NCBI RefSeq assembly: GCF_027532945.1
Contig: NZ_JAPZTZ010000017.1
Location: forward strand, 186,001-250,000
Direction: 5' to 3'
From: Phreatobacter sp.
GTDB taxonomy: Bacteria > Pseudomonadota > Alphaproteobacteria > Rhizobiales > Phreatobacteraceae
DNA: 64,000 bases
The position numbers were made by a program, and so were the translations under genes. This document shows positions 1 to 64,000 of this stretch, piece by piece (position 1 is the stretch's first letter; the number at the start of each line of letters is the position of its first letter). The notes beneath the pieces are model-generated. The model worked only from the letters and a program-made list of their open reading frames with translations, had not been told where the DNA came from and made no database searches.

Positions 1-196
1 CGATATCCGCCCAGTTGTCGAAGCGCGGGTAATCCAGATGCGCCAGCCTGGCCCGCAGCTTGGCGACCGAGGATGACTCCGGCGAGGCCTCGGCCGCGTG
101 CTGCACGATCTCGACGGGGCGCGACGGGTCGAGACCGGCCCGCAGATGCTCCGGCAGGTCGGCAACCCTAACGATCTTGCGGACGACCTCGTTCAT
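1..196 (-). CDS. N-terminal part of an unrecognised small protein (runs off the window)
   Basis: An open frame starts with ATG at 196 on the minus strand and stays open to the window edge, giving about 65 residues (MNEVVRKIVRVADLPEHLRA and onward). It has no signal peptide or membrane segment. The visible part is charged and soluble, with an end resembling the 'RLAHLDYPRFDNWADI' style seen near the C-terminus of some small antitoxin-like proteins. It lies 20 bp downstream of yejE on the same strand, so it could be co-transcribed. Family assignment is not possible from this fragment; an antitoxin is a guess. Confidence 0.45.
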   Translation of the reverse strand, partial: MNEVVRKIVRVADLPEHLRAGLDPSRPVEIVQHAAEASPESSSVAKLRARLAHLDYPRFDNWADI

Positions 197-216
197 GGCC
201 CGATCCTACCACAGCG

Positions 217-1380
217 TCAGGCGAAGGTCTTGCGGGGGTCGAAAGCGTCGCGGACCGCCTCGCCGACGAAGATCAGCAGCGAGAGCATCAACGCCACCGT
301 GCAGAAGCCGGTCAGCGCCAGCCAGGGCGCCTGGAGGTTCGACTTGCCCTGCTGGAGCAGTTCGCCGAGCGAGGGCGAGCCGACCGGCAGGCCGAAGCCG
401 AGGAAGTCGAGGGCGGTGAGCGTCATCACGCTGCCCGACAGCACGAAGGGCATGAAGGTGATGGTCGCCACCATGGCGTTGGGCAGGAGATGCCGGCGCA
501 TGATGGTGCCCGAGGAAACGCCGAGGGCGCGTGCGGCATTGACGTACTCGAAGTTTCGGGCGCGCAGGAATTCGGCGCGCACCACGCTGACCAGTGTCAC
601 CCAGGAGAAGAGCAGCAGGATGCCGAGCAGGACGAAGAAGCTCGGCGCCAGCACCGAGGAAATGATGAGCAGCAGGTAGAGCGAGGGGATGGCGGTCCAG
701 ATCTCGATGAAGCGCTGGAACAGCAGGTCCGTCCAGCCGCCGAAATAGCCCTGCACGGCGCCTGCCGCGATGCCGATGACCGAGGAGATCAGCGTCAGCG
801 CCAGGCCGAAGAGCACGGAGATGCGGAAGCCGTAGATGACGCGGGCGAGCACGTCGCGGCCCTGGTCGTCGGTGCCGAGCCAGTTCCAGTTGCCGATCTC
901 GCAATAGCTGGAGCCGTGGGGCCGCTCGCCGCGTGGCTTGGCCAGTGCTGCGGCGCAGTCCGGCAGGCGCTGCCGCTGCGCCCAGGTGGGGGCGGAGGGG
1001 AAGGGCGTCACCGGGTCCTTCACGGTGGAGGAATAGTTGTGGCGGATGAGCGGCCAGATGACCGTCGCGCCCTTCTCGGCGAAATGGTCGAGCAGGAAGG
1101 GGTCCTTGTAGTCGGCCGGGGTCTCGAACTCGCCGCCGAGCTGGCGCTCGGAATAGGCCATCACCGCAGGGAAGAAGGACTGGCCCTCGAGGCGGATGAA
1201 GAGCGGCCGGTCATTGGCGATGAACTCGGCGAAAAGGGTGAGGGTGAAGAGCGCGAGGAAGATCCTGAGGCTCCACAGCCCCCGCTTGTTGGCGCGGAAA
1301 TTGGCGAGGCGGCGCTGGTTCAGCGGCGAGAGGCGCGGGCGCGGCGCGGCTTCGGCGGAGCGCAGGACGGCATCGCTCAT
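217..1380 (-). CDS. yejE: Peptide ABC transporter inner-membrane permease, YejE (OppC type)
   Basis: This is the second permease of a YejABEF-type oligopeptide/microcin C importer, 387 residues. A first membrane segment (about residues 38-55) is followed by a long periplasmic stretch with the landmark GTDDQGRDVLARVIYG near residue 168, then five more membrane segments. The EAA loop that contacts the ATPase is AARALGVS near residue 280. The roughly 100-residue insert between segment 1 and the GTDDQGRD motif is typical of YejE rather than OppC/DppC. It starts 3 bp after yejB. Neither the binding protein (yejA) nor the ATPase (yejF) is adjacent, so the importer must be completed from elsewhere. 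Confidence 0.9.
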   Translation of the reverse strand: MSDAVLRSAEAAPRPRLSPLNQRRLANFRANKRGLWSLRIFLALFTLTLFAEFIANDRPLFIRLEGQSFFPAVMAYSERQLGGEFETPADYKDPFLLDHFAEKGATVIWPLIRHNYSSTVKDPVTPFPSAPTWAQRQRLPDCAAALAKPRGERPHGSSYCEIGNWNWLGTDDQGRDVLARVIYGFRISVLFGLALTLISSVIGIAAGAVQGYFGGWTDLLFQRFIEIWTAIPSLYLLLIISSVLAPSFFVLLGILLLFSWVTLVSVVRAEFLRARNFEYVNAARALGVSSGTIMRRHLLPNAMVATITFMPFVLSGSVMTLTALDFLGFGLPVGSPSLGELLQQGKSNLQAPWLALTGFCTVALMLSLLIFVGEAVRDAFDPRKTFA

Positions 1381-1383
1381 GGC

Positions 1384-2478
1384 TCAGACCTCCCGCGCCT
1401 CGAAGTCGATGCGCGGATCGACCCAGGTGTACATGAGGTCGGAGATGAGGTTCACCACCAGGCCGACGAGCGAGAAGATGAAGAGGGTGGCGAAAACCAC
1501 GGGATAGTCGCGGTTGAGCACGCTCTCGAAGCCGAGCAGGCCGAGTCCGTCGAGGGAGAAGATCGTCTCGATCAGCAGCGATCCGGTGAAGAAGGCGTGG
1601 ACGAAGGCGCCGGGAAAGCCGGCGATGACGATGAGCATGGCGTTGCGGAAGACGTGGCCATAGAGCACCTGGTGCTCGTCGAGGCCCTTGGCGCGGGCGG
1701 TCGTGACATATTGCTTGCGGATCTCGTCGAGGAACGAGTTCTTCGTCAGCAGCGTCATGGTGGCAAAGGCGCCCAGTGCCATGGCGGTGATCGGCAGGGC
1801 GAGGTGCCAGAGATAGTCGAGGATCTTCTGGCCGAGGCTCATCTCCGACCAATTGTCCGACCACAGGCCGCGCAAGGGGAACCAGTCCAGGAACGAACCG
1901 CCGGCAAAGAGCACGATGAGCAGGATGGCAAAGAGGAAGCCGGGGATCGCATAGCCGACGACGATGACGGCGGAGGTCCAGACGTCGAAGCGCGAGCCGT
2001 CCTTCATCGCCTTGCGGATGCCGAGCGGGATCGACACGAGATAGGTCAGCAGCGTCAGCCAGAGCCCGAGCGAGATCGATACGGGCAGCTTCTCGCCGAT
2101 CAGCTGCAGCACCGAGACGTCGCGGAAATAGCTCTTGCCGAAGTCGAACCGCGCATAGTTCCAGATCATCAGGAGGAAGCGCTCGTGGGCCGGCTTGTCG
2201 AAGCCGAACTGCTTTTCGAGCTGGGCGATGAACTGTGGGTCGAGACCCTGCGCGCCGCGATAGGAGGAGTTCGCCGCCTCCACCGCACCCGCCTGGGCGG
2301 CATCCGCCCCGCCGCCGGAGACCCGCTGCGTCGCCGAGACGTCATTGCCGGTGAGCTGGGCGATGACGCGTTCCACCGGCCCGCCGGGGGCGAATTGCAC
2401 CACCAGGAAGGAGATCAGCATGATGCCGAGGATGGTCGGCACCATCAGCAGGATTCGCCGGATGATGTAGGTCAGCAT
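1384..2478 (-). CDS. yejB: Peptide ABC transporter inner-membrane permease, YejB (OppB type)
   Basis: 364-residue permease opening with the OppB/DppB signature [20 protein letters not shown], a first membrane helix, then a long periplasmic region rich in polar residues and five further helices. The EAA loop reads [13 protein letters not shown] near residue 245. It pairs with YejE to form the membrane channel for small peptides. It is the first gene of the visible yejBE unit. The next gene upstream on the same strand is a hydantoin racemase, not yejA, which departs from the usual yejA-yejB-yejE-yejF order. Confidence 0.9.
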
Positions 2479-2541
2479 GGCGGCAGACTCGTGTGTGCCG
2501 AGTCCGCCGTCAATAGCGGGTGCCGCCGCGCCTTGATGGGC

Positions 2542-3201
2542 TCACCCCACCGCCAGCGTGCCAATGGCCATGGTGACCGCGGCCTGGGTCGGGTCGATCA
2601 CCGGAATGCCGAGGGCGTCCTCGAGCGGCTTCCGGTGCCGGGCCATGCCGGCGCAGCCCATGACGATGGCGCCGGCGCCGTCGAGGTCCTTGAGCTCGCG
2701 GCCGACCGCGATCATGCGGGCGAGCGTGCCCTCGCCCGAGGCTGTCTCGGCGACCGACATTTCCAGCGGCCGCTCGCGGGCGAGGCGCTCCATCAGGCCC
2801 ATCTGGCGGAGGTAGCGGATGTGGCGGGGGATGGAGCGCGACTTGATGGCGATGACGCCGAAGCGGTCGGCGCGGGCCAGCGCGGTGAGGACGCCGCATT
2901 CGGCAATGCCGAAGACCGGGCGGCTGGTGCCTTCGCGGGCCACGAAGAGGCCAGGATCGGAATAGCAGGCGATGATGAAGGCGTCGGCGTCGTTGGTCGC
3001 CTCCACCTTGCGGCGCAGCGGCAGGGTGATGCTCTCCACATGTTCCTGCGTCTCGACGCCGAAGGGGCCCTCAGCGAGCGTCTCGCAGACGATCTCCGGC
3101 CCGTCGGCATAGGTCAGCGGCTTGACGGCCTGGCGCAGGCCCTCGGTGACGGCCTCGTTGGAATTTGGATTGATGACGAGGATACGGGGTCTGCGTGCCA
3201 T
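2542..3201 (-). CDS. Asp/Glu/hydantoin racemase family protein
   Basis: 219-residue member of the aspartate/glutamate/hydantoin racemase superfamily. It opens with RILVINPNSNEAVT, the N-terminal signature of hydantoin racemases, and keeps both catalytic cysteines in their usual places: Cys79 (IACYSDPG) and Cys183 (VMGCAGM). Such enzymes interconvert D- and L-5-substituted hydantoins by two-base proton transfer. It is transcribed divergently from the hydantoinase gene at 3273 across a 71-bp promoter region, which supports a hydantoin or allantoin-type substrate. No N-carbamoylase is nearby. Substrate remains inferred. Confidence 0.85.
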   Translation of the reverse strand: MARRPRILVINPNSNEAVTEGLRQAVKPLTYADGPEIVCETLAEGPFGVETQEHVESITLPLRRKVEATNDADAFIIACYSDPGLFVAREGTSRPVFGIAECGVLTALARADRFGVIAIKSRSIPRHIRYLRQMGLMERLARERPLEMSVAETASGEGTLARMIAVGRELKDLDGAGAIVMGCAGMARHRKPLEDALGIPVIDPTQAAVTMAIGTLAVG

Positions 3202-3272
3202 GAGGTACCGTCGCGGCTGAAGGTCGGTCTATTGTCGGGCCTCCATACCCCCGCGTCCAGCCGGAGCACGAC

Positions 3273-4754
3273 ATGCCTGCCTCGCCCTTCGACCTCGTCA
3301 TCCGCGGCGGCACGGTTGGAACCGCCACCGGCCATTTCACCGCCGATGTCGGCATCCGCGACGGCAAGGTCGCGGCGGTCGGCCTCGGGCTTGGCGACGG
3401 CGTGCGGACGATCGACGCCACGGGCAAGCTGGTGCTGCCCGGCGGCATCGACAGCCACACCCATATCGAGCAGGTCTCGGCGGGCGGGCTGCTCAATGCC
3501 GATACGTTCGAAAGCGCCACGACCTCGGCGGCCTTCGGCGGCAACACGACGGTGATCTCCTTTGCTGCGCAGCATCGCGGCAAGGACCTGCGCAAGGTGG
3601 TCGACGACTACAGCGTGCTGGCCGAGCGCGGCGCGCTCATCGACTATGCCTTCCACCTCATCGTCGCCAATCCCGACGAGAAGACCATTACCAAGGACCT
3701 TCCCGAGCTGATCCGCGAGGGCCATGCCTCGGTGAAGATCTTCATGACCTACGACCTCATCAAGGTCGACGATGAGCCGCTGCTCGACGTGCTGCTCACC
3801 GCCCGCGAGAACCGGGCCATGGTCTGCGTCCATGCCGAGAACCACGGCATGATCTCGTGGATGGGCAAGCGCCTGGTCAAGAAGGGCTATGTCGCGCCGA
3901 AATATCACGCCATCAGCCATCCGCGCGGTTCGGAGGCGGAGGCCTTCACCCGGCTCATTGCGCTCTCCGCGCTGATCGACCAGCCGATCATGATCTTCCA
4001 CGTCTCGACGGCGGAAGGCGCGCAGGTGGTGCGCGACGCGCGGGCGCAGGGCCTCAAGGTCTTCGCCGAGACCTGCCCGCAATATCTGTTCATGACCAAG
4101 TACGACCTCGACAAGCCGGGCATGGAGGGCGCCAAGTGGATGTGCTCGCCGCCGCCGCGCGAGGCGGAAGACCAGGACGCGCTGTGGCAGGCCCTCGCGC
4201 TCGGCGACCTGCAGACGGTGACCTCCGACCATGCGCCCTATCGCTTCGACGAGACCGGCAAGCTCTCGGGCGGGCCGAATGCCAATTTCAAGACCATCGC
4301 CAACGGGTTGCCGGGCCTCGAGGTGCGCCTGCCGCTTCTCTTCGATGCGATGGTGTCCAAGGGCCGGCCGGAATTCTCCGGCCGTGGGCTCGAGGCCTTC
4401 GTGTCGCTGACGGCGACCCAGCCCGCCTCGATCTACAACCTGCCTGGCAAAGGCCAGATCGCCCCGGGTTTCGATGCCGATATCGCCATCTGGGACCCAC
4501 AGAAGCAGGTCACCATCACCGATGAGGCGATGCACGATCTCACCGGCTACACGCCCTTCGCCGGCCACTCCGTGACCGGCTGGCCGGAGACGGTGCTGGT
4601 GCGCGGCCGCGAGGTGGTTTCCGGTGGCACGCTCGCCGGCAAGCCGGGCGAGGGGCGCTGGCTGAAGCGCACCGGCGGCTGGGCGGCCGAGCCCACCGGC
4701 AAGCTCACCGCGGACATGGACCCGAAGCGGAACTTCGGCGCCGAGGTGCTGTGA
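3273..4754 (+). CDS. hydA: D-hydantoinase / dihydropyrimidinase
   Basis: 493-residue cyclic amidohydrolase that opens dihydropyrimidine or hydantoin rings. The binuclear metal site is complete: His62 and His64 (DSHTHIEQ), the lysine that becomes carboxylated, Lys155 (HASVKIFMTY), His187 (CVHAENHG), His243 (IFHVSTAEG) and Asp319 (TSDHAPY). Length fits dihydropyrimidinases. The gene is divergent from a hydantoin racemase and overlaps the following NUDIX gene by 4 bp. The racemase partner suggests amino-acid recovery from racemic hydantoins, but pyrimidine degradation cannot be excluded because no other pyrimidine-degradation gene is in view. Confidence 0.92.
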   Translation: MPASPFDLVIRGGTVGTATGHFTADVGIRDGKVAAVGLGLGDGVRTIDATGKLVLPGGIDSHTHIEQVSAGGLLNADTFESATTSAAFGGNTTVISFAAQHRGKDLRKVVDDYSVLAERGALIDYAFHLIVANPDEKTITKDLPELIREGHASVKIFMTYDLIKVDDEPLLDVLLTARENRAMVCVHAENHGMISWMGKRLVKKGYVAPKYHAISHPRGSEAEAFTRLIALSALIDQPIMIFHVSTAEGAQVVRDARAQGLKVFAETCPQYLFMTKYDLDKPGMEGAKWMCSPPPREAEDQDALWQALALGDLQTVTSDHAPYRFDETGKLSGGPNANFKTIANGLPGLEVRLPLLFDAMVSKGRPEFSGRGLEAFVSLTATQPASIYNLPGKGQIAPGFDADIAIWDPQKQVTITDEAMHDLTGYTPFAGHSVTGWPETVLVRGREVVSGGTLAGKPGEGRWLKRTGGWAAEPTGKLTADMDPKRNFGAEVL

Positions 4755-5212
4755 GCGCGGATCGCGGCTCCGTCTGGGTTCCGCCGCAGGTCGTGGTCGT
4801 CAAGGTCCTCGGTCTCGCGCGGCATGGCGATCGGTGGCTCGTCACGGAGGTTGCGGGTTCCGATGGTCACGTGGCCGGCGTCCGCCCCCTGGGCGGCACC
4901 ATCGCCTTCGGTGAAACGCGGGACCAGGCGCTGCACCGCGAGTTCCGCGAGGAACTCGGCTGCGCCATCACCATCGCCGGGCCCTGGCACGCCTTCGAGA
5001 ACCTGTTCGAACTCGGCGGTGTCGTCGGGCACGAAATCATCTTCGCGGCGGAGGTCACGCTGCACGAGGGTGCGGTCCCACTGGACGCGGCCTTTACCTA
5101 CAGGGAGTCGGACGGAACAGCCTGCACGGCCGGCTGGTACTCCCTCGCCGATCTCGCCGCACGGGGCTGGGCTCTCTATCCGCCCCGATTGTCGGCACTC
5201 CTCGCCCCCTGA
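4751..5212 (+). CDS. NUDIX hydrolase
   Basis: 153-residue NUDIX protein. The full catalytic box GX5EX7REUXEEXGU is at residues 49-71 (GTIAFGE, then REFREELGC), giving the metal-binding glutamates. The GTG start at 4751 overlaps the hydantoinase stop in a GTGA arrangement, which indicates translational coupling. Family members cleave nucleoside diphosphates linked to other groups. Substrate is unknown, and the link with hydantoin breakdown is only positional. Confidence 0.88.
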   Translation: MSADRGSVWVPPQVVVVKVLGLARHGDRWLVTEVAGSDGHVAGVRPLGGTIAFGETRDQALHREFREELGCAITIAGPWHAFENLFELGGVVGHEIIFAAEVTLHEGAVPLDAAFTYRESDGTACTAGWYSLADLAARGWALYPPRLSALLAP

Positions 5213-5254
5213 TCCACCCTTGCCGACCCCTGTCCTGCCCGCCACATTGGCCCA

Positions 5255-7312
5255 ATGACCCAGACCGCCCAGACCACCGACAACCCATTCTTCCGCCCCT
5301 GGACCACGCCCTTCGGCATCGCGCCCTTCGGCGACATCCGCATTGATGACTATCGCCCCGCCTTCGAGCAGGCGCTGGCCGAGCATCGCGCCGAGATCGA
5401 GACCATCGCTGCCAATTCGGAAGCGCCGACCTTCGCCAACACGATCGACGCGCTGGAGACCGGCGGCCATGCCCTCGACCGTCTCTGCGGTGTCTTCTTC
5501 AACCTCGCCGGTTCGGACGCGACCGACGCGATCCAGGCTATCCAGCGGGAGATGGCCCCCGTCCTTGCCCAGCATGGCAATGCCATCACCCTCGACGCCC
5601 GGCTCTTCGCCCGCGTGAAGGCCCTTCATGACCAGCGCGACACCCTCGCCCTCACGGGCGAGCAGAAGCGGGTGCTGGAGAAGACCTACAAGAATTTCGT
5701 GCGCGGCGGCGCCGCGCTGGACGAGGCCAACAAGGTGGAGATGCGCCGCATCTCCGAGCGGCTCGCGACGCTCGGCACTGCCTTCTCCCAGAATGTGCTG
5801 AAGGACGAATCCACCTGGACGCTCGACCTCACCGAGGCCGATGTCGCCGGGCTCCCGGACTTCCTGAAGAGCGCGCTTGCGCAAGCCGCCAAGGATCGCG
5901 GCCGCGACGGCTATGTGATGACCCTCGGCCGCTCCATGGTCGAGCCCTTCCTGACGCTCTCCCCGCGCCGCGACCTGCGCGAGACCATCTTCAAGGCCTG
6001 GGTGAAGCGCGGCGAGATGGGCGGCGAGAGCGACAACACCGCCATCGTCGCCGAGACAGTCAAGCTGCGCGTCGAGCGGGCCAATCTGCTGGGCTACCCG
6101 ACCTTCGCCGCCTTCAAGCTCGACGAGACCATGGCCAAGACGCCCGACGCGGTGCGTGCTCTGCTCGAGAAGGTCTGGACCCGTGCCGTGGCGCGTGCCG
6201 GCGAGGAACGCCAGGCGCTGGCCGAGATCGCCCGCGAGGAGGGGATGAACGCGGCCATCCAGCCCTGGGACTGGCGCTTCTATGCCGAGAAGGTGCGCCA
6301 GCGCCGCTACGCGATCGATGAGGCGGCGCTGAAGCCGTACTTCCAGCTCGACCTGATGATCGAGGCCGCCTTCGACGTGGCGACGAGGCTCTTCGGCGTC
6401 ACCTTCCGCCGCCGCGACGACGTGCCGGTCTACCATCCGGATGTCCGAGCCTACGAGATGCTGCGCGACGGCAAGCCGGTCGGCCTCTTTCTCGGCGATT
6501 ACTATGCCCGGTCGACCAAGCGCTCGGGCGCCTGGATGAGCGCCTTCCGGAGCCAGGAGAAGCTCTCCGGCGAGGTGCTGCCCACCATTGTCAATGTCAT
6601 GAATTTTGCGAAGCCGCCGGAGGGCAAGCCGGCGCTGCTTTCCTTCGACGATGCGCGGACCCTGTTCCACGAGTTCGGCCACGGGCTGCACGGGCTTCTC
6701 TCGAACGTCACCTATCCGCTGCTCTCCGGCACGTCGGTCGCGCGTGACTTCGTCGAATTCCCCTCGCAGCTCTACGAACACTGGCTGGAGCGGCCCGAGG
6801 TGCTCTCCCGCTTCGCCATCCATGCCGAGACGGGCGAGGCCATGCCGCAGGCCCTCATCGACAAGCTCATTGCCGCGCGCACCTTCAACCAGGGTTTCGC
6901 GACGGTGGAATATGTCTCCTCGGCCCTCGTCGATCTCGCCTTCCACTCGCTCTCCGAAGCCAACGGCCTCGACCCCATTGCCTTCGAGGTGCAGGAGCTG
7001 AAGCGCATCGGCATGCCCGACGGGCTCGTCATGCGTCACCGCACGCCGCATTTCGCCCATGTCTTCTCCGGTGACGGCTATTCGGCCGGCTATTATAGCT
7101 ACATGTGGTCGGAGGTTCTCGACGCCGATGGCTTCGCCGCCTTCGAGGAGACGGGCGATCCCTTCGATCCGAAGCTCGCTGAGCGGCTCGGCGCCTATGT
7201 CTATTCCGCCGGCAACAGCCGCGACCCCATGGAGGCCTATGTGGCCTTCCGTGGGCGCGAGCCCGACCCGGAAGCGCTGCTGGTGAAGCGGGGCCTGGCG
7301 ACGGCGGCCTGA
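5255..7312 (+). CDS. dcp: Peptidyl-dipeptidase Dcp (M3 metallopeptidase)
   Basis: 685 residues, close to E. coli Dcp in length and in collinear blocks such as the N-terminal NPFF, QPWDWRFYAE, YHPDVRAYE and GTSVARDFVEFPSQLYEHW. The zinc motif HEFGH is at residues 472-476, with the third ligand in the downstream FVEFPSQ block. It removes dipeptides from the C-terminus of oligopeptides in the cytoplasm. There is no signal peptide. It is transcribed alone. It may act on peptides brought in by importers such as the YejBE system at the start of the window (inference). Confidence 0.93.
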   Translation: MTQTAQTTDNPFFRPWTTPFGIAPFGDIRIDDYRPAFEQALAEHRAEIETIAANSEAPTFANTIDALETGGHALDRLCGVFFNLAGSDATDAIQAIQREMAPVLAQHGNAITLDARLFARVKALHDQRDTLALTGEQKRVLEKTYKNFVRGGAALDEANKVEMRRISERLATLGTAFSQNVLKDESTWTLDLTEADVAGLPDFLKSALAQAAKDRGRDGYVMTLGRSMVEPFLTLSPRRDLRETIFKAWVKRGEMGGESDNTAIVAETVKLRVERANLLGYPTFAAFKLDETMAKTPDAVRALLEKVWTRAVARAGEERQALAEIAREEGMNAAIQPWDWRFYAEKVRQRRYAIDEAALKPYFQLDLMIEAAFDVATRLFGVTFRRRDDVPVYHPDVRAYEMLRDGKPVGLFLGDYYARSTKRSGAWMSAFRSQEKLSGEVLPTIVNVMNFAKPPEGKPALLSFDDARTLFHEFGHGLHGLLSNVTYPLLSGTSVARDFVEFPSQLYEHWLERPEVLSRFAIHAETGEAMPQALIDKLIAARTFNQGFATVEYVSSALVDLAFHSLSEANGLDPIAFEVQELKRIGMPDGLVMRHRTPHFAHVFSGDGYSAGYYSYMWSEVLDADGFAAFEETGDPFDPKLAERLGAYVYSAGNSRDPMEAYVAFRGREPDPEALLVKRGLATAA

Positions 7313-7318
7313 GCCGCC
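7303..7318. terminator. Short GC hairpin shared by two convergent genes
   Basis: GGCGGC-ctga-GCCGCC spans the stop codon of dcp, 7 bp before the end of the convergent protease gene. The symmetric stem could end transcription from both sides, but there is no T-tract. Confidence 0.35.
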
Positions 7319-7325
7319 GCCCGCA

Positions 7326-8156
7326 TTACTGCCGCATCTCGACAGGCGTGCCGAGCGGGGCGTTCCAGCCGGCCGCCGTCTGGCGGATCCAGCCGACATA
7401 GTCGCGCAGCGGCACATAGACCGGTGACGAGGTGCATTCGCGCCCCGGATCCGTCGTGCCGCCCTTGAGGACGCCGACGACGAGGAAGCCGCGGCCCGAC
7501 CGGCGGTAGACCGGCCCGCCGGAATCGCCGACGCACATGCCTGGCCTCTGCTGGGCGTCCTCGCCGGTGAGGCCGGCAAAGCCACGGCCGGGGACGCTGG
7601 GGCTGGCGGTGCGCATCAGGGCCTCGCGCAGCACGCCGTCACGGGCGCGGGACCGTTCGGTCGAGCCGAACCCGGCGATGAGAAGTTCCTCGCCCGTTCC
7701 GCCGCCGGCGAACCAGCCGACGCCCCAGGAGCCGGAGGGCAGTGCTGCCGGGCGGATATCCGCACCGAAGGGGCGGGCAACCTGGATCAGGCCGACATCG
7801 TCGGAGGCGAAGCCGTGGCTCGGGTCGAAGCCCGGATGGGCGGCGGTGCGCGCCACCGCGACATTCTGGCGGCGGAAGGAGCGATCGAGATAACGCACGC
7901 GGTAGCGGCCACGCGCCGAGACGCAGTGGGCGGCGGTGAGCACGAGGTCGGGGCCGACGATGGCGCCGGTGCAGATGCCCTCGGGCGTCTCGATGAGAAC
8001 CGTGGACCGGCGAGTGCCGTTGGGATCACGGGCCGGTTCGCCGCGCATGACCGCGCCGGCATCGCCGATCCCGATCAGGGGCAGCATGAGGGCGGCGGCG
8101 AGGATCACCGTCGCGGCGCGCCGCGGGGCGCCGTGCCTGTCGTCGCGTCGTTTCAT
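7326..8156 (-). CDS. Secreted trypsin-like serine protease (S1 family)
   Basis: 276-residue chymotrypsin-fold protease with its full triad: His77 (TAAHC), Asp120 (SDDVGLIQV) and Ser212 (GDSGGP). I chose the ATG at 8156 because GGCGAGG precedes it by about 6 bp and it gives a clean signal peptide (MKRRDD..., a hydrophobic stretch to about residue 30, cleavage near DAGA). In-frame ATGs at 8162 and 8171 are possible. The mature domain starts almost at once, so there is little or no pro-region. It is probably periplasmic or exported. A cysteine pair (Cys62/Cys78) and a further one (Cys208 with the CTSS cysteine) fit disulfides. Confidence 0.9.
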   Translation of the reverse strand: MKRRDDRHGAPRRAATVILAAALMLPLIGIGDAGAVMRGEPARDPNGTRRSTVLIETPEGICTGAIVGPDLVLTAAHCVSARGRYRVRYLDRSFRRQNVAVARTAAHPGFDPSHGFASDDVGLIQVARPFGADIRPAALPSGSWGVGWFAGGGTGEELLIAGFGSTERSRARDGVLREALMRTASPSVPGRGFAGLTGEDAQQRPGMCVGDSGGPVYRRSGRGFLVVGVLKGGTTDPGRECTSSPVYVPLRDYVGWIRQTAAGWNAPLGTPVEMRQ

Positions 8157-8485
8157 GAACATCCTCGCCATGAACAACCTCGCTCTGATCACATGCGTCC
8201 GACCGCGCCCCCCACACGTCCGGCCTGTCACCCCAAGCAGCAGAACGCCCGGTGTCTCGCCTGTCAATCGCCCCGGTGCGCCGGCCGCACGTTTTTCGCG
8301 ACGAAGCGGCGTCTCCCTCCTTCGACCGAGGGACGGATCAGACTTTCGGCCGGGCACAGGGGTAATTTTGAAGAGCCGGCGCTCTTGGCCTTGTCTTGGC
8401 GGCGTCAAGGCGCGACAATTCGCCCGATCGGCGCGACAGAATGCCGACGGACGAGGAAACCGGGGGGCGCGGCGTGGACACCGCA
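8157..8485. other. Divergent promoter region, 329 bp
   Basis: This stretch separates the minus-strand protease from the plus-strand response regulator. I see no gene, tRNA or strong hairpin in it. It must hold both promoters, but no convincing -35/-10 pair or repeated operator stands out. Confidence 0.5.
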
Positions 8486-9151
8486 ATGGCAACCTATCGC
8501 ATCGTCATCGCAGACGACCATCCGCTGTTTCGCGGGGCCCTGCGCGAGGCGGTTTCGGGCCTGCCGCATGCCATGACCATCGCCGAGGCTGGCAGCTTTG
8601 CCACCATGTCGGAGATCGTCGGGGCCGACCCGGACGTTGATCTCGTGCTGCTCGACCTCGCCATGCCCGGCGTGAAGGGCTTTTCCGGCCTGATGTACCT
8701 GCGCGCCCAGCATCCCGGCGTGCCGGTGGTCATCGTCTCGGCCACCGAGGACCCAGATGTGATCCGCCGCTGCTTCGAGTTCGGCGCCTCCGGCTTCATC
8801 CGCAAGACGCTCGGCATCGACGAGATGCGCCAGGCCATCCAGGTCGTGCTGGACGGCGGCAGCTATGTGCCGCCGGACATCGACCTGTCGCAGAGCCGGG
8901 ATTCGGAGAGCGCCAAGCTCGCCGCGCGGCTCGCCAGCCTCACGCCGCAGCAGGTCCGGGTGCTGATGATGCTGTCAGAAGGCCTGCTCAACAAGCAGAT
9001 CGCCTACGAGCTCTCGGTCTCCGAGGCGACGGTGAAGGCCCATGTCTCGGCGATCCTGACCAAGCTCGGCGTCGACAGCCGCACGCAAGCCGTCATCGCC
9101 GCTTCCAAGATCGCCGCCGACGGCTGGCCGGGGCAGGCCCTCAACGGGTGA
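8486..9151 (+). CDS. LuxR/NarL-family response regulator (orphan)
   Basis: 221 residues: an N-terminal receiver domain (1-120) with the acidic pair Asp10/Asp11 (IADDHPLF), phospho-acceptor Asp57 (LLDLAMPG) and Lys107 (FIRKTLG), and a C-terminal LuxR helix-turn-helix (about 145-215, LTPQQVRVLMMLSEG and SVSEATVKAHVSAIL). No histidine kinase lies near, so its partner is elsewhere. The start was set at the ATG before TYRIVIADD. A GTG 12 bp upstream (8474) after a G-rich stretch is an alternative. It may control the divergent secreted protease, but there is no operator evidence. Confidence 0.9.
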   Translation: MATYRIVIADDHPLFRGALREAVSGLPHAMTIAEAGSFATMSEIVGADPDVDLVLLDLAMPGVKGFSGLMYLRAQHPGVPVVIVSATEDPDVIRRCFEFGASGFIRKTLGIDEMRQAIQVVLDGGSYVPPDIDLSQSRDSESAKLAARLASLTPQQVRVLMMLSEGLLNKQIAYELSVSEATVKAHVSAILTKLGVDSRTQAVIAASKIAADGWPGQALNG

Positions 9152-9169
9152 GGCGCCCGCCGTCTCCCC

Positions 9170-10069
9170 TCACAATTGCGCTGCCCGGAACGTGTTGCAT
9201 GCGGCGATCTGGCCGCTGCGCAGCCCCGTCATGAACCAGCGCTGGCGCTGCGCCGAGGTGCCGTGGGTGAAGCTGTCGGGCACCACATAGCCCTGCGAGC
9301 GGCGCTGCAGCATGTCGTCGCCGATGGCGGCGGCGGTCTGCATGGCGGCGCGGACATCCGCCTCCTCAAGGCGGATCTGCTGCTGCGTGTGGAAGGCCCA
9401 GACGCCGGCGAAGCAATCGGCCTGGAGCTCGACGCGCACCTGCATGGCGTTGGACTCGGCCTCGCTGCTGGCGGCGCGCTGGGCCTGTTGCACCCGCGGC
9501 AGGACGCCCATCAGATTCTGCACGTGATGGCCGACCTCGTGGGCAACCACATAGGCATAGGCGAAGCGGCAGGCCGTGTCGGGGCCGGAGCAGCCGCGGA
9601 AGCGGGTCTGCAGCTCCTGGAAGAAGGCTGTGTCGAGATAGACCTTCTTGTCGTTCGGGCAATAGAACGGGCCCATCTCCGACTGCGCCGCACCGCAGCC
9701 CGACCGGGTGCGGGCGTTGAACATGACGAGGCCCGGCGCCTGGTAGCGGCGGCCGGCCTCCTGGAAGATCTTCTGCCAGGCATCCTCGGTGGAGCCGAGA
9801 ACGGCAGCGACGAAATCGCCCATCTGGTCGGAGGGGCGGCCCTGGCGCTGCGGCGCCTGCTGCTCCACCTGCCGCTGGCTGCCGCGCGTCACCGCATCAT
9901 AGCCGCCGATGAGGATCGCCGGGTTGATGCCGGTCACGTAGGAGATCAGGCCGACGATGATCATGCCGCCGATGCCGATGCCGGCAGGGCCTCCCGGCAC
10001 CGCGCCGCCACCGCCACCACCGCGGCGGTCCTCGATGTTCTCCGAACGGCGCAGATCTTCCCAACGCAT
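9170..10069 (-). CDS. ypfJ: YpfJ-family neutral zinc metallopeptidase
   Basis: 299 residues. The N-terminus MRWEDLRRSENIEDRR is the family's hallmark and fixes the start at 10069. It is followed by a glycine-rich linker and one membrane helix (about residues 35-55, IGIGGMIIVGLISYVTG). The zinc motif HEVGH lies in VVAHEVGHHVQN at about residue 180, with a later acidic stretch for the third ligand. The protein is probably anchored in the inner membrane with its peptidase domain outside. Four cysteines around FRGCSGPDTAC and SGCGAAQ could form disulfides. Physiological substrates are unknown. Confidence 0.88.
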   Translation of the reverse strand: MRWEDLRRSENIEDRRGGGGGGAVPGGPAGIGIGGMIIVGLISYVTGINPAILIGGYDAVTRGSQRQVEQQAPQRQGRPSDQMGDFVAAVLGSTEDAWQKIFQEAGRRYQAPGLVMFNARTRSGCGAAQSEMGPFYCPNDKKVYLDTAFFQELQTRFRGCSGPDTACRFAYAYVVAHEVGHHVQNLMGVLPRVQQAQRAASSEAESNAMQVRVELQADCFAGVWAFHTQQQIRLEEADVRAAMQTAAAIGDDMLQRRSQGYVVPDSFTHGTSAQRQRWFMTGLRSGQIAACNTFRAAQL

Positions 10070-10221
10070 GGCACGAAACTCCCTGCCTCCGGCGATCATG
10101 ACGCGGCGTCACGACAGGTGCAACTCGTGGGCGGGACGCTGGTTTCACACCTCGTTCACCTTTCGCGGGACGCCGGGTTTACCTTTCGGTGACAGAAAAA
10201 ACCGCAGTTGTCGTCAGTAAC

Positions 10222-11458
<1,237 letters not shown>

Positions 11459-11562
11459 TTCCTGCCGCGCCACCCTGTCGCCGAGATGCGGCATGACGCC
11501 GATCAAGGCGGGGGTCTATAAGGACTGCTAGCTGGCGATGGTCACATCGCGAAAGGCTGGCG

Positions 11563-12561
11563 ATGAAGCTGCGCTCCTGGATCGTTCTTGTCGTCCTCCT
11601 CCTCGCCGGCGGCGGCGCGCTGTGGTGGCGCTATGGCCGTGGGCCGGAGGTGCAGACGCAGGCGGTTGGCCGCGGCACCGCTGCCGAGATCGTCTATGCG
11701 ACGGGGGTGGTCGAGCCGGTGCGCTGGGCCAAGATGGCCTCCATGGCGCGCGAGCGCATCGTCGAGCATTGCGCCTGCGAGGGCCGCGCCGTGAAGGAGG
11801 GCGACATGCTCGCCCGCCTCGACGACCGCGAAGTGCGCGCCAATCTCGCCGAGCAGCAGGCCCGCCAGGCGCTCGTCCAGCGCGAGGTCGACCGGGTGAG
11901 CCAGCTCCTTCAGCGCGGCGTTGCCACGCAGCAGGCCTATGACAAGGCCATCGCCGACCTTGCCCAGATCCGCGCCCTCATCGCCGCCACCACGGAGCGG
12001 CTGGGCAATTACCAGATCCTCGCCCCGCGCGCCGGCATCGTGCTGCGGCAGGACGGCGAGGTCGGCGAGATCGCCGATGTCGGCCAGATCCTGTTCCGGG
12101 TCGGAGATCCGCGGCCGCTGCAGGTCACCGCCGACGTCGCCGAGGAGGACATCCCGCGGGTGAAGGTGGGGCAGGCGGTGCTGCTGCGCACCGACGCCTT
12201 CAAGGACCGGGCGCTCGACGGCCATGTGCGCGACATCACGCCGATGGGCGACACGACCACCAAGACCTTCCGCATCCGCATCGCGCTGCCCGACGACACG
12301 CCGCTGCATTTCGGCATGTCGGTGGAGGCGAACATCATCGCGCGCGAGGCCAAGAACGTGCTGCTGGTGCCGAACGAGGCGGTGATCGGCGGCGCGGTCT
12401 TCACCGTCGCCAACGGGCGGATCGTCCGCAAGCCGGTGGAGGCGGGCATCCGCGGCACCCGCCTGACCGAGATCCGCTCCGGCATCGCCGAGGGCGAGCG
12501 GATCGCCGTTCCCGCCGAGGCGCGCTGGCGCGGCGGCGAACATGTGCGCGCCGCGCCGTGA
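11563..12561 (+). CDS. Periplasmic adaptor (HlyD/MacA-type) of an ABC exporter
   Basis: 332 residues with an N-terminal membrane anchor (residues 5-24), a lipoyl/barrel-sandwich domain split by a short coiled coil (about 85-150, NLAEQQARQALVQREVDRV), and beta-barrel and membrane-proximal domains. It links an inner-membrane ABC exporter to an outer-membrane channel. The first lipoyl half carries an unusual Cys-Ala-Cys (IVEHCACEGRAV). It overlaps the permease gene by 4 bp (GTGA). The order adaptor-permease-ATPase resembles DevBCA as well as MacAB. No TolC-like gene is nearby. Confidence 0.87.
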   Translation: MKLRSWIVLVVLLLAGGGALWWRYGRGPEVQTQAVGRGTAAEIVYATGVVEPVRWAKMASMARERIVEHCACEGRAVKEGDMLARLDDREVRANLAEQQARQALVQREVDRVSQLLQRGVATQQAYDKAIADLAQIRALIAATTERLGNYQILAPRAGIVLRQDGEVGEIADVGQILFRVGDPRPLQVTADVAEEDIPRVKVGQAVLLRTDAFKDRALDGHVRDITPMGDTTTKTFRIRIALPDDTPLHFGMSVEANIIAREAKNVLLVPNEAVIGGAVFTVANGRIVRKPVEAGIRGTRLTEIRSGIAEGERIAVPAEARWRGGEHVRAAP

Positions 12562-13793
12562 ACCTCGTCCTCGACATTGCCTGGACACATATCGCCGCCC
12601 GTCTCCGGCAGACCGTCGTCGCGGTGGCGGGCGTTGCCATTGGCGTCGGCTTCTCCATCATGATGGCGGCGCTGATGCAGGGCTCGCAGGAGGATTTCGT
12701 CCGCACCCTCGTCAATGCCATGCCGCATGTGTCGATCAACGATGAGCGGCGCGAACCGCCGCGCCAGCCCGCCGAGGAGGCCTTCGATGCGGCGCAGATC
12801 CGCGGCCTGACCCCTGCGACGCGGCGGCGGGGCATCAACAATCCCATCGCCACCATCGCCGCGCTGGAGAGCTGGGTGCCGGGCGCGGTGACGCCCTCGG
12901 TGCAGGCCCGGGGCATCCTGCGCTATGGCGGCAAGGACGTCGCCTCTGTCATCGTCGGCATCGATCCGCAGCGCGAGCCGCGCGTCTCGCAGCTGGTGAC
13001 CCAGATGAAGCAGGGCTCCATGCCAGCCCTCTACCGCGCCACCAATGCCATCATCCTCGGCGACCGGCTGGCGGAGAAGCTCGGCGCGCGCATCGGCTCG
13101 AACATTTCCATGTCCGCCGGCACCGGCAAGGTGATGACCGGCCAGGTGGTCGGCATCTTCCGCTCCGGCGTGCGCACGGTGGACGAGGGTACGTCCTATG
13201 TCCTCATCAAGACGGCGCAGGTGCTCTCCGAGCAGACCGGCCTCATCAACGAGATCCGCATTCGCCTGAACGACCCCATGGCCTCGCGGGCGGTGGCGGA
13301 CCGCATCATCGCCGATACCGGCCTCAAGACCGTGTCCTGGCAGGAGGCGAACGAGGACCTGATGTCCGCCTTCGTCATCCGCAACATCATCATGTACACG
13401 GTGGTCGGCGCCATCCTGCTGGTGGCCTCCTTCGGCACCTACAACATCATCTCGACCATCACCTTCGAGAAAAGCCGCGACATCGCCATCATGAAGTCGC
13501 TGGGCCTCAGCCAGTCGACGGTCAGGCGCATCTTCATCCTCGAGGGCCTCGCCATCGGGCTTGCCGGGGCGCTCGGCGGCGCGGTGCTCGGCTTCGCACT
13601 GACCCAGGCCATGCTGATGGTGGAGATCCGCACCGGCTTCACCGATTCCACCCACCTGCCGCTGGTGGTCGCGCCGCTGCACTACCTCATCGCCGGCGGA
13701 GTGGCGCTCGCCTCCTCGGCGATCGCCGGCTATTTCCCCGCCCGCAAGGCCGCCCGCCTCCATCCCGTCGAGATCATCCGGGGGGCGACATGA
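12558..13793 (+). CDS. FtsX/MacB-type ABC exporter permease
   Basis: 411 residues with the four-helix MacB topology: helix 1 near residues 15-35, a large periplasmic domain (about 40-270), and helices near 277-300, 328-355 and 372-392, ending in the cytoplasmic coupling sequence [20 protein letters not shown]. That ending is a standard FtsX-family signature. GTG start inside the adaptor stop and ATGA overlap with the ATPase gene indicate one tightly coupled operon. Unlike MacB it is not fused to its ATPase; the separate arrangement is as in LolCDE and DevCA. Export of a lipid, peptide or small molecule is likely; the substrate is unknown. Confidence 0.88.
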   Translation: MNLVLDIAWTHIAARLRQTVVAVAGVAIGVGFSIMMAALMQGSQEDFVRTLVNAMPHVSINDERREPPRQPAEEAFDAAQIRGLTPATRRRGINNPIATIAALESWVPGAVTPSVQARGILRYGGKDVASVIVGIDPQREPRVSQLVTQMKQGSMPALYRATNAIILGDRLAEKLGARIGSNISMSAGTGKVMTGQVVGIFRSGVRTVDEGTSYVLIKTAQVLSEQTGLINEIRIRLNDPMASRAVADRIIADTGLKTVSWQEANEDLMSAFVIRNIIMYTVVGAILLVASFGTYNIISTITFEKSRDIAIMKSLGLSQSTVRRIFILEGLAIGLAGALGGAVLGFALTQAMLMVEIRTGFTDSTHLPLVVAPLHYLIAGGVALASSAIAGYFPARKAARLHPVEIIRGAT

Positions 13794-14512
13794 GCCGGAC
13801 CATCATCGAGGCGCGCAAGGCGACCCGCATCCTCGACGGCATCGTGCCGGTGACGCTGGTGGCCGACATCGACCTTGCCATCGGCGAGCGCGAGTTCGTC
13901 GCGATCACCGGTCCATCGGGCTCCGGCAAGTCGAGCCTGCTCTACCTGCTCGGCCTGCTCGATGTGCCGACCTCCGGTGCTGTGCTGGTCGAGGGCCGGG
14001 ACACCACGGATTTCGACGACACCGAACGGGCGGCGGCGCGGCTCGCCACGCTCGGCTTCATCTTCCAGTTCCATTTCCTGCTGCCGGAATTCACCACGAC
14101 GCAGAACGTGATGCTGCCCATGCGGGCGCTCGGCAAATTGTCGATGGGGCAGATGAAGGAGCGGGCGGAGGGGCTGCTCAGTTCGCTCGGGCTCGAGGAC
14201 CATCTCGCCAAGCGGCCCGACCAGCTCTCCGGCGGCCAGCGCCAGCGCGTTGCAGTTGCCCGGGCGCTCGCCAACGATCCGCCGGTGATCCTCGCCGACG
14301 AGCCGACGGGGAGCCTCGATTCCAAATCCTCGGAGCAGGTGTTCCAGATCCTGCGCGATCTCGTCGACAGGGACGGGCGCACCGTGGTCGCCGTCACCCA
14401 TGCGATGGAACTCGCCGAACGCATGGACCGCCGCGTGCACCTCGTCGACGGACGGATCGTCTCGGATCAGCGCCAGGCGCCCGTCGCAGGTGTCCCCGCG
14501 ACGGGCGGTTGA
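13790..14512 (+). CDS. ABC exporter ATPase (LolD/MacB-NBD type)
   Basis: 240-residue nucleotide-binding subunit. Walker [10 protein letters not shown] is at residues 41-49, the Q-loop at [12 protein letters not shown], the signature LSGGQRQR near 145, Walker [13 protein letters not shown] near 168 and the switch histidine in [12 protein letters not shown]. It is the last gene of the adaptor-permease-ATPase operon, overlapping the permease by 4 bp, and ends 3 bp from the convergent TRAP permease gene. Confidence 0.92.
14479..14506 (+). terminator. Hairpin at the end of the exporter operon
   Basis: A 9-bp perfect stem GCCCGTCGC / GCGACGGGC with a 10-base loop sits inside the last codons of the ATPase gene. 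No T-tract follows, so termination would be weak or Rho-assisted; it may also be chance in coding DNA. Confidence 0.3.
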
Positions 14513-14515
14513 TCA

Positions 14516-16087
14516 TCAGCGGTAGAGCACGCTCGGCAGCCAGAGGGCGATGCCGGGGAATGTGTAGACCACCACCATGCAGCCCACCACGATGACGATG
14601 AACGGCATCACACCCGAGAAGATCTGGTTGATCGTCACGTGCGGCGGCGCCACGCCCTTCAGGTAGAAGGGCGCCATGGCCACGGGCGGCGACAGGAACG
14701 ACGTCTGGATGTTCAGGGCGATGAGGATGCCAAAGAACAGCGGGTCGATCTTGAACGTCTCCAGCAGCGGCAGGAAGATCGGCACGAAGATCACAATGAT
14801 CTCGGTCCATTCCAGCGGCCAGCCAAGGATGAAGATGATCACCTGCGCCAGGATCATGAACATGGTCGGCGACAGGTTCAGCATGGCCACGAAGGCCTTG
14901 ATCGGCTCGTGACCGCCGAGGATGGCGAAGATCGACGAGAAGATGAAGGAGCCGACGAAGAGCCAGCAGACCATGGCGGAGGTGCGGGCGGTGAGGAACA
15001 CCGATTCCTTCAGCTTGTCGAAGCTGATGGACTTGTAGGCCGCCGCCAGGATCACCGAGCCCATGGCACCGACGGCGGCGGCTTCCGTCGGCGTCGCGAT
15101 GCCGAAGAAGATGGCGCCGAGGACCGAGAGGATCAACATGGTGAGGGGGAAGAAGCTGCGGGCGAGCTCCTTGAACACCGCCTTGCCGAGGATCAAGAGC
15201 AGCACGAAGCCGATGGCGCCGGCGCCGAGGATCACGTGGGGCAGCTTGTCCGGGACCGAATAGTCGATCTCGCGCAGCGGCATGCCGGCCGGCGTCGTCA
15301 GGATGCGGATCATGTTCAGCATCCATTCGAGGCCGTAGATCACCGCATAGGCCACCGGGATGGCCAGCAGGATGATGGCCACGTACTTCACCAGGGCCAT
15401 CTTGTCCTTGTCGAAGTCGAAGCCGAGCGGCATGCGCTGTTCCTTCGGCAGCTTGGGAGCCAGCGACGGGTTCAGCATGCAGCGGATGATGACATAGACC
15501 ATGTAGAGGCTGGCGAGCAGCAGGCCCGGCAGGAAGGCGCCGGCATAGAGCTTCGGCACCGAGACGCCCGCCGTCGCGCCGTAGAGGATGAGCATGACGC
15601 TCGGCGGGATGAGGATGCCGAGACAGCCGCCGGCGCAGACCACGCCCGCCGAGAGGCGCTCGTCATAGCCGGCGCGCAGCATGGCCGGGAAGGCGAGCAG
15701 GCCCATCAGCGTCACCACCGCGCCGACGATGCCGGTGGCGGTGGCAAAGATGGTGCAGGTGACGAGGGTGGTGACGGCGAGCGAGCCGGGCAGGCCACCG
15801 ATGGCGAGCTGCACCGAGTTGAACAGCCTGTCGAGGATGTTCGCCCGCTCGATGATGTAGCCCATGAAGATGAAGAGCGGGATGGCGACCAGCACGTCGT
15901 TGGTCATCACCGAATAGGTGCGCTGGACAACGAGGGCGAAGACGATGTCGCCCTGTGCCATGTAGCCGAACATGACTCCTAGGGCCATCAGCGTGAAGGC
16001 GATGGGGAAGCCGAGCATGATGAAGACCACGAACAGGAGGAGCATGAGCACCCCCAGTTCCGGATTGCCGATGGTGATGCCGAACAT
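14516..16087 (-). CDS. TRAP transporter large permease (DctM type)
   Basis: 523-residue, 12-or-more-helix membrane protein of the TRAP DctM family (mannitol/chloroaromatic and alpha-keto acid branch). It opens with FGITIGNPELGVLMLLLFVV and carries the family block GPLAVTTLVTCTIFATATGIVGAVV-like sequence near residue 110 and AGYDERLSAGVVCAGGCLGILIPPS near 150. It uses a sodium gradient to import an organic acid delivered by the DctP-type protein. The ATG at 16087 overlaps the small permease stop by one base. It is longer than C4-dicarboxylate DctM (~430) because of an internal loop near residues 215-290. Confidence 0.92.
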   Translation of the reverse strand: MFGITIGNPELGVLMLLLFVVFIMLGFPIAFTLMALGVMFGYMAQGDIVFALVVQRTYSVMTNDVLVAIPLFIFMGYIIERANILDRLFNSVQLAIGGLPGSLAVTTLVTCTIFATATGIVGAVVTLMGLLAFPAMLRAGYDERLSAGVVCAGGCLGILIPPSVMLILYGATAGVSVPKLYAGAFLPGLLLASLYMVYVIIRCMLNPSLAPKLPKEQRMPLGFDFDKDKMALVKYVAIILLAIPVAYAVIYGLEWMLNMIRILTTPAGMPLREIDYSVPDKLPHVILGAGAIGFVLLLILGKAVFKELARSFFPLTMLILSVLGAIFFGIATPTEAAAVGAMGSVILAAAYKSISFDKLKESVFLTARTSAMVCWLFVGSFIFSSIFAILGGHEPIKAFVAMLNLSPTMFMILAQVIIFILGWPLEWTEIIVIFVPIFLPLLETFKIDPLFFGILIALNIQTSFLSPPVAMAPFYLKGVAPPHVTINQIFSGVMPFIVIVVGCMVVVYTFPGIALWLPSVLYR

Positions 16088-16773
16088 CAGGCGGCTCCTT
16101 TTGCCTTGGCCGCCTCGGCCTGTTCCAGAATGATCTTCTCGGTCTCCTCCACGTCGTGGAGGCGCTGCGGCCACTCGCCGGTGCGCAGGCAGAGCACGCA
16201 GCGCACCACTTCCGACGCGCCCTGGATCACCATGAGCCCGCCGACCAGCGGGATGAGCGACTTGAACGGGAACACATAGGGTCCGTTCGGCGAGTTGGCC
16301 GAGCGCTCGAAGATGAACCAGGAGAAGTTCGCGAAGGTGAAGCCGGCGTAGCAGAGGGCGAGGATGCCAGGGAAGAAGAAGACGAAGTAGAGGACGAGGT
16401 CGAGCCGCGCCTGGGTGACCGGGTTCCACTCGCGATAGAGGAAGTCACCGCGCACATGGCCGTTGCGGGCGAGGGCGTAGGGGCCGGCCAGCAGGAAGAG
16501 CACGCCGTAGAGCATGTAGCTCACGTCGAAGGCCCAGGAGGTCGGCGACTGCAGGATGTAGCGGGCGAAGACCTCGTAGCAGATGGCCAGTGTCAGGGCG
16601 ACGATGGCCCAGGCACCGGCCTTGCCGATGAAGGTCGAGACCTCGTCGACCGACAGGAGCAACGCCATCAGGCGGTCCTTGGTCGTGCGGCGAAACATCA
16701 CCACGAGGATGGCGGCGATGGTCAACGCATAGGCGCCGAGCAGCAGCGAGAGAAACAGCGGATTTGGCGCCAT
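16087..16773 (-). CDS. TRAP transporter small permease (DctQ type)
   Basis: 228 residues with an extra N-terminal helix (residues 8-27) before the four helices of the DctQ domain (about 52-72, 88-107, 128-150, 172-192) and a charged C-terminal tail. The block FARYILQSPTSWAFDVSYMLYG is typical of DctQ. It pairs with the large permease, whose start overlaps its stop. It lies 96 bp downstream of the binding-protein gene, with a strong hairpin between them. Confidence 0.9.
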   Translation of the reverse strand: MAPNPLFLSLLLGAYALTIAAILVVMFRRTTKDRLMALLLSVDEVSTFIGKAGAWAIVALTLAICYEVFARYILQSPTSWAFDVSYMLYGVLFLLAGPYALARNGHVRGDFLYREWNPVTQARLDLVLYFVFFFPGILALCYAGFTFANFSWFIFERSANSPNGPYVFPFKSLIPLVGGLMVIQGASEVVRCVLCLRTGEWPQRLHDVEETEKIILEQAEAAKAKGAA

Positions 16774-16826
16774 GAGAAATGTCCAGGCACGTCACGACAA
16801 AGGCGGCCGAAGCCGCCGTGAACTGC

Positions 16827-16857
16827 AGGAAGGCGGCGGGGGTGCCGCCGCCTTCCT
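16827..16857 (-). promoter_or_regulatory. Intercistronic hairpin between TRAP binding protein and permeases
   Basis: A 13-bp perfect stem (AGGAAGGCGGCGG at 16827-16839, CCGCCGCCTTCCT at 16845-16857) with a 5-base loop lies just after the binding-protein stop. Without a long T-tract it is more likely a partial terminator or an mRNA-stabilising structure, which would allow more binding protein than permease. It may be the mechanism for the stoichiometry TRAP systems need. Confidence 0.55.
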
Positions 16858-16869
16858 TGTCGGCGAGGC

Positions 16870-17994
16870 TCAGGAGCCGCCGAAGAAGTGGGTGTAGGAC
16901 ATCTCGCGCGAGGGCGTGTTGATGCGCTCGTAGCCGACGGTCCGCTGGGCCCAGGCGCGCTGGCTGTCGATGACCTTCTTGAAGAAGGGGTTCTCGGCCG
17001 ACAGGCGGGCGACGACACGATCCCAGGCCTCGAGCTGAGCCTTGAGGATCGCGTCCGGCGTCTTGATGATGTTGACGCCGCGGCCGCGCAGGGCGGCGAG
17101 GTCCTTGGAGTAGCGGTCGAGCGCCTTCCAGTACATGTCGGAGGAGGCGGACTCGGCAGCGAACTTCAGGATCGCCTTCTGCTCGGCGCTCATCGCGTCG
17201 AACTTGCCCTTGTTGAAGATCACCTCGAAGGCCTCGGCCGACTGGTGATAGCTCTGCAGCATGTAGGTCTTGGAGACGTCCGGGAAGCCGAGGATCGAGT
17301 CCGAGGTCGGGTTGTTGAACTCGGCGCCGTCGATCAGGCCGCGCTCCAGCGCCGGCACGATCTCGCCGCCGGCGAGGATGGTGACGGCCGAGCCGAGCTC
17401 GTTGAACAGGTCGGCGGCGAGGCCCACGGTGCGGTACTTCAGGCCGCGCAGGTCGCTGGCCTGTGTCAGCTCGCGCTTGAACCAGCCGAGCGGCTGGCAG
17501 GGCATCGGGCCGGTGAGGAAGCCGACGACATTGACGCGGGTGATCTGGGTCACGAGCTCGTTGTAGAGGTCGTAGCCGCCGCCATAGTTCATCCAGGCGA
17601 GGAAGTTGTGGGCGTCCCAACCATAGGCCGGCGGGGTGCCGAACAGCGAATAGGCCTTGTTCTTGCCGAACCAGTAGGCGGTGACGCCGTGGCCGCCGTC
17701 GAGGATGCCGGCATGGACGGCGTCCTGCAGCTGGAAGGCGGGCACGACGGCGCCGGAAGCCAGAACCTCAAGGCGCAGGCGGCCGCCCGACAGGGCGTTC
17801 ACGCGGGCGGCGTAGTCGTTGCAGAACTCGTGGAAGATGTCGCGCTGCGGCCAGGTGGACTGGAAGCGCAGGGTCATCGTCTGGGCGTTCGACACGGCCG
17901 GGGCGGCAACCGTGGCCGCGGCAGTGGCGCCGGCGAGGGCAAGAAAGCGGCGGCGGTCGGACTTCGGCGAGGCCGAAGCGGTTCCTTCTGTCAT
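16870..17994 (-). CDS. TRAP transporter substrate-binding protein (DctP/TakP type), Tat-exported
   Basis: 374 residues. The N-terminus carries a twin-arginine signal (SDRRRFLALAG, residues 12-22, then an alanine-rich stretch, cleavage near SNAQ). The mature part follows the TakP/alpha-keto acid branch: LRFQSTWPQRDIFHEF, then HGVTAYWFGKNKAYSLFG and GLKYRTVGLAADLFNELG. It captures an organic anion in the periplasm and hands it to the QM permease encoded downstream. AGGAG precedes the ATG by 8 bp. The exact ligand (pyruvate, 2-oxobutyrate or another organic acid) is not readable from sequence. Confidence 0.9.
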   Translation of the reverse strand: MTEGTASASPKSDRRRFLALAGATAAATVAAPAVSNAQTMTLRFQSTWPQRDIFHEFCNDYAARVNALSGGRLRLEVLASGAVVPAFQLQDAVHAGILDGGHGVTAYWFGKNKAYSLFGTPPAYGWDAHNFLAWMNYGGGYDLYNELVTQITRVNVVGFLTGPMPCQPLGWFKRELTQASDLRGLKYRTVGLAADLFNELGSAVTILAGGEIVPALERGLIDGAEFNNPTSDSILGFPDVSKTYMLQSYHQSAEAFEVIFNKGKFDAMSAEQKAILKFAAESASSDMYWKALDRYSKDLAALRGRGVNIIKTPDAILKAQLEAWDRVVARLSAENPFFKKVIDSQRAWAQRTVGYERINTPSREMSYTHFFGGS

Positions 17995-18195
17995 GGACGT
18001 CTCCTCTGGCGACGGGGCAGGCCCGTTCAGGCTCTTTGTCGCTCTCGCCTACAGTGGGTCACGTACCCCGAAGGTCAAGGGGGGGAGATGCCGCAGGGGC
18101 GTGGAATCTGTGCCTTGGCGGCACAGGATCTTTGCCAATGCGTGACGGAAGGGACTTTGACGTCGTCCTGCGTGACGCTGAGTCCGCCTATCCGA
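17995..18195. other. Non-coding stretch upstream of the TRAP operon
   Basis: Together with the duplicated groEL tail this makes a 383-bp gap (17995-18377). This part must hold the TRAP promoter on the minus strand. I see no gene or RNA here, and no convincing operator. Confidence 0.4.
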
Positions 18196-18271
18196 AACGA
18201 AAAGGGGCGCCTCGCGGCGCCCCTTCCTTAAGCTGAGCCTGGTTGGCTGGATCAGACGTCCATGCCGCCCA
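18196..18271 (-). repeat. Second copy of the groEL tail and terminator
   Basis: These 76 bp match 18322-18397 with one mismatch at a fixed offset of 126 bp. The copied segment holds the groEL terminator, the stop codon and the last codons. On the minus strand it reads ...VGGMDV-stop, against MGGMDF-stop in the true gene. The 50-bp spacer also retains weak similarity to the preceding groEL codons, so the unit looks like a tandem duplication that has drifted outside the terminator. Confidence 0.85.
18204..18223 (-). terminator. Downstream copy of the groEL terminator
   Basis: GGGGCGCC-tcgc-GGCGCCCC, identical to the upstream copy, followed on the minus strand by TTTTCG. It forms a second, tandem Rho-independent terminator for groESL. 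Confidence 0.75.
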
Positions 18272-18321
18272 CGCGCGCCGGGCTTGCCCGGCTCGCGTCA
18301 CTTGAAGGCATGGGCTGGCCC

Positions 18322-20361
<2,040 letters not shown>

Positions 20362-20430
20362 GGATCAGGTCCCTGGCAGTGCGGCGCTTGGGGCCGCTGG
20401 AAATCGATACGACCCCGGGGGCCGTCGCTG

Positions 20431-20457
20431 TTAGCACTCAACCGAAGTGACTGCTAA
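20431..20457 (-). promoter_or_regulatory. CIRCE operator (HrcA site) of groESL
   Basis: TTAGCACTC-N9-GACTGCTAA matches the CIRCE consensus TTAGCACTC-N9-GAGTGCTAA with one mismatch in the right arm. HrcA bound here represses groESL until heat or misfolded protein titrates GroEL. hrcA itself is not in the window. Confidence 0.93.
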
Positions 20458-20579
20458 CGGCTGGCGTAGGAGATAGTCGGCCCTCCCGGGAGAGTCAAGA
20501 ATTGGCCCCGGCATGGTAAACGGCGCCGGGCACCCCATATCGCCTTGACGCGCCCGCCATTGCACCGGATCGTGACACC

Positions 20580-21083
20580 ATGACGTCACCGACCATCCCC
20601 TCGGCCGAAACGGCGCCTCCCGCCGCCGAAGGGCTGCCCGATCCCGCGACCCTGCAGCGCATCGGCCGCTCCTGCATCTGCTACCAGACCCGCATGACGG
20701 CCCATGTGGTGACCCGCGCCTATAACCGGGCGCTGGCGCCTCTCGGCCTTGAGGTGACGCAGTTCAACATCCTCATCTGCCTTGCCGGCGCGAGCAGCAA
20801 TTCGGTCACCGCGTTGTCGGAGGCGCTTGCCCTCGACCGGACCACGATGACGCGCAACCTCAAGCGCCTCGAACAGGCCGGCCTGGTCGGGATGACCTCC
20901 GGCCAGGGCCGCGCGGTGCGCCCGGCGCTGACCGAGGCCGGAGGGGCGCTGCTCGCCGCGGCGGTTCCCCTGTGGGAGGCCGCCCACGGCCGGATGGAGG
21001 CAGCCGTTGGCGAGGAGGTCTGGACGCGGACCCGCGAGGGTCTCAGGGCGATCCGAAGGAGCGTCAAGACTTGCCCGCTATGA
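20580..21083 (+). CDS. MarR-family transcriptional regulator
   Basis: 167 residues with a winged-helix domain: LEVTQFNILICLAGASSNSV, then recognition region LSEALALDRTTMTRNLKRLEQAGLV and a wing with GRAVRPALTEAGGAL. Members bind palindromes as dimers and respond to small ligands. The N-terminal RIGRSCICYQTRMTA contains two cysteines, Cys-Ile-Cys, which could make it redox sensitive (speculative). It is transcribed alone, divergent from groESL; its target is not evident. Confidence 0.88.
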   Translation: MTSPTIPSAETAPPAAEGLPDPATLQRIGRSCICYQTRMTAHVVTRAYNRALAPLGLEVTQFNILICLAGASSNSVTALSEALALDRTTMTRNLKRLEQAGLVGMTSGQGRAVRPALTEAGGALLAAAVPLWEAAHGRMEAAVGEEVWTRTREGLRAIRRSVKTCPL

Positions 21084-21211
21084 GCGGTAGCGGGGTGTTA
21101 AGGCTCCCCGCATTCCCAAGCGGCGGCCTGGCATAGCGAGGGCGGGTTTCGCTGAGACCATTCAACTTTGTTTAGAATCCGGCGCTACCAGCTTCCCCTG
21201 ACGGAGGTGTC

Positions 21212-23542
21212 ATGGTGAGTCCGGCTCCCAGCGCTGAGACGACCGAGCGACGGATCGCCGCGGACGCCGTTGCGGCCGCCGATCTCGCCGGCCGCGTCCG
21301 CGCGGCGCAGATCCATGCCGTGACGCGGTTCGCGCCGCTCACCATGCTCGCCAATCTCATCAATGCCGGCGTGGTGCTCTGGGTCGTCGCCGGCGACGCC
21401 CATATCGGGCTGGTCGGCGGCTGGGCGATCGCGGTGCTGCTGATGGTGGCCGCGACCACGCTGGGCTGGCTGAGAACCAGAGGCCGGCAGCCCCGTTCCA
21501 CGGCGTCTCCCCGCGCCATCCGCAACGCGACGATCCATGCGGCGTTGCTGGCCATGCTTTGGGCGGCGGTACCGCTCCTGTGGTTCGCCGAGTTGCCCAT
21601 CGAGGACCAGCTGGTCATCGCCTGTCTGATGACCGGCATGATCTGCGCCGGTGGCTTCGCATTGTCGACCTTGGCGCCGGCTGCCCATGTCTATGTCGGC
21701 ATCCTCACCCTCGGATCGGTGCTCGGCCTTCTGCAGACCGACAACAGCTTCGTCGGGGCATTGGTGGCGCTGATCGTCGCCTATTCCATCATCGTCGTGC
21801 AGAGCGTGTCGGGTTATTCGCGGCTCTTTGCCGAGCGCTTCGTTGCCGAGGCGCGGCTGAAGGATCGCGGCGAGATCATCGAGCTCCTGCTCAACGACTT
21901 CGAGGAGAACGCCTCGGACTGGCTGTTCGAGACCGATCCGGACTTCGTCGTCACCAGCCATTCTCCGCGCTTTGCCACGGCTGCGGGCCTTGCGGGGCAG
22001 TCGCTCGTCGGCCGTCGGATCGCAGACCTGCTGGCGCCGGAGGGCCGCGAGGGGCTCGCCCGCCGCGTCGCCATCGCCGAGCCGTTCCGCGACATGGAAG
22101 TGCGGGTCGAGACGCCGAACGGCCCGCGCTGGTGGTCGCTCACGGCGAGGCCCGTCCTTGCCGAGGACGGCCCGCCTCGCGCCTGGCGTGGCGTCGGTTC
22201 CGACGTGTCGGAGCGGCGGCTTGCCGGCGACAAGGTCGCCTGGATGGCGCGGACCGATCTCCTCACCGGCCTGCCGAACCGCACCCATTTCCGCGACATC
22301 GCCGCCGCGAAGCTCGACCGGGCCCGCGGGGAGGGCAGCGGGTTCGCCATCGGCTTCCTCGACCTCGACCATTTCAAGAGCATCAACGACACGCTCGGCC
22401 ACCCCGTCGGGGACGCGCTGCTCACCGCCGTCTCCCACGACCTGTCGCAACTGGCCGGACCGGACGTGGTCTTCGGCCGCGTCGGCGGCGACGAGTTCGG
22501 CATGATCGTCACGCGCTTCGCCGACCGGCAGGCGGTCCTCGCGCTCGCCGATCAGGTCATCGACGCGGTCAGCCGGTCGCGCGCCATCGACGGGGCGCGG
22601 CTCACCGTCGGCACCAGCGTCGGACTGGCTTTCGGTGTCGCCGAGACGATCGACGACCTCATCCGCAACGCCGATCTGGCGCTCTACCGGGCCAAGGACC
22701 AGGGGCGCGGCAAGTCGGTGGTCTTCGACGATGCCATGCACAGCGAGGCCGAGGAGCGCCGCCGCCTGCAGGAGGACCTTCGCACCGCGCTCGCTGGCGA
22801 CGAATTGCGGCTCGTCTACCAGCCGATCGTCGATCTCGGGCACGGCGAGGTCGTCGCCTTCGAGGCGCTGATGCGCTGGCAGCATCCCGAGCGGGGCCTT
22901 CTGTCGCCAGGCCTGTTCATCCCGATCGCCGAGGAGAGCGGGCTCATCGACGCGATCGGCGGCTGGGCGCTGCGCCAGGCCTGCCGCGACGCCGCGACCT
23001 GGCCGCGCCATCTCGGCGTCGCGGTCAACCTGTCTCCGGCCCAGTTCGGACAGGCGGGTGTGCTCGCCCATGTGACCCGTGCCCTCGCCGAGAGCCACCT
23101 CGCCCCGAACCGGCTGGAGCTGGAGATCACCGAGGCCCTGTTCATGGCCCGGCACGGCAATAACGAGCGCTTCCTGAACGACCTTCACGCCCTCGGCGTA
23201 CGTCTTGCGCTCGATGATTTCGGCACCGGCTTCTCGGCGCTCGGCTATCTTACGCGCTTCCCCATCCAGAAGCTGAAGATCGACCAGTCCTTCGTCCGCG
23301 GCCGGTCGGATGACGACAGCCGCCACGCCGTGGTCGAGGCCATTGTCGGCATCGCCCACAGCCTTGGCCTGGTCACGACAGCCGAAGGGGTGGAGACGGC
23401 GGAAGACCTCACCTGGGTCACCGCGCTCGGCTGCACCCAGGGACAGGGCTATCATTTTGCCCAGCCGATGCCGGCCGCGGCGATCCCCGGCTTCCTGGCC
23501 CGTTTCGAGCCTGCCGCACCGGTCGCCAGCCCGGCCTTTTGA
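21212..23542 (+). CDS. Membrane-bound GGDEF-EAL protein (cyclic-di-GMP turnover) with PAS
   Basis: 776 residues. About five to six membrane helices (roughly residues 40-205) form an input domain, followed by a PAS-like region (about 225-335) and GGDEF (DLLTGLPNRTHF near 347; GGDEF at 425-429). The EAL domain has EAL at 551-553, plus ELEITE, DDFGTGFSAL and KIDQSFVRG. Both catalytic motifs look intact, so it could make or break cyclic-di-GMP. The usual RxxD inhibitory site before GGDEF is replaced by AGPD with altered spacing, so product inhibition is probably lost. GGAGG precedes the ATG. The gene stands alone. Confidence 0.92.
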   Translation: MVSPAPSAETTERRIAADAVAAADLAGRVRAAQIHAVTRFAPLTMLANLINAGVVLWVVAGDAHIGLVGGWAIAVLLMVAATTLGWLRTRGRQPRSTASPRAIRNATIHAALLAMLWAAVPLLWFAELPIEDQLVIACLMTGMICAGGFALSTLAPAAHVYVGILTLGSVLGLLQTDNSFVGALVALIVAYSIIVVQSVSGYSRLFAERFVAEARLKDRGEIIELLLNDFEENASDWLFETDPDFVVTSHSPRFATAAGLAGQSLVGRRIADLLAPEGREGLARRVAIAEPFRDMEVRVETPNGPRWWSLTARPVLAEDGPPRAWRGVGSDVSERRLAGDKVAWMARTDLLTGLPNRTHFRDIAAAKLDRARGEGSGFAIGFLDLDHFKSINDTLGHPVGDALLTAVSHDLSQLAGPDVVFGRVGGDEFGMIVTRFADRQAVLALADQVIDAVSRSRAIDGARLTVGTSVGLAFGVAETIDDLIRNADLALYRAKDQGRGKSVVFDDAMHSEAEERRRLQEDLRTALAGDELRLVYQPIVDLGHGEVVAFEALMRWQHPERGLLSPGLFIPIAEESGLIDAIGGWALRQACRDAATWPRHLGVAVNLSPAQFGQAGVLAHVTRALAESHLAPNRLELEITEALFMARHGNNERFLNDLHALGVRLALDDFGTGFSALGYLTRFPIQKLKIDQSFVRGRSDDDSRHAVVEAIVGIAHSLGLVTTAEGVETAEDLTWVTALGCTQGQGYHFAQPMPAAAIPGFLARFEPAAPVASPAF

Positions 23543-23634
23543 CAGCGCGCCCGACCATCGCCGTCCGTCCTTCGGCGCGTTGACCGGCACGGCTGAGCTC
23601 CCTATCGTGCATATACACGAAAGAGGAGCCCCCT

Positions 23635-24120
23635 ATGTCCCGTCGCTACGGCGTCGTTCCTGCGGCCGAGGCCACGAGCCAGGATGGCATCGACTTCCTG
23701 CGCGGCATGCTGGAGCAGCGCTATCCGGCCCCGCCCATCGCCGAGTCCATGGGGTTCATCCTGACGGAGGTCGAGCCGGGCCGTGCGGTCTTCGAGGGCA
23801 CGCCGCCCGCCGCCTTCTTCAATCCGCTCGGCACGATCCATGGCGGCTGGACCGCGACGATCCTCGATTCAGCGCTCGGCTGCTGCGTCCATTCCGTCAT
23901 CAAGAAGGGGCAGGGCTACACCACGGTGGAGATGAAGGTGAACTATGTCCGCGCGCTCATGCCGGATACCGGGCTGGTCCGCTGCGAAGGCAAGGTGGTC
24001 CATGCCGGCAGCCGCATCGCCACGTCCGAAGCACGGCTGGTGGATGGCAAGGGCCGTCTCATCGCCCACGCCACCGAGACTTGCATGATCTTCGAGGCGC
24101 GGGTGCCAGGGGCGTCCTGA
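23635..24120 (+). CDS. PaaI-type hotdog thioesterase
   Basis: 161-residue single hotdog domain. The central helix block FNPLGTIHGGWTATILDSAL holds the HGG motif typical of the PaaI/YbgC superfamily; the acidic residue Asp in ILDSA would be catalytic. It hydrolyses acyl-CoA thioesters, probably with broad substrate use. AGGAG lies 9 bp before the ATG. It is the only gene of its unit, and a palindromic intergenic repeat follows. Confidence 0.88.
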   Translation: MSRRYGVVPAAEATSQDGIDFLRGMLEQRYPAPPIAESMGFILTEVEPGRAVFEGTPPAAFFNPLGTIHGGWTATILDSALGCCVHSVIKKGQGYTTVEMKVNYVRALMPDTGLVRCEGKVVHAGSRIATSEARLVDGKGRLIAHATETCMIFEARVPGAS

Positions 24121-24145
24121 GGCGACAGGGCGGAAAATTACAGAA

Positions 24146-24297
24146 GCCCCACCCGCACCCTCCCCGCTGCGCGGGGAGGGGGACACGATGTCGTGCCTTT
24201 GCTGGTGAAGGCTGGGCCAGCCCCAACCATCTCCGAAGATGGCGCGACGTCGAAGTGCCCCTCTCCTCGCGACTGCGAGCGGGGGTGCGGGTGGGGC
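24146..24297. repeat. Palindromic intergenic element, 152 bp
   Basis: The ends are a 15-bp perfect inverted repeat (GCCCCACCCGCACCC at 24146-24160, its complement at 24283-24297). Three small hairpins lie inside: CTCCCCGC/GCGGGGAG, CCATC/GATGG and CTCGC/GCGAG. It separates two convergent genes. The layout resembles the small palindromic mobile repeats common between genes in Hyphomicrobiales, and it could act as a two-way terminator. It has no coding capacity. Confidence 0.75.
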
Positions 24298-24311
24298 CTG
24301 TCTCCGCAGGT

Positions 24312-25178
24312 TTACCGCCGCATGGCCATGAGGCAGGCGACGATGATCAGCGCCGCACCCGCCCAGGTCGTCCAGGCCGGGATCTCCGCGAAGACGAGGT
24401 AGCCGAGGCCGGCGCTCCAGACGAGGGCGGTGTATTCGAGCACGCCGAGCGGGCCGGCATTGGCGTGTTTGAAGGCCCAGGCCATGCAGAGATGGCCGGC
24501 GAGGCCAAAGGCGCCGATGCCGAGGAAGATCACCCAGGACCGCAGCTCCGGCGCCTCCCAGACGAGAAACGCGAAGGGGGCGATCATCAACAGCGGAAAG
24601 AGGTTCTGGAACAGGATGATGAGGCCAAACGGATCGGTCTGCGCCCGCTTGCGCAGCAGCACGAGGTTCGCCGCATAGGTCAGCGCGGATGCGACCGCCG
24701 CGGCAATGCCGAGCACCCGGACGAGGTCGAAATCGCCGCCGCCGACCTTGCCGGCAACGATCACCGCCATGCCGATGAAGCCGACGAGGATGGCAACAAG
24801 GACGGCGCGCTGGATCGCCTCCTTGAGGATCAGCGAGGCAAGGAGTGCCAGGAACAGCGGCGACAGGAAGGAGAGCGTGATTGCCTCGGCGAGCGGCAGC
24901 ACTGCCAGCGCATAGAAGAACAGGAAGGCGGTGATGGTGACGAGAACGCCGCGCAGCAGGTGGGCGCGCAGCATCGGCGCCGTCGGCGCCGAGGGCCGCG
25001 TCCACAGGAAGAAGGCGATCGCCCAGGGCATGCCGCAGGCGTAGCGCATCAGCACGATCTGCGCCGTGGGATGGGCGGTCGCGACGCCCTTGATCATGGC
25101 GTCCATGACCGAGAGCAGGAAGATGCCGAGCCCCGCCACGAGGAAGGGCGCGTAGCGATGCTGTGCGATGGCGGTCAT
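24312..25178 (-). CDS. EamA-family (DMT superfamily) membrane transporter
   Basis: 288 residues with ten predicted helices in two EamA repeats (about 10-140 and 150-285). Landmarks are LMRYACGMPWAIAFFLWTRP in the first repeat and YTALVWSAGLGYLVFAEIPAWTTWAGAALI in the second. Likely exports small metabolites or amino acids. The start at 25178 (MTAIAQHRYAPF) overlaps the stop of the upstream TauE-type gene by 4 bp (ATGA), so the two are co-translated. Substrate unknown. Confidence 0.9.
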   Translation of the reverse strand: MTAIAQHRYAPFLVAGLGIFLLSVMDAMIKGVATAHPTAQIVLMRYACGMPWAIAFFLWTRPSAPTAPMLRAHLLRGVLVTITAFLFFYALAVLPLAEAITLSFLSPLFLALLASLILKEAIQRAVLVAILVGFIGMAVIVAGKVGGGDFDLVRVLGIAAAVASALTYAANLVLLRKRAQTDPFGLIILFQNLFPLLMIAPFAFLVWEAPELRSWVIFLGIGAFGLAGHLCMAWAFKHANAGPLGVLEYTALVWSAGLGYLVFAEIPAWTTWAGAALIIVACLMAMRR

Positions 25179-25966
25179 GTCATCCAGAGGGCGCGAAGCG
25201 CGTCGACGAGGAGTTTCGTGCCGGCGAGCCCGACGAGGACGTAGCACAGGGTGAAGAGGCGCTCGCGCGGCAGCCGGTCGTGGAGCCAGCGGCCGATCAG
25301 CACGCCGAAGGGCACGATCGGTGCGAGGACCAGCGCCTTGACGAAGACGGTGGGCTCGTCGAGGCCGGAATAGACGTAGCCCGGCAGCTTCACGAGGTTG
25401 CCGATGGTGAAGATGATGACTGTGGTGGCGGCGAACTCGGTCTTGGTCAGGCCGCGCCGCAGGAGATAGAGCGCCATGGGCGGGCCGCCGGCATGGGCTA
25501 CATAGGTCGTGAAGCCGGCCCCCGCGCCGGCGAGGGCGGCAAAGCCCGGCATGACCGGGATAGCGGCTGGCGCGGCGCCGCGGCGGGCGAAGTGATGGAT
25601 GGTGAAGGCGAGGGTGATGAGCGCGATCACCAGCGCCACCCAGCGGCGGTCCACCCATTCGAAGGTGAGGAAGCCGAGGAACAGGCCGGCGAGGAAGCCC
25701 GGCATGATCCAGGTGAGGTCCGGCTTCGACCAGGCGGTGCGCGGGAAGGAGCCGAGCGCGAAGAAATCCATGAAGGCGACCAGCAGCGCCGTGACGATGG
25801 CCGCCTGGATCGGGTCCATGACCAGTGCCAGCAGCGGAATGCCGAGGATGGCCAGGCCGCCGCCGAAGGCGCCCTTGCCGAGCGCCATGAGGAAGGTCGC
25901 CACTGCGCCCACGGCGTAGAAGCTCCAGTCAGCGGGAAGGGCGGCGGTGAGGGATGCGAGGGTCAA
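25175..25966 (-). CDS. TauE/SafE (TSUP) family anion exporter
   Basis: 263-residue membrane protein of about eight helices in two halves. Each half has the family glycine/proline blocks: GKGAFGGGLAILGIPLLAL near residue 30 and GAGAGFTTYVAHAGGPPMALYLL near 145. Members move sulfite, sulfoacetate or similar anions outward. It is the first gene of a two-gene unit with an EamA transporter. Nothing nearby identifies the substrate. Confidence 0.9.
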   Translation of the reverse strand: MTLASLTAALPADWSFYAVGAVATFLMALGKGAFGGGLAILGIPLLALVMDPIQAAIVTALLVAFMDFFALGSFPRTAWSKPDLTWIMPGFLAGLFLGFLTFEWVDRRWVALVIALITLAFTIHHFARRGAAPAAIPVMPGFAALAGAGAGFTTYVAHAGGPPMALYLLRRGLTKTEFAATTVIIFTIGNLVKLPGYVYSGLDEPTVFVKALVLAPIVPFGVLIGRWLHDRLPRERLFTLCYVLVGLAGTKLLVDALRALWMT

Positions 25967-26040
25967 GGCTGTCGGCTCGGAGGGCGCGCCGGTCTAGCCC
26001 AGCCGCCGGCTGCCGCCTAGGGCTGTAGGGCAGTGCCCTC

Positions 26041-26121
26041 ACGCGAAAAAGGAGCCACCGCGGGGGACGCGACGGCTGGTCCCTACGCGAAAAAGGAGCC
26101 GCCGCGGGGGGCGCGACGGCT
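26041..26121 (-). repeat. Tandem duplicated terminator-like repeat
   Basis: Two 37-bp copies (26041-26077 and 26085-26121) with two mismatches, 44 bp apart. Each holds the A5 run that becomes a T-tract on the minus strand and a GC-rich arm. They lie just beyond the DUF1127 gene. Confidence 0.8.
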
Positions 26122-26123
26122 CC
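26090..26123 (-). terminator. Rho-independent terminator of the DUF1127 gene
   Basis: On the minus strand GGAGCCG...CGGCTCC encloses a second GC-rich pairing and is followed by TTTTTCG. The downstream copy of this repeat (26041-26077) keeps the T-tract but has a weaker stem. Confidence 0.75.
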
Positions 26124-26184
26124 AGGAGGTCCAGGGACGCGAGCGAGGGGACGGCGAGTCGCTGGACGGATGGGAAGGCGCGGC

Positions 26185-26523
26185 TCACATGCAGGGCACG
26201 GAGCGCGGCAGGGCGGCATCGACGTCCGGCACCAGCGATGGGCCGTTGAGATGCACAGCGCGGGCGAAGCGCCGCCGGCCCTCGCGCTCGGCGACCCGCG
26301 CCGCGAGCGCCGTCGTCGGATCACCGAAATAGCCGGTGGCCGAGACATCGCGCAGGTCCGAGCGCGTCAGGCCGAGATCGGACAGGGTGCGGTCATCCAT
26401 CTCGCAGAGCTCGGCATAGCCGCGGCGCGCCTCGTTCCGTGTGCGGAGCGACTTGGCCTGATTGCGCACGACGGCGACCACCGAGAGGACGGCGGAAGAA
26501 AGCGTGACAGCGAACATCGGCAT
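26185..26523 (-). CDS. DUF1127 domain protein
   Basis: 112 residues. A short hydrophobic N-terminus (MPMFAVTLSSAVLSVVAVV) precedes an arginine-rich DUF1127 motif (about residues 25-65: RNEARRGYAELCEMDDRTLSDLGLTRSDLRDV), which in other alphaproteobacteria binds RNA and affects phosphate metabolism or small-RNA turnover. The C-terminal half extends beyond the usual short family length. It has its own tandem terminators and is divergent from a LysR regulator. Confidence 0.82.
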   Translation of the reverse strand: MPMFAVTLSSAVLSVVAVVRNQAKSLRTRNEARRGYAELCEMDDRTLSDLGLTRSDLRDVSATGYFGDPTTALAARVAEREGRRRFARAVHLNGPSLVPDVDAALPRSVPCM

Positions 26524-26682
26524 GGGGGGTCTCTCCTACGGTTCGGACGCGGCACGCCTGTCCCTGCGCCTGCACCGGGTGGTGCAGGCGGCCGGGGATC
26601 TCACCCGGGCCGCGGGGTCATGTGCCGATGAAGGCAGAGTGTCACAGGGCGATTGATCATTGAAGCGAATGTTTTTAATGTG

Positions 26683-26707
26683 GGTCATCAGAATTGATGA
26701 TGTGACC
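26683..26707. promoter_or_regulatory. Candidate LysR operator between DUF1127 and lysR genes
   Basis: TCATCA-gaat-TGATGA (26685-26700) is a perfect inverted repeat, overlapped by an outer GGTCA (26683) / TGACC (26703) pair. It lies about 17 bp before the LysR start, where autorepressing LysR sites are usually found, and could also serve the divergent DUF1127 gene. Confidence 0.5.
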
Positions 26708-26724
26708 GTCCGAGGGGGAAACCG

Positions 26725-27606
26725 GTGGCCGTCCTGCTTGATATCGACCAGCTGCGCACATTCATGGCCATAGCCGACACGGGCAGCTTCACCCGCGCCG
26801 CCGACGTCGTCTTCAAGACGCAGTCCGCGGTCTCCATGCAGATGAAGCGGCTGGAGGAGCGCATCGGCAAGCCGCTGTTCGAGCGCGACGGCCGCGCCTC
26901 GCGACTCACCGAGGACGGCGAGCGGCTGCTCGACTATGCCCGCCGCATCGTGAAGCTGAACATGGAGGCGGTCTCCGCCTTTGCGACCGCCGAGCTGACG
27001 GGGCGCGTGCGGCTCGGCGTGCCGGACGACTATGCCGACCGCTATCTCCCCGAAATCCTCGCCCGCTTCTCACGCTCCAACCCGCGGGCGGAGGTGACGG
27101 TCATCTGCGAGCCCTCGTCGATGCTGGCCGAGCGTATCCAGTCAAACGAGCTCGACATCGCCATCATCACCCATACGCCGCAGAAGGGCCCAGCGCTGGT
27201 CTTCCGCCGCGAGCAGCTTTTGTGGGTCGGCTCGGCGCGCTCCCCGGTCCATTGCGACGATCCGGTGCCGCTCGCCGTCGGGCGGCCGACCTGCGACTGG
27301 CGCCGCGCCGCAACCGAGCGGCTTGAGGCGGCGGGCCGGGCCTATCGTATCCTTTATGCGAGCTGGAACGCGGCGGCCGTCGGCGCTGCGGTCATGGCGG
27401 GGCTCGCCGTGTCGGTTCTGCCGGAATCGGCGCTGCGGCCGGGGATGCGCGTGCTGCAGCCGACCGACGGCTTCCCGGCGCTGCCCTCGGTCAGCGTCGC
27501 GCTGCTGCGCAATCCGCACGAGATGTCGCAACTCGCCGAGGCGCTGGCCGATCACGTCGTGTCGAGCCTCGATAACCTGACGGAACACGCTCAGGCGGCG
27601 GAGTGA
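26725..27606 (+). CDS. LysR-family transcriptional regulator
   Basis: 293 residues. N-terminal winged helix-turn-helix (LDIDQLRTFMAIADTGSFTRAADVVFKTQSAVSMQMKRLEE, about 5-60), a linker helix and a periplasmic-binding-like effector domain (about 90-290, starting GRVRLGVPDDYADRYLPEIL). GTG start preceded by GAGGGGG. The effector pocket resembles the family that regulates small-molecule transport or lipid genes, but no ligand can be deduced. The neighbouring DUF1127 gene is a possible target through the shared intergenic palindrome. Confidence 0.9.
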   Translation: MAVLLDIDQLRTFMAIADTGSFTRAADVVFKTQSAVSMQMKRLEERIGKPLFERDGRASRLTEDGERLLDYARRIVKLNMEAVSAFATAELTGRVRLGVPDDYADRYLPEILARFSRSNPRAEVTVICEPSSMLAERIQSNELDIAIITHTPQKGPALVFRREQLLWVGSARSPVHCDDPVPLAVGRPTCDWRRAATERLEAAGRAYRILYASWNAAAVGAAVMAGLAVSVLPESALRPGMRVLQPTDGFPALPSVSVALLRNPHEMSQLAEALADHVVSSLDNLTEHAQAAE

Positions 27607-27672
27607 GGGCGCAGCGCGGCTTGGCGCGTCGCTGATGCCGGGCAACGGATTGGTCGTCGCCCCCACCCCGCC

Positions 27673-29043
27673 TCAATAAGCCGCGTCCTCGAAGACCCGG
27701 TCGATCTGGCCCTGCCAGGGGCCGAGATATTTCTCGATCAGCACCTCGGCGGCGGTGCGGCCCTCGTCGACGATGGCCTGGAGCGGCTCGAGATAGCGCG
27801 TCTCGTCGCAGCCGTTCATGTCGAGCCTGTCGCGGCGGCGCAGGCCCGTGCGGGCCAGCGTCAGCATCTGCCGGGCGAGCTCGTGCACGGTGATGCCGCG
27901 GATCTCCGCCTTGAAGCCGAGCTTCGGCACGTCGTCGCGCAGCTTCTGCCGCTCTTCGGCCGTCCAGTCCTTGACCAGGTCCCATGCGGCGTCGAGCACG
28001 CCGTCGTCATAGAGCAGGCCGACGAAGAGGGCGGGCAGCGCGACGATGCGCGACAGCGGGCCGGAATCGGCGCCGCGCATTTCGAGGTACCGCTTCAGCC
28101 GCACCTCCGGGAAGATCGTGCCGACATGGTTCACCCAGTCGGAGAGCACGGCGCGCTCGCCGGGCGCCGCGGCGTTCTTCCCCTCCAGCAGGTCGCGGAA
28201 GGAGGAGCCGGCGACGTCGACATAGGTCTCGCCGCGCTTGATGAAATACATCGGCACGTCGAGGGCGTAGTCGACATAGCGCTCGAAGCCCATGCCGTCC
28301 TCGAAGGCGAAGGGCAGCATGCCGGCGCGCTGGTTGTCGGTGTCCATCCACACCGCCGAGCGGAAGGAGAGGTAGCCGTTGAGCTTGCCCTCGGTGAAGG
28401 GCGAGTTGGCGAAGATGGCGGTGGCCACCGGCTGCCAGGCGAGCGACACCCTGAGCTTCTTGACCATGTCGGCTTCGGACGAGAAGTCGAGGTTCGCCTG
28501 CACCGTTGATGTCCGGTACATCATGTCGAGGCCGAGCGTGCCGACCTTCGGCATGTAGCGGGTCATGATCTGGTAGCGCGACTTCGGCATGACCGGCGTC
28601 TCGGCGCGCGACCATTTCGGGCTCATGCCGAGGCCGAGGAAGCCGATGCCGAGCGGCTCGCTGATCTCGCGCAGCTGGGCCAGGTGGGCGTGGGTCTCGG
28701 TGCAGGTCTGGTGGATCGTGTCGAGCGGCGCGCCCGAGAGCTCGAACTGGCCGCCCGGCTCCAGCGAGATGGCGCCGCCGCCGGTGACATCGGCGAGGCC
28801 GATGATCTTGCCGCCGTCCTCGATGGGCTCCCAGCCGAGAAGGCCTTCCATGCCCCTGAGCAGAGCCTCGATGCCACGCGGGCCCTCATAGGGCACGGGT
28901 GCGTGGGTGGCACGGTAGAAGCCGAACTTCTCGTGCTCGGTGCCGACGCGGAACCTCTCCTTCGGCTTCACGCCCTTCTCGATCCAGGCGACGAGTTCGT
29001 CGCGGGACTCGATGGGCGTCATGTCGACAGTATCGCGGGCCAT
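27673..29043 (-). CDS. gshA: Glutamate--cysteine ligase (plant/alphaproteobacterial type)
   Basis: 456-residue enzyme that makes gamma-glutamylcysteine, the first step of glutathione synthesis. The sequence follows the plant-proteobacterial class: RFRVGTEHEKFGFYR, ISLEPGGQFELSGAPL, GMSPKWSRAETPVMPKSRYQ and MMYRTSTVQANLDF. The start at 29043 (MARDTVDMTPIESRDELVAW) matches the family; an open frame extends upstream to 29190 but without family similarity. It stands alone on the minus strand. gshB is not in the window. Confidence 0.95.
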   Translation of the reverse strand: MARDTVDMTPIESRDELVAWIEKGVKPKERFRVGTEHEKFGFYRATHAPVPYEGPRGIEALLRGMEGLLGWEPIEDGGKIIGLADVTGGGAISLEPGGQFELSGAPLDTIHQTCTETHAHLAQLREISEPLGIGFLGLGMSPKWSRAETPVMPKSRYQIMTRYMPKVGTLGLDMMYRTSTVQANLDFSSEADMVKKLRVSLAWQPVATAIFANSPFTEGKLNGYLSFRSAVWMDTDNQRAGMLPFAFEDGMGFERYVDYALDVPMYFIKRGETYVDVAGSSFRDLLEGKNAAAPGERAVLSDWVNHVGTIFPEVRLKRYLEMRGADSGPLSRIVALPALFVGLLYDDGVLDAAWDLVKDWTAEERQKLRDDVPKLGFKAEIRGITVHELARQMLTLARTGLRRRDRLDMNGCDETRYLEPLQAIVDEGRTAAEVLIEKYLGPWQGQIDRVFEDAAY

Positions 29044-29306
29044 GCAGGGGTCCTGATGCGGATGCGAAGGCGGGGCGGGAGAAAAGCACGACGGCCCCCG
29101 CCTCGGATAGACCCGCACATAGCGATCCTCCTGCGGTTTCGGAAGACCAGCCGCCCTCCGGACGCCATGCTGCGGACACAATCCCGTCACCCCCGATGCG
29201 GCTTCACCCGCCAGGATGGGGGCGTTGCGTCGCTGCCCGGCACCGCCGGTTGCGGCGCCCGCCGTGATATCCTGACCGTCGATTCGTCCGCAGGAGCCTC
29301 GTCCCC

Positions 29307-29963
29307 ATGAATCCCGTTGTGGTGCGTTCCCCCCTGCCGCTCGCCGCCCTGATCCTCGCTTTCTGCCTTGGCGCCGCCGCTGCGCAGACGCAGCAGGTGA
29401 CGCCGGTCCAGCAGGCGCCCGACCGCGTGGCCCCGCCGCCGGTCGGCCCGACGCCGACCGACATCTCCGCCGAGACGCGCCGGGCGCAGGAGGCGGCCGC
29501 CGCCGGCCGCTCCGTGGAGGCCCTCGACGCGCTGGACGAGGCGGCCATCGCCGTCTCCGAGAAGATGCCGCTGACCATCCGTCGCGCCACCTTCGTCGCC
29601 GAGGAACCGCAGGGCTACGGCGTGTTCAACCCGCGCGATTCCACCAGCTTCGAGGCGAGCCAGCCGCTGCTCGTCTATGCCGAGCTGGCGGGCCAGGGCT
29701 GGCGCCGCTCGGGCGACATTTTCCGCACCGACATCGTGCTGGATTTCGAGCTGCGGCGGGCCGATGGCCAGTCGCTGGTGGCGCAGCAGGCCTTCAACAC
29801 CATCGCCACGGCGAGCCGGCGGCGGAACCGCGAGTTCTTTCTCTACGTGACCTATTCCTTCTCCGGCCTCGAGCCCGGCGACTATGTCGTGCGCACCACC
29901 GTGCGCGACCGCGTCGGCGCCAAGCAGACCGCCTTCGATCTCGCCTTCGCGGTTCGCCGGTGA
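29307..29963 (+). CDS. Secreted protein of unknown function
   Basis: 218 residues with a signal peptide (hydrophobic core residues 10-25, cleavage near AAAAQ). A proline/glutamine-rich linker (about 27-55) and a short alpha-helical stretch (ETRRAQEAAAAGRSVEAL) lead to a beta-rich C-terminal domain of about 130 residues (FVAEEPQGYGVFNPRDS to the end). I recognise no family. Its stop overlaps the start of the next gene by 4 bp, and both proteins are exported, so they may act together in the periplasm. Confidence 0.75.
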   Translation: MNPVVVRSPLPLAALILAFCLGAAAAQTQQVTPVQQAPDRVAPPPVGPTPTDISAETRRAQEAAAAGRSVEALDALDEAAIAVSEKMPLTIRRATFVAEEPQGYGVFNPRDSTSFEASQPLLVYAELAGQGWRRSGDIFRTDIVLDFELRRADGQSLVAQQAFNTIATASRRRNREFFLYVTYSFSGLEPGDYVVRTTVRDRVGAKQTAFDLAFAVRR

Positions 29964-30682
29964 GGACAGCGCTGGTCGCGCTGGCACTGCTCGTCAGCGG
30001 CGGGGTTCAGGCGCAGGACTTTCCCGGCTTCGCCCGGCAGGCGGCCGCCGGCCCGCATCCGGTGATGGAGGTGCTGCAGCCCCATCCTGTCAGGCTGCCG
30101 GGCTTTGCCACGACGCGGATCGAGCTGCGTGCCGGGGAGTGCGGCGCGCCCTGCCCGGCGGATACCGAGCGGGCGGAGATGGTCGAGAGCGGGCCGGGCC
30201 TTGCGCCGGGCACTCCCGCCTTCACCGCGCTCTCCCTGTTCATCCCGCGCGGCACGCTGGCAACGCCGGATCTCACCGTGACGCTCGCCCGCCTCATGCA
30301 GGGCGAGGCCGTGCTGCTGACCATCGAATGGCGGCCGGGCGGGCTCTTCGCCACCGGTCCCGCTCTTGGCGACGATCGTCTCGTCGTGCCTGACCAGATG
30401 CTTACCCAGTGCTGGCACGACATCCTCATCGACCAGTTCTGGTCGGCTGGCCCCGATGGCCGCTTCGCGCTCTGGGTCAACGGCCAGCGCGTTGTGCAGC
30501 GGAGCGGCGCCAATGCGGTGGCGGGCGCGGCTGTCAGGCTCGCCTATGGGCTCTCCCGCCGGCCGGTCTCCGCCTGGACCGCCCGGACAGGGGCCCGTCC
30601 TCCCACCCAGGTCGCCTATTTCGCCGCGGTGCGCCGCGACGCCGACCGCGGGCAGGTCGACATCGACCTGAGGGTGCGCTAG
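29960..30682 (+). CDS. Secreted polysaccharide-lyase-like (jelly-roll) protein
   Basis: 240 residues with a signal peptide (residues 1-19, cleavage after VQAQ). GTG start overlapping the previous stop. The segment [28 protein letters not shown] with the preceding RIELRAGEC resembles the concanavalin-like fold of the heparin-lyase-type family (PF14099), where it forms a conserved beta-hairpin. Two cysteines near the start (GECGAPC) may pair. Catalytic residues cannot be checked by eye, so it may be a binding protein rather than a lyase. Confidence 0.6.
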
Positions 30683-30714
30683 CACACCGGCCTCACATTT
30701 GCCGGAAGAGATCC

Positions 30715-32199
30715 ATGTCCGAGACCCCGAAGAAGAAGCCCGGCGCGCTCGCCCGCCTGCCGCGCGGCTTCGTCGACCGTGACGCGGCCGAGATCGCCGG
30801 CGTCACCGCCATGCTGGATACGATCCGCAAGGTTTATGAGCTCTACGGCTTCGAGGCGGTTGAAACCCCGGCCATCGAGTTCACCGACGCGCTCGGCAAG
30901 TTCCTGCCCGACCAGGACCGGCCGAACGAGGGCGTCTTCTCCTTCCAGGACGACGACGAGCAGTGGCTGTCGCTGCGCTACGACCTGACGGCCCCGCTCG
31001 CCCGCTATGTCGCCGAGCATTTCGACGCGCTGCCGAAGCCCTATCGCAGCTATCGCGCCGGCTACGTCTTCCGCAACGAGAAGCCGGGCCCGGGCCGCTT
31101 CCGCCAGTTCATGCAGTTCGATGCCGACACGGTGGGCTCCGCCTCGCCCGCGGCGGATGCCGAGATCTGCATGATGGCTGCCGACACGATGGAGCGGCTC
31201 GGCATCGCCCGCGGCGACTATGTGGTGAAGGTGAACAACCGCAAGGTTCTCGACGGCGTGCTGGAGGCCATCGGCCTCGGCGGCGAGGAGAATGCGGGGC
31301 GGCGGCTGACGGTGCTGCGGGCCATCGACAAGCTCGACAAGTTCGGTCCCGAAGGCGTGAAGCTGCTGCTCGGCGAGGGCCGCAAGGACGAGAGCGGCGA
31401 CTTCACCAAGGGCGCCGGGCTGGATGAGGCCTCCATCACCCGTGTCCTCGCCTTCACCGCGGCCAAGGGTGCCAATGGCGCCGAGACCATCACCAACCTG
31501 CGCGCCGTCGTTGCCGGGATTCCTCGAGGCGAGGAGGGCGTCAGCGAACTCGCCGAGATGGCGACGCTCTTCGATGCAGCCGGCTATGGCAGCCGCATCG
31601 TCATCGACCCCTCCGTCGTCCGCGGCCTCGAATATTACACTGGCCCTGTCTACGAGGTGGAGCTGACCTTCCCCGTGACCAACGAGGACGGCCAGGTCGT
31701 GCGCTTCGGCTCGGTCGCCGGCGGTGGCCGCTATGACGGGCTCGTCGCGCGCTTCCGCGGCGAGGAGGTGCCGGCCACCGGCTTCTCCATCGGCGTCTCG
31801 CGCCTCGCGGCGGCGCTGAAATCCCTCGGCAAGCTCGGCGCCGAGAAGCCCGTCGGCCCCGTTGTCGTCCTCGTCATGGACCGCGACCAGGTCGCCGGGT
31901 ACCAGGCGATGGTGTCAGAGCTGCGCGCCGCCGGCATCCGCGCCGAGATGTATCTCGGCTCGTCCGGCATGAAGGCGCAGATGAAATATGCCGACCGCCG
32001 CAACGCCCCGGCCGTCATCATCCAGGGCTCGAACGAGCGCGAGGCCGGCGAGGTGATGATCAAGGACCTCGTCGCCGGCGCCGAGGCCGCCAAGACCATC
32101 ACCGACAATGCCGAATGGCGCGCCGCCCGGCCCGCCCAGTTCGCGGCCAAGCGCGGCGAGCTGGTGGAGAAGATCCGCGAGCTGCTGGCGGTGCGGTGA
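30715..32199 (+). CDS. hisS: Histidyl-tRNA synthetase
   Basis: 494-residue class II synthetase. Motif 1 lies around [13 protein letters not shown], motif 2 is [20 protein letters not shown], the histidine-specific loop is [15 protein letters not shown], and motif 3 includes [26 protein letters not shown]. The C-terminal anticodon-binding domain spans about 390-490. The N-terminal [14 protein letters not shown] extension is typical of the alphaproteobacterial enzyme, which recognises a tRNA-His lacking the usual G-1. GGAAGAG precedes the ATG. Confidence 0.95.
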
Positions 32200-32216
32200 G
32201 GGGGCTCCACGACCCC

Positions 32217-32259
32217 AGTGCGTCCGTGCGATGCTTTGGCGAGCCTCGAAGGACGCACT
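32217..32259. repeat. Palindromic intergenic repeat after hisS
   Basis: AGTGCGTCC (32217-32225) and GGACGCACT (32251-32259) are a 9-bp inverted repeat enclosing GCGAGCCTCGAA. It resembles the abundant short palindromes that separate genes in Hyphomicrobiales genomes. It lies between two convergent genes and may end transcription. Confidence 0.55.
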
Positions 32260-32372
32260 CGGATTATTTGGGGCGACATCGCCATCGGAGTGACAGCAGG
32301 ATCAGAGCGCAGCTCTCGAACCTGCCAAAACCTATCCGACCAGCGTGACGCTGTCAAGGATAATAATCCTAG

Positions 32373-32993
32373 TCAGCCGTCCCGCCTTCCATAGGTCGGC
32401 AGCGACCAGTTGCCCCGGATCGCCAGGGCGCGGATGGCGAAGGTCGTGGTGAAGCCGGCGAGGTCGTCGAGGTCCGGCGAGATCCAGAGGTTCACCGCGA
32501 CGAAGGCGACAGCCCCGGCCAGCGAGGCCGTGACATAGACGTCCCGCCGCAAGGCCAGCGGCACATCGCCGGCGAGGATGTCGCGGATGATGCCGCCGAA
32601 GGTCGCCGTCACCACGCCGAGCAGAACGGCCGAGATGGCCGGCGCGCCTGCATCGAGGGCCCGGGCGGCGCCCGTGGCGGTGAACAGGGCGAGACCGACC
32701 GCGTCGGCCCAGAGGATGGCGCGGGCCCGGTTCTCCCGCTCGAAGAGATGGGCGGTGAAAAAGGCGGCGAGCGCGACGGCCGCGCAGATCACCACCGCCG
32801 TCGGGTCGATGATCCAGGTGACCGGGCGGATGCCGAGCAACACGTCGCGCAGCGTGCCGCCGCCAATGCCGGTGACGGTGCCGAGCAGCGCGAAGCCGAA
32901 GGGGTCCATCTGCTTGCGCGCCGCGACCAGCGCGCCGGTCAGCGCGAAGACCGCGATTCCTGCCCATTCGAGCCAGGGCAGGAGCGCGGTCAT
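32373..32993 (-). CDS. Trimeric intracellular cation channel (TRIC/UPF0126) family protein
   Basis: 206 residues made of two UPF0126 repeats of three helices each plus a seventh helix. The repeat signatures are GTVTGIGGGTLRDVLLG (about 38-55) and GVVTATFGGIIRDILAGDVP (about 122-142); the paired glycine-rich/RD motifs form the potassium-conducting pore. It follows grpE by 6 bp on the same strand and may be co-transcribed. Confidence 0.9.
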   Translation of the reverse strand: MTALLPWLEWAGIAVFALTGALVAARKQMDPFGFALLGTVTGIGGGTLRDVLLGIRPVTWIIDPTAVVICAAVALAAFFTAHLFERENRARAILWADAVGLALFTATGAARALDAGAPAISAVLLGVVTATFGGIIRDILAGDVPLALRRDVYVTASLAGAVAFVAVNLWISPDLDDLAGFTTTFAIRALAIRGNWSLPTYGRRDG

Positions 32994-32999
32994 GCGGGA

Positions 33000-33605
33000 T
33001 CAGGCCTCGTCGGAGGCAGCGGGCTGGGGCGCTGCCTTCGGACCGCCGGTGGAGACGCCGACCAGGGCCGGGCGCAGCACGCGCTCGCCGATGACGAAGC
33101 CGGCCTGGACGGTCTGCACCACCGTGCCCTTGGGCAGCTCGGCATTGGGGACCTCGAACATGGCCTGATGCAGGTTCGGGTCGAACTTCTGCCCGTCCGG
33201 CTCGATCTTCTTCACGCCGTGCTTCTCCAGCGTCTTGAGGAGCTCGCGCTCGGTGAGGTCGATGCCCTCGACGAAGGCCTTGAGCGGGCCCGCGGCCGGG
33301 CGGGCCTCGGTGGGGAGGGTGTCGAAGGCGCGGCGCATGTTGTCGGCGACGTTGAGCATGTCGCGGGCGAAGGAGGTGACGCCGTAGGTGCGGGCATCGG
33401 CGACCTCGCGCTCGGTGCGCTTCCGGAGGTTCTCCATCTCCGCCAGCGTGCGGAGCATGCGGTCCTTCATGTCGCGCGCCTCGGCCTGGGCGGCGGCGAG
33501 CAGGGCCGGGCCGGCATCCATCAGCGAGGCCTCGGCCTCGGGCTCGGCGGTTCCGGTGGCCTCGTCGATCGGCACTTCGTCGTGCCCGTTGGTCGGGTTG
33601 GTCAT
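33000..33605 (-). CDS. grpE: Nucleotide exchange factor GrpE
   Basis: 201 residues: an acidic disordered N-terminus, a long coiled coil (about 35-90, [23 protein letters not shown]), and a C-terminal beta-domain with the GrpE signature [24 protein letters not shown]. It releases ADP from DnaK. ATG at 33605. Unlike most relatives, hrcA is not next to it; it lies downstream of a panE-like gene in the dnaA-dnaN-folD run. Confidence 0.95.
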
Positions 33606-33683
33606 GGCAATTCGCCTCGGGTGCAAAAGGTTGGCCCGGATATCGAACCTGCCGGCGACAAAATCAAGGCTGGAGGGGCGATG

Positions 33684-34706
33684 TCAGGCCGCGCAGAGGG
33701 CGGCGAGCAGCTCCGGGCCCGACATTCGGGTGCCAGGGCGGGCGGCATCGACCAGCCTGACCATGGCCGCATTGAGCGGCGCCTCTCGTCCATGGGCCGC
33801 GGCGAGGCGGATGACGGCGCCGCAGAGATCGTCGATCTCGGTGGGACAGCCGGCAGCAAGGTCGTCGGCCATGGAGGAGCGGGCGGTCGGGCCGATCGTC
33901 AGCATCGAGGCGGCGATGCGGGAGAAGAGGAAGGTCGGCAGGCGGAGGATCGTCGGGATGAGGGCAGGTGGCGCGGCGCCGACCTTTGCCGGGCGGAGGC
34001 CGGCCGCCTTCATCGCTGCGAGCGCCTCGTCCTGCAGCGCGGCGAGGACCCGGCGATAGGCGCGGTCCATCAGCTCGTCGCGGAGCGGCAGGCCGGAGAG
34101 CGCATTGACGGGATTGTTGAGGTTGAGGAGCAGCTTGCCCCATTGCACCGTCGCCATGTCCAGGCAGAGCGTCAGCGGCAGGCCGGCCGCGGCGAAGGCG
34201 GGTGCGGCAGCGCGGGTCGCGGCATGGTCGGCGGCGTGGAGGTCGCCGGAGGTGGTGCGGCGGGCGATGAGGCGCCCGTCGGCTCCCGCGTCCAGCGTCA
34301 CATTGAAGGGCACCATGCCGGCGAGGGCGGTCAGGTGCGGCGCCGCGGCGGCGATGCGGGTGGGATTGTCGATGCCGTTCTGCAACGACAGCACCGGTGT
34401 TCCCGACGCGAAGGCCGCGCCGATGGCTTGCGCTGCATCGCCTGTCGCGCCGGACTTGGTGCAGAGGAGGACGATCACGTCACCGGGACCGGCGGCCTCG
34501 GCTACGGTCTCGACGACCGACAGGGCTCCGGGCTGCAGGATCGCCTCGGTGCCGTCGAGATCGGCCACCATGAGACCATGGGCCCGGAGCGCAGCTGCCT
34601 TCCCGCCACGGGCGACGACAATGACATCCGCCCCGCCCCGTGCCAGCCGCCCGCCGATGAAGCAGCCGATGGCCCCGGCTCCGACAATGACGAAGCGCTG
34701 GGCCAT
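33684..34706 (-). CDS. Ketopantoate reductase-family protein (2-dehydropantoate 2-reductase)
   Basis: 340 residues. The NADPH site GAGAIG is at residues 9-14 (VIVGAGAIGCFIGGRLA), and the catalytic Lys lies in WGKLLLNLNNPVNAL with the asparagines typical of the family. It reduces ketopantoate to pantoate in pantothenate/CoA synthesis, though the family also includes related oxo-acid reductases. It starts 11 bp after folD and ends 78 bp before grpE. Confidence 0.85.
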   Translation of the reverse strand: MAQRFVIVGAGAIGCFIGGRLARGGADVIVVARGGKAAALRAHGLMVADLDGTEAILQPGALSVVETVAEAAGPGDVIVLLCTKSGATGDAAQAIGAAFASGTPVLSLQNGIDNPTRIAAAAPHLTALAGMVPFNVTLDAGADGRLIARRTTSGDLHAADHAATRAAAPAFAAAGLPLTLCLDMATVQWGKLLLNLNNPVNALSGLPLRDELMDRAYRRVLAALQDEALAAMKAAGLRPAKVGAAPPALIPTILRLPTFLFSRIAASMLTIGPTARSSMADDLAAGCPTEIDDLCGAVIRLAAAHGREAPLNAAMVRLVDAARPGTRMSGPELLAALCAA

Positions 34707-34717
34707 GGCGGGTTCCG

Positions 34718-35626
34718 TCAGGCGCCGAAGCGCGGCCGGGCGAGGCCCTCGCGCAGATGCGCCGCCGTGACCGTGTTCGCCATCAGCAGCGCGATGGTCA
34801 TGGGCCCGACGCCACCCGGCACCGGCGTGATGGCCGAGGCGACCTCGGCGGCCTCGGCAAAGGCCAAATCACCGACGAGGCGCGTCTTGCCCTCGCCCTT
34901 GTCCGGCGCGGGGATGCGGTTGATGCCGACATCGATGACCACTGCGCCGGGCTTGACCCAGTCGCCGCGGACCATCTCGGGCCGCCCCACTGCCGCGACC
35001 AGCACATCGGCCTGCCGGCAGAGGGCGGCGAGGTCTGTGGTGCGGGAATGGGCGATGGTGACGGTCGCGTCGCGCTGCAGAAGCAACTGGGCGATCGGCT
35101 TGCCGACGATGTTGGAGCGGCCGACGACCACGGCATGCTTGCCGGCGAGGGAGGGGCCGAGGACGCTCTCGAGAAGGATCATCGAGCCAGCGGGGGTGCA
35201 GGGCACCAGCGCGCGGTCGGTGGCGCCGGAGCCGAGCAGGCCGACATTGACGGGGTGGAAGCCGTCGACGTCCTTGGCCGGGTCGATCGCGGTGAGCACG
35301 GTCTCGGCATCGATGCCCTTGGGCAGCGGCAGCTGGACGAGGATGCCGTCGATCCCGGGATCGGCGTTGAGGCGGGCGACCAGCGCCAGCAGGTCGGCCT
35401 GGCTCGTGGTCACGGGCAGTGTGTGCTGCTCGGAGCGGAAGCCGGCGGCCTCGGCCTCGCGGCCCTTGTTGCGGACATAGACCTGGCTTGCCGGATCCTC
35501 GCCGACCAGCACGACGGCAAGACCGGGCGGGCGGCCCCTGGCGGCGCGGAAGGCGTCGGCACGCGCCTTGACCTCGGCGAGGACGGCGGCGGCCGTGGCC
35601 TTGCCGTCTATGATGCGGGCGGTCAC
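34718..35626 (-). CDS. folD: Bifunctional methylenetetrahydrofolate dehydrogenase/cyclohydrolase FolD
   Basis: 302 residues. The substrate lysine is in [10 protein letters not shown], with the block [13 protein letters not shown], the strong signature [12 protein letters not shown] and the NADP site [18 protein letters not shown]. The ending [19 protein letters not shown] is diagnostic. It supplies 10-formyl-THF for purines and initiator tRNA. It sits 5 bp after dnaN, the place usually taken by recF. Confidence 0.96.
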
Positions 35627-35631
35627 TGGGG

Positions 35632-36750
35632 TCAGACCCGCATCGGCATGAGGACGTAGAGCGCGCCGGGACCCGCGGGGTCATGGATCAGCGTCGGCGA
35701 GCCTGGATCGGCGAGCTTCAGCTCGACGGTGTCGCCGTCGATCTGGCCGGTGATGTCGAGGAGGTAGCGGGAGTTGAAGCCGATATCGAGGCCATCGGCC
35801 TCGTAGGAGACTTCGAGCTCCTCGGTCGCGCTGCCGGAATCCGGGTTGGTCACCGAGAGGGTCAGGCGGCCGTCACTGGCGGAGAGCTTCACGGCGCGGC
35901 CACGCTCCGACGAGACGGTCGAGACGCGGTCGACGGCAGCGGCGAACTCGCCCTTCTCGACGGTGAGGATCTTGTCGTTGGCCTGGGGAATGACCCGGGC
36001 ATAGTCGGGGAAGGTGCCGTCGATGAGCTTCGAGGTCAGCACCGTCTCGCCGAAGCGGAAGCGGATCTTGGCGGTGGAGAGCTCCACCGTGACAGAGGCG
36101 TCCGGTGCATCGGCCAGGCGCTGGACCTCGGCCACCGTCTTGCGCGGCACGATGACGCCGGGCATGCCGGCCGCACCCGCCGGGGCCTCGAACTCGACCT
36201 GGGCGAGGCGATGGCCGTCGGTGGCGACGGCGCGGATGAGGCTCTGGCCGCCCTTCTCGACGACATGCAGGAAGATGCCGTTGAGATAGTAGCGCGTCTC
36301 CTCGGTGGAGATGGCGAACTGCGTCTTGTCGATGAGCCGCTTCAGGTGCCCGGCGGGCAGGGAGAAGGAATGGCTCATGTCGCCGGCGGCGATGTCGGGG
36401 AAATCGCTCTCGGGGATGGTCTGGAGCGTGAAGCGCGAGCGCCCGGCCTTGACGGCGAGCGTGCCCTTGTCGCCGACCATCTCAAGCTGGATCTGCGAGC
36501 CGTCGGGCAGCTTGCGGACAATGTCGTAGATCATGTGGGCGGGCACGGTGGTGCCGCCGGCCGCACCCACCTCGGCGGGGAGCGTCTCCACCACCTCGAT
36601 GTCGAGGTCCGTTGCCTTGAGGCGCAGGGAGGTGCCGTCCGCCTTCATCAGCACGTTCGACAGCACGGGAATCGTGTTGCGGCGCTCAACGACGCGGTGG
36701 ACATGCCCGAGGGACTTCAGGAGCTGGGCCCGTTCGACGGTGACCTTCAT
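35632..36750 (-). CDS. dnaN: DNA polymerase III sliding clamp (beta subunit)
   Basis: 372 residues in three clamp domains. Start set at [34 protein letters not shown] (ATG 36750), the standard clamp N-terminus; the end [11 protein letters not shown] is the conserved clamp C-terminus. It tethers Pol III to DNA. Located 148 bp after dnaA on the same strand, as usual near the origin, but followed by folD instead of recF. Confidence 0.97.
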
Positions 36751-36898
36751 CCATGCTGCTCCGATCGACGGGGGCGCCGGGCTGTCCGGCACCCCGAAAA
36801 CAAGGGGCGTCAGTCAACCCCGCGGCGCAGCATGATGCAAGCGGAAGGCCAGTCGCGGCCGCCCTATCCACGTCTTTCCTGTCGACAGGCGACCAGGT

Positions 36899-38368
36899 TC
36901 AGTCGTTGAGACGCCGCTTCAGCACCTCGACCTCCTCGCAGAGCGCCGGATCCTGGCCGACGAGGCCCTCAATCTTGCGCACGGCGTGCAGGACGGTGGT
37001 GTGGTCGCGGCCGCCGAAGCGCCGGCCGATCTCGGGCAGCGACCGCAGCGTCATGGTCTTGGCGAGATACATGGCGATCTGCCGCGGCCGAACGACGGTG
37101 GCGGTGCGGCGCGAGGAGAGGATGTCGGAGCGGCTGACATTGTAGTGCTGCGCCACGATCTTCTGGATGTCCTCGATCTTCACCCGCTTCGGCTCGACCA
37201 CGCGGACCAGGTCGCGAATGGAGCGCTCGGCCATTTCCACCGTCACCGGCTGGCTGGTGAGGCGGTTGGTGGCGATGAGCCGGTTGAAGGCGCCGTCGAG
37301 GTCGCGGCCGTTCTGGGTCACGTTCTTGGCGACATAGGTCATCACGGCCGGCGGCACGTCGAAGCCGGGATGGGCGAGCTTCGCATGGGCGAGCTTCTGC
37401 TTGAGGATGTCGAAGCGCAGGTTCTCGTCGAGGGCGCCGATCTCGACCGTGAGGCCGCCGGCGAGGCGCGAGCGCACCCGCTCGTCGAGGTTTTCGAGGT
37501 CGGAGGGCGGACGGTCGCCGGCGACGACGATCTGCCGGCCGGCATCGATCAGCGCGTTCAGCGTGTGGCAGAACTCGGCCTGGGTCTGCTTGCCCTGCAG
37601 GAACTGCAGGTCGTCGATGATCAGCAGGTCGATGTTGCGCAGCGCCTCCTTGAAGGCGATGGCGGTCTGGTTCTTCAGCGCCGCGACGAAGCCGAAGGTG
37701 AACTTCTCAGCGGTGAGATAGAGGACGCGGCGGCCACCGGCCTGCGCCGTGCCGGCGACGGCATGGAGCAGGTGCGTCTTGCCGAGGCCGACGCCGGCAT
37801 GGATGTAGAGGGGATTGAACAGCACCGCGTCTGTCGGGCGGGCCTGGGCCACCTGCAGGGCGGCGGCGCGGGCGAGCGTGTTCGAGCGGCCCTGGATGAA
37901 GGTCTCGAAGGTCAGGCGCGGGTCGAGCGGCGAGCCGCCGAGCGTGTTCTGAACGGAGGAGAGCTGCGGCGCCTCGGCGCGGGCGGCGGCAGGCATCGCG
38001 GCCGAACGCGGCGTCTCGTCGACGGGACGGGGACGGACCACGGCGCGGGCACTGGCGGCGGTGCGCACGGCGACGTCGATGGAGATGGGGCGGTCGGCCT
38101 CCTCGCTCCAGCGGGCGATGATGCGGTCCTTGTAGTGGTGGTCGATCCAGCTCTTGAGGAAGCGGGTCGGCACCGACAGGCGCACGGCGTCGCCCTGGGC
38201 GGCCTCGATCTCGATGCTCTTGAACCAGCTGGAGAACACGTCCTCGCCGAGCTCGGCGCGCAGCCGGCGGCTGACGCGCTCCCAGATGGCTCCCGCACGC
38301 ATGGAATCGCTCATGGTGTCGGTCGCATCCTCGGTGACTTCACGGACGGTGTCGTGAGTGGCAAACAC
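36899..38368 (-). CDS. dnaA: Chromosomal replication initiator DnaA
   Basis: 489 residues. Domain I spans about 25-100 ([22 protein letters not shown]). Domain III carries Walker [13 protein letters not shown] and Walker [14 protein letters not shown], and domain IV ends with [17 protein letters not shown], which binds DnaA boxes. The start is a GTG at 38368 behind GGGGGA; an ATG 54 bp in ([14 protein letters not shown]) is the alternative. It unwinds oriC. The rhodanese gene is 75 bp upstream, with a 741-bp gap beyond it. Confidence 0.96.
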
Positions 38369-38443
38369 GATGGTCCCCCATCTGGTCCGGCTGGACGAAA
38401 TTAACGCGGTGATGAACGGGTGGAGAAAAGCAGAGGGGAGCGA

Positions 38444-38890
38444 TCAGCTCTGGCGCCAGGGCAGGCCGTCGGCCTTCCACCCTGACGTGCCGCCCCTGTG
38501 GCCGGCGCCGTCAGGAGGACCTTCGAAGCCTCCCGCCACATTGTAGCTGGCGGTGAAGCCGGCCTCGGCCATGGCGATGGCCGCAGCCTTCGATCGAATG
38601 CCCGAACGGCACAGGAAGTAGAGCGGCGCGTCCTTGGCGATGCCCCGGGCGGCGAGATCCGCAGCAAGAGTTGAAACGAAGTCCGGATTGACGGTCATCG
38701 CGGGAAAAACCTGCCATTCGAGGCGGAGGGCCTCACGGCCGAGGCCGGTGAGGTCGGGCGAGCCGACATAGGCCCATTCGGCGGTCGTGCGGACGTCGAT
38801 CAGCTGCGCTTGCGCATCCGACCGAAGATGGTCCAGGCAGTCTTTCGGCGATCGATCCCCAGCATAATTCGCCCCCTGCGCATGCGACAT
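38444..38890 (-). CDS. Rhodanese-like domain protein
   Basis: 148-residue single rhodanese domain. The persulfide loop is FLCRSGIRS (Cys near residue 104), preceded by the standard LIDVRTTAEW and followed by GFTASYNVAGGFEGPP. These proteins carry sulfane sulfur. It lies between the rpsT-side gap and dnaA on the same strand, so it may share the dnaA promoter. Its sulfur partner is unknown. Confidence 0.88.
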   Translation of the reverse strand: MSHAQGANYAGDRSPKDCLDHLRSDAQAQLIDVRTTAEWAYVGSPDLTGLGREALRLEWQVFPAMTVNPDFVSTLAADLAARGIAKDAPLYFLCRSGIRSKAAAIAMAEAGFTASYNVAGGFEGPPDGAGHRGGTSGWKADGLPWRQS

Positions 38891-39183
38891 GGCCCACCCA
38901 CGCGGCCGATTGGTGGCCGCGTGCCTCAGTTGTCAATCCAATGTTCAACTCGCAGGATTGCTCCAGTCGCCGTCCTAGAACGACGTCCTGAAGACTTTGA
39001 TCTCCGGCTTCACCCCCCGATACTGCGACCGCTTGGGGACTGACCTTGCCTCATCCGAGGCAAAACAGTCCCTGGCCTGCGACTGCAAGCGCGGATCGTC
39101 AGATCTTCCAATGAAGCCCAAGGTGGCCCCCCCGAGTGATGAAAGTGATACACAGGGCACCCGGACCCGGCAACGGATTTCGC

Positions 39184-39198
39184 TTAAGAAATGGTTAA
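39184..39198 (-). promoter_or_regulatory. Perfect CtrA box in the dnaA-rpsT gap
   Basis: TTAA-gaaatgg-TTAA (TTAA-N7-TTAA). Read on the minus strand the left half is TTAACCAT, the canonical CtrA half-site sequence, and the direction points toward dnaA. CtrA represses replication initiation at this kind of site in Caulobacter. Confidence 0.65.
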
Positions 39199-39554
39199 GG
39201 ACCTGCGCTTGACTCGCCGCGGGATTTGGGGTTCGCCGCGACCGGTTTTCAACCCCCTGATGAATCGTCAAATTTTGCTCGGGCCCACGAAGGCCCATCC
39301 GCGGATTGTCGGATTTTGGGCCCGCAACATGCCCCAGCGTCATGCCGTTCGGTCCGAGCGTTTCGGTCCCGTAACGGTCGTCCCCCGGCTAAGCTTCTGA
39401 TTCACGGGATGTTTTCCGACGCGTCCTTTAGCCGGTTCAGCGCACCCTCCGTGCCACGTCAGGTGCCGACTCAAAATTTTTGGGTTGACGCGCCTCTGTT
39501 GCGATTTCGCCACAGATGCCCCCGGCATCATCTCGATACCGGCGCCAGGACAGC

Positions 39555-39579
39555 AAAAAGCCCGGCTCAGGGCCGGGCT
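39555..39579 (-). terminator. rpsT Rho-independent terminator
   Basis: AGCCCGGC-tcagg-GCCGGGCT is an 8-bp perfect stem with a 5-base loop, followed on the minus strand by TTTTT. A second hairpin (CCGGGCGGC/GCCGCCCGG, 39600-39620) lies between it and the rpsT stop. Confidence 0.88.
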
Positions 39580-39631
39580 CGGGACGTCGCTTCAGGCAAC
39601 CGGGCGGCCGTGCCGCCCGGAGGGGGCGCGC

Positions 39632-39898
39632 TCAGGCGCCGATCTTGGCGATGCGGTGGGCGAGGCGCGACACTTTGCGCGAGGCGGTGTTGCGGTGCAG
39701 GACGCCCTTCTGCGCGGCGCGGATGATCTCCGGCTGGGCGTCCTGGAAAGCGGCGGTGGCGGCGGCCTTGTCGCCCGAAGCGATCGCCTCTTCCACCTTG
39801 CGCAGGAAGGTGCGCATGCGCGAGCGGCGAGCCTGGTTCACAGCGGTGCGCCGCGCGATCACGCGGGCGGCCTTCTTCGCGGAAGCCGTATTGGCCAT
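39632..39898 (-). CDS. rpsT: 30S ribosomal protein S20
   Basis: 88 residues, very basic, beginning [20 protein letters not shown] and ending HRIAKIGA, as S20 does. Binds 16S rRNA at the body of the small subunit. The ATG at 39898 was chosen by family comparison. rpsT beside dnaA is a common alphaproteobacterial arrangement. Followed by two hairpins, the second with a T-tract. Confidence 0.96.
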
Positions 39899-40122
39899 AG
39901 GTCTTGTCCCGGCGGCTGGCCCCGGAGACCTCGGGGCGCAAGAAAACGAGAGCGGCGGCACGGGGCCGCCACGGAGGGGTCCCTATAGTCTCGGACCATT
40001 CCGGCGTCAACGGGAAATGGGGCGGGCCCTGCGTTTTTCGTGGGGGACCGGCCGTCGCCTTGGCCTTAGAACAACAGGCCCGGCGCCGCGCCGCCTCCAG
40101 AGCCTATCCTCGAGCCGAGCCC

Positions 40123-41043
40123 ATGACCGCGCCTTCGCCCCCCGCTGCACCCGCCGCCCGGCCGCAGGGCCGATTCCTCCTCGTGGTCCTGTGGATGGCG
40201 GGTACGCTCCTGTCCTTCTCGGCCATCGCCGTGTCGATCCGCGCCCTGCATGGCACGCTGACGCTGTTCGAGATCCTGGCGCTGCGCAATGTCGGCGGCT
40301 TGATCATTCTCGCCGCCATCATGGTGCTCGCCCCCGATGCCGGCCAGCGCATCCGCCCGGCCCAGCCGGCCGTGCATCTCGTCCGTAACTCGATCCATTT
40401 CGTCGCCCAGGCGCTGTGGGCCTATGGCCTCACCGTGCTGCCGCTCGCCACCGTCTTTGCCATCGAGTTCACCACGCCGACCTGGGTTGCCATCTTCGCC
40501 GTCTTCTTCCTCGGCGAGCGGATGACGCTGCCGCGCGTCACGGCCCTCGTCCTCGGCTTCGTCGGCGTGCTGGTCATCCTGCGGCCGGGCTTTGACAGTT
40601 TCCGCCCCGAGGCCCTGATCGTCGCACTCGCAGCCATCGGCTTCGGGGTGCAGCAAACCACGACGAAGTTCCTGACCGGCACCAATTCGACCTGGACCAT
40701 CATGCTCTGGATGAACGTCATCCAGTTGCCGCTGAACCTTGCCGCCAACGCCGTCATCGGCCAACCCGTCTGGTTCGCCCCGAAGCTCGACCTGGCGCAA
40801 TGGCTGCCGCTCGCCGCCATCATGATCTGCGGCTTCACCGCCCATTACTGCCTCACCAATGCCTTCCGCCATGGCGACGCCATCGTGGTGACGCCGATCG
40901 ACTTCCTGCGGGTGCCGCTGATCGGCCTCATTGGCTGGCTGATGTATAATGAGCGCCCGGACGTGGCCGTGCTCATCGGCGCTGCCATCGTGGTGGCCGG
41001 GGTGCTCATCAACATCTACGCGGAATCCCGCTCGCGCACGTGA
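40123..41043 (+). CDS. EamA-family (DMT) transporter
   Basis: 306 residues, ten helices in two EamA repeats (about 18-150 and 160-300). Landmarks are ILALRNVGGLIILAA, TVFAIEFTTPTWVAIFAVFFLGERM in the first repeat and TPIDFLRVPLIGLIGWLMYNERPD in the second. Probably an exporter of small metabolites; the substrate is unknown. Start at MTAPSPPAAP (40123). Single gene, divergent from rpsT. Confidence 0.9.
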   Translation: MTAPSPPAAPAARPQGRFLLVVLWMAGTLLSFSAIAVSIRALHGTLTLFEILALRNVGGLIILAAIMVLAPDAGQRIRPAQPAVHLVRNSIHFVAQALWAYGLTVLPLATVFAIEFTTPTWVAIFAVFFLGERMTLPRVTALVLGFVGVLVILRPGFDSFRPEALIVALAAIGFGVQQTTTKFLTGTNSTWTIMLWMNVIQLPLNLAANAVIGQPVWFAPKLDLAQWLPLAAIMICGFTAHYCLTNAFRHGDAIVVTPIDFLRVPLIGLIGWLMYNERPDVAVLIGAAIVVAGVLINIYAESRSRT

Positions 41044-41366
41044 GCCCTAGCCGCCCGGAATCCGGTTGCGCCGTTCGCTTGCGCGTCCCATGGCGGGACG
41101 GAACCCTTAATGGCCGCGCTAACCGATGGGGCTGCGAGCGCCATGCGTTCGGCGCGACGGGCACTTTTTCGCGCCAAATCGCCTCCGGACATGAGGGCAA
41201 CATGGCGAGGTCCGCGATTCGGACATGGTCCGTTCGCCGGGCGATCCGAAGGTTAACGCCGCCTCGGCCGTTCGGCCCCTCCCGGACTTCCTGCTTGCGC
41301 TGCTCCCCCTGGATCGGTTACGCAGGTTCAACAGCGGCTCCGTGCCGCGTTTGTCGAGGGAACCCC
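41044..41366. other. Long untranslated region before the leu leader
   Basis: 323 bp between the DMT gene and the leucine leader peptide. No gene is supported. It must contain the leuA promoter. A GTTAAC palindrome (41253) and a direct GCCGG-rich stretch are the only visible landmarks. Confidence 0.4.
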
Positions 41367-41456
41367 GTGCCGATCGTCCGTGCGCCCGCACCGATCAGCC
41401 TCCGCGCGCTTCGCGCCACCCCCTCGCTTTCCCTCCTTCTGCTTATGCGCCCCTGA
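41367..41456 (+). CDS. Leucine-rich leader peptide of leuA (attenuator)
   Basis: A 29-residue reading frame begins at GTG 41367, 6 bp after GAGGG, and ends at TGA 41454. Seven of its 29 codons are leucine. Five of these lie in the six-codon-spaced tail near the stop (CTT-TCC-CTC-CTT-CTG-CTT), giving the peptide ending PSLSLLLLMRP. Placed 122 bp before leuA and overlapping mutually exclusive hairpins, it has the design of a classical leuL leader: ribosome stalling for lack of charged tRNA-Leu would alter folding downstream. Too short for most gene finders; homology not assessed. Confidence 0.75.
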   Translation: MPIVRAPAPISLRALRATPSLSLLLLMRP

Positions 41457-41549
41457 GCACCGGCAGGGCCGATCGGCCTTGGCGCTCAGGGGATCACGAG
41501 ACCGCAGCCCGCTAACCCGGGGGCCTGTGACGTGAGGCGCTGAGACGCC
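41450..41549 (+). promoter_or_regulatory. leuA attenuator: alternative RNA hairpins
   Basis: CCCCTGAGC (41450-41458, overlapping the leader stop) pairs with GCTCAGGGG (41484-41492), enclosing GGCC-GATC-GGCC (41467-41478). The same strand, GGCGCTCAG (41481-41489), can instead pair with CTGAGaCGCC (41540-41549), with one bulge. The two structures exclude each other, as in amino-acid attenuators. No clear T-tract follows, so control may act through Rho or by hiding the leuA ribosome site. Confidence 0.65.
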
Positions 41550-41578
41550 GCCGCAGCCCCGCAGCAAGGATGAGACCC

Positions 41579-43147
41579 ATGACCAGCACGAGCGCTTCCG
41601 AGAAGGACCGCGTCGTCATCTTCGACACCACCCTGCGCGATGGCGAGCAGTGCCCCGGCGCCACCATGACGCTGGAGGAAAAGCTCCAGGTCGCCGATCT
41701 CCTCGACGAGATGGGCGTCGATATCATTGAGGCCGGCTTCCCCATCGCCTCCAACGGCGACTTCGAGGCGGTGGCCGCCATCGCCGCGCGGGTGAAGAAC
41801 GCCGTGGTCTGCGGGCTCTCCCGCGCCGGCGCCGCCGACATCGACCGTGCGGGCGAGGCCATCCGCCACGCCAAGCGGCCGCGCATCCACACCTTCATCT
41901 CCACTTCGCCGGTGCACATGAAGTACAAGCTCCAGAAGAGCGAGGAGCAGGTGCTGGAGATGGTGGTCAACCAGGTCACCCGCGCCCGCAACCTCGTCGG
42001 CGACGTGGAATGGTCGGCCGAGGACGGCACCCGTACCGAGCACGATTTCCTCTGCCGCTGCGTCGAGGCCGCCATCAAGGCGGGCGCGACCACCATCAAT
42101 ATCCCCGACACTGTCGGCTACACCGCGCCGCAGGAGTACCGGGCGCTGTTCGAGATGGTGCGGAGCCGCGTCCCGAATGCCGACAAGGCGGTGTTCTCGG
42201 TCCATTGCCACAACGATCTCGGCATGGCGGTGGCCAACACCATCGCCGGCGTGCAGGGCGGCGCGAGGCAGATCGAATGCACCATCAATGGCATCGGCGA
42301 GCGGGCGGGCAATGCGGCGCTGGAGGAGATCGTCATGGCGATCAAGACCCGCAACGACATCTTCCCGTATGAGACCGGCATCGACACCAAGATGCTGACC
42401 CGGGCCTCCAAGCTCGTCTCGACCGTCACTTCGTTCCCGGTGCAGTACAACAAGGCCATCGTCGGCCGGAACGCCTTCGCGCACGAGAGCGGCATCCACC
42501 AGGACGGCATGCTGAAGAACACCCAGACCTACGAGATCATGACGCCCGACACGGTCGGCGTGAAATCGACCTCGCTGGTGATGGGTAAGCATTCCGGCCG
42601 CAATGCCTTCAAGGACAAGCTGAAGAACCTCGGCTACTCGCTGTCGGACAACCAGCTGGAAGACGCCTTCGTTCGCTTCAAGGAGCTCGCCGACCGCAAG
42701 AAGGTGATCTACGACGAGGACATCGAGGCGCTGGTCGACGAGAAGCTGGCCAACAGCCAGGACCGCATGAAGGTCATTTCGCTGCTGGTCGTCGCCGGCA
42801 CGCTGGGCCCCCAGGCCGCCACCCTGACGCTCGACCTCGACGGTTTGCACAAGACCGTCCAGGCCACCGGCAACGGTCCGGTCGATGCCGTCTTCAACGC
42901 CATCAAGGCGATCGTCCCCCACGAGGCGGTGCTGGAACTCTACCAGGTCCATGCCGTCACCCAGGGCACGGATGCACAGGCGGAGGTTTCGGTGCGGCTG
43001 CAGGCGGAGGGCAACACCTTCACGGGCAAGGGCGCTGACCCGGACACGCTGGTGTCCTCGGCCAAGGCCTATCTCTCGGCCCTCAACAAGCTGACGGCCA
43101 AGCAGCAGCGCCTCCATCCCCAGCACGCCACCGTCGCGGCGGAGTGA
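41579..43147 (+). CDS. leuA: 2-Isopropylmalate synthase
   Basis: 522-residue leucine-biosynthesis enzyme that condenses 2-oxoisovalerate with acetyl-CoA. Catalytic domain with DTTLRDGEQCPGATM near residue 14, the metal-binding HCHNDLGMAVAN near 207, and NGIGERAGNAALEE near 238. The LeuA C-terminal regulatory domain (about 390-515) binds leucine for feedback inhibition. ATG 41579 has AAGGA 8 bp upstream; an ATG 9 bp earlier is less likely. It is controlled by the leader upstream and followed 10 bp later by a ROK kinase gene. Confidence 0.96.
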   Translation: MTSTSASEKDRVVIFDTTLRDGEQCPGATMTLEEKLQVADLLDEMGVDIIEAGFPIASNGDFEAVAAIAARVKNAVVCGLSRAGAADIDRAGEAIRHAKRPRIHTFISTSPVHMKYKLQKSEEQVLEMVVNQVTRARNLVGDVEWSAEDGTRTEHDFLCRCVEAAIKAGATTINIPDTVGYTAPQEYRALFEMVRSRVPNADKAVFSVHCHNDLGMAVANTIAGVQGGARQIECTINGIGERAGNAALEEIVMAIKTRNDIFPYETGIDTKMLTRASKLVSTVTSFPVQYNKAIVGRNAFAHESGIHQDGMLKNTQTYEIMTPDTVGVKSTSLVMGKHSGRNAFKDKLKNLGYSLSDNQLEDAFVRFKELADRKKVIYDEDIEALVDEKLANSQDRMKVISLLVVAGTLGPQAATLTLDLDGLHKTVQATGNGPVDAVFNAIKAIVPHEAVLELYQVHAVTQGTDAQAEVSVRLQAEGNTFTGKGADPDTLVSSAKAYLSALNKLTAKQQRLHPQHATVAAE

Positions 43148-43157
43148 ACGGACGGGC

Positions 43158-44072
43158 ATGCGCATCGGCGTTGACCTCGGCGGCACGAAGATCGAGGTCC
43201 TCGCCCTGGGCGATCAGGGCGAGGAGCTGCTTCGACGGCGGGTGCCGACGCCACGGCACGACTATGACGCCATCATCGTCGCCATCGCTGAGCTGGTGAG
43301 AGGCGTCGAGGCCGATCTCGGCAATGCCGGCACGGTCGGCGTCGGCATTCCCGGTTCGATCTCGCCGGCCACGGGCCTCGTCAAGAACGCCAACACCACC
43401 GTTCTCATCGGCCATCCGCTCGACAGGGATCTCGGGTCGGCGCTCGGCCGCGAGGTCCGGCTGGAAAACGATGCCAACTGCTTCGCCCTGTCGGAGGCCG
43501 TTGATGGCGCCGCTGCGGGGGGCGGCATCGTCTTCGGTCTTATCATTGGCACGGGGGCGGGCTCCGGCATCGTCATCGACGGCAAGGTCCTGCGCGGCCG
43601 CCATCTCATCGGCGGCGAGTTCGGCCACAACGGCTTGCCCTGGCCGAGCGTCGCCGAGGTCGAGGAGGCGCCGGCCTGCTATTGCGGCCAGCGGGGCTGC
43701 CTGGAGACCTGGGTCTCCGGCACCGGCTTTACCGAAGACTTCCGCCGCGCCACCGGTCTTGCCGTTGCCGCGCCCGACATCGCCGCCGCCGCAGCCTCGG
43801 GGGATCCCGCCTCGCGCGCGGTCTACGAGCGTTATGTCTCGCGCCTCGCGCGCGGCCTCGCCCAGGCGGTCAACCTCATCGACCCGGATGTCATCGTGGT
43901 CGGTGGCGGCATGAGCAATGTTGCCGCGCTCTATGGCGACCTCCCAGCGGCGATGCGGCCCTACGTCTTCTCCGACGACTGCACCACGCCTATCGTCAAG
44001 GCGCGCTATGGCGACTCCTCCGGGGTGCGCGGCGCGGCCTGGCTCTGGCCTCCCGGTAACCCTGTCGCATGA
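43158..44072 (+). CDS. ROK-family sugar kinase (fructokinase/N-acetylhexosamine kinase type)
   Basis: 304 residues. N-terminal ATP-binding motif MRIGVDLGGTKIEVLAL; ROK signature region around GAGSGIVIDGKVLRGRHLIGGEFGH; zinc motif CxCGxxGCxE at residues 174-183 (CYCGQRGCLE), followed by TWVSGTGF. It phosphorylates a hexose, likely fructose/mannose or N-acetylglucosamine. It starts 10 bp after leuA, so it may be read from the leucine-controlled transcript, although a link to leucine metabolism is not expected. Confidence 0.9.
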   Translation: MRIGVDLGGTKIEVLALGDQGEELLRRRVPTPRHDYDAIIVAIAELVRGVEADLGNAGTVGVGIPGSISPATGLVKNANTTVLIGHPLDRDLGSALGREVRLENDANCFALSEAVDGAAAGGGIVFGLIIGTGAGSGIVIDGKVLRGRHLIGGEFGHNGLPWPSVAEVEEAPACYCGQRGCLETWVSGTGFTEDFRRATGLAVAAPDIAAAAASGDPASRAVYERYVSRLARGLAQAVNLIDPDVIVVGGGMSNVAALYGDLPAAMRPYVFSDDCTTPIVKARYGDSSGVRGAAWLWPPGNPVA

Positions 44073-44171
44073 GTGGCGCAGGCCCGCGCAAAAAAGCGTT
44101 GCGGCGTTCTGGACACCGCCGCCCGCCTCTGCTAGTGACCCGGCTCCCGCGGGCGACGCCCTCCGGGACGT

Positions 44172-44247
<76 letters not shown>

Positions 44248-44466
44248 AACTCTCCTCAGTCAGACATGATATGTCGCGGATCGGGCCATCGCCCGCTCCA
44301 GACCGGCATCGATTGCCGCGCGTGCGGCAGCCACCTGTCTTGGTGTCCGACCATCTCCGAAGGGCTTTCGGGGCGTGTCGCACCATGCGACAGACCGCGT
44401 CCATTGACGCGTCGTCACACCTATGTGCCAATACCTTAGGTTGATTCGATTGGGTCTTTTTCCACC

Positions 44467-45327
44467 ATGATCCTGAAGCCGCTCAATGGAAAAAGCGGTG
44501 GACGGCTCGATCATACGATTGCTGCATCCTGGCCAGGATTCGCGGTTCATTCCAGCCGCCGCAAGACAGATTACAGCATCAATTATACGAGCCGCCCCGA
44601 GCACTACATCGCCCTTCACCACTTCGTCCGCCGCGATGGCGAGACGCGGATCGAAGGGGGGCCTGTGTCACCGCTGACCGACCTGCGCGGTAAGCTGACG
44701 CAGATCCCTGCGGGCTGCGAGGCGACCGGCTGGACCGTCGGGCCGGAAAATGACGGCCACGTCACCATGATGTTCTTCGATCCGGTGCGGCTCTCGGAGG
44801 ACCTCGCCCGGCTCTATGAGACCTCGCCTATCCAGCCGAAGCTCTATTTCGAGGACCCCGACGTCGCCGACGCGCTGATGCGCCTCGATCGGCTGCTGCA
44901 GGAGGGCGAGGACCTCGCCGATCTCTATGCCGAGTCCATTGGCCTCTTCATCGCCGCGCGGCTGCTCGATCTCACCCGGCGCGAACAGGAGACGGAGCGG
45001 CCGGGCCTCACCTCCAAGTCGCGCATGGCGCTGCTGGACGATTACCTGCGCAGCAATATTGGCCGGCAGATCTCCATCGAGGATCTGGCAAACCTTGCGG
45101 GCCTCTCGCGATTTCACCTCATCCGGTCGTTCCGCGATGCTTTCGGCGTGACGCCCTACCAGTACCTGCTGCGGCTGCGGATGACCGAGGCGCGGCGGCT
45201 GCTGCTGTCGACGAACCTGCCGGTGGCGCAGATCGCGACCCGTGTCGGCTTCTCGTCCAGCACGCAGTTCGTGAAGATGTTCCGCTCCATGGAGGGCGTC
45301 ACGCCGGGCAGCCTGCGCCAGCGCTGA
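44467..45327 (+). CDS. AraC-family transcriptional regulator
   Basis: 286 residues. The C-terminal double helix-turn-helix (about 185-286) includes IEDLANLAGLSRFHLIRSFRDAFGVTPYQYLLRLRM and VAQIATRVGFSSSTQFVKMFRSMEGVTP. The N-terminal part is a cupin-like sensor without an obvious ligand. Preceded by a 219-bp non-coding stretch after tRNA-Lys. No operon partner; target unknown. Confidence 0.9.
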   Translation: MILKPLNGKSGGRLDHTIAASWPGFAVHSSRRKTDYSINYTSRPEHYIALHHFVRRDGETRIEGGPVSPLTDLRGKLTQIPAGCEATGWTVGPENDGHVTMMFFDPVRLSEDLARLYETSPIQPKLYFEDPDVADALMRLDRLLQEGEDLADLYAESIGLFIAARLLDLTRREQETERPGLTSKSRMALLDDYLRSNIGRQISIEDLANLAGLSRFHLIRSFRDAFGVTPYQYLLRLRMTEARRLLLSTNLPVAQIATRVGFSSSTQFVKMFRSMEGVTPGSLRQR

Positions 45328-45347
45328 GCGGCCTTACATGCCGCCGA

Positions 45348-46127
45348 TCAGGGCGCCTGCCGGCCGACGGTCACGTCCGCGGCTGCGGGGCCGGGATGGC
45401 GGACGAGCGGGATGCGCTTCGCCACCAGCAGCAGGGCGTGCCAGTGGATGGCGAGCGTCACCCGCAGGGTGAGCAGCGGATGGGTGACAAGCAGCTTGAC
45501 GAGGTTGCGGTCATTGAGGGGCCGGCGCTCGCCCGATAGCGAGGCGTAGACCATCGGCCCCGCCGAATCCTTGGCTGCGATATGAACGGCGACCTCGTCG
45601 CCCGGCGGCTGCAGGCGGAAGCGGTAGGTCATGTCCCGCGTCAGGAACGGCGAGACGTGAAAGGCCTTGGCGCTGTCCTGGACAATGGGGCGGGTCTCGC
45701 CCTCGGCGGGGATCAGGTAGGAATGGATCTCGCCGAAAGTGTTGTGCACCTCGTAGAGCGTCGCGGCGAGTGAGCCATCGGCGCGATGGCAGAAGAAGAC
45801 GCTCAGCGGATTGAACCCATAGCCGAGAATGCGCGGCATGGTGAGGAGACGGATCGGGCCGCCTGATGTGTCGATGCCCGCCGCGGCGAGGCGTTCCTCC
45901 ACCTGCAGACGCAAGGGCCGTCCCGAGCGGTCGCCATAGTCGGCGGTGCGGAAGGAGAAGACATTGGCGCGATCGCGCGAGAACAGGCGCAGCCGCGCGT
46001 CGAGGCCGTCGATCTCGTCGAGGTCGAGCAGCACCCAGAAGACGCGATAGGCGAGGGCATGGGGCCGTGGCCGGGTGCGACGGTGCATCACCCGGCCGAC
46101 ATAGAGGGCGCTCGCCCCGGTGTTCAC
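45348..46127 (-). CDS. DUF1365 domain protein of the RpoE-ChrR locus
   Basis: 259 residues of the DUF1365 family: SALYVGRVMHRRTRPRPHALAYRVFWVLLDLDEI at the N-terminus and RILGYGFNPLSVFFCHRADG near residue 110. It is cytoplasmic and has no membrane segments. The start overlaps the preceding FAD oxidoreductase by 4 bp (ATGA). The pair recurs beside CFA-type methyltransferases and RpoE-ChrR genes in proteobacteria, where it is linked to modified-lipid formation. The biochemical role is unknown. Confidence 0.88.
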   Translation of the reverse strand: MNTGASALYVGRVMHRRTRPRPHALAYRVFWVLLDLDEIDGLDARLRLFSRDRANVFSFRTADYGDRSGRPLRLQVEERLAAAGIDTSGGPIRLLTMPRILGYGFNPLSVFFCHRADGSLAATLYEVHNTFGEIHSYLIPAEGETRPIVQDSAKAFHVSPFLTRDMTYRFRLQPPGDEVAVHIAAKDSAGPMVYASLSGERRPLNDRNLVKLLVTHPLLTLRVTLAIHWHALLLVAKRIPLVRHPGPAAADVTVGRQAP

Positions 46128-47476
46128 GCCACCTCCGTCAGCGGCGTCGTCTGTGCCGGCAATACGATGCGGCCGGATTCGTCCGCCACCGACCAGGGCC
46201 GACGGACGCCGCCAATGTCCTCGGCGACGGCAAGGCCGGCCTGCAGGCCATCCTCGTGGAAGCCGGCGCCGAAATGTGCACCGCAGAACCAGGTCCGCCG
46301 CACGCCCTGTAGCGACCAGAGCCGCTGCTGGGCGGCGATGGCGGCCTTGTCGAACAGCGGATGCTCGTACATTTCCTCGCGCAGGACGCTGCCCTCACGC
46401 GGCGCCTTCGGCGGGTTGAGCGTGACGAAGAACTGCCGGTCCGGCGGCAGGTGCTGGAGGCGGTTCATCCAGTAGGTGACGGCGCAGGGGCCGTCCTGCG
46501 AGGCGCGCTCACCGATGTGGTTCCAGCTGGACCAGGCGGCGCGTCGACGCGGCATCAGCGCCTCGTCGGTGTGGAGGACGGTGAGGTTGCGGCTGTATCG
46601 GAAGGCACCGAGGAGGTCGTGCTCCTCGGGCGTGGGCTCGGCCAGCATGGCCAGCGCTTCCTTGGCATGGGTGGCGATCACCACCTGGTCGAAGGGGCGG
46701 CTCCAGCCCTGCTCGCCGTCGAGAATGACGCCATCGGCCGTGCGGCGGATGCGCGCAATGGGCATGCCGGAGCAGATCTCGCCGGTGAAGTCCTGCCTGA
46801 GCGCGGCGACATAGGAGCGGCTGCCGCCGACCACCGTCCGCCAGGCGGGACGGCCCGAGAGCTTCAGGAGGCCGTGATTGTCATGGAAACGAATGAAGGC
46901 GCTGGCCGGATAGGACAGGATCTCGGCGCAGGGGGCCGACCAGATGGCGCCGGCCATGGGCAGCAGATGGTCGTCCCGGAAGGCGCGGCCATAGCGCCCG
47001 GCATCGAGATAGTCGCCCAGGGAGATCGAGTGCGAGCGCAGTTCGGCTGCATCGCGCGTGGCGCTGCGATAGAAGCGCAGGAGGTCCTGCAGCATCGACC
47101 AGAAGCGTGGGCTGACGAGGTTGCGGCGCTGGGCGAAGAGCCCGCCGAGGCTGGTGCCGGAATATTCGAGCCGGCCACCATCGAGGGAGACGGCGAAGGA
47201 CATCTCGGTGGCATGGGAGGCGACCCCGAGATGCTCGAGCAGCGCGCAGAAATTCGGGTAGGTCGCCTCGTTGAAGACGATGAAGCCGGTATCGACCGCG
47301 ACCGGCCGGCCGTCGGCGCCGGGAACCTCCACCGTGTTGGCGTGGCCGCCAAGTCGGTCGGCGCGCTCATACAGGGTGACATCGTGGGCCCGGGAGAGGA
47401 GCCAGGCGGCGGAGAGACCGGAAATGCCGCTCCCCACCACGGCGATACGCTGACGTTGTCGGGCCATCGGACGCAT
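46124..47476 (-). CDS. FAD-dependent amine-oxidase-like oxidoreductase of the RpoE-ChrR locus
   Basis: 450-residue flavoprotein with an N-terminal dinucleotide site RIAVVGSGISGLSAAWLLS (about 10-28) and the block YERADRLGGHANTVEVPG typical of amine-oxidase-like proteins found with CFA synthases. Members near this type are implicated in desaturating or oxidising methylated fatty acids, including furan fatty acids, in Rhodobacter. It starts the minus-strand operon FAD protein-DUF1365, divergent from rpoE across 134 bp. No photolyase is present. Activity inferred from context. Confidence 0.88.
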   Translation of the reverse strand: MRPMARQRQRIAVVGSGISGLSAAWLLSRAHDVTLYERADRLGGHANTVEVPGADGRPVAVDTGFIVFNEATYPNFCALLEHLGVASHATEMSFAVSLDGGRLEYSGTSLGGLFAQRRNLVSPRFWSMLQDLLRFYRSATRDAAELRSHSISLGDYLDAGRYGRAFRDDHLLPMAGAIWSAPCAEILSYPASAFIRFHDNHGLLKLSGRPAWRTVVGGSRSYVAALRQDFTGEICSGMPIARIRRTADGVILDGEQGWSRPFDQVVIATHAKEALAMLAEPTPEEHDLLGAFRYSRNLTVLHTDEALMPRRRAAWSSWNHIGERASQDGPCAVTYWMNRLQHLPPDRQFFVTLNPPKAPREGSVLREEMYEHPLFDKAAIAAQQRLWSLQGVRRTWFCGAHFGAGFHEDGLQAGLAVAEDIGGVRRPWSVADESGRIVLPAQTTPLTEVA

Positions 47477-47575
47477 TCAACTGCCTTTTCTCGTGGGAAT
47501 GATAGGGGACTTACGCCCGGGCCGTGGCGACGGTTCAGCCGGGCGAGGATCGATCGGTTCCTTCACCCTGTCCAC

Positions 47576-47605
47576 TGATCCGATGGCGATGGTACCGCGT
47601 AAAGG
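47576..47605 (+). promoter_or_regulatory. Candidate autoregulated RpoE promoter
   Basis: TGATCC (47576-47581), 18 bp, then TAAA (47600-47603). TGATCC is the -35 element described for RpoE-ChrR promoters. The -10 is partial. The chosen sigma ATG (47611) would lie almost at the expected +1, so either the transcript is nearly leaderless or translation starts further in. Confidence 0.5.
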
Positions 47606-47610
47606 GGGAC

Positions 47611-48231
47611 ATGTCGGGTGCTCTTGCGATACACATTGATTTGTCGGCGCCGCGTTTCCGCGGCCCGCACAGACGTGCCGGTGCTGCCTTGGTTGATGCG
47701 AACGCTCTGATTCAGTCGATTGCCCAATCGTCCGATCGGCAAGCCTTCGTCAAACTTTTCGACCATTTCGCGCCGCGCGTGAAAGCGCTGCTCATCCGTC
47801 AGGGGACTCCGCCGGACCTCGCCGAGGAACTGGCGCAGGAAACCCTGCTGATGGTCTGGCGCAAGGCGGCGCTCTTCGATCCCTCGCGGGCTGGTGCATC
47901 GACGTGGATTGCGGCAATCGCCCGCAACCTTCGCATCGACGCCGCCCGCCGGGAGAAGCGGTCGCGGCTGCCAGAAGTCTTCGACATCATCCAGGGCGAG
48001 GAGCCCGAACAGCCGGACCAGGTCCTTTCGGGAAGCGAGCGCGACTCTCGTGTCCGGGCGGCCCTCACCAATCTGTCCCCCGATCAGCTCAGAGTCGTTC
48101 AGTTGGCTTTCATGGAAGGTCTCAGTCATCAGGACGTGGCGAAACGCCTGTCCATCCCGCTTGGAACCGTCAAATCGCGGCTGCGGCTCGCCATGGCCCG
48201 CCTGCGTGGCGTGCTGGAGGATCTGCGATGA
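47611..48231 (+). CDS. rpoE: ECF sigma factor RpoE of the RpoE-ChrR (singlet-oxygen) type
   Basis: 206 residues. Sigma-2 region about 45-115 (DRQAFVKLFDHFAPRVKALLIRQ, then LAEELAQETLLMVWRKAALFDP), sigma-4 region about 145-200 (LSPDQLRVVQLAFMEGLSHQDVAKRLSIPLGTVKSRLRLAM). The sequence is collinear with Rhodobacter RpoE, with about 20 extra N-terminal residues. GGGGGA precedes the ATG. Its stop overlaps chrR by 4 bp. In relatives, singlet oxygen or organic peroxides free RpoE from ChrR to activate lipid and photoprotection genes. Confidence 0.92.
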   Translation: MSGALAIHIDLSAPRFRGPHRRAGAALVDANALIQSIAQSSDRQAFVKLFDHFAPRVKALLIRQGTPPDLAEELAQETLLMVWRKAALFDPSRAGASTWIAAIARNLRIDAARREKRSRLPEVFDIIQGEEPEQPDQVLSGSERDSRVRAALTNLSPDQLRVVQLAFMEGLSHQDVAKRLSIPLGTVKSRLRLAMARLRGVLEDLR

Positions 48232-48860
48232 TCGCTTCTCATCGTCCGTCCGAGGAAACGCTGGCCGCTTTCGCCGCCGGCACGCTCGATGAGGGCCTTG
48301 CCCTCGTTGTCGCCGCCCATCTCGAGGTCAGCCCGGAGAGCCGGCGCGACCTCACCGAGATCGAGGCCGTGAACGGTGCCCTCCTCGACATGATCGAGCC
48401 CGAGGCCATGGAGGCCGACGGGGAGACGCTGCTGCGTGGCCTGCCCGCGCGGATCACCGAGCGCCTTGCCCCGCCTGTCGCCCCGCATGATGCGGCTGGC
48501 CTCAAGGTGCTGGCGCCTTACGAACTGGGCCGCTGGCAGACCGTCGGCCGTGGCGTGGCGCTGCGCCGGGTGACCGTGCCCGGTTCCGATGCGCGGGTCT
48601 TCATGCTGCGCGCCCAGCCCGGCACGCGCCTGCCCGCCCATCGCCACACCGGCGCGGAGTGGACGACCATCGTCGCGGGTGCCTACCAGCACGAATATGG
48701 CCGCTACGCCGCCGGCGACTTCGACGAGGCCGACGAGCGCCATGCCCACACGCCTGTGGTCGATGCGATCGAGGGCTGCACCTGCATCGTCGCGCTCACC
48801 GGCAATGTCCGTTTCGAGGGCTTTTTCGGCCGCCTGCTCCAGCCCCTCGTGCGGCTGTGA
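48228..48860 (+). CDS. chrR: Anti-sigma factor ChrR, with N-terminal zinc cysteines replaced by serine
   Basis: 210 residues with the two ChrR domains. The N-terminal anti-sigma domain aligns with Rhodobacter ChrR through SEETLAAFAAGTLDEGLALVVAAHLEV. The zinc ligands there are two His and Cys35/Cys38; here a histidine at 5 and His31 remain but positions 35 and 38 are Ser (EVSPESR; AGC codons at 48330 and 48339). The C-terminal cupin keeps its metal site (PAHRHTGAEWTTI: His138, His140, Glu144, and a later His in HAHTP). If it still holds RpoE, it does so without the tetrahedral zinc. Overlaps rpoE upstream and DUF1295 downstream. Confidence 0.9.
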   Translation: MIASHRPSEETLAAFAAGTLDEGLALVVAAHLEVSPESRRDLTEIEAVNGALLDMIEPEAMEADGETLLRGLPARITERLAPPVAPHDAAGLKVLAPYELGRWQTVGRGVALRRVTVPGSDARVFMLRAQPGTRLPAHRHTGAEWTTIVAGAYQHEYGRYAAGDFDEADERHAHTPVVDAIEGCTCIVALTGNVRFEGFFGRLLQPLVRL

Positions 48861-49666
48861 CCCTCTGGGGCCTGGCGGCGGCGATCGCCGTCATTGCCGC
48901 CGCCATGAGCCTTATCATGGCGGGGGCCTGGGCGATCGAGAGGCGCACCGGCAATTCCGGCTGGGTCGATGTTACCTGGACCTTCGGCGTCGGGGTTACT
49001 GGCGCGCTCGCCGTGGCCCTGCCGCTCGGTGCTGGCCCTGTCGAAAGGCGGCTTCTGGTAGCGGCCATGGCCATCGCCTGGGCGCTGCGCCTCGGCCTGC
49101 ACATTGCCGGCCGCACCCGTGGCATCACGGATGATGCCCGCTATGCCAAGCTCCGGCAGGACTGGGGTGACCAGGCCTCCTACCAGATGTTCCGCTTCCT
49201 GCAGATCCAGGCCGGCGCAAGCGTGCCGCTGGTCCTCGGCATCGTGCTGGCAGCCAACCGGCCGGGCGCGCTCGGCTGGCAGGATCTGCTCGGCCTCGCC
49301 GTCTTTGCCGCCGGCTGGATCGGCGGCGGCCTCGCCGACCGGCAGCTTGCCGCCTTCATTCGCGACGCCGCCAAGAAGGGGCCGATCTGCGATGTTGGCC
49401 TGTGGGCCTGGTCGCGGCACCCCAACTACTTCTTCGAATGCGTGCTCTGGGCGTCCTTTGCCATCATGGCCCTGTCTATCTCCGGCTATCCGCTCGGCTG
49501 GCTCGCACTCGGCGCCCCCGCGTTCATGACACTGCTTCTGACGCGTGTCTCCGGCATCCCGCCGCTGGAGGAGCACATGCTGCGCAAGCATGGTGCGGCG
49601 TTTGCAGCCTATCAGGCGCGCACCAGCGCCTTCATCCCCCTGCCGCCGCGTTCTGCGAAAGGTTGA
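48857..49666 (+). CDS. DUF1295 membrane protein (steroid 5-alpha-reductase-like)
   Basis: 269 residues, six or seven helices. The C-terminal signature DVGLWAWSRHPNYFFECVLWASFAIMAL and FMTLLLTRVSGIPPLEE is that of DUF1295, distantly related to steroid 5-alpha reductases and isoprenylcysteine methyltransferases; it likely acts on membrane lipids. GTG start overlapping the chrR stop (GTGA) places it in the rpoE operon. Homologues are common in RpoE-ChrR and furan-fatty-acid loci. Confidence 0.9.
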   Translation: MTLWGLAAAIAVIAAAMSLIMAGAWAIERRTGNSGWVDVTWTFGVGVTGALAVALPLGAGPVERRLLVAAMAIAWALRLGLHIAGRTRGITDDARYAKLRQDWGDQASYQMFRFLQIQAGASVPLVLGIVLAANRPGALGWQDLLGLAVFAAGWIGGGLADRQLAAFIRDAAKKGPICDVGLWAWSRHPNYFFECVLWASFAIMALSISGYPLGWLALGAPAFMTLLLTRVSGIPPLEEHMLRKHGAAFAAYQARTSAFIPLPPRSAKG

Positions 49667-49670
49667 TTGC

Positions 49671-50702
49671 ATGTCTCTGGTTGCCGGCCTCATCGCCTGG
49701 GGTGAACGCACGCCTGTCCCCGATGTGCTGACCCGCGCGATGATCGGCTGGCTGGTGGGGCGGACCGACCGCAGCCTCGCCGCCCAGGGCGCTGCCGACG
49801 ATGCCGCCTTCGCCGCCGCCATGGACGCTTTTCCCGTCGCGATCCACACCGATGCCGCCAATGCCCAGCACTATGAGGTGCCCGCGGCCTTCTTCCTGAA
49901 GACGCTCGGACCGAAGCGGAAATATTCCTCCTGCTACTACGATGGCCCCGCCACCACGCTGGCCGAGGCAGAGGTGAAGGCGCTCGACCTCACCATGGAC
50001 CATGCGGGCCTTGCCGACGGACAGCGCATCCTCGAGCTCGGCTGCGGCTGGGGCTCGCTGTCGCTGACCATGGCGGCGCGTTTCCCCGGCGCCACGATCA
50101 CCGCCGTGTCGAATTCGCGTTCGCAGCGGGCCTTCATCGAAGGCGAGGCGGCCCGGCTGGGCCTGACCAACCTGACAATCGTCACCTCCGACATGAACGA
50201 CTTCGCGGCCGACGGGCAGTTCGACCGGATCGTCTCGGTCGAGATGTTCGAGCACATGGCGAACTGGCGGGCGCTGCTCACGCGGGTGCGCTCCTGGCTG
50301 AAGCCAGATGGCCGGCTGTTCATCCATGTCTTCACGCACCGCACGGGCTCCTACCGCTTCGACGCTGCGGACAAGACCGACTGGATCGCCCAGCATTTCT
50401 TCACCGGCGGCCTCATGCCGGGCCATGGCCTCATCCGCCAGTTCCCCGACCTGTTCACCGTCGAGGACGAGTGGCGCTGGAGCGGCGAGCACTATCGCCG
50501 GACGGCCGAGGACTGGCTGGCGCTTTTCGACGCGCGCCTTGCGGAGATCGACCCGATCCTCACGCAGGTCTATGGCGAGGAGAATCTCGCTCTGTGGCGG
50601 CGGCGCTGGCGGCTGTTCTTTCTGGCGACCAGCGGGCTGTTCGGCCATGCGGGAGGCGACAGCTGGGGCGTCAGCCACTATCGGCTGAAGCCGACGCCCT
50701 GA
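49671..50702 (+). CDS. CFA-synthase-type SAM-dependent methyltransferase
   Basis: 343 residues of the cyclopropane-fatty-acid synthase family. An N-terminal segment (about 1-100) contains AQHYEVPAAFFLKTLGPKRKYSSCYYDG, where the ligand and the phospholipid acyl chain are bound, then the SAM motif ILELGCGWGSLSL near residue 118, and EMFEHMANWRALL. It would methylate an unsaturated membrane fatty acid. It starts 4 bp after DUF1295 and is the fourth gene of the rpoE operon. Being under RpoE control, with an FAD enzyme next door, points to a modified fatty acid (furan-type or branched) used against oxidative stress; the product is inferred. Confidence 0.92.
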   Translation: MSLVAGLIAWGERTPVPDVLTRAMIGWLVGRTDRSLAAQGAADDAAFAAAMDAFPVAIHTDAANAQHYEVPAAFFLKTLGPKRKYSSCYYDGPATTLAEAEVKALDLTMDHAGLADGQRILELGCGWGSLSLTMAARFPGATITAVSNSRSQRAFIEGEAARLGLTNLTIVTSDMNDFAADGQFDRIVSVEMFEHMANWRALLTRVRSWLKPDGRLFIHVFTHRTGSYRFDAADKTDWIAQHFFTGGLMPGHGLIRQFPDLFTVEDEWRWSGEHYRRTAEDWLALFDARLAEIDPILTQVYGEENLALWRRRWRLFFLATSGLFGHAGGDSWGVSHYRLKPTP

Positions 50703-50712
50703 AGGCAGCGCC

Positions 50713-51126
50713 TCAGATCCAGCCCCAGCCGGCGATCAGCACCAGCCAGCCATAGGCACCGGCTGCGACCAGCGCCGTCGCCACCGTGCCGTAGAGCACG
50801 TCGATCACGGTCAGCGTCGCTGTCCAGCACCGCAGCGTCGCATAGTTCGTCAGGTCGTAGGTGGCATAGGCGAGAAGGCCGAGGAAGCCACCATTGACCA
50901 GCGCCATGACGACACCGCCGCCCGCCAGAGCCGGCAGGACGGCGAAATGCACGACCCCGAGGGGAAAGAGGAAATAGAAGGCGAGGGCCGGCAGCCAGCG
51001 CAGATTGTCGAGCAGCAGGTCGCCGAGGGTCGGGCGATAGAGGATGCGGGCCATGTTCGACAGCCAGATCGCATCGAGCACGCCGAAGATGACCAGCGCC
51101 GCCACATAGCCCCACAGGAAGGTCAT
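50713..51126 (-). CDS. DUF2177 membrane protein
   Basis: 137 residues with four helices, matching DUF2177 (FLWGYVAALVIFGVLDAIWLSNM, ATYDLTNYATLRCWTATLTVIDVLYG). It is convergent with the CFA-type gene (10-bp gap). DUF2177 genes recur in RpoE-ChrR and lipid-modification clusters, so it probably belongs to the same response. A weak TGAACC-N19-TATGAG lies upstream. Function unknown. Confidence 0.88.
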   Translation of the reverse strand: MTFLWGYVAALVIFGVLDAIWLSNMARILYRPTLGDLLLDNLRWLPALAFYFLFPLGVVHFAVLPALAGGGVVMALVNGGFLGLLAYATYDLTNYATLRCWTATLTVIDVLYGTVATALVAAGAYGWLVLIAGWGWI

Positions 51127-51327
51127 CGTTGGTCCTCACCCCTCGTGAGCACTCATACGCGTATCGGGGGCCTGGCGGTTCAAAAAACGCCAATTGGGAG
51201 GGCACTGTCGTCGTGAAGGCTGTACCGCAGATGGCGATGCAAGGGGTGCGCCAAGCCTCTCTTCAGAGACCGCCCTCGTGCCTCGATGCGGGTTTCATAT
51301 CGTCTTCAGACGGGGGTGCGTGCGGGC

Positions 51328-51403
51328 TGGTGGAGCTAGGGGGATTCGAACCCCCGACCTCTGCAGTGCGATTGCAGCGCTCTCCCATCTGAGCTACAGC
51401 CCC
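51328..51403 (-). tRNA. tRNA-Ala (CGC)
   Basis: 76 nucleotides on the minus strand: acceptor GGGGCTG/TAGCTCC with two G-U pairs, D-arm GCTCAGATGGGAGAGC, anticodon stem CTGCA/TGCAG with loop ATCGCAC (anticodon CGC), T-arm TCGGGGGTTCGAATCCCCCTA. The 3' CCA is encoded. It reads GCG codons. Confidence 0.95.
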
Positions 51404-51516
51404 GCCCGCGAGCGCGCCTTTTAGGCTGCGCCGATCATCCGGTCAAGGCGCTCCGCGCGTCATCCGCGGGAAAGCCCCGGCCGCCAGAAGGGCGCCGCGA
51501 ACGGCGCCCGTTCGTC

Positions 51517-54303
<2,787 letters not shown>

Positions 54304-54688
54304 GAGATGTCCTTCGCTTGGGGCGCGGTTGGCGGAGCCTGTCAAACCGGTTGGTCGTCCCAACCGTCCCGATGGTTCACGCCAGTGTCCGGCCCCGAGA
54401 GGGCGGGCGAGGGCGCCAGCGCGCCCCGTTCCGGGATCCCGGTGGGATGCCGTCGGCGCGCACGGAACGGACCGCGGCACACGACAACTCGGGACAGATA
54501 TGGACGGTGCCGAGGGTTGTCAATTCGGCCTGAAACGGGCATTGCTGCGACAACCGGCGGGATATGTCCCGCGCCGGCGCGGCGCCTCGCGCAGGCGGCT
54601 GTCGCATGGCCACCTTCAAAGCGCCACAGGCTGGCGCTCCCATGACCGGGATCACCCCCCGGACCCTTTCGCCACGCACAAGGCCGAC
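54304..54688. other. Divergent intergenic region of secA and the parvulin gene
   Basis: 385 bp holding both promoters. An imperfect inverted repeat (GACAACTCGG at 54483-54492 against CCGAGGGTTGTC at 54510-54521, with a 2-base bulge) lies about 180 bp before secA. I see no leader peptide with an arrest motif and no gene. Confidence 0.4.
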
Positions 54689-55600
54689 ATGACGATGACA
54701 GCCCGCCTTCTCCTTTCCGCCGCCATGATGACCCTGGCGCTCGCCGCTCCCGCCCTCGCCCAGGCGCCCGCGCCCGCCGCCCCCGCAGCGCCTGCCCCGG
54801 CGCTGACGGCGCCTGCTGACGGCATCCTCGCCCGCGTCCAGGGCGTCGAGATTCGCCAGGCTGACCTCGATGCGGCAGAGGAGGACATCGGTGGCCAGGC
54901 GACGGCCCAGATGAGCCCCGAGCAGAAGCGCGACTATCTCCTGTCCTTCGTCATCGACCTGACGCTGGCCGCCAAGGCGGCCGAGCAGCGCAATGTCCAG
55001 AACGGTCCGGACTTTGCCCGCAAGCTGACCTATTACCGCAACAAGCTGCTGGTCGAGACGCTGCTCAACGACGAGACCCGCACCCGGGTCACCGAGGCGG
55101 AGATGCGCAAGATCTACGACGAGCAGCGCGCCCGCATCACGCCGGAGGAAGAGGTCCGCGCCCGCCATATCCTCGTGGAGACCGAGGACGAGGCCAAGGC
55201 GCTGATCGCCCAGATCCGCGGCGGCGCCAATTTTGAGACCATCGCGCGCGAGAAGTCCAAGGACCCGGGTGGCCAGCGCAATGGCGGCGACCTCGGCTTC
55301 TTCACCAAGGCGCAGATGGTGCCCGAATTCGCCGAGGCCGCCTTCGCCATGCAGCCGGGCCAGCTCTCCACCGCGCCGGTGAAGAGCCAGTTCGGCTGGC
55401 ACATCATCAAGCTGGAGGAGCGCCGCCAGCGCGAGATCCCGAGCTTCGAGCAGGTGCGCGGCCAGATCGAGGATTTCCTCACCCGCCGCGTCCAGGCCGA
55501 TCTCGTCCAGCGACTGCGGTCCGAGGCTCAGGTCCAGCGCTTCGTGGCCCCGCTGCAGGCCCCGGCCCCCGGCGCTGCGCCGGCGACGCCGCGTCCCTGA
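54689..55600 (+). CDS. Periplasmic parvulin-type peptidyl-prolyl isomerase
   Basis: 303 residues with a signal peptide (residues 1-24, ALA cleavage near AQAP) and a proline/alanine-rich linker. A helical SurA-N-like region (about 45-145) precedes a parvulin domain (about 150-245, VRARHILVETEDEAK, GGDLGFFTKAQMVPEF, FGWHIIKLEER). It folds exported and outer-membrane proteins. Alternative ATG 6 bp downstream. Terminates at a strong hairpin. Confidence 0.9.
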   Translation: MTMTARLLLSAAMMTLALAAPALAQAPAPAAPAAPAPALTAPADGILARVQGVEIRQADLDAAEEDIGGQATAQMSPEQKRDYLLSFVIDLTLAAKAAEQRNVQNGPDFARKLTYYRNKLLVETLLNDETRTRVTEAEMRKIYDEQRARITPEEEVRARHILVETEDEAKALIAQIRGGANFETIAREKSKDPGGQRNGGDLGFFTKAQMVPEFAEAAFAMQPGQLSTAPVKSQFGWHIIKLEERRQREIPSFEQVRGQIEDFLTRRVQADLVQRLRSEAQVQRFVAPLQAPAPGAAPATPRP

Positions 55601-55621
55601 TCCCTCATCCAGCCGATATCG

Positions 55622-55650
55622 GAAGGGCCGGTCGATGTGACCGGCCCTTC
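55622..55650 (+). terminator. Terminator after the parvulin gene
   Basis: A 12-bp perfect stem GAAGGGCCGGTC / GACCGGCCCTTC with loop gatgt, followed by a weak T-tract (GTCATTTT). Confidence 0.8.
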
Positions 55651-55772
55651 GTCATTTTGACAGTCTGTTTCTGTTCGTTTCCGGCGGCCACACCGTTTCT
55701 TAAGCGCAGGCGGGCTATCACCGTCGCGGTGGACGCTCCGGCAGGGGCCGGCGCCCCGCGGGAGACCGCCTC

Positions 55773-57173
55773 GTGTCGGTGATGGGTTCCGAGGAAGCGC
55801 AGATGGGGCGCGGCGCCAAGACGCTGCTCTCCCCTTCCGGCGTTGCCGGACGGATCAAGGCCTTCCTCGGAGACAAGTCCGACCAGTCCGTGGCCCAGCG
55901 CATGGCGGGCGCGGCCTTCGTCATCCGCGTCCTCTCCGCCGGCATTGCCTATGTCAGCCAGGTGCTCATGGCCCGCTGGATGGGCGGGTCGGAGTTCGGC
56001 ACCTATGTCTCGGTCTGGGTCTGGGTGCTGCTGATCGGCCATTTCTCCAATGCCGGCCTTGCCTCGGCGGCGCAGCGCTTCCTGCCGGCCTATGCCGAGA
56101 CGGGGGACCAGGCGGGCCTGCGCGGCTTCATTTCCGGGGCGCGCCGCCTCGGCTTCCTCATCGCCACGGCGGTCGCCGTCATCGGTCTCTTGGTGCTCTG
56201 GCAGTTCGGCTCCTGGCTCTCCGGCGACATGGTGATGCCGCTGGTGCTTGCTGCGCTCTGCCTGCCGATGTTCGTGCTGACCGACATCCAGGACGGCATC
56301 GCCCGCTCCTACAACTGGACCGACCTTGCCCTCGGACCGCCCTATCTCATCCGCCCGGTGATCCTTCTCGCCACCATGGCGGGCGCCCATGTGGCGGGGT
56401 TCCCCACCAATGCGGTCGCGGCCATGGCCTGCGCCGTCGTCGCCACCTGGCTCGCGGCCGTCGTGCAGGTTCTGCTGCTCAACCGCCGCCTCGGCCGTGA
56501 GGTCGCGCCCGGCCCCAATCGGATCGAGCCGCTGACCTGGCTTCGGACCAGCCTGCCGATCTTCCTCGTCGAGACCTTCTATCTCGCGCTCACCTATACC
56601 GACGTCGTGCTGCTGAAGCAGCTCGCGGGGCCGGAAGAGGTCGCGGTCTACTGGGCGGCCGTGAAGACCCTTGCGCTTGTCGCCTTCATCTATTTCGCCG
56701 TGGCGGCCGCCGCCGCGCACCGGTTCAGCGAGTATCACGTCGCCGGCGACCGGGAAAAACTGGCGGATTTCCTGCGCGCCTCCATCCGCTGGACCTTCTT
56801 CCCCTCGCTTGCCGCCACCATCGTCATCCTGGCGCTGGGCAAACCGTTCCTGATGATGTTCGGGCCGGACTTCGTCGCCGGATACCCCGCCATGTTCGTC
56901 GTTTCCATCGGCCTCCTCGCCCGGGCGGCGGTGGGCCCGGTGGAGCGGCTGCTCACCATGTCCGGCCACCAGACGGCCTGCGCCCTCATCTATGCCTTCG
57001 CCTTCGGCACGGCGGTGGTCCTCTGCCTGGTGCTCATCCCGCCGCTGGGCATGATGGGCGCGGCGATCGCCACGGCCACGGCGCTGACGCTGGAATCGAT
57101 CCTGCTCCTGTGGATCACCACGGCGCGGCTCGGCCTCTCTCTCGGCTTCTGGTCGAAACCGGCCACCGCATGA
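55773..57173 (+). CDS. Polysaccharide flippase (Wzx/MATE-like, oligosaccharide export)
   Basis: 466 residues, 12 to 14 helices, of the polysaccharide-biosynthesis flippase type. The early block VLMARWMGGSEFGTYVSVWVWVLL and FLVETFYLALTYTDVVLLKQLAGPEEV near residue 265 are typical of Wzx-like proteins that move lipid-linked sugars across the inner membrane. GTG start; a nearby ATG at 55782 is an alternative. Its stop overlaps the next gene by 4 bp, so it works with that acyltransferase. Confidence 0.88.
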   Translation: MSVMGSEEAQMGRGAKTLLSPSGVAGRIKAFLGDKSDQSVAQRMAGAAFVIRVLSAGIAYVSQVLMARWMGGSEFGTYVSVWVWVLLIGHFSNAGLASAAQRFLPAYAETGDQAGLRGFISGARRLGFLIATAVAVIGLLVLWQFGSWLSGDMVMPLVLAALCLPMFVLTDIQDGIARSYNWTDLALGPPYLIRPVILLATMAGAHVAGFPTNAVAAMACAVVATWLAAVVQVLLLNRRLGREVAPGPNRIEPLTWLRTSLPIFLVETFYLALTYTDVVLLKQLAGPEEVAVYWAAVKTLALVAFIYFAVAAAAAHRFSEYHVAGDREKLADFLRASIRWTFFPSLAATIVILALGKPFLMMFGPDFVAGYPAMFVVSIGLLARAAVGPVERLLTMSGHQTACALIYAFAFGTAVVLCLVLIPPLGMMGAAIATATALTLESILLLWITTARLGLSLGFWSKPATA

Positions 57174-58294
57174 CGCTGCTGGACACGCGCCTTGCACCGA
57201 CGATCGCGCCGCCGCTCCAGCCGGAGGCCGGCCCGTCCGGCATGGGCGCGGTGGCGCTCCGCTGGGTACCGGCGCCTCAGTGGGACGCGGTCGAAGAGGA
57301 CTGGCGCCGCCTCGCTGCCAGTGCCGAGGGGCCTGTCTTCCTCGCTCCTGCCTTCGCGCTGGCGGCCCGCGCCATCGATCCCCAGGGTCTTGGTGCCTTC
57401 ATCGTGACGCGCGACGGCGCGCCGATCGGCCTTGTCGCCGGGCGCTTCGGGCTCGCCGGCACGCTCTTCTCGCTCTGGACCCATCCCTATGCACCCTCGG
57501 GCGGGCTGATGGCCCTGCCCGGCGAAGCGGCGACGGTGATGGATGCCTTGCTGGCCGACCTGGCGCGCCGCGGTGTTGCGGCCCTCCATTGGCCGATGGC
57601 CGATGATGCGAGCTGGGGCGCGGTGGCGCCGGCGCTGGGCGGCCATACCGTTGCGGTTCTCGACAGTCACCGCCGGGCCGTCCTGATCACGAACGCTCCC
57701 CCGCTCGCAAAGGATCACCGGCGCCTTGCCCGACGCCTCGCCGAGACCGGTCGCCTCGAGACCGTGTCCACCGCGACCGGCCATGACCTCGACGCGGCCC
57801 TCGATGCCTATCTTGCGCTGGAGGCGCAGGGCTGGAAGGGGCGCGCCGGCACCGCGATGGAGGGGAACATCGTCACGGCCGGCTTCTTCCGTGCTGCCGT
57901 CGGCGGCCTCGCCCGCGCCGGACAGGCGCGCATCGACCTCACCCTGCACGATGGCAAGCCCATCGCCGCAGGGGTCGTGCTGCGGTCCGGATCCCGCGCC
58001 TGGTACTGGAAGACGGCCTATGACGAGGCCTTCGCGCGCTTTTCGCCGGGCCTGCTGCTCTCCCATGCCATCGGCGAGGCGACGCTCGCCGAACAGGGTG
58101 TCGCCCTCGTCGATTCCTGCGCCGTGCAGGGCCATCCGATGATCGACCGCATCTGGCCGGAGCGCATGGCGATCACCAGCCGCCTCGTCGCCGTGCGGGA
58201 CGGCTCGCCAGACTGGCGTTTCCATGCCGTTGTCGCGCTGAAGTGCGGCCTCACTCAGGCGAAGGCTCGGGCCAAGCAGCTGCTGAAGCGCTGA
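57170..58294 (+). CDS. GNAT/FemAB-like acyltransferase (CelD/BioF2-type)
   Basis: 374 residues. N-terminal domain and a C-terminal acyltransferase domain of the GNAT-related FemAB/CelD family: YLALEAQGWKGRAGTAM, then AWYWKTAYDEAFARFSPGLLL near residue 290, a signature of these enzymes in polysaccharide clusters. ATGA overlap with the flippase gene. Probably decorates a sugar or peptide head group before flipping; donor and acceptor are unknown. Confidence 0.85.
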   Translation: MTLLDTRLAPTIAPPLQPEAGPSGMGAVALRWVPAPQWDAVEEDWRRLAASAEGPVFLAPAFALAARAIDPQGLGAFIVTRDGAPIGLVAGRFGLAGTLFSLWTHPYAPSGGLMALPGEAATVMDALLADLARRGVAALHWPMADDASWGAVAPALGGHTVAVLDSHRRAVLITNAPPLAKDHRRLARRLAETGRLETVSTATGHDLDAALDAYLALEAQGWKGRAGTAMEGNIVTAGFFRAAVGGLARAGQARIDLTLHDGKPIAAGVVLRSGSRAWYWKTAYDEAFARFSPGLLLSHAIGEATLAEQGVALVDSCAVQGHPMIDRIWPERMAITSRLVAVRDGSPDWRFHAVVALKCGLTQAKARAKQLLKR

Positions 58295-58298
58295 AGGC

Positions 58299-59915
58299 TC
58301 AGGCGCGGTCGCGCAGCAGCCGCCGGATGACCTTGCCCGTCGTGGTCATCGGCAACTCGTCGATGAACTCCACCTCGCGTGGATAGGAATGGGCGGACAT
58401 GCGCGTCTTCACGAAGTCGCGGATGTCGCTGGCGAGCTCTGAAGAGGGTTCGACGCCGGTCTTCAGCACCACGAAGGCCTTGACGATCTCGGTCCGCAGT
58501 TCGTCCGGCTTGCCCACCGCAGCGGCGAGCGAGACGGCGGGATGCTTCAGCAGCGTGTCCTCGATCTCGCCGGGGCCGATGCGGTAGCCGGCCGACGTGA
58601 TGACGTCGTCGTCGCGGCCGACGAAGTGGATATAGCCGTCGGCATCGGCATGGCCCTGATCGCCGGTGGTCATCCACTCGCCGATGAACTTGTCGCGCGA
58701 CGCCTCGGGGCGTCCCCAATACTCCAGGAACATCACGGGGTCCGGCCGCCGCACGGCGATCTGACCGGTCTCGCCGGGATCGCAGACCGACCCATCGGGG
58801 CGGATGACCGCGACCTGATGACCCGGCACCGGCTTGCCGATGGCCCCGGCGCGCGAGACGCCGAGCGCACCGGAGGAGGCGAGCACGAGATTGCACTCGG
58901 TCTGGCCATAGAACTCGTTGATGGTGAGGCCGAGCGCCTCGCGGCCCCAGTCATAGGTCGGCGCGCCGAGCGCCTCGCCGCCGGAGGCGAGGGTGCGCAG
59001 CTTGAGGTCGTGGCGCGATCGGGGATTGTCGACCGAGCGCAGCATCCTCAGGGCGGTTGGCGGGACGAAGGCGTTGCGCACCTCCATCTCGGCCATCAGC
59101 GCGAAGGCCTCGTCGGCGTCGAACTTCTCGAACTTGCGGGCGACGACCGGCACGCCGAAATGCAGGGCGGGGAGCAGGATGTTGAGTAGCCCGCCGGCCC
59201 AGGCCCAGTCGGCGGGCGTCCACATGCGGTCGCCCGGCTGCGGAAAACCGTCATGCGGCATCTGCACGCCGGGCAGGTGGCCGAGCAGCACCCGATGGGC
59301 GTGGAGCGCGCCCTTGGGCTGGCCGGTGGTGCCGGAGGTGTAGATCATCATCGCCGGATCGTCGGCGGCCGTGTCGACGGCGGTGAAGGCGGGCGAGGCG
59401 CGCTCCAGGCCCGCGTAGAAGTCGTCGACGCCGTCGGCGGCACCGTCCACCGACAGGACGAGCGAGAGCTCGCCCAACTGGTCACGGATCTGCGCGACCT
59501 TGGCGACACCCTCGGCATTGGTGACGAGGGCGCGGGCGCCGGAATTGCCAAGGCGATAGGCGAGAGCGTCGATGCCGAAGAGGGCGGCGAGCGGCACGGC
59601 GATGGCGCCCATCTTGTAGATGGCGATGTGGGTGATGGCGGCGGCGGCGCCCTGTGCCAGCACCAGCGCGACGCGGTCACCGCGCTTCACGCCGCGGGCG
59701 GCGAGGACATTGGCGAGGCGGTTCGAGGCCTCCTCGAGCCGGCCATAGGTGACCGGCTCGACGCGCCCGTCCGGCTTCTTCCAGAGGATGGCGACGCGGT
59801 CCGGCTCGACGGCCGCCCAGCGCGTGCAGACGTCTGCGCCGATATTGTAGCGGTCGGGCACGGTCCAGCGGAAATCGCGGACGAGGGCGTCGTAGTCGCT
59901 GTGGGGAGGCAGCAT
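58299..59915 (-). CDS. Acyl-CoA synthetase (AMP-forming, medium-chain type)
   Basis: 538 residues. The adenylation motif YTSGTTGQPKG lies near residue 187, GEALG.. NEFYGQTECNLV gives A5-type sequence, and the hinge/C-terminal block has GRDDDVITSAGYRIGPGEIE and the catalytic lysine in TTTGKVIRRLLRDR. It activates a carboxylic acid (aromatic or medium-chain) with CoA. Start at ATG 59915 by family N-terminus. In one operon with a thioesterase and a DUF4267 protein, probably under the divergent TetR. Confidence 0.93.
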   Translation of the reverse strand: MLPPHSDYDALVRDFRWTVPDRYNIGADVCTRWAAVEPDRVAILWKKPDGRVEPVTYGRLEEASNRLANVLAARGVKRGDRVALVLAQGAAAAITHIAIYKMGAIAVPLAALFGIDALAYRLGNSGARALVTNAEGVAKVAQIRDQLGELSLVLSVDGAADGVDDFYAGLERASPAFTAVDTAADDPAMMIYTSGTTGQPKGALHAHRVLLGHLPGVQMPHDGFPQPGDRMWTPADWAWAGGLLNILLPALHFGVPVVARKFEKFDADEAFALMAEMEVRNAFVPPTALRMLRSVDNPRSRHDLKLRTLASGGEALGAPTYDWGREALGLTINEFYGQTECNLVLASSGALGVSRAGAIGKPVPGHQVAVIRPDGSVCDPGETGQIAVRRPDPVMFLEYWGRPEASRDKFIGEWMTTGDQGHADADGYIHFVGRDDDVITSAGYRIGPGEIEDTLLKHPAVSLAAAVGKPDELRTEIVKAFVVLKTGVEPSSELASDIRDFVKTRMSAHSYPREVEFIDELPMTTTGKVIRRLLRDRA

Positions 59916-59970
59916 GGCAGTCACTCTCACGATGGCCGCTGTGCTACTCCACCGGACGCCTGCGGTCGAG

Positions 59971-60390
59971 TCAGCCCTCCGTCGGGGCCGGGGCGAGGGG
60001 CACCAGCACCGCGCTGCCGCCTGCGACGAGCACCTCGCCGGTCTCGCTGACGGCGAAGATTTCGGCGGTGGTGAAGACCTGACGGCGCCCGGCCTTGACG
60101 ACCCGGCCACGGGCGACGAAACGCCCGCCCGTCGCCGGTGCGTAGAAGTCGACCGCGCAATGGGATGTGACCACCGGTCCCGCGACGGTCGCCGCGGCAT
60201 AGCCGCAGACCGTGTCGACAAGGCCCTGCGTCACGCCGGCATGGAGATGGCCCGCATGGTTGGCGAGGTCCGGCCGCGTGGTGAGTTCGATCTCGGCCCG
60301 GCCCGCTTCAGCCAGGGTGGGGGTGAACCCCGCCCAGCGGCTGAAGGGGCTGGCTGCGTTGATGGCTGTCAGGCGCTCGAGCAGCGTCAT
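59971..60390 (-). CDS. PaaI-type thioesterase
   Basis: 139-residue hotdog protein: FSRWAGFTPTLAEAGRAEIELTTRPDLANHAGHLHAGV with the HAGV/TQG core. It would hydrolyse acyl-CoA made by the neighbouring synthetase, or protect against trapped CoA. Start ATG 60390. 55 bp before the synthetase gene and 17 bp after the DUF4267 gene, in the TetR-linked operon. Confidence 0.85.
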   Translation of the reverse strand: MTLLERLTAINAASPFSRWAGFTPTLAEAGRAEIELTTRPDLANHAGHLHAGVTQGLVDTVCGYAAATVAGPVVTSHCAVDFYAPATGGRFVARGRVVKAGRRQVFTTAEIFAVSETGEVLVAGGSAVLVPLAPAPTEG

Positions 60391-60407
60391 TGCCGGTTCC
60401 CCTGATG

Positions 60408-60863
60408 TCAGGCTGCGCGTGAGCGTTGCCGGTGCAGGCGCCACAGCCAGAGCGCGCCGAGGCCCAGCCAGACGACATAGGCGGCGTGGCGGAACAGGAT
60501 CGGACCGGGACCTGACTGGCCGACGATGAGGGCCATGTCGAAGAAGGGCAGGGCGGCGCCGACACCGAACATCAGGGCGAGCGCCGGGATGTTCCCGAAT
60601 GCGGCCAGAGCGATGGCGATGACTCCGAGGAGCATGGTGCGGCTGCCATAGACCTGTACCCACAGCGCGTCCGTGCCACCGAGGGCCGGGAGGCCGAAGC
60701 CGCCCGATGTGGTGAGCGGAATGGCCACTGCCCGGAGGCCGAGCGCCACGAAGGCGAGGCCGGACAGGGCGGCGAAGATCAAGGCTGGCTCGCGCCAGAA
60801 GGGGCGGTTGGTGGGGATCGTGGCCAGGGACGGCAGCGGCTGGGTCATCGGAACATCGGTCAT
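60408..60863 (-). CDS. DUF4267-type small membrane protein
   Basis: 151 residues with four helices and the DUF4267 pattern: AALSGLAFVALGLRAVAIPLTTSGGFGLP and VYGSRTMLLGVIAIALAAFG. Function unknown. First gene of the operon with the thioesterase and acyl-CoA synthetase, directly divergent from the TetR gene; expression from the shared operator is likely. Confidence 0.78.
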   Translation of the reverse strand: MTDVPMTQPLPSLATIPTNRPFWREPALIFAALSGLAFVALGLRAVAIPLTTSGGFGLPALGGTDALWVQVYGSRTMLLGVIAIALAAFGNIPALALMFGVGAALPFFDMALIVGQSGPGPILFRHAAYVVWLGLGALWLWRLHRQRSRAA

Positions 60864-60904
60864 GGGGGCGTCTCCTCTCGTGGGTCGCAGGTGCCATTAT
60901 AAAT

Positions 60905-60943
60905 AACGATCGCTATCTATCAAGAGAAAAGATAACGAGCGTT
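60905..60943. promoter_or_regulatory. Candidate TetR operator in the divergent promoter
   Basis: AACGATCGCTATCT (60905-60918) and AGATAACGAGCGTT (60930-60943) form a 14-bp inverted repeat matching at 12 positions, with an 11-bp gap. It sits between the TetR start and the DUF4267 start, in an unusually AT-rich stretch. Confidence 0.7.
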
Positions 60944-60961
60944 CTTGATGGAGATGACGCG

Positions 60962-61543
60962 ATGCGGATGACGGACGAACAGAAGGCAGCGGCGCGGGCG
61001 GTGATCATCACGGCGGCCGGCCGCCGCTTCCGCGTGGACGGCATGGCGGGGGTGGGGATCGACGCGCTGGCACGCGAGGCCGGGCAGACCTCCGGCGCGA
61101 TCTATGCGCATTTCACCTCGAAGGCAGCGGTCTTCGCTGCGGTGGTCGATGCCGGGCTGGCGCGGCTGCGGGCGGGCATGGAACGCTGCCGCGCGGCGGG
61201 TGCCGGCTGGGCCCGGGTTTTCGTGCGGCAATATCTGTCGGCGCAGCATCGTGACCAGATCGCCGAGGGCTGCCTGTTGCCGAGCCTCAGCGCCGATGTC
61301 GCCCGCGGCGATATGGACCTGCGCTCCGCCTATGCGGCGGATCTCGCGCGCGCCATCGATACGCTGGCCGAGGGGTGCGTGGGGGCGACGGAGGCCGAGC
61401 GGCGCCAGACGGCGATCGCGCTTCTCGCCCTCGGGGCCGGTGGTCTCCTGCTGTCGCGGGCGGTGCCGGCCGGACCGCTTGCCGACGAGGTCCTCGCCGC
61501 GGCCACGGCCGCGGCCGAAACGGTGCTCGGGCCTGCGACGTGA
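60962..61543 (+). CDS. TetR-family transcriptional repressor
   Basis: 193 residues. N-terminal helix-turn-helix (about 10-60; VIITAAGRRFRVDGMAGVGIDALAREAGQTSGAIYAHFTSK) and an all-helical ligand domain with two cysteines (MERCRAAGAG, EGCLLPS, EGCVGAT). Divergent from the acyl-CoA synthetase operon and next to a 14-bp inverted repeat, so it probably represses that operon and itself until an acyl-CoA or aromatic acid binds. Ends 4 bp before the convergent mutase gene. Confidence 0.9.
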   Translation: MRMTDEQKAAARAVIITAAGRRFRVDGMAGVGIDALAREAGQTSGAIYAHFTSKAAVFAAVVDAGLARLRAGMERCRAAGAGWARVFVRQYLSAQHRDQIAEGCLLPSLSADVARGDMDLRSAYAADLARAIDTLAEGCVGATEAERRQTAIALLALGAGGLLLSRAVPAGPLADEVLAAATAAAETVLGPAT

Positions 61544-61547
61544 GGCC

Positions 61548-63524
61548 TCACGCCGCCTGTTTCGCGCCCTCGCCGACGATGCGCACGATGTCGGCCATGA
61601 TCGTGTTGAGCTGGAAATCCTTCGGCGTGTAGACCGCCGCGACCCCGGCGCCACGCAGCACCGTCTCGTCCTCTGGCGGGATGATGCCGCCGACGATGAC
61701 CGGAACGTCGTTGAGGCCTTCCGCGCGCATCCGCTCCATCACCTCGGTGACGAGCGGGATGTGGCTTCCCGACAGGATCGACAGGCCGACGACGTGGACG
61801 CCCTCTTCCAGCGCGGCGTTGACGATCTCGGCGGGGGTGAGGCGAATGCCCTCGTAGACCACCTCCATACCGCAGTCGCGGGCGCGCACGGCGATCTGCT
61901 CGGCGCCGTTGGAATGGCCGTCGAGGCCCGGCTTGCCGACGAGGAACTTCAGCCGGCGGCCGAGGGCCCGGGACACCTTCTCCACCTCGTCGCGGATGGG
62001 GGCGAGGTCGCCGCTCTCGGCGCGGGCGGCGCGGCCAACGCCGGTCGGGGCGCGGTACTCGCCGAAGACCTCGCGCAGCACCTGGCCCCATTCGCCGGTG
62101 GTGACGCCGGCCTTCGCCGCGGCGATGGAGGGCTCCATGACGTTGCGGCCCTCCTGCGCGGCGGCGCGCAGGTCGGCGAGCGCCTTCTCGACGGCCCTGG
62201 CGTCGCGGGCGGCGCGCCAGGCCTTGAGGCTCTCGACCTGGGCGGCCTCGACGGCCGGATCGACCACCATGATCGATCCTTCGCCGGTGGTGAGCGGCGA
62301 GGGCTCGGTCTCGGTGAAGCGGTTGACGCCGATCACCACCTGCTCGCCGCTCTCGATGGCCTCGAGCCGGCGGGTGTTGCTCTCGACGAGCTTGGATTTC
62401 ATGTAGGGCACGGCGGCGATGGCGCCGCCCATCTCGCCGATGCGCTGCATCTCGGCGCTGGCCTCGGCCTTGAGCTCGGCGACCTTCGCGGCGACGACGG
62501 GATTGCCGTCGAAGAGGTCGCCGAATTCGAGCAGGTCGGTCTCGTAGGCGAGGATCTGCTGCAGGCGCAGCGACCATTGCTGGTCCCAGGCCCGCGGCAG
62601 GCCCAGCGCCTCGTTCCAGGCCGGGAGTTGCAGGGCGCGGCAGCGGGCCTTCTTGGAGATGGTCACCGCCAGCGCCTCGATGAGGATGCGGTAGACGTTG
62701 TTCTCGGGCTGCTGCTCGGTGAGGCCGAGCGAGTTCACCTGCACGCCATAGCGGAAGAGCTTGTGCTTCGGGTCGGTGACGCCGTAGCGCGTTTCGACCA
62801 GCTCCTCCCAGAGCTCGACGAAGGCGCGCATCTTGCACATCTCGGTGACGAACCGCATGCCGGCGTTGACGAAGAAGGAGATGTGGCCGACCACCTCGCC
62901 GAAGCCGCCCTCCGGCACCTCGCCCGAGGCCTTCACCGTGTCGAGGATGGCGATGGCATTAGCGAGCGAGAAGGCGAGCTCCTGGACCGGCGTCGCCCCG
63001 GCCTCCTGGAGGTGGTAGGAGCAGACGTTCATCGGGTTCCACTTCGGCATCTCGGCCGTCGTGAAGAGGATCGTGTCCTTGGTGAGCCTCAGCGAGGGCT
63101 CCGGCGGGAACACGTAGGTGCCGCGCGAGAGATACTCCTTGAGGATGTCATTCTGCGTCGTGCCGGAGAGCTTGCCGCGCGGGGCGCCGGTCTCGTCGGC
63201 CACCGCCACGTAGAGCGCCAGCAGCCAGGCGGCGCAGGCATTGATGGTCATGGAGGTGTTCATCTCGGCGAGCGGGATGCCGTCGAACAGCGTCCGCATG
63301 TCGCCGAGATGGGACACGGGCACGCCGACCTTGCCGACCTCGCCACGGGCGAGGACATGGTCGGCGTCGTAGCCAGTCTGGGTCGGAAGGTCGAAGGCGA
63401 CGGACAGGCCCGTCTGCCCCTTGGCCAGATTGCTCCGGTAGAGCGCGTTGGACTTTGCCGCCGTGGAGTGACCCGCATAGGTGCGGATCAGCCAGGGTTT
63501 GTCGCGCTTGTCGTTGGTGCGCAC
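61548..63524 (-). CDS. ecm: Ethylmalonyl-CoA mutase (B12-dependent)
   Basis: 658 residues of the acyl-CoA mutase family, of Ecm/MeaA length. Signature SGTTQNDILKEYLSRGTYVFPPEPS near residue 120. B12 domain with DGHSNGAEQI (DxHxxG near residue 535), SILSGSH and VIVGGIIPPED. It converts ethylmalonyl-CoA to methylsuccinyl-CoA in the ethylmalonyl-CoA pathway for acetate and C2/C1 assimilation. No other pathway gene is in view. ATG 63524. Confidence 0.93.
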   Translation of the reverse strand: MRTNDKRDKPWLIRTYAGHSTAAKSNALYRSNLAKGQTGLSVAFDLPTQTGYDADHVLARGEVGKVGVPVSHLGDMRTLFDGIPLAEMNTSMTINACAAWLLALYVAVADETGAPRGKLSGTTQNDILKEYLSRGTYVFPPEPSLRLTKDTILFTTAEMPKWNPMNVCSYHLQEAGATPVQELAFSLANAIAILDTVKASGEVPEGGFGEVVGHISFFVNAGMRFVTEMCKMRAFVELWEELVETRYGVTDPKHKLFRYGVQVNSLGLTEQQPENNVYRILIEALAVTISKKARCRALQLPAWNEALGLPRAWDQQWSLRLQQILAYETDLLEFGDLFDGNPVVAAKVAELKAEASAEMQRIGEMGGAIAAVPYMKSKLVESNTRRLEAIESGEQVVIGVNRFTETEPSPLTTGEGSIMVVDPAVEAAQVESLKAWRAARDARAVEKALADLRAAAQEGRNVMEPSIAAAKAGVTTGEWGQVLREVFGEYRAPTGVGRAARAESGDLAPIRDEVEKVSRALGRRLKFLVGKPGLDGHSNGAEQIAVRARDCGMEVVYEGIRLTPAEIVNAALEEGVHVVGLSILSGSHIPLVTEVMERMRAEGLNDVPVIVGGIIPPEDETVLRGAGVAAVYTPKDFQLNTIMADIVRIVGEGAKQAA

Positions 63525-63610
63525 TGTCGCCTCCCGAGCGATTGTTTGGCTTATTCTCGTCCGGGCTGCGGATTATTGCAATGCAGCGAAAGGCGGGCCT
63601 TGGCGGCCCG

Positions 63611-63865
63611 TCACGCCCTTCGGATCACCCCCACCACGACCAGCAGGATCACCGCCCCGAGCGTGGCGCTGATGATGGCCGAGACGATGCCCATGCCGAG
63701 CGAGACGCCGAGGCGTGGAAAGAGCCAGGTGGCGATGAGCGCGCCCAAAATGCCGATGACGATGTTGCCGATGAGGCCGAAGCCGAAGCCCTTGACGATG
63801 AGGCCGGCGAGCCAGCCGGCGACGGCGCCGACGATAATCAAGATGAAAAGGCTTTCGATGGGCAT
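63611..63865 (-). CDS. GlsB/YeaQ/YmgE-family small stress membrane protein
   Basis: 84 residues, almost entirely three hydrophobic helices separated by glycine turns: SLFILIIVGAVAGWLAGLIVKGFGFGLIGNIVIGILGALIATWL. Family members are stress-induced inner-membrane proteins. Start ATG 63865. The remaining 135 bp to the window end hold nothing recognisable. Confidence 0.9.
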   Translation of the reverse strand: MPIESLFILIIVGAVAGWLAGLIVKGFGFGLIGNIVIGILGALIATWLFPRLGVSLGMGIVSAIISATLGAVILLVVVGVIRRA

Positions 63866-64000
63866 GGTGCTGTCCTTTGGCGCAGCGGAGCCCGCCCAGC
63901 CCCCGCCGGACGCCACGGCCATACCGCTGCGATGCGGTCAACGCACAAGGTGGCTGCCGGGTCCCTGACGACGGTCAATAAATGTGAGCCTTTCCGGCGG

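Follow-up and report, generated by a model that had tools for sequence, protein, structure and literature searches.

A Phreatobacter ChrR anti-sigma factor lacking three of its four zinc ligands likely still restrains RpoE and belongs to a zinc-less clade

The ChrR-family anti-sigma factor encoded in a stretch of 64,000 nucleotides from Phreatobacter sp. (contig NZ_JAPZTZ010000017.1, positions 186,001 to 250,000; hereafter the window) lacks three of the four residues expected to bind zinc in its anti-sigma domain. We consider it likely that the protein still folds and would hold RpoE inactive without zinc, because the rpoE gene, a promoter-like site in front of it and the metal site of the cupin domain have all been kept. 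The loss is not a peculiarity of one gene: in the sequence tree, Phreatobacter, Bosea, Chelatococcus and their kin form one supported zinc-less group, and a zinc-free ChrR subclass is the likely interpretation.

The chrR gene (Table 1) is an intact reading frame that overlaps both the stop of rpoE and the start of the DUF1295 gene, as had been predicted. Its product has the composition of the ChrR family, with an anti-sigma domain (about residues 1-62) and a cupin domain (about 99-210, matching Cupin_7, PF12973) that carries HHEH metal ligands, and the gene lies alongside that of an RpoE-type ECF sigma factor. It scores 156.8 bits against TIGR02451 (ChrR, ECF11 anti-sigma; cut-off 124.5), which places it in the family, and 185.8 against the narrower equivalog NF051881, below the cut-off of 300. 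The best solved relatives are Rhodobacter ChrR (2z2s_B; phmmer E 2.4e-26) and, for RpoE, R. sphaeroides SigE (2q1z_A; E 2.3e-39). The cupin metal site, given in Rhodobacter as His141, His143, Glu147 and His177 (PMC6852236), is preserved as originally described, H138, H140, E144 and H174 all being present. The idea of a back-up zinc-bearing ChrR in the same genome was dropped, since TIGR02451 has a single match there (G000, 97% complete).

Table 1. Position of chrR, its neighbours and the residues and sites discussed, in window coordinates.
Feature	Position	Strand	Evidence
DUF1365 gene, divergent side upstream	45348..46127	-	PF07103
Flavin amine oxidoreductase, divergent from rpoE	46124..47476	-	PF01593
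Promoter-like site TGAACC-N16-CGTA (one mismatch), towards the divergent amine oxidase/DUF1365 operon	47512..47537	-	Pattern search
Promoter-like site TGATCC-N16-CGTA before rpoE	47576..47601	+	Pattern search
rpoE, ECF sigma factor; stop overlaps chrR start	47611..48231	+	2q1z_A; Sigma70_r2, r4_2
RpoE Ala101 (Rhodobacter position 81)	47911..47913	+	Alignment of 154 partner sigmas
chrR, 210-aa ChrR-family anti-sigma factor (ATG 48228, TGA 48860)	48228..48860	+	TIGR02451, Cupin_7 PF12973, 2z2s_B
Arg6 replacing zinc ligand His6	48243..48245	+	Codon CGT; alignment
His31, sole anti-sigma zinc ligand retained	48318..48320	+	Codon CAT; alignment
Ser35-Pro-Glu-Ser38 replacing Cys35-x-x-Cys38; residue 35 caps helix III in the model	48330..48341	+	Alignment, predicted structure
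Cupin metal ligands His138, His140, Glu144, His174, all retained	48639..48749	+	Alignment
DUF1295 gene, overlaps chrR stop	48857..49666	+	PF06966
Cyclopropane-fatty-acid-synthase-like methyltransferase	49671..50702	+	PF02353
DUF2177 membrane protein	50713..51126	-	PF09945

In Rhodobacter ChrR the anti-sigma zinc is bound by His6, His31, Cys35 and Cys38 (PMC6852236), and within the N-terminal pair of histidines the second alone is the ligand (PMC6432622). Because the phmmer alignment of the window protein with 2z2s_B is gap-free over query residues 3-65, the register of these positions is right, which bears out what had been said of His31 and positions 35 and 38; the residues found are His5-Arg6, His31, Ser35 and Ser38. 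Both cysteines are indeed serines with AGC codons (48330-48332 and 48339-48341, within EVSPESR, residues 33-39). The original prediction also held that two histidine ligands had been kept, and this is correct for His31 alone: the retained His5 is not a ligand and position 6 is arginine, so that three ligands are lost, not two. The ZAS motif H-X24-H-X3-C-X2-C of the HHCC type (PMC6432622, PMC4960319) is accordingly absent (R6, H31, S35, S38), and residues 1-62 contain no cysteine.

A search of 5.8 billion proteins gave 630 relatives of the window ChrR, of which the best 120 were examined. Both cysteines are absent in every one of these 120, position 35 is always Ser, Thr, Asn or Asp, and Arg6 occurs in 105; source names among the relatives listed include Bosea, Chelatococcus and Methylopila. 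Another genome of the genus (L129, 96% identical) has the same two AGC codons, so that an error of sequencing or assembly at both codons, a risk raised at the outset, is hardly credible: the relatives share the replacement. They do not share its exact form. Residues 35/38 are Asn-Ser in L001 and Asn-Thr in L130 and L131, and among the relatives S, N or D occupies position 35 and S or T position 38, apart from one A and one I. The SxxS replacement thus stands for the window protein and falls as a special motif or signature; what the aligned sequences have in common is the joint loss of His6, Cys35 and Cys38. It had also been allowed that other cysteines or histidines might have taken over, and a metal could in principle be held by His5, His31 and acidic side chains, for which the presence of His31 in all of the best 120 of 630 relatives might speak. 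We find this very unlikely, because the window protein has no cysteine in its first 62 residues and His5 varies within the clade (Arg, Met or Lys in L131, P0009, P0011 and P0032), so that no shared replacement site is evident. Cys30, which adjoins His31, is found in many Bosea-type members (68 of 121 sequences, window included); no shared alternative Cys or His ligands are apparent among the best 120 of 630 relatives and the clade loci. An Arg6-Asp35 salt bridge was considered, as Arg6 recurs in L055, L068 and L090, yet the window has Ser35 and it was dropped; so was the idea, and it was an idea only, that zinc sparing in low-zinc water drove the loss.

The comparison of ChrR anti-sigma domains that had been proposed was made on 208 ChrR-family loci, which are not a random draw: L001-L027 were retrieved with short peptide patterns taken from the window ChrR, L028 is the window's own locus, L029-L098 are TIGR02451 hits in 190 genomes of the class and L099-L208 such hits in 199 genomes of the order. 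Over-cut-off places outside this set are two in G266 and one each in G354, G357 and G329 (order search) and a split one in G112 (class search); most places below the cut-off also lie outside it. L001 and L132 are apparently one contig, and L005/L114 and L008/L124 look like repeats. The N-terminus of L184 is in another frame; this locus is included in the 208-locus ligand counts and the 154 partner sigmas, and excluded from the sigma-linkage counts, the zinc-less promoter count and the tree. Of the 208 loci, 134 retain all of His-His-Cys-Cys (24 of 27 pattern-found, 50 of 70 class and 60 of 110 order loci), and all 208 have the cupin metal site. In a tree of the quick kind, with 194 rows left from 218 after an 85% identity cut, ligand columns excluded, support by SH-aLRT only and 79 of 191 inner branches open, the window clade is a single group of 14 rows (SH-aLRT 99), all devoid of the cysteines, which adjoins zinc-bearing Hyphomicrobiales proteins. 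At the level of sequence, the original proposal of a zinc-free ChrR subclass is therefore supported, given this supported clade, the best 120 of 630 relatives without both cysteines and the absence of shared replacement ligands. Across the tree we count at least 19 changes in the zinc trait, of which starred branches force five; as the tree alone cannot tell gain from loss, we read the direction as loss because the site is found at both ends of the family and in Rhodobacter.

Loss of the zinc site often accompanies the absence of a sigma neighbour, and most zinc-less copies have none. Among the 179 loci of the class and order draws, the full site is present in 102 of 126 sigma-linked loci vs 8 of 53 unlinked ones, where unlinked means that no same-strand sigma gene has its end in the 400 bases upstream and that none is detected elsewhere in the fetched stretch at E 1e-8; the contigs of L010 and L187 extend only a little way upstream. 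Both cysteines are missing in 45 of the 53 unlinked loci, and loss in such copies fits a relaxed function. We also observed a second, larger zinc-less ChrR-like set (L072, L082, L084, L086, L089, L091, L095, L133 and most of L157-L208). The unlinked zinc-less set has no sigma gene in the fetched stretch, and 34 rows make up one starred group of the tree; L133 adjoins genes that by eye resemble CFA synthase and cysteine synthase.

The predicted fold of the window ChrR matches the ChrR structure, in AlphaFold2 models run without metal or partner by a program that often folds proteins despite lost ligands; the window protein would thus combine an anti-sigma fold with the lack of a zinc motif, as zinc-free class I domains do. 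Residues 1-10, which carry position 6, have a mean pLDDT of 82 vs 94 in a zinc-bearing control. In the models a helix begins at position 35, which is occupied by a helix-capping residue in 9 of 11 zinc-less, sigma-linked lineages (binomial P 4.6e-6, treating as independent lineages that were picked by eye). We conclude that the domain probably works without metal, kept in shape by packing and a helix cap, and that sensing is probably left to the cupin. The mechanism would involve 1) a helix II-III knuckle, clamped by zinc in Rhodobacter ChrR, that is here held by hydrophobic packing and a helix cap formed by residue 35 (Ser, Asn or Asp) together with residue 38 (Ser or Thr) and His31, much as zinc-free domains of the RseA type hold theirs by protein contacts; 2) stress sensed via the cupin domain, upon which ChrR would be lost and RpoE freed; and 3) transcription by the freed RpoE of rpoE-chrR and rpoHII and, probably, of the lipid genes nearby. 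A wider formulation can be offered only tentatively: the whole ChrR lineage would have exchanged its zinc knuckle for a metal-free helix cap and Arg6, its RpoE having gone from an aromatic residue to alanine to match, and would continue to run the singlet-oxygen regulon. On this view the zinc of the anti-sigma domain would be neither the sensor nor required, whereas the cupin metal would be, and the same exchange would have arisen several times in Alphaproteobacteria.

Several observations count against a zinc-independent restraint of RpoE. Single alanine changes at the ligands of Rhodobacter ChrR are reported to abolish zinc binding, and zinc is reported to be needed there for inhibition (PMC6852236, citing Newman 2001); zinc loss is usually paired with a missing sigma neighbour; and, besides the lower confidence of residues 1-10, two clade pairs that include L130 have a raised dN/dS. 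The first two also speak for an anti-sigma domain that is dead or nearly so, with RpoE unheld and the cupin half kept for another job. That reading is nonetheless quite unlikely, since the rpoE-chrR overlap and the promoter-like site are kept, His31, Gly18, Gly50 and the core leucines are conserved in A1, and residues 1-62 remain under selection. In all ten pairs of five clade genes the anti-sigma domain has dN below dS, which indicates constraint, with ratios of about 0.11 to 0.68 vs about 0.05 to 0.40 in 12 zinc-bearing control pairs; the two clade pairs above the control range, 0.48 and 0.68, both involve L130, and dN is lowest in the cupin. The suggestion that the sigma factor is no longer silenced in the usual way is for these reasons (rpoE, promoter-like site and selection on the domain all kept) the less likely of the two originally made. 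Zinc loss might instead have cut the affinity for RpoE, which compensated, leaving a weaker or tuned anti-sigma factor and a higher basal stress response. A compensating change could be the alanine at RpoE position 81, seen at 8 of 8 clade loci (apparently seven distinct genomes) and nowhere else among 154 partner sigmas, of which 114 have Phe and 32 Tyr. Against this, other zinc-less lineages keep the aromatic residue, so that the change is not required for zinc loss, and a contact of position 81 with ChrR is only putative; we hold such tuning to be unlikely, and continue to favour a domain that restrains RpoE without zinc.

The window clade differs from the unlinked copies in keeping an overlapping rpoE, and it also keeps a promoter-like site. 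The pattern TGATCY-N15..17-CGTA is found upstream at 92 of 125 zinc-bearing loci, 16 of 19 zinc-less sigma-linked loci (the exceptions being L108, L087 and L094) and 8 of 8 clade loci, vs 0.1-0.3% of shuffled upstream stretches. The genome of the window contains 18 copies vs 1 for a reversed control, and many of the 18 may be due to chance. One of them lies in front of an rpoHII-type gene (NCBIfam PRK07500; 457 bits against a cut-off of 315), an arrangement shared by two sister genomes (L252, L258). RpoE directly targets rpoHII in Rhodobacter (PMC6852236). The site facing the divergent operon owes its support to where it lies and to its recurrence at six Phreatobacter loci in five genomes (the pattern used does not find it in L002 and L003), not to the window count, which at the one-mismatch level gives 6 sites for 3.9 expected and is not above chance. 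Elsewhere in the window, 18229-18254 and 18355-18380 (reverse strand) are identical 26-base stretches, 126 bases apart. In four genomes of the genus (L223, L240, L256, L259) the RpoE-type motif lies in front of a gene that by eye is TspO-like and may therefore be a further RpoE target.

The window protein departs from Rhodobacter sphaeroides ChrR (PDB 2q1z, 2z2s; ECF11) in having Arg, Ser and Ser for His6, Cys35 and Cys38. It resembles the zinc-free class I proteins Escherichia coli RseA and Mycobacterium RskA in its lack of a zinc motif (PMC7406223, PMC6852236), a likeness of working only, since its sequence kinship is to ChrR; RseA, moreover, spans the membrane and is cut by proteases (PMC6852236), whereas the window ChrR has a cupin sensor domain. 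The sigma complex of Bacillus subtilis RsiW has the same shape with and without zinc (PMC5358783), but RsiW retains the motif, most of whose ligands are gone here. A survey of class I anti-sigma domains finds zinc and non-zinc members intermixed throughout the tree; AS19-1 and AS27 are among the mixed groups, in which the motif comes and goes as in the ChrR family (PMC7406223). The zinc-less ChrR is thus a variant of a behaviour already known, even though the available text of that survey does not name ChrR/ECF11 as mixed, and the literature searched, which was thin in subscription papers, yielded no account of a zinc-less ChrR/ECF11 subclass. According to a review, it is not known precisely what the anti-sigma zinc of ChrR does in the response to singlet oxygen (PMC6852236), and a chemical model of the site is reported to react fast with singlet oxygen, which supports a role in sensing (PMC6432622). 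A natural clade that lacks the zinc site and keeps the operon, the promoter-like site and the cupin ligands makes this role directly testable: if RpoE of Phreatobacter or Bosea still answers singlet oxygen via ChrR, the zinc site is not the essential sensor there.

The genus itself offers matched material, its species differing in whether ChrR is of the zinc-free window type, of the SxxA type or intact HHCC. A TIGR02451-type ChrR is matched in 10 of 12 genomes surveyed, six of them of the window type, while G388 and G371 have copies without both cysteines and without a sigma neighbour. Residues 5, 6, 31, 35 and 38 are His-His-His-Ser-Ala in G253 and an intact His-His-His-Cys-Cys in G390. These Rhodobacter-like proteins of two species (L233 in G253 and L234 in G390) are 53% identical to each other, and the contrast between them, both cysteines replaced and both histidines kept in the one and the HHCC site intact in the other, is possibly that of a recent, half-way zinc loss.
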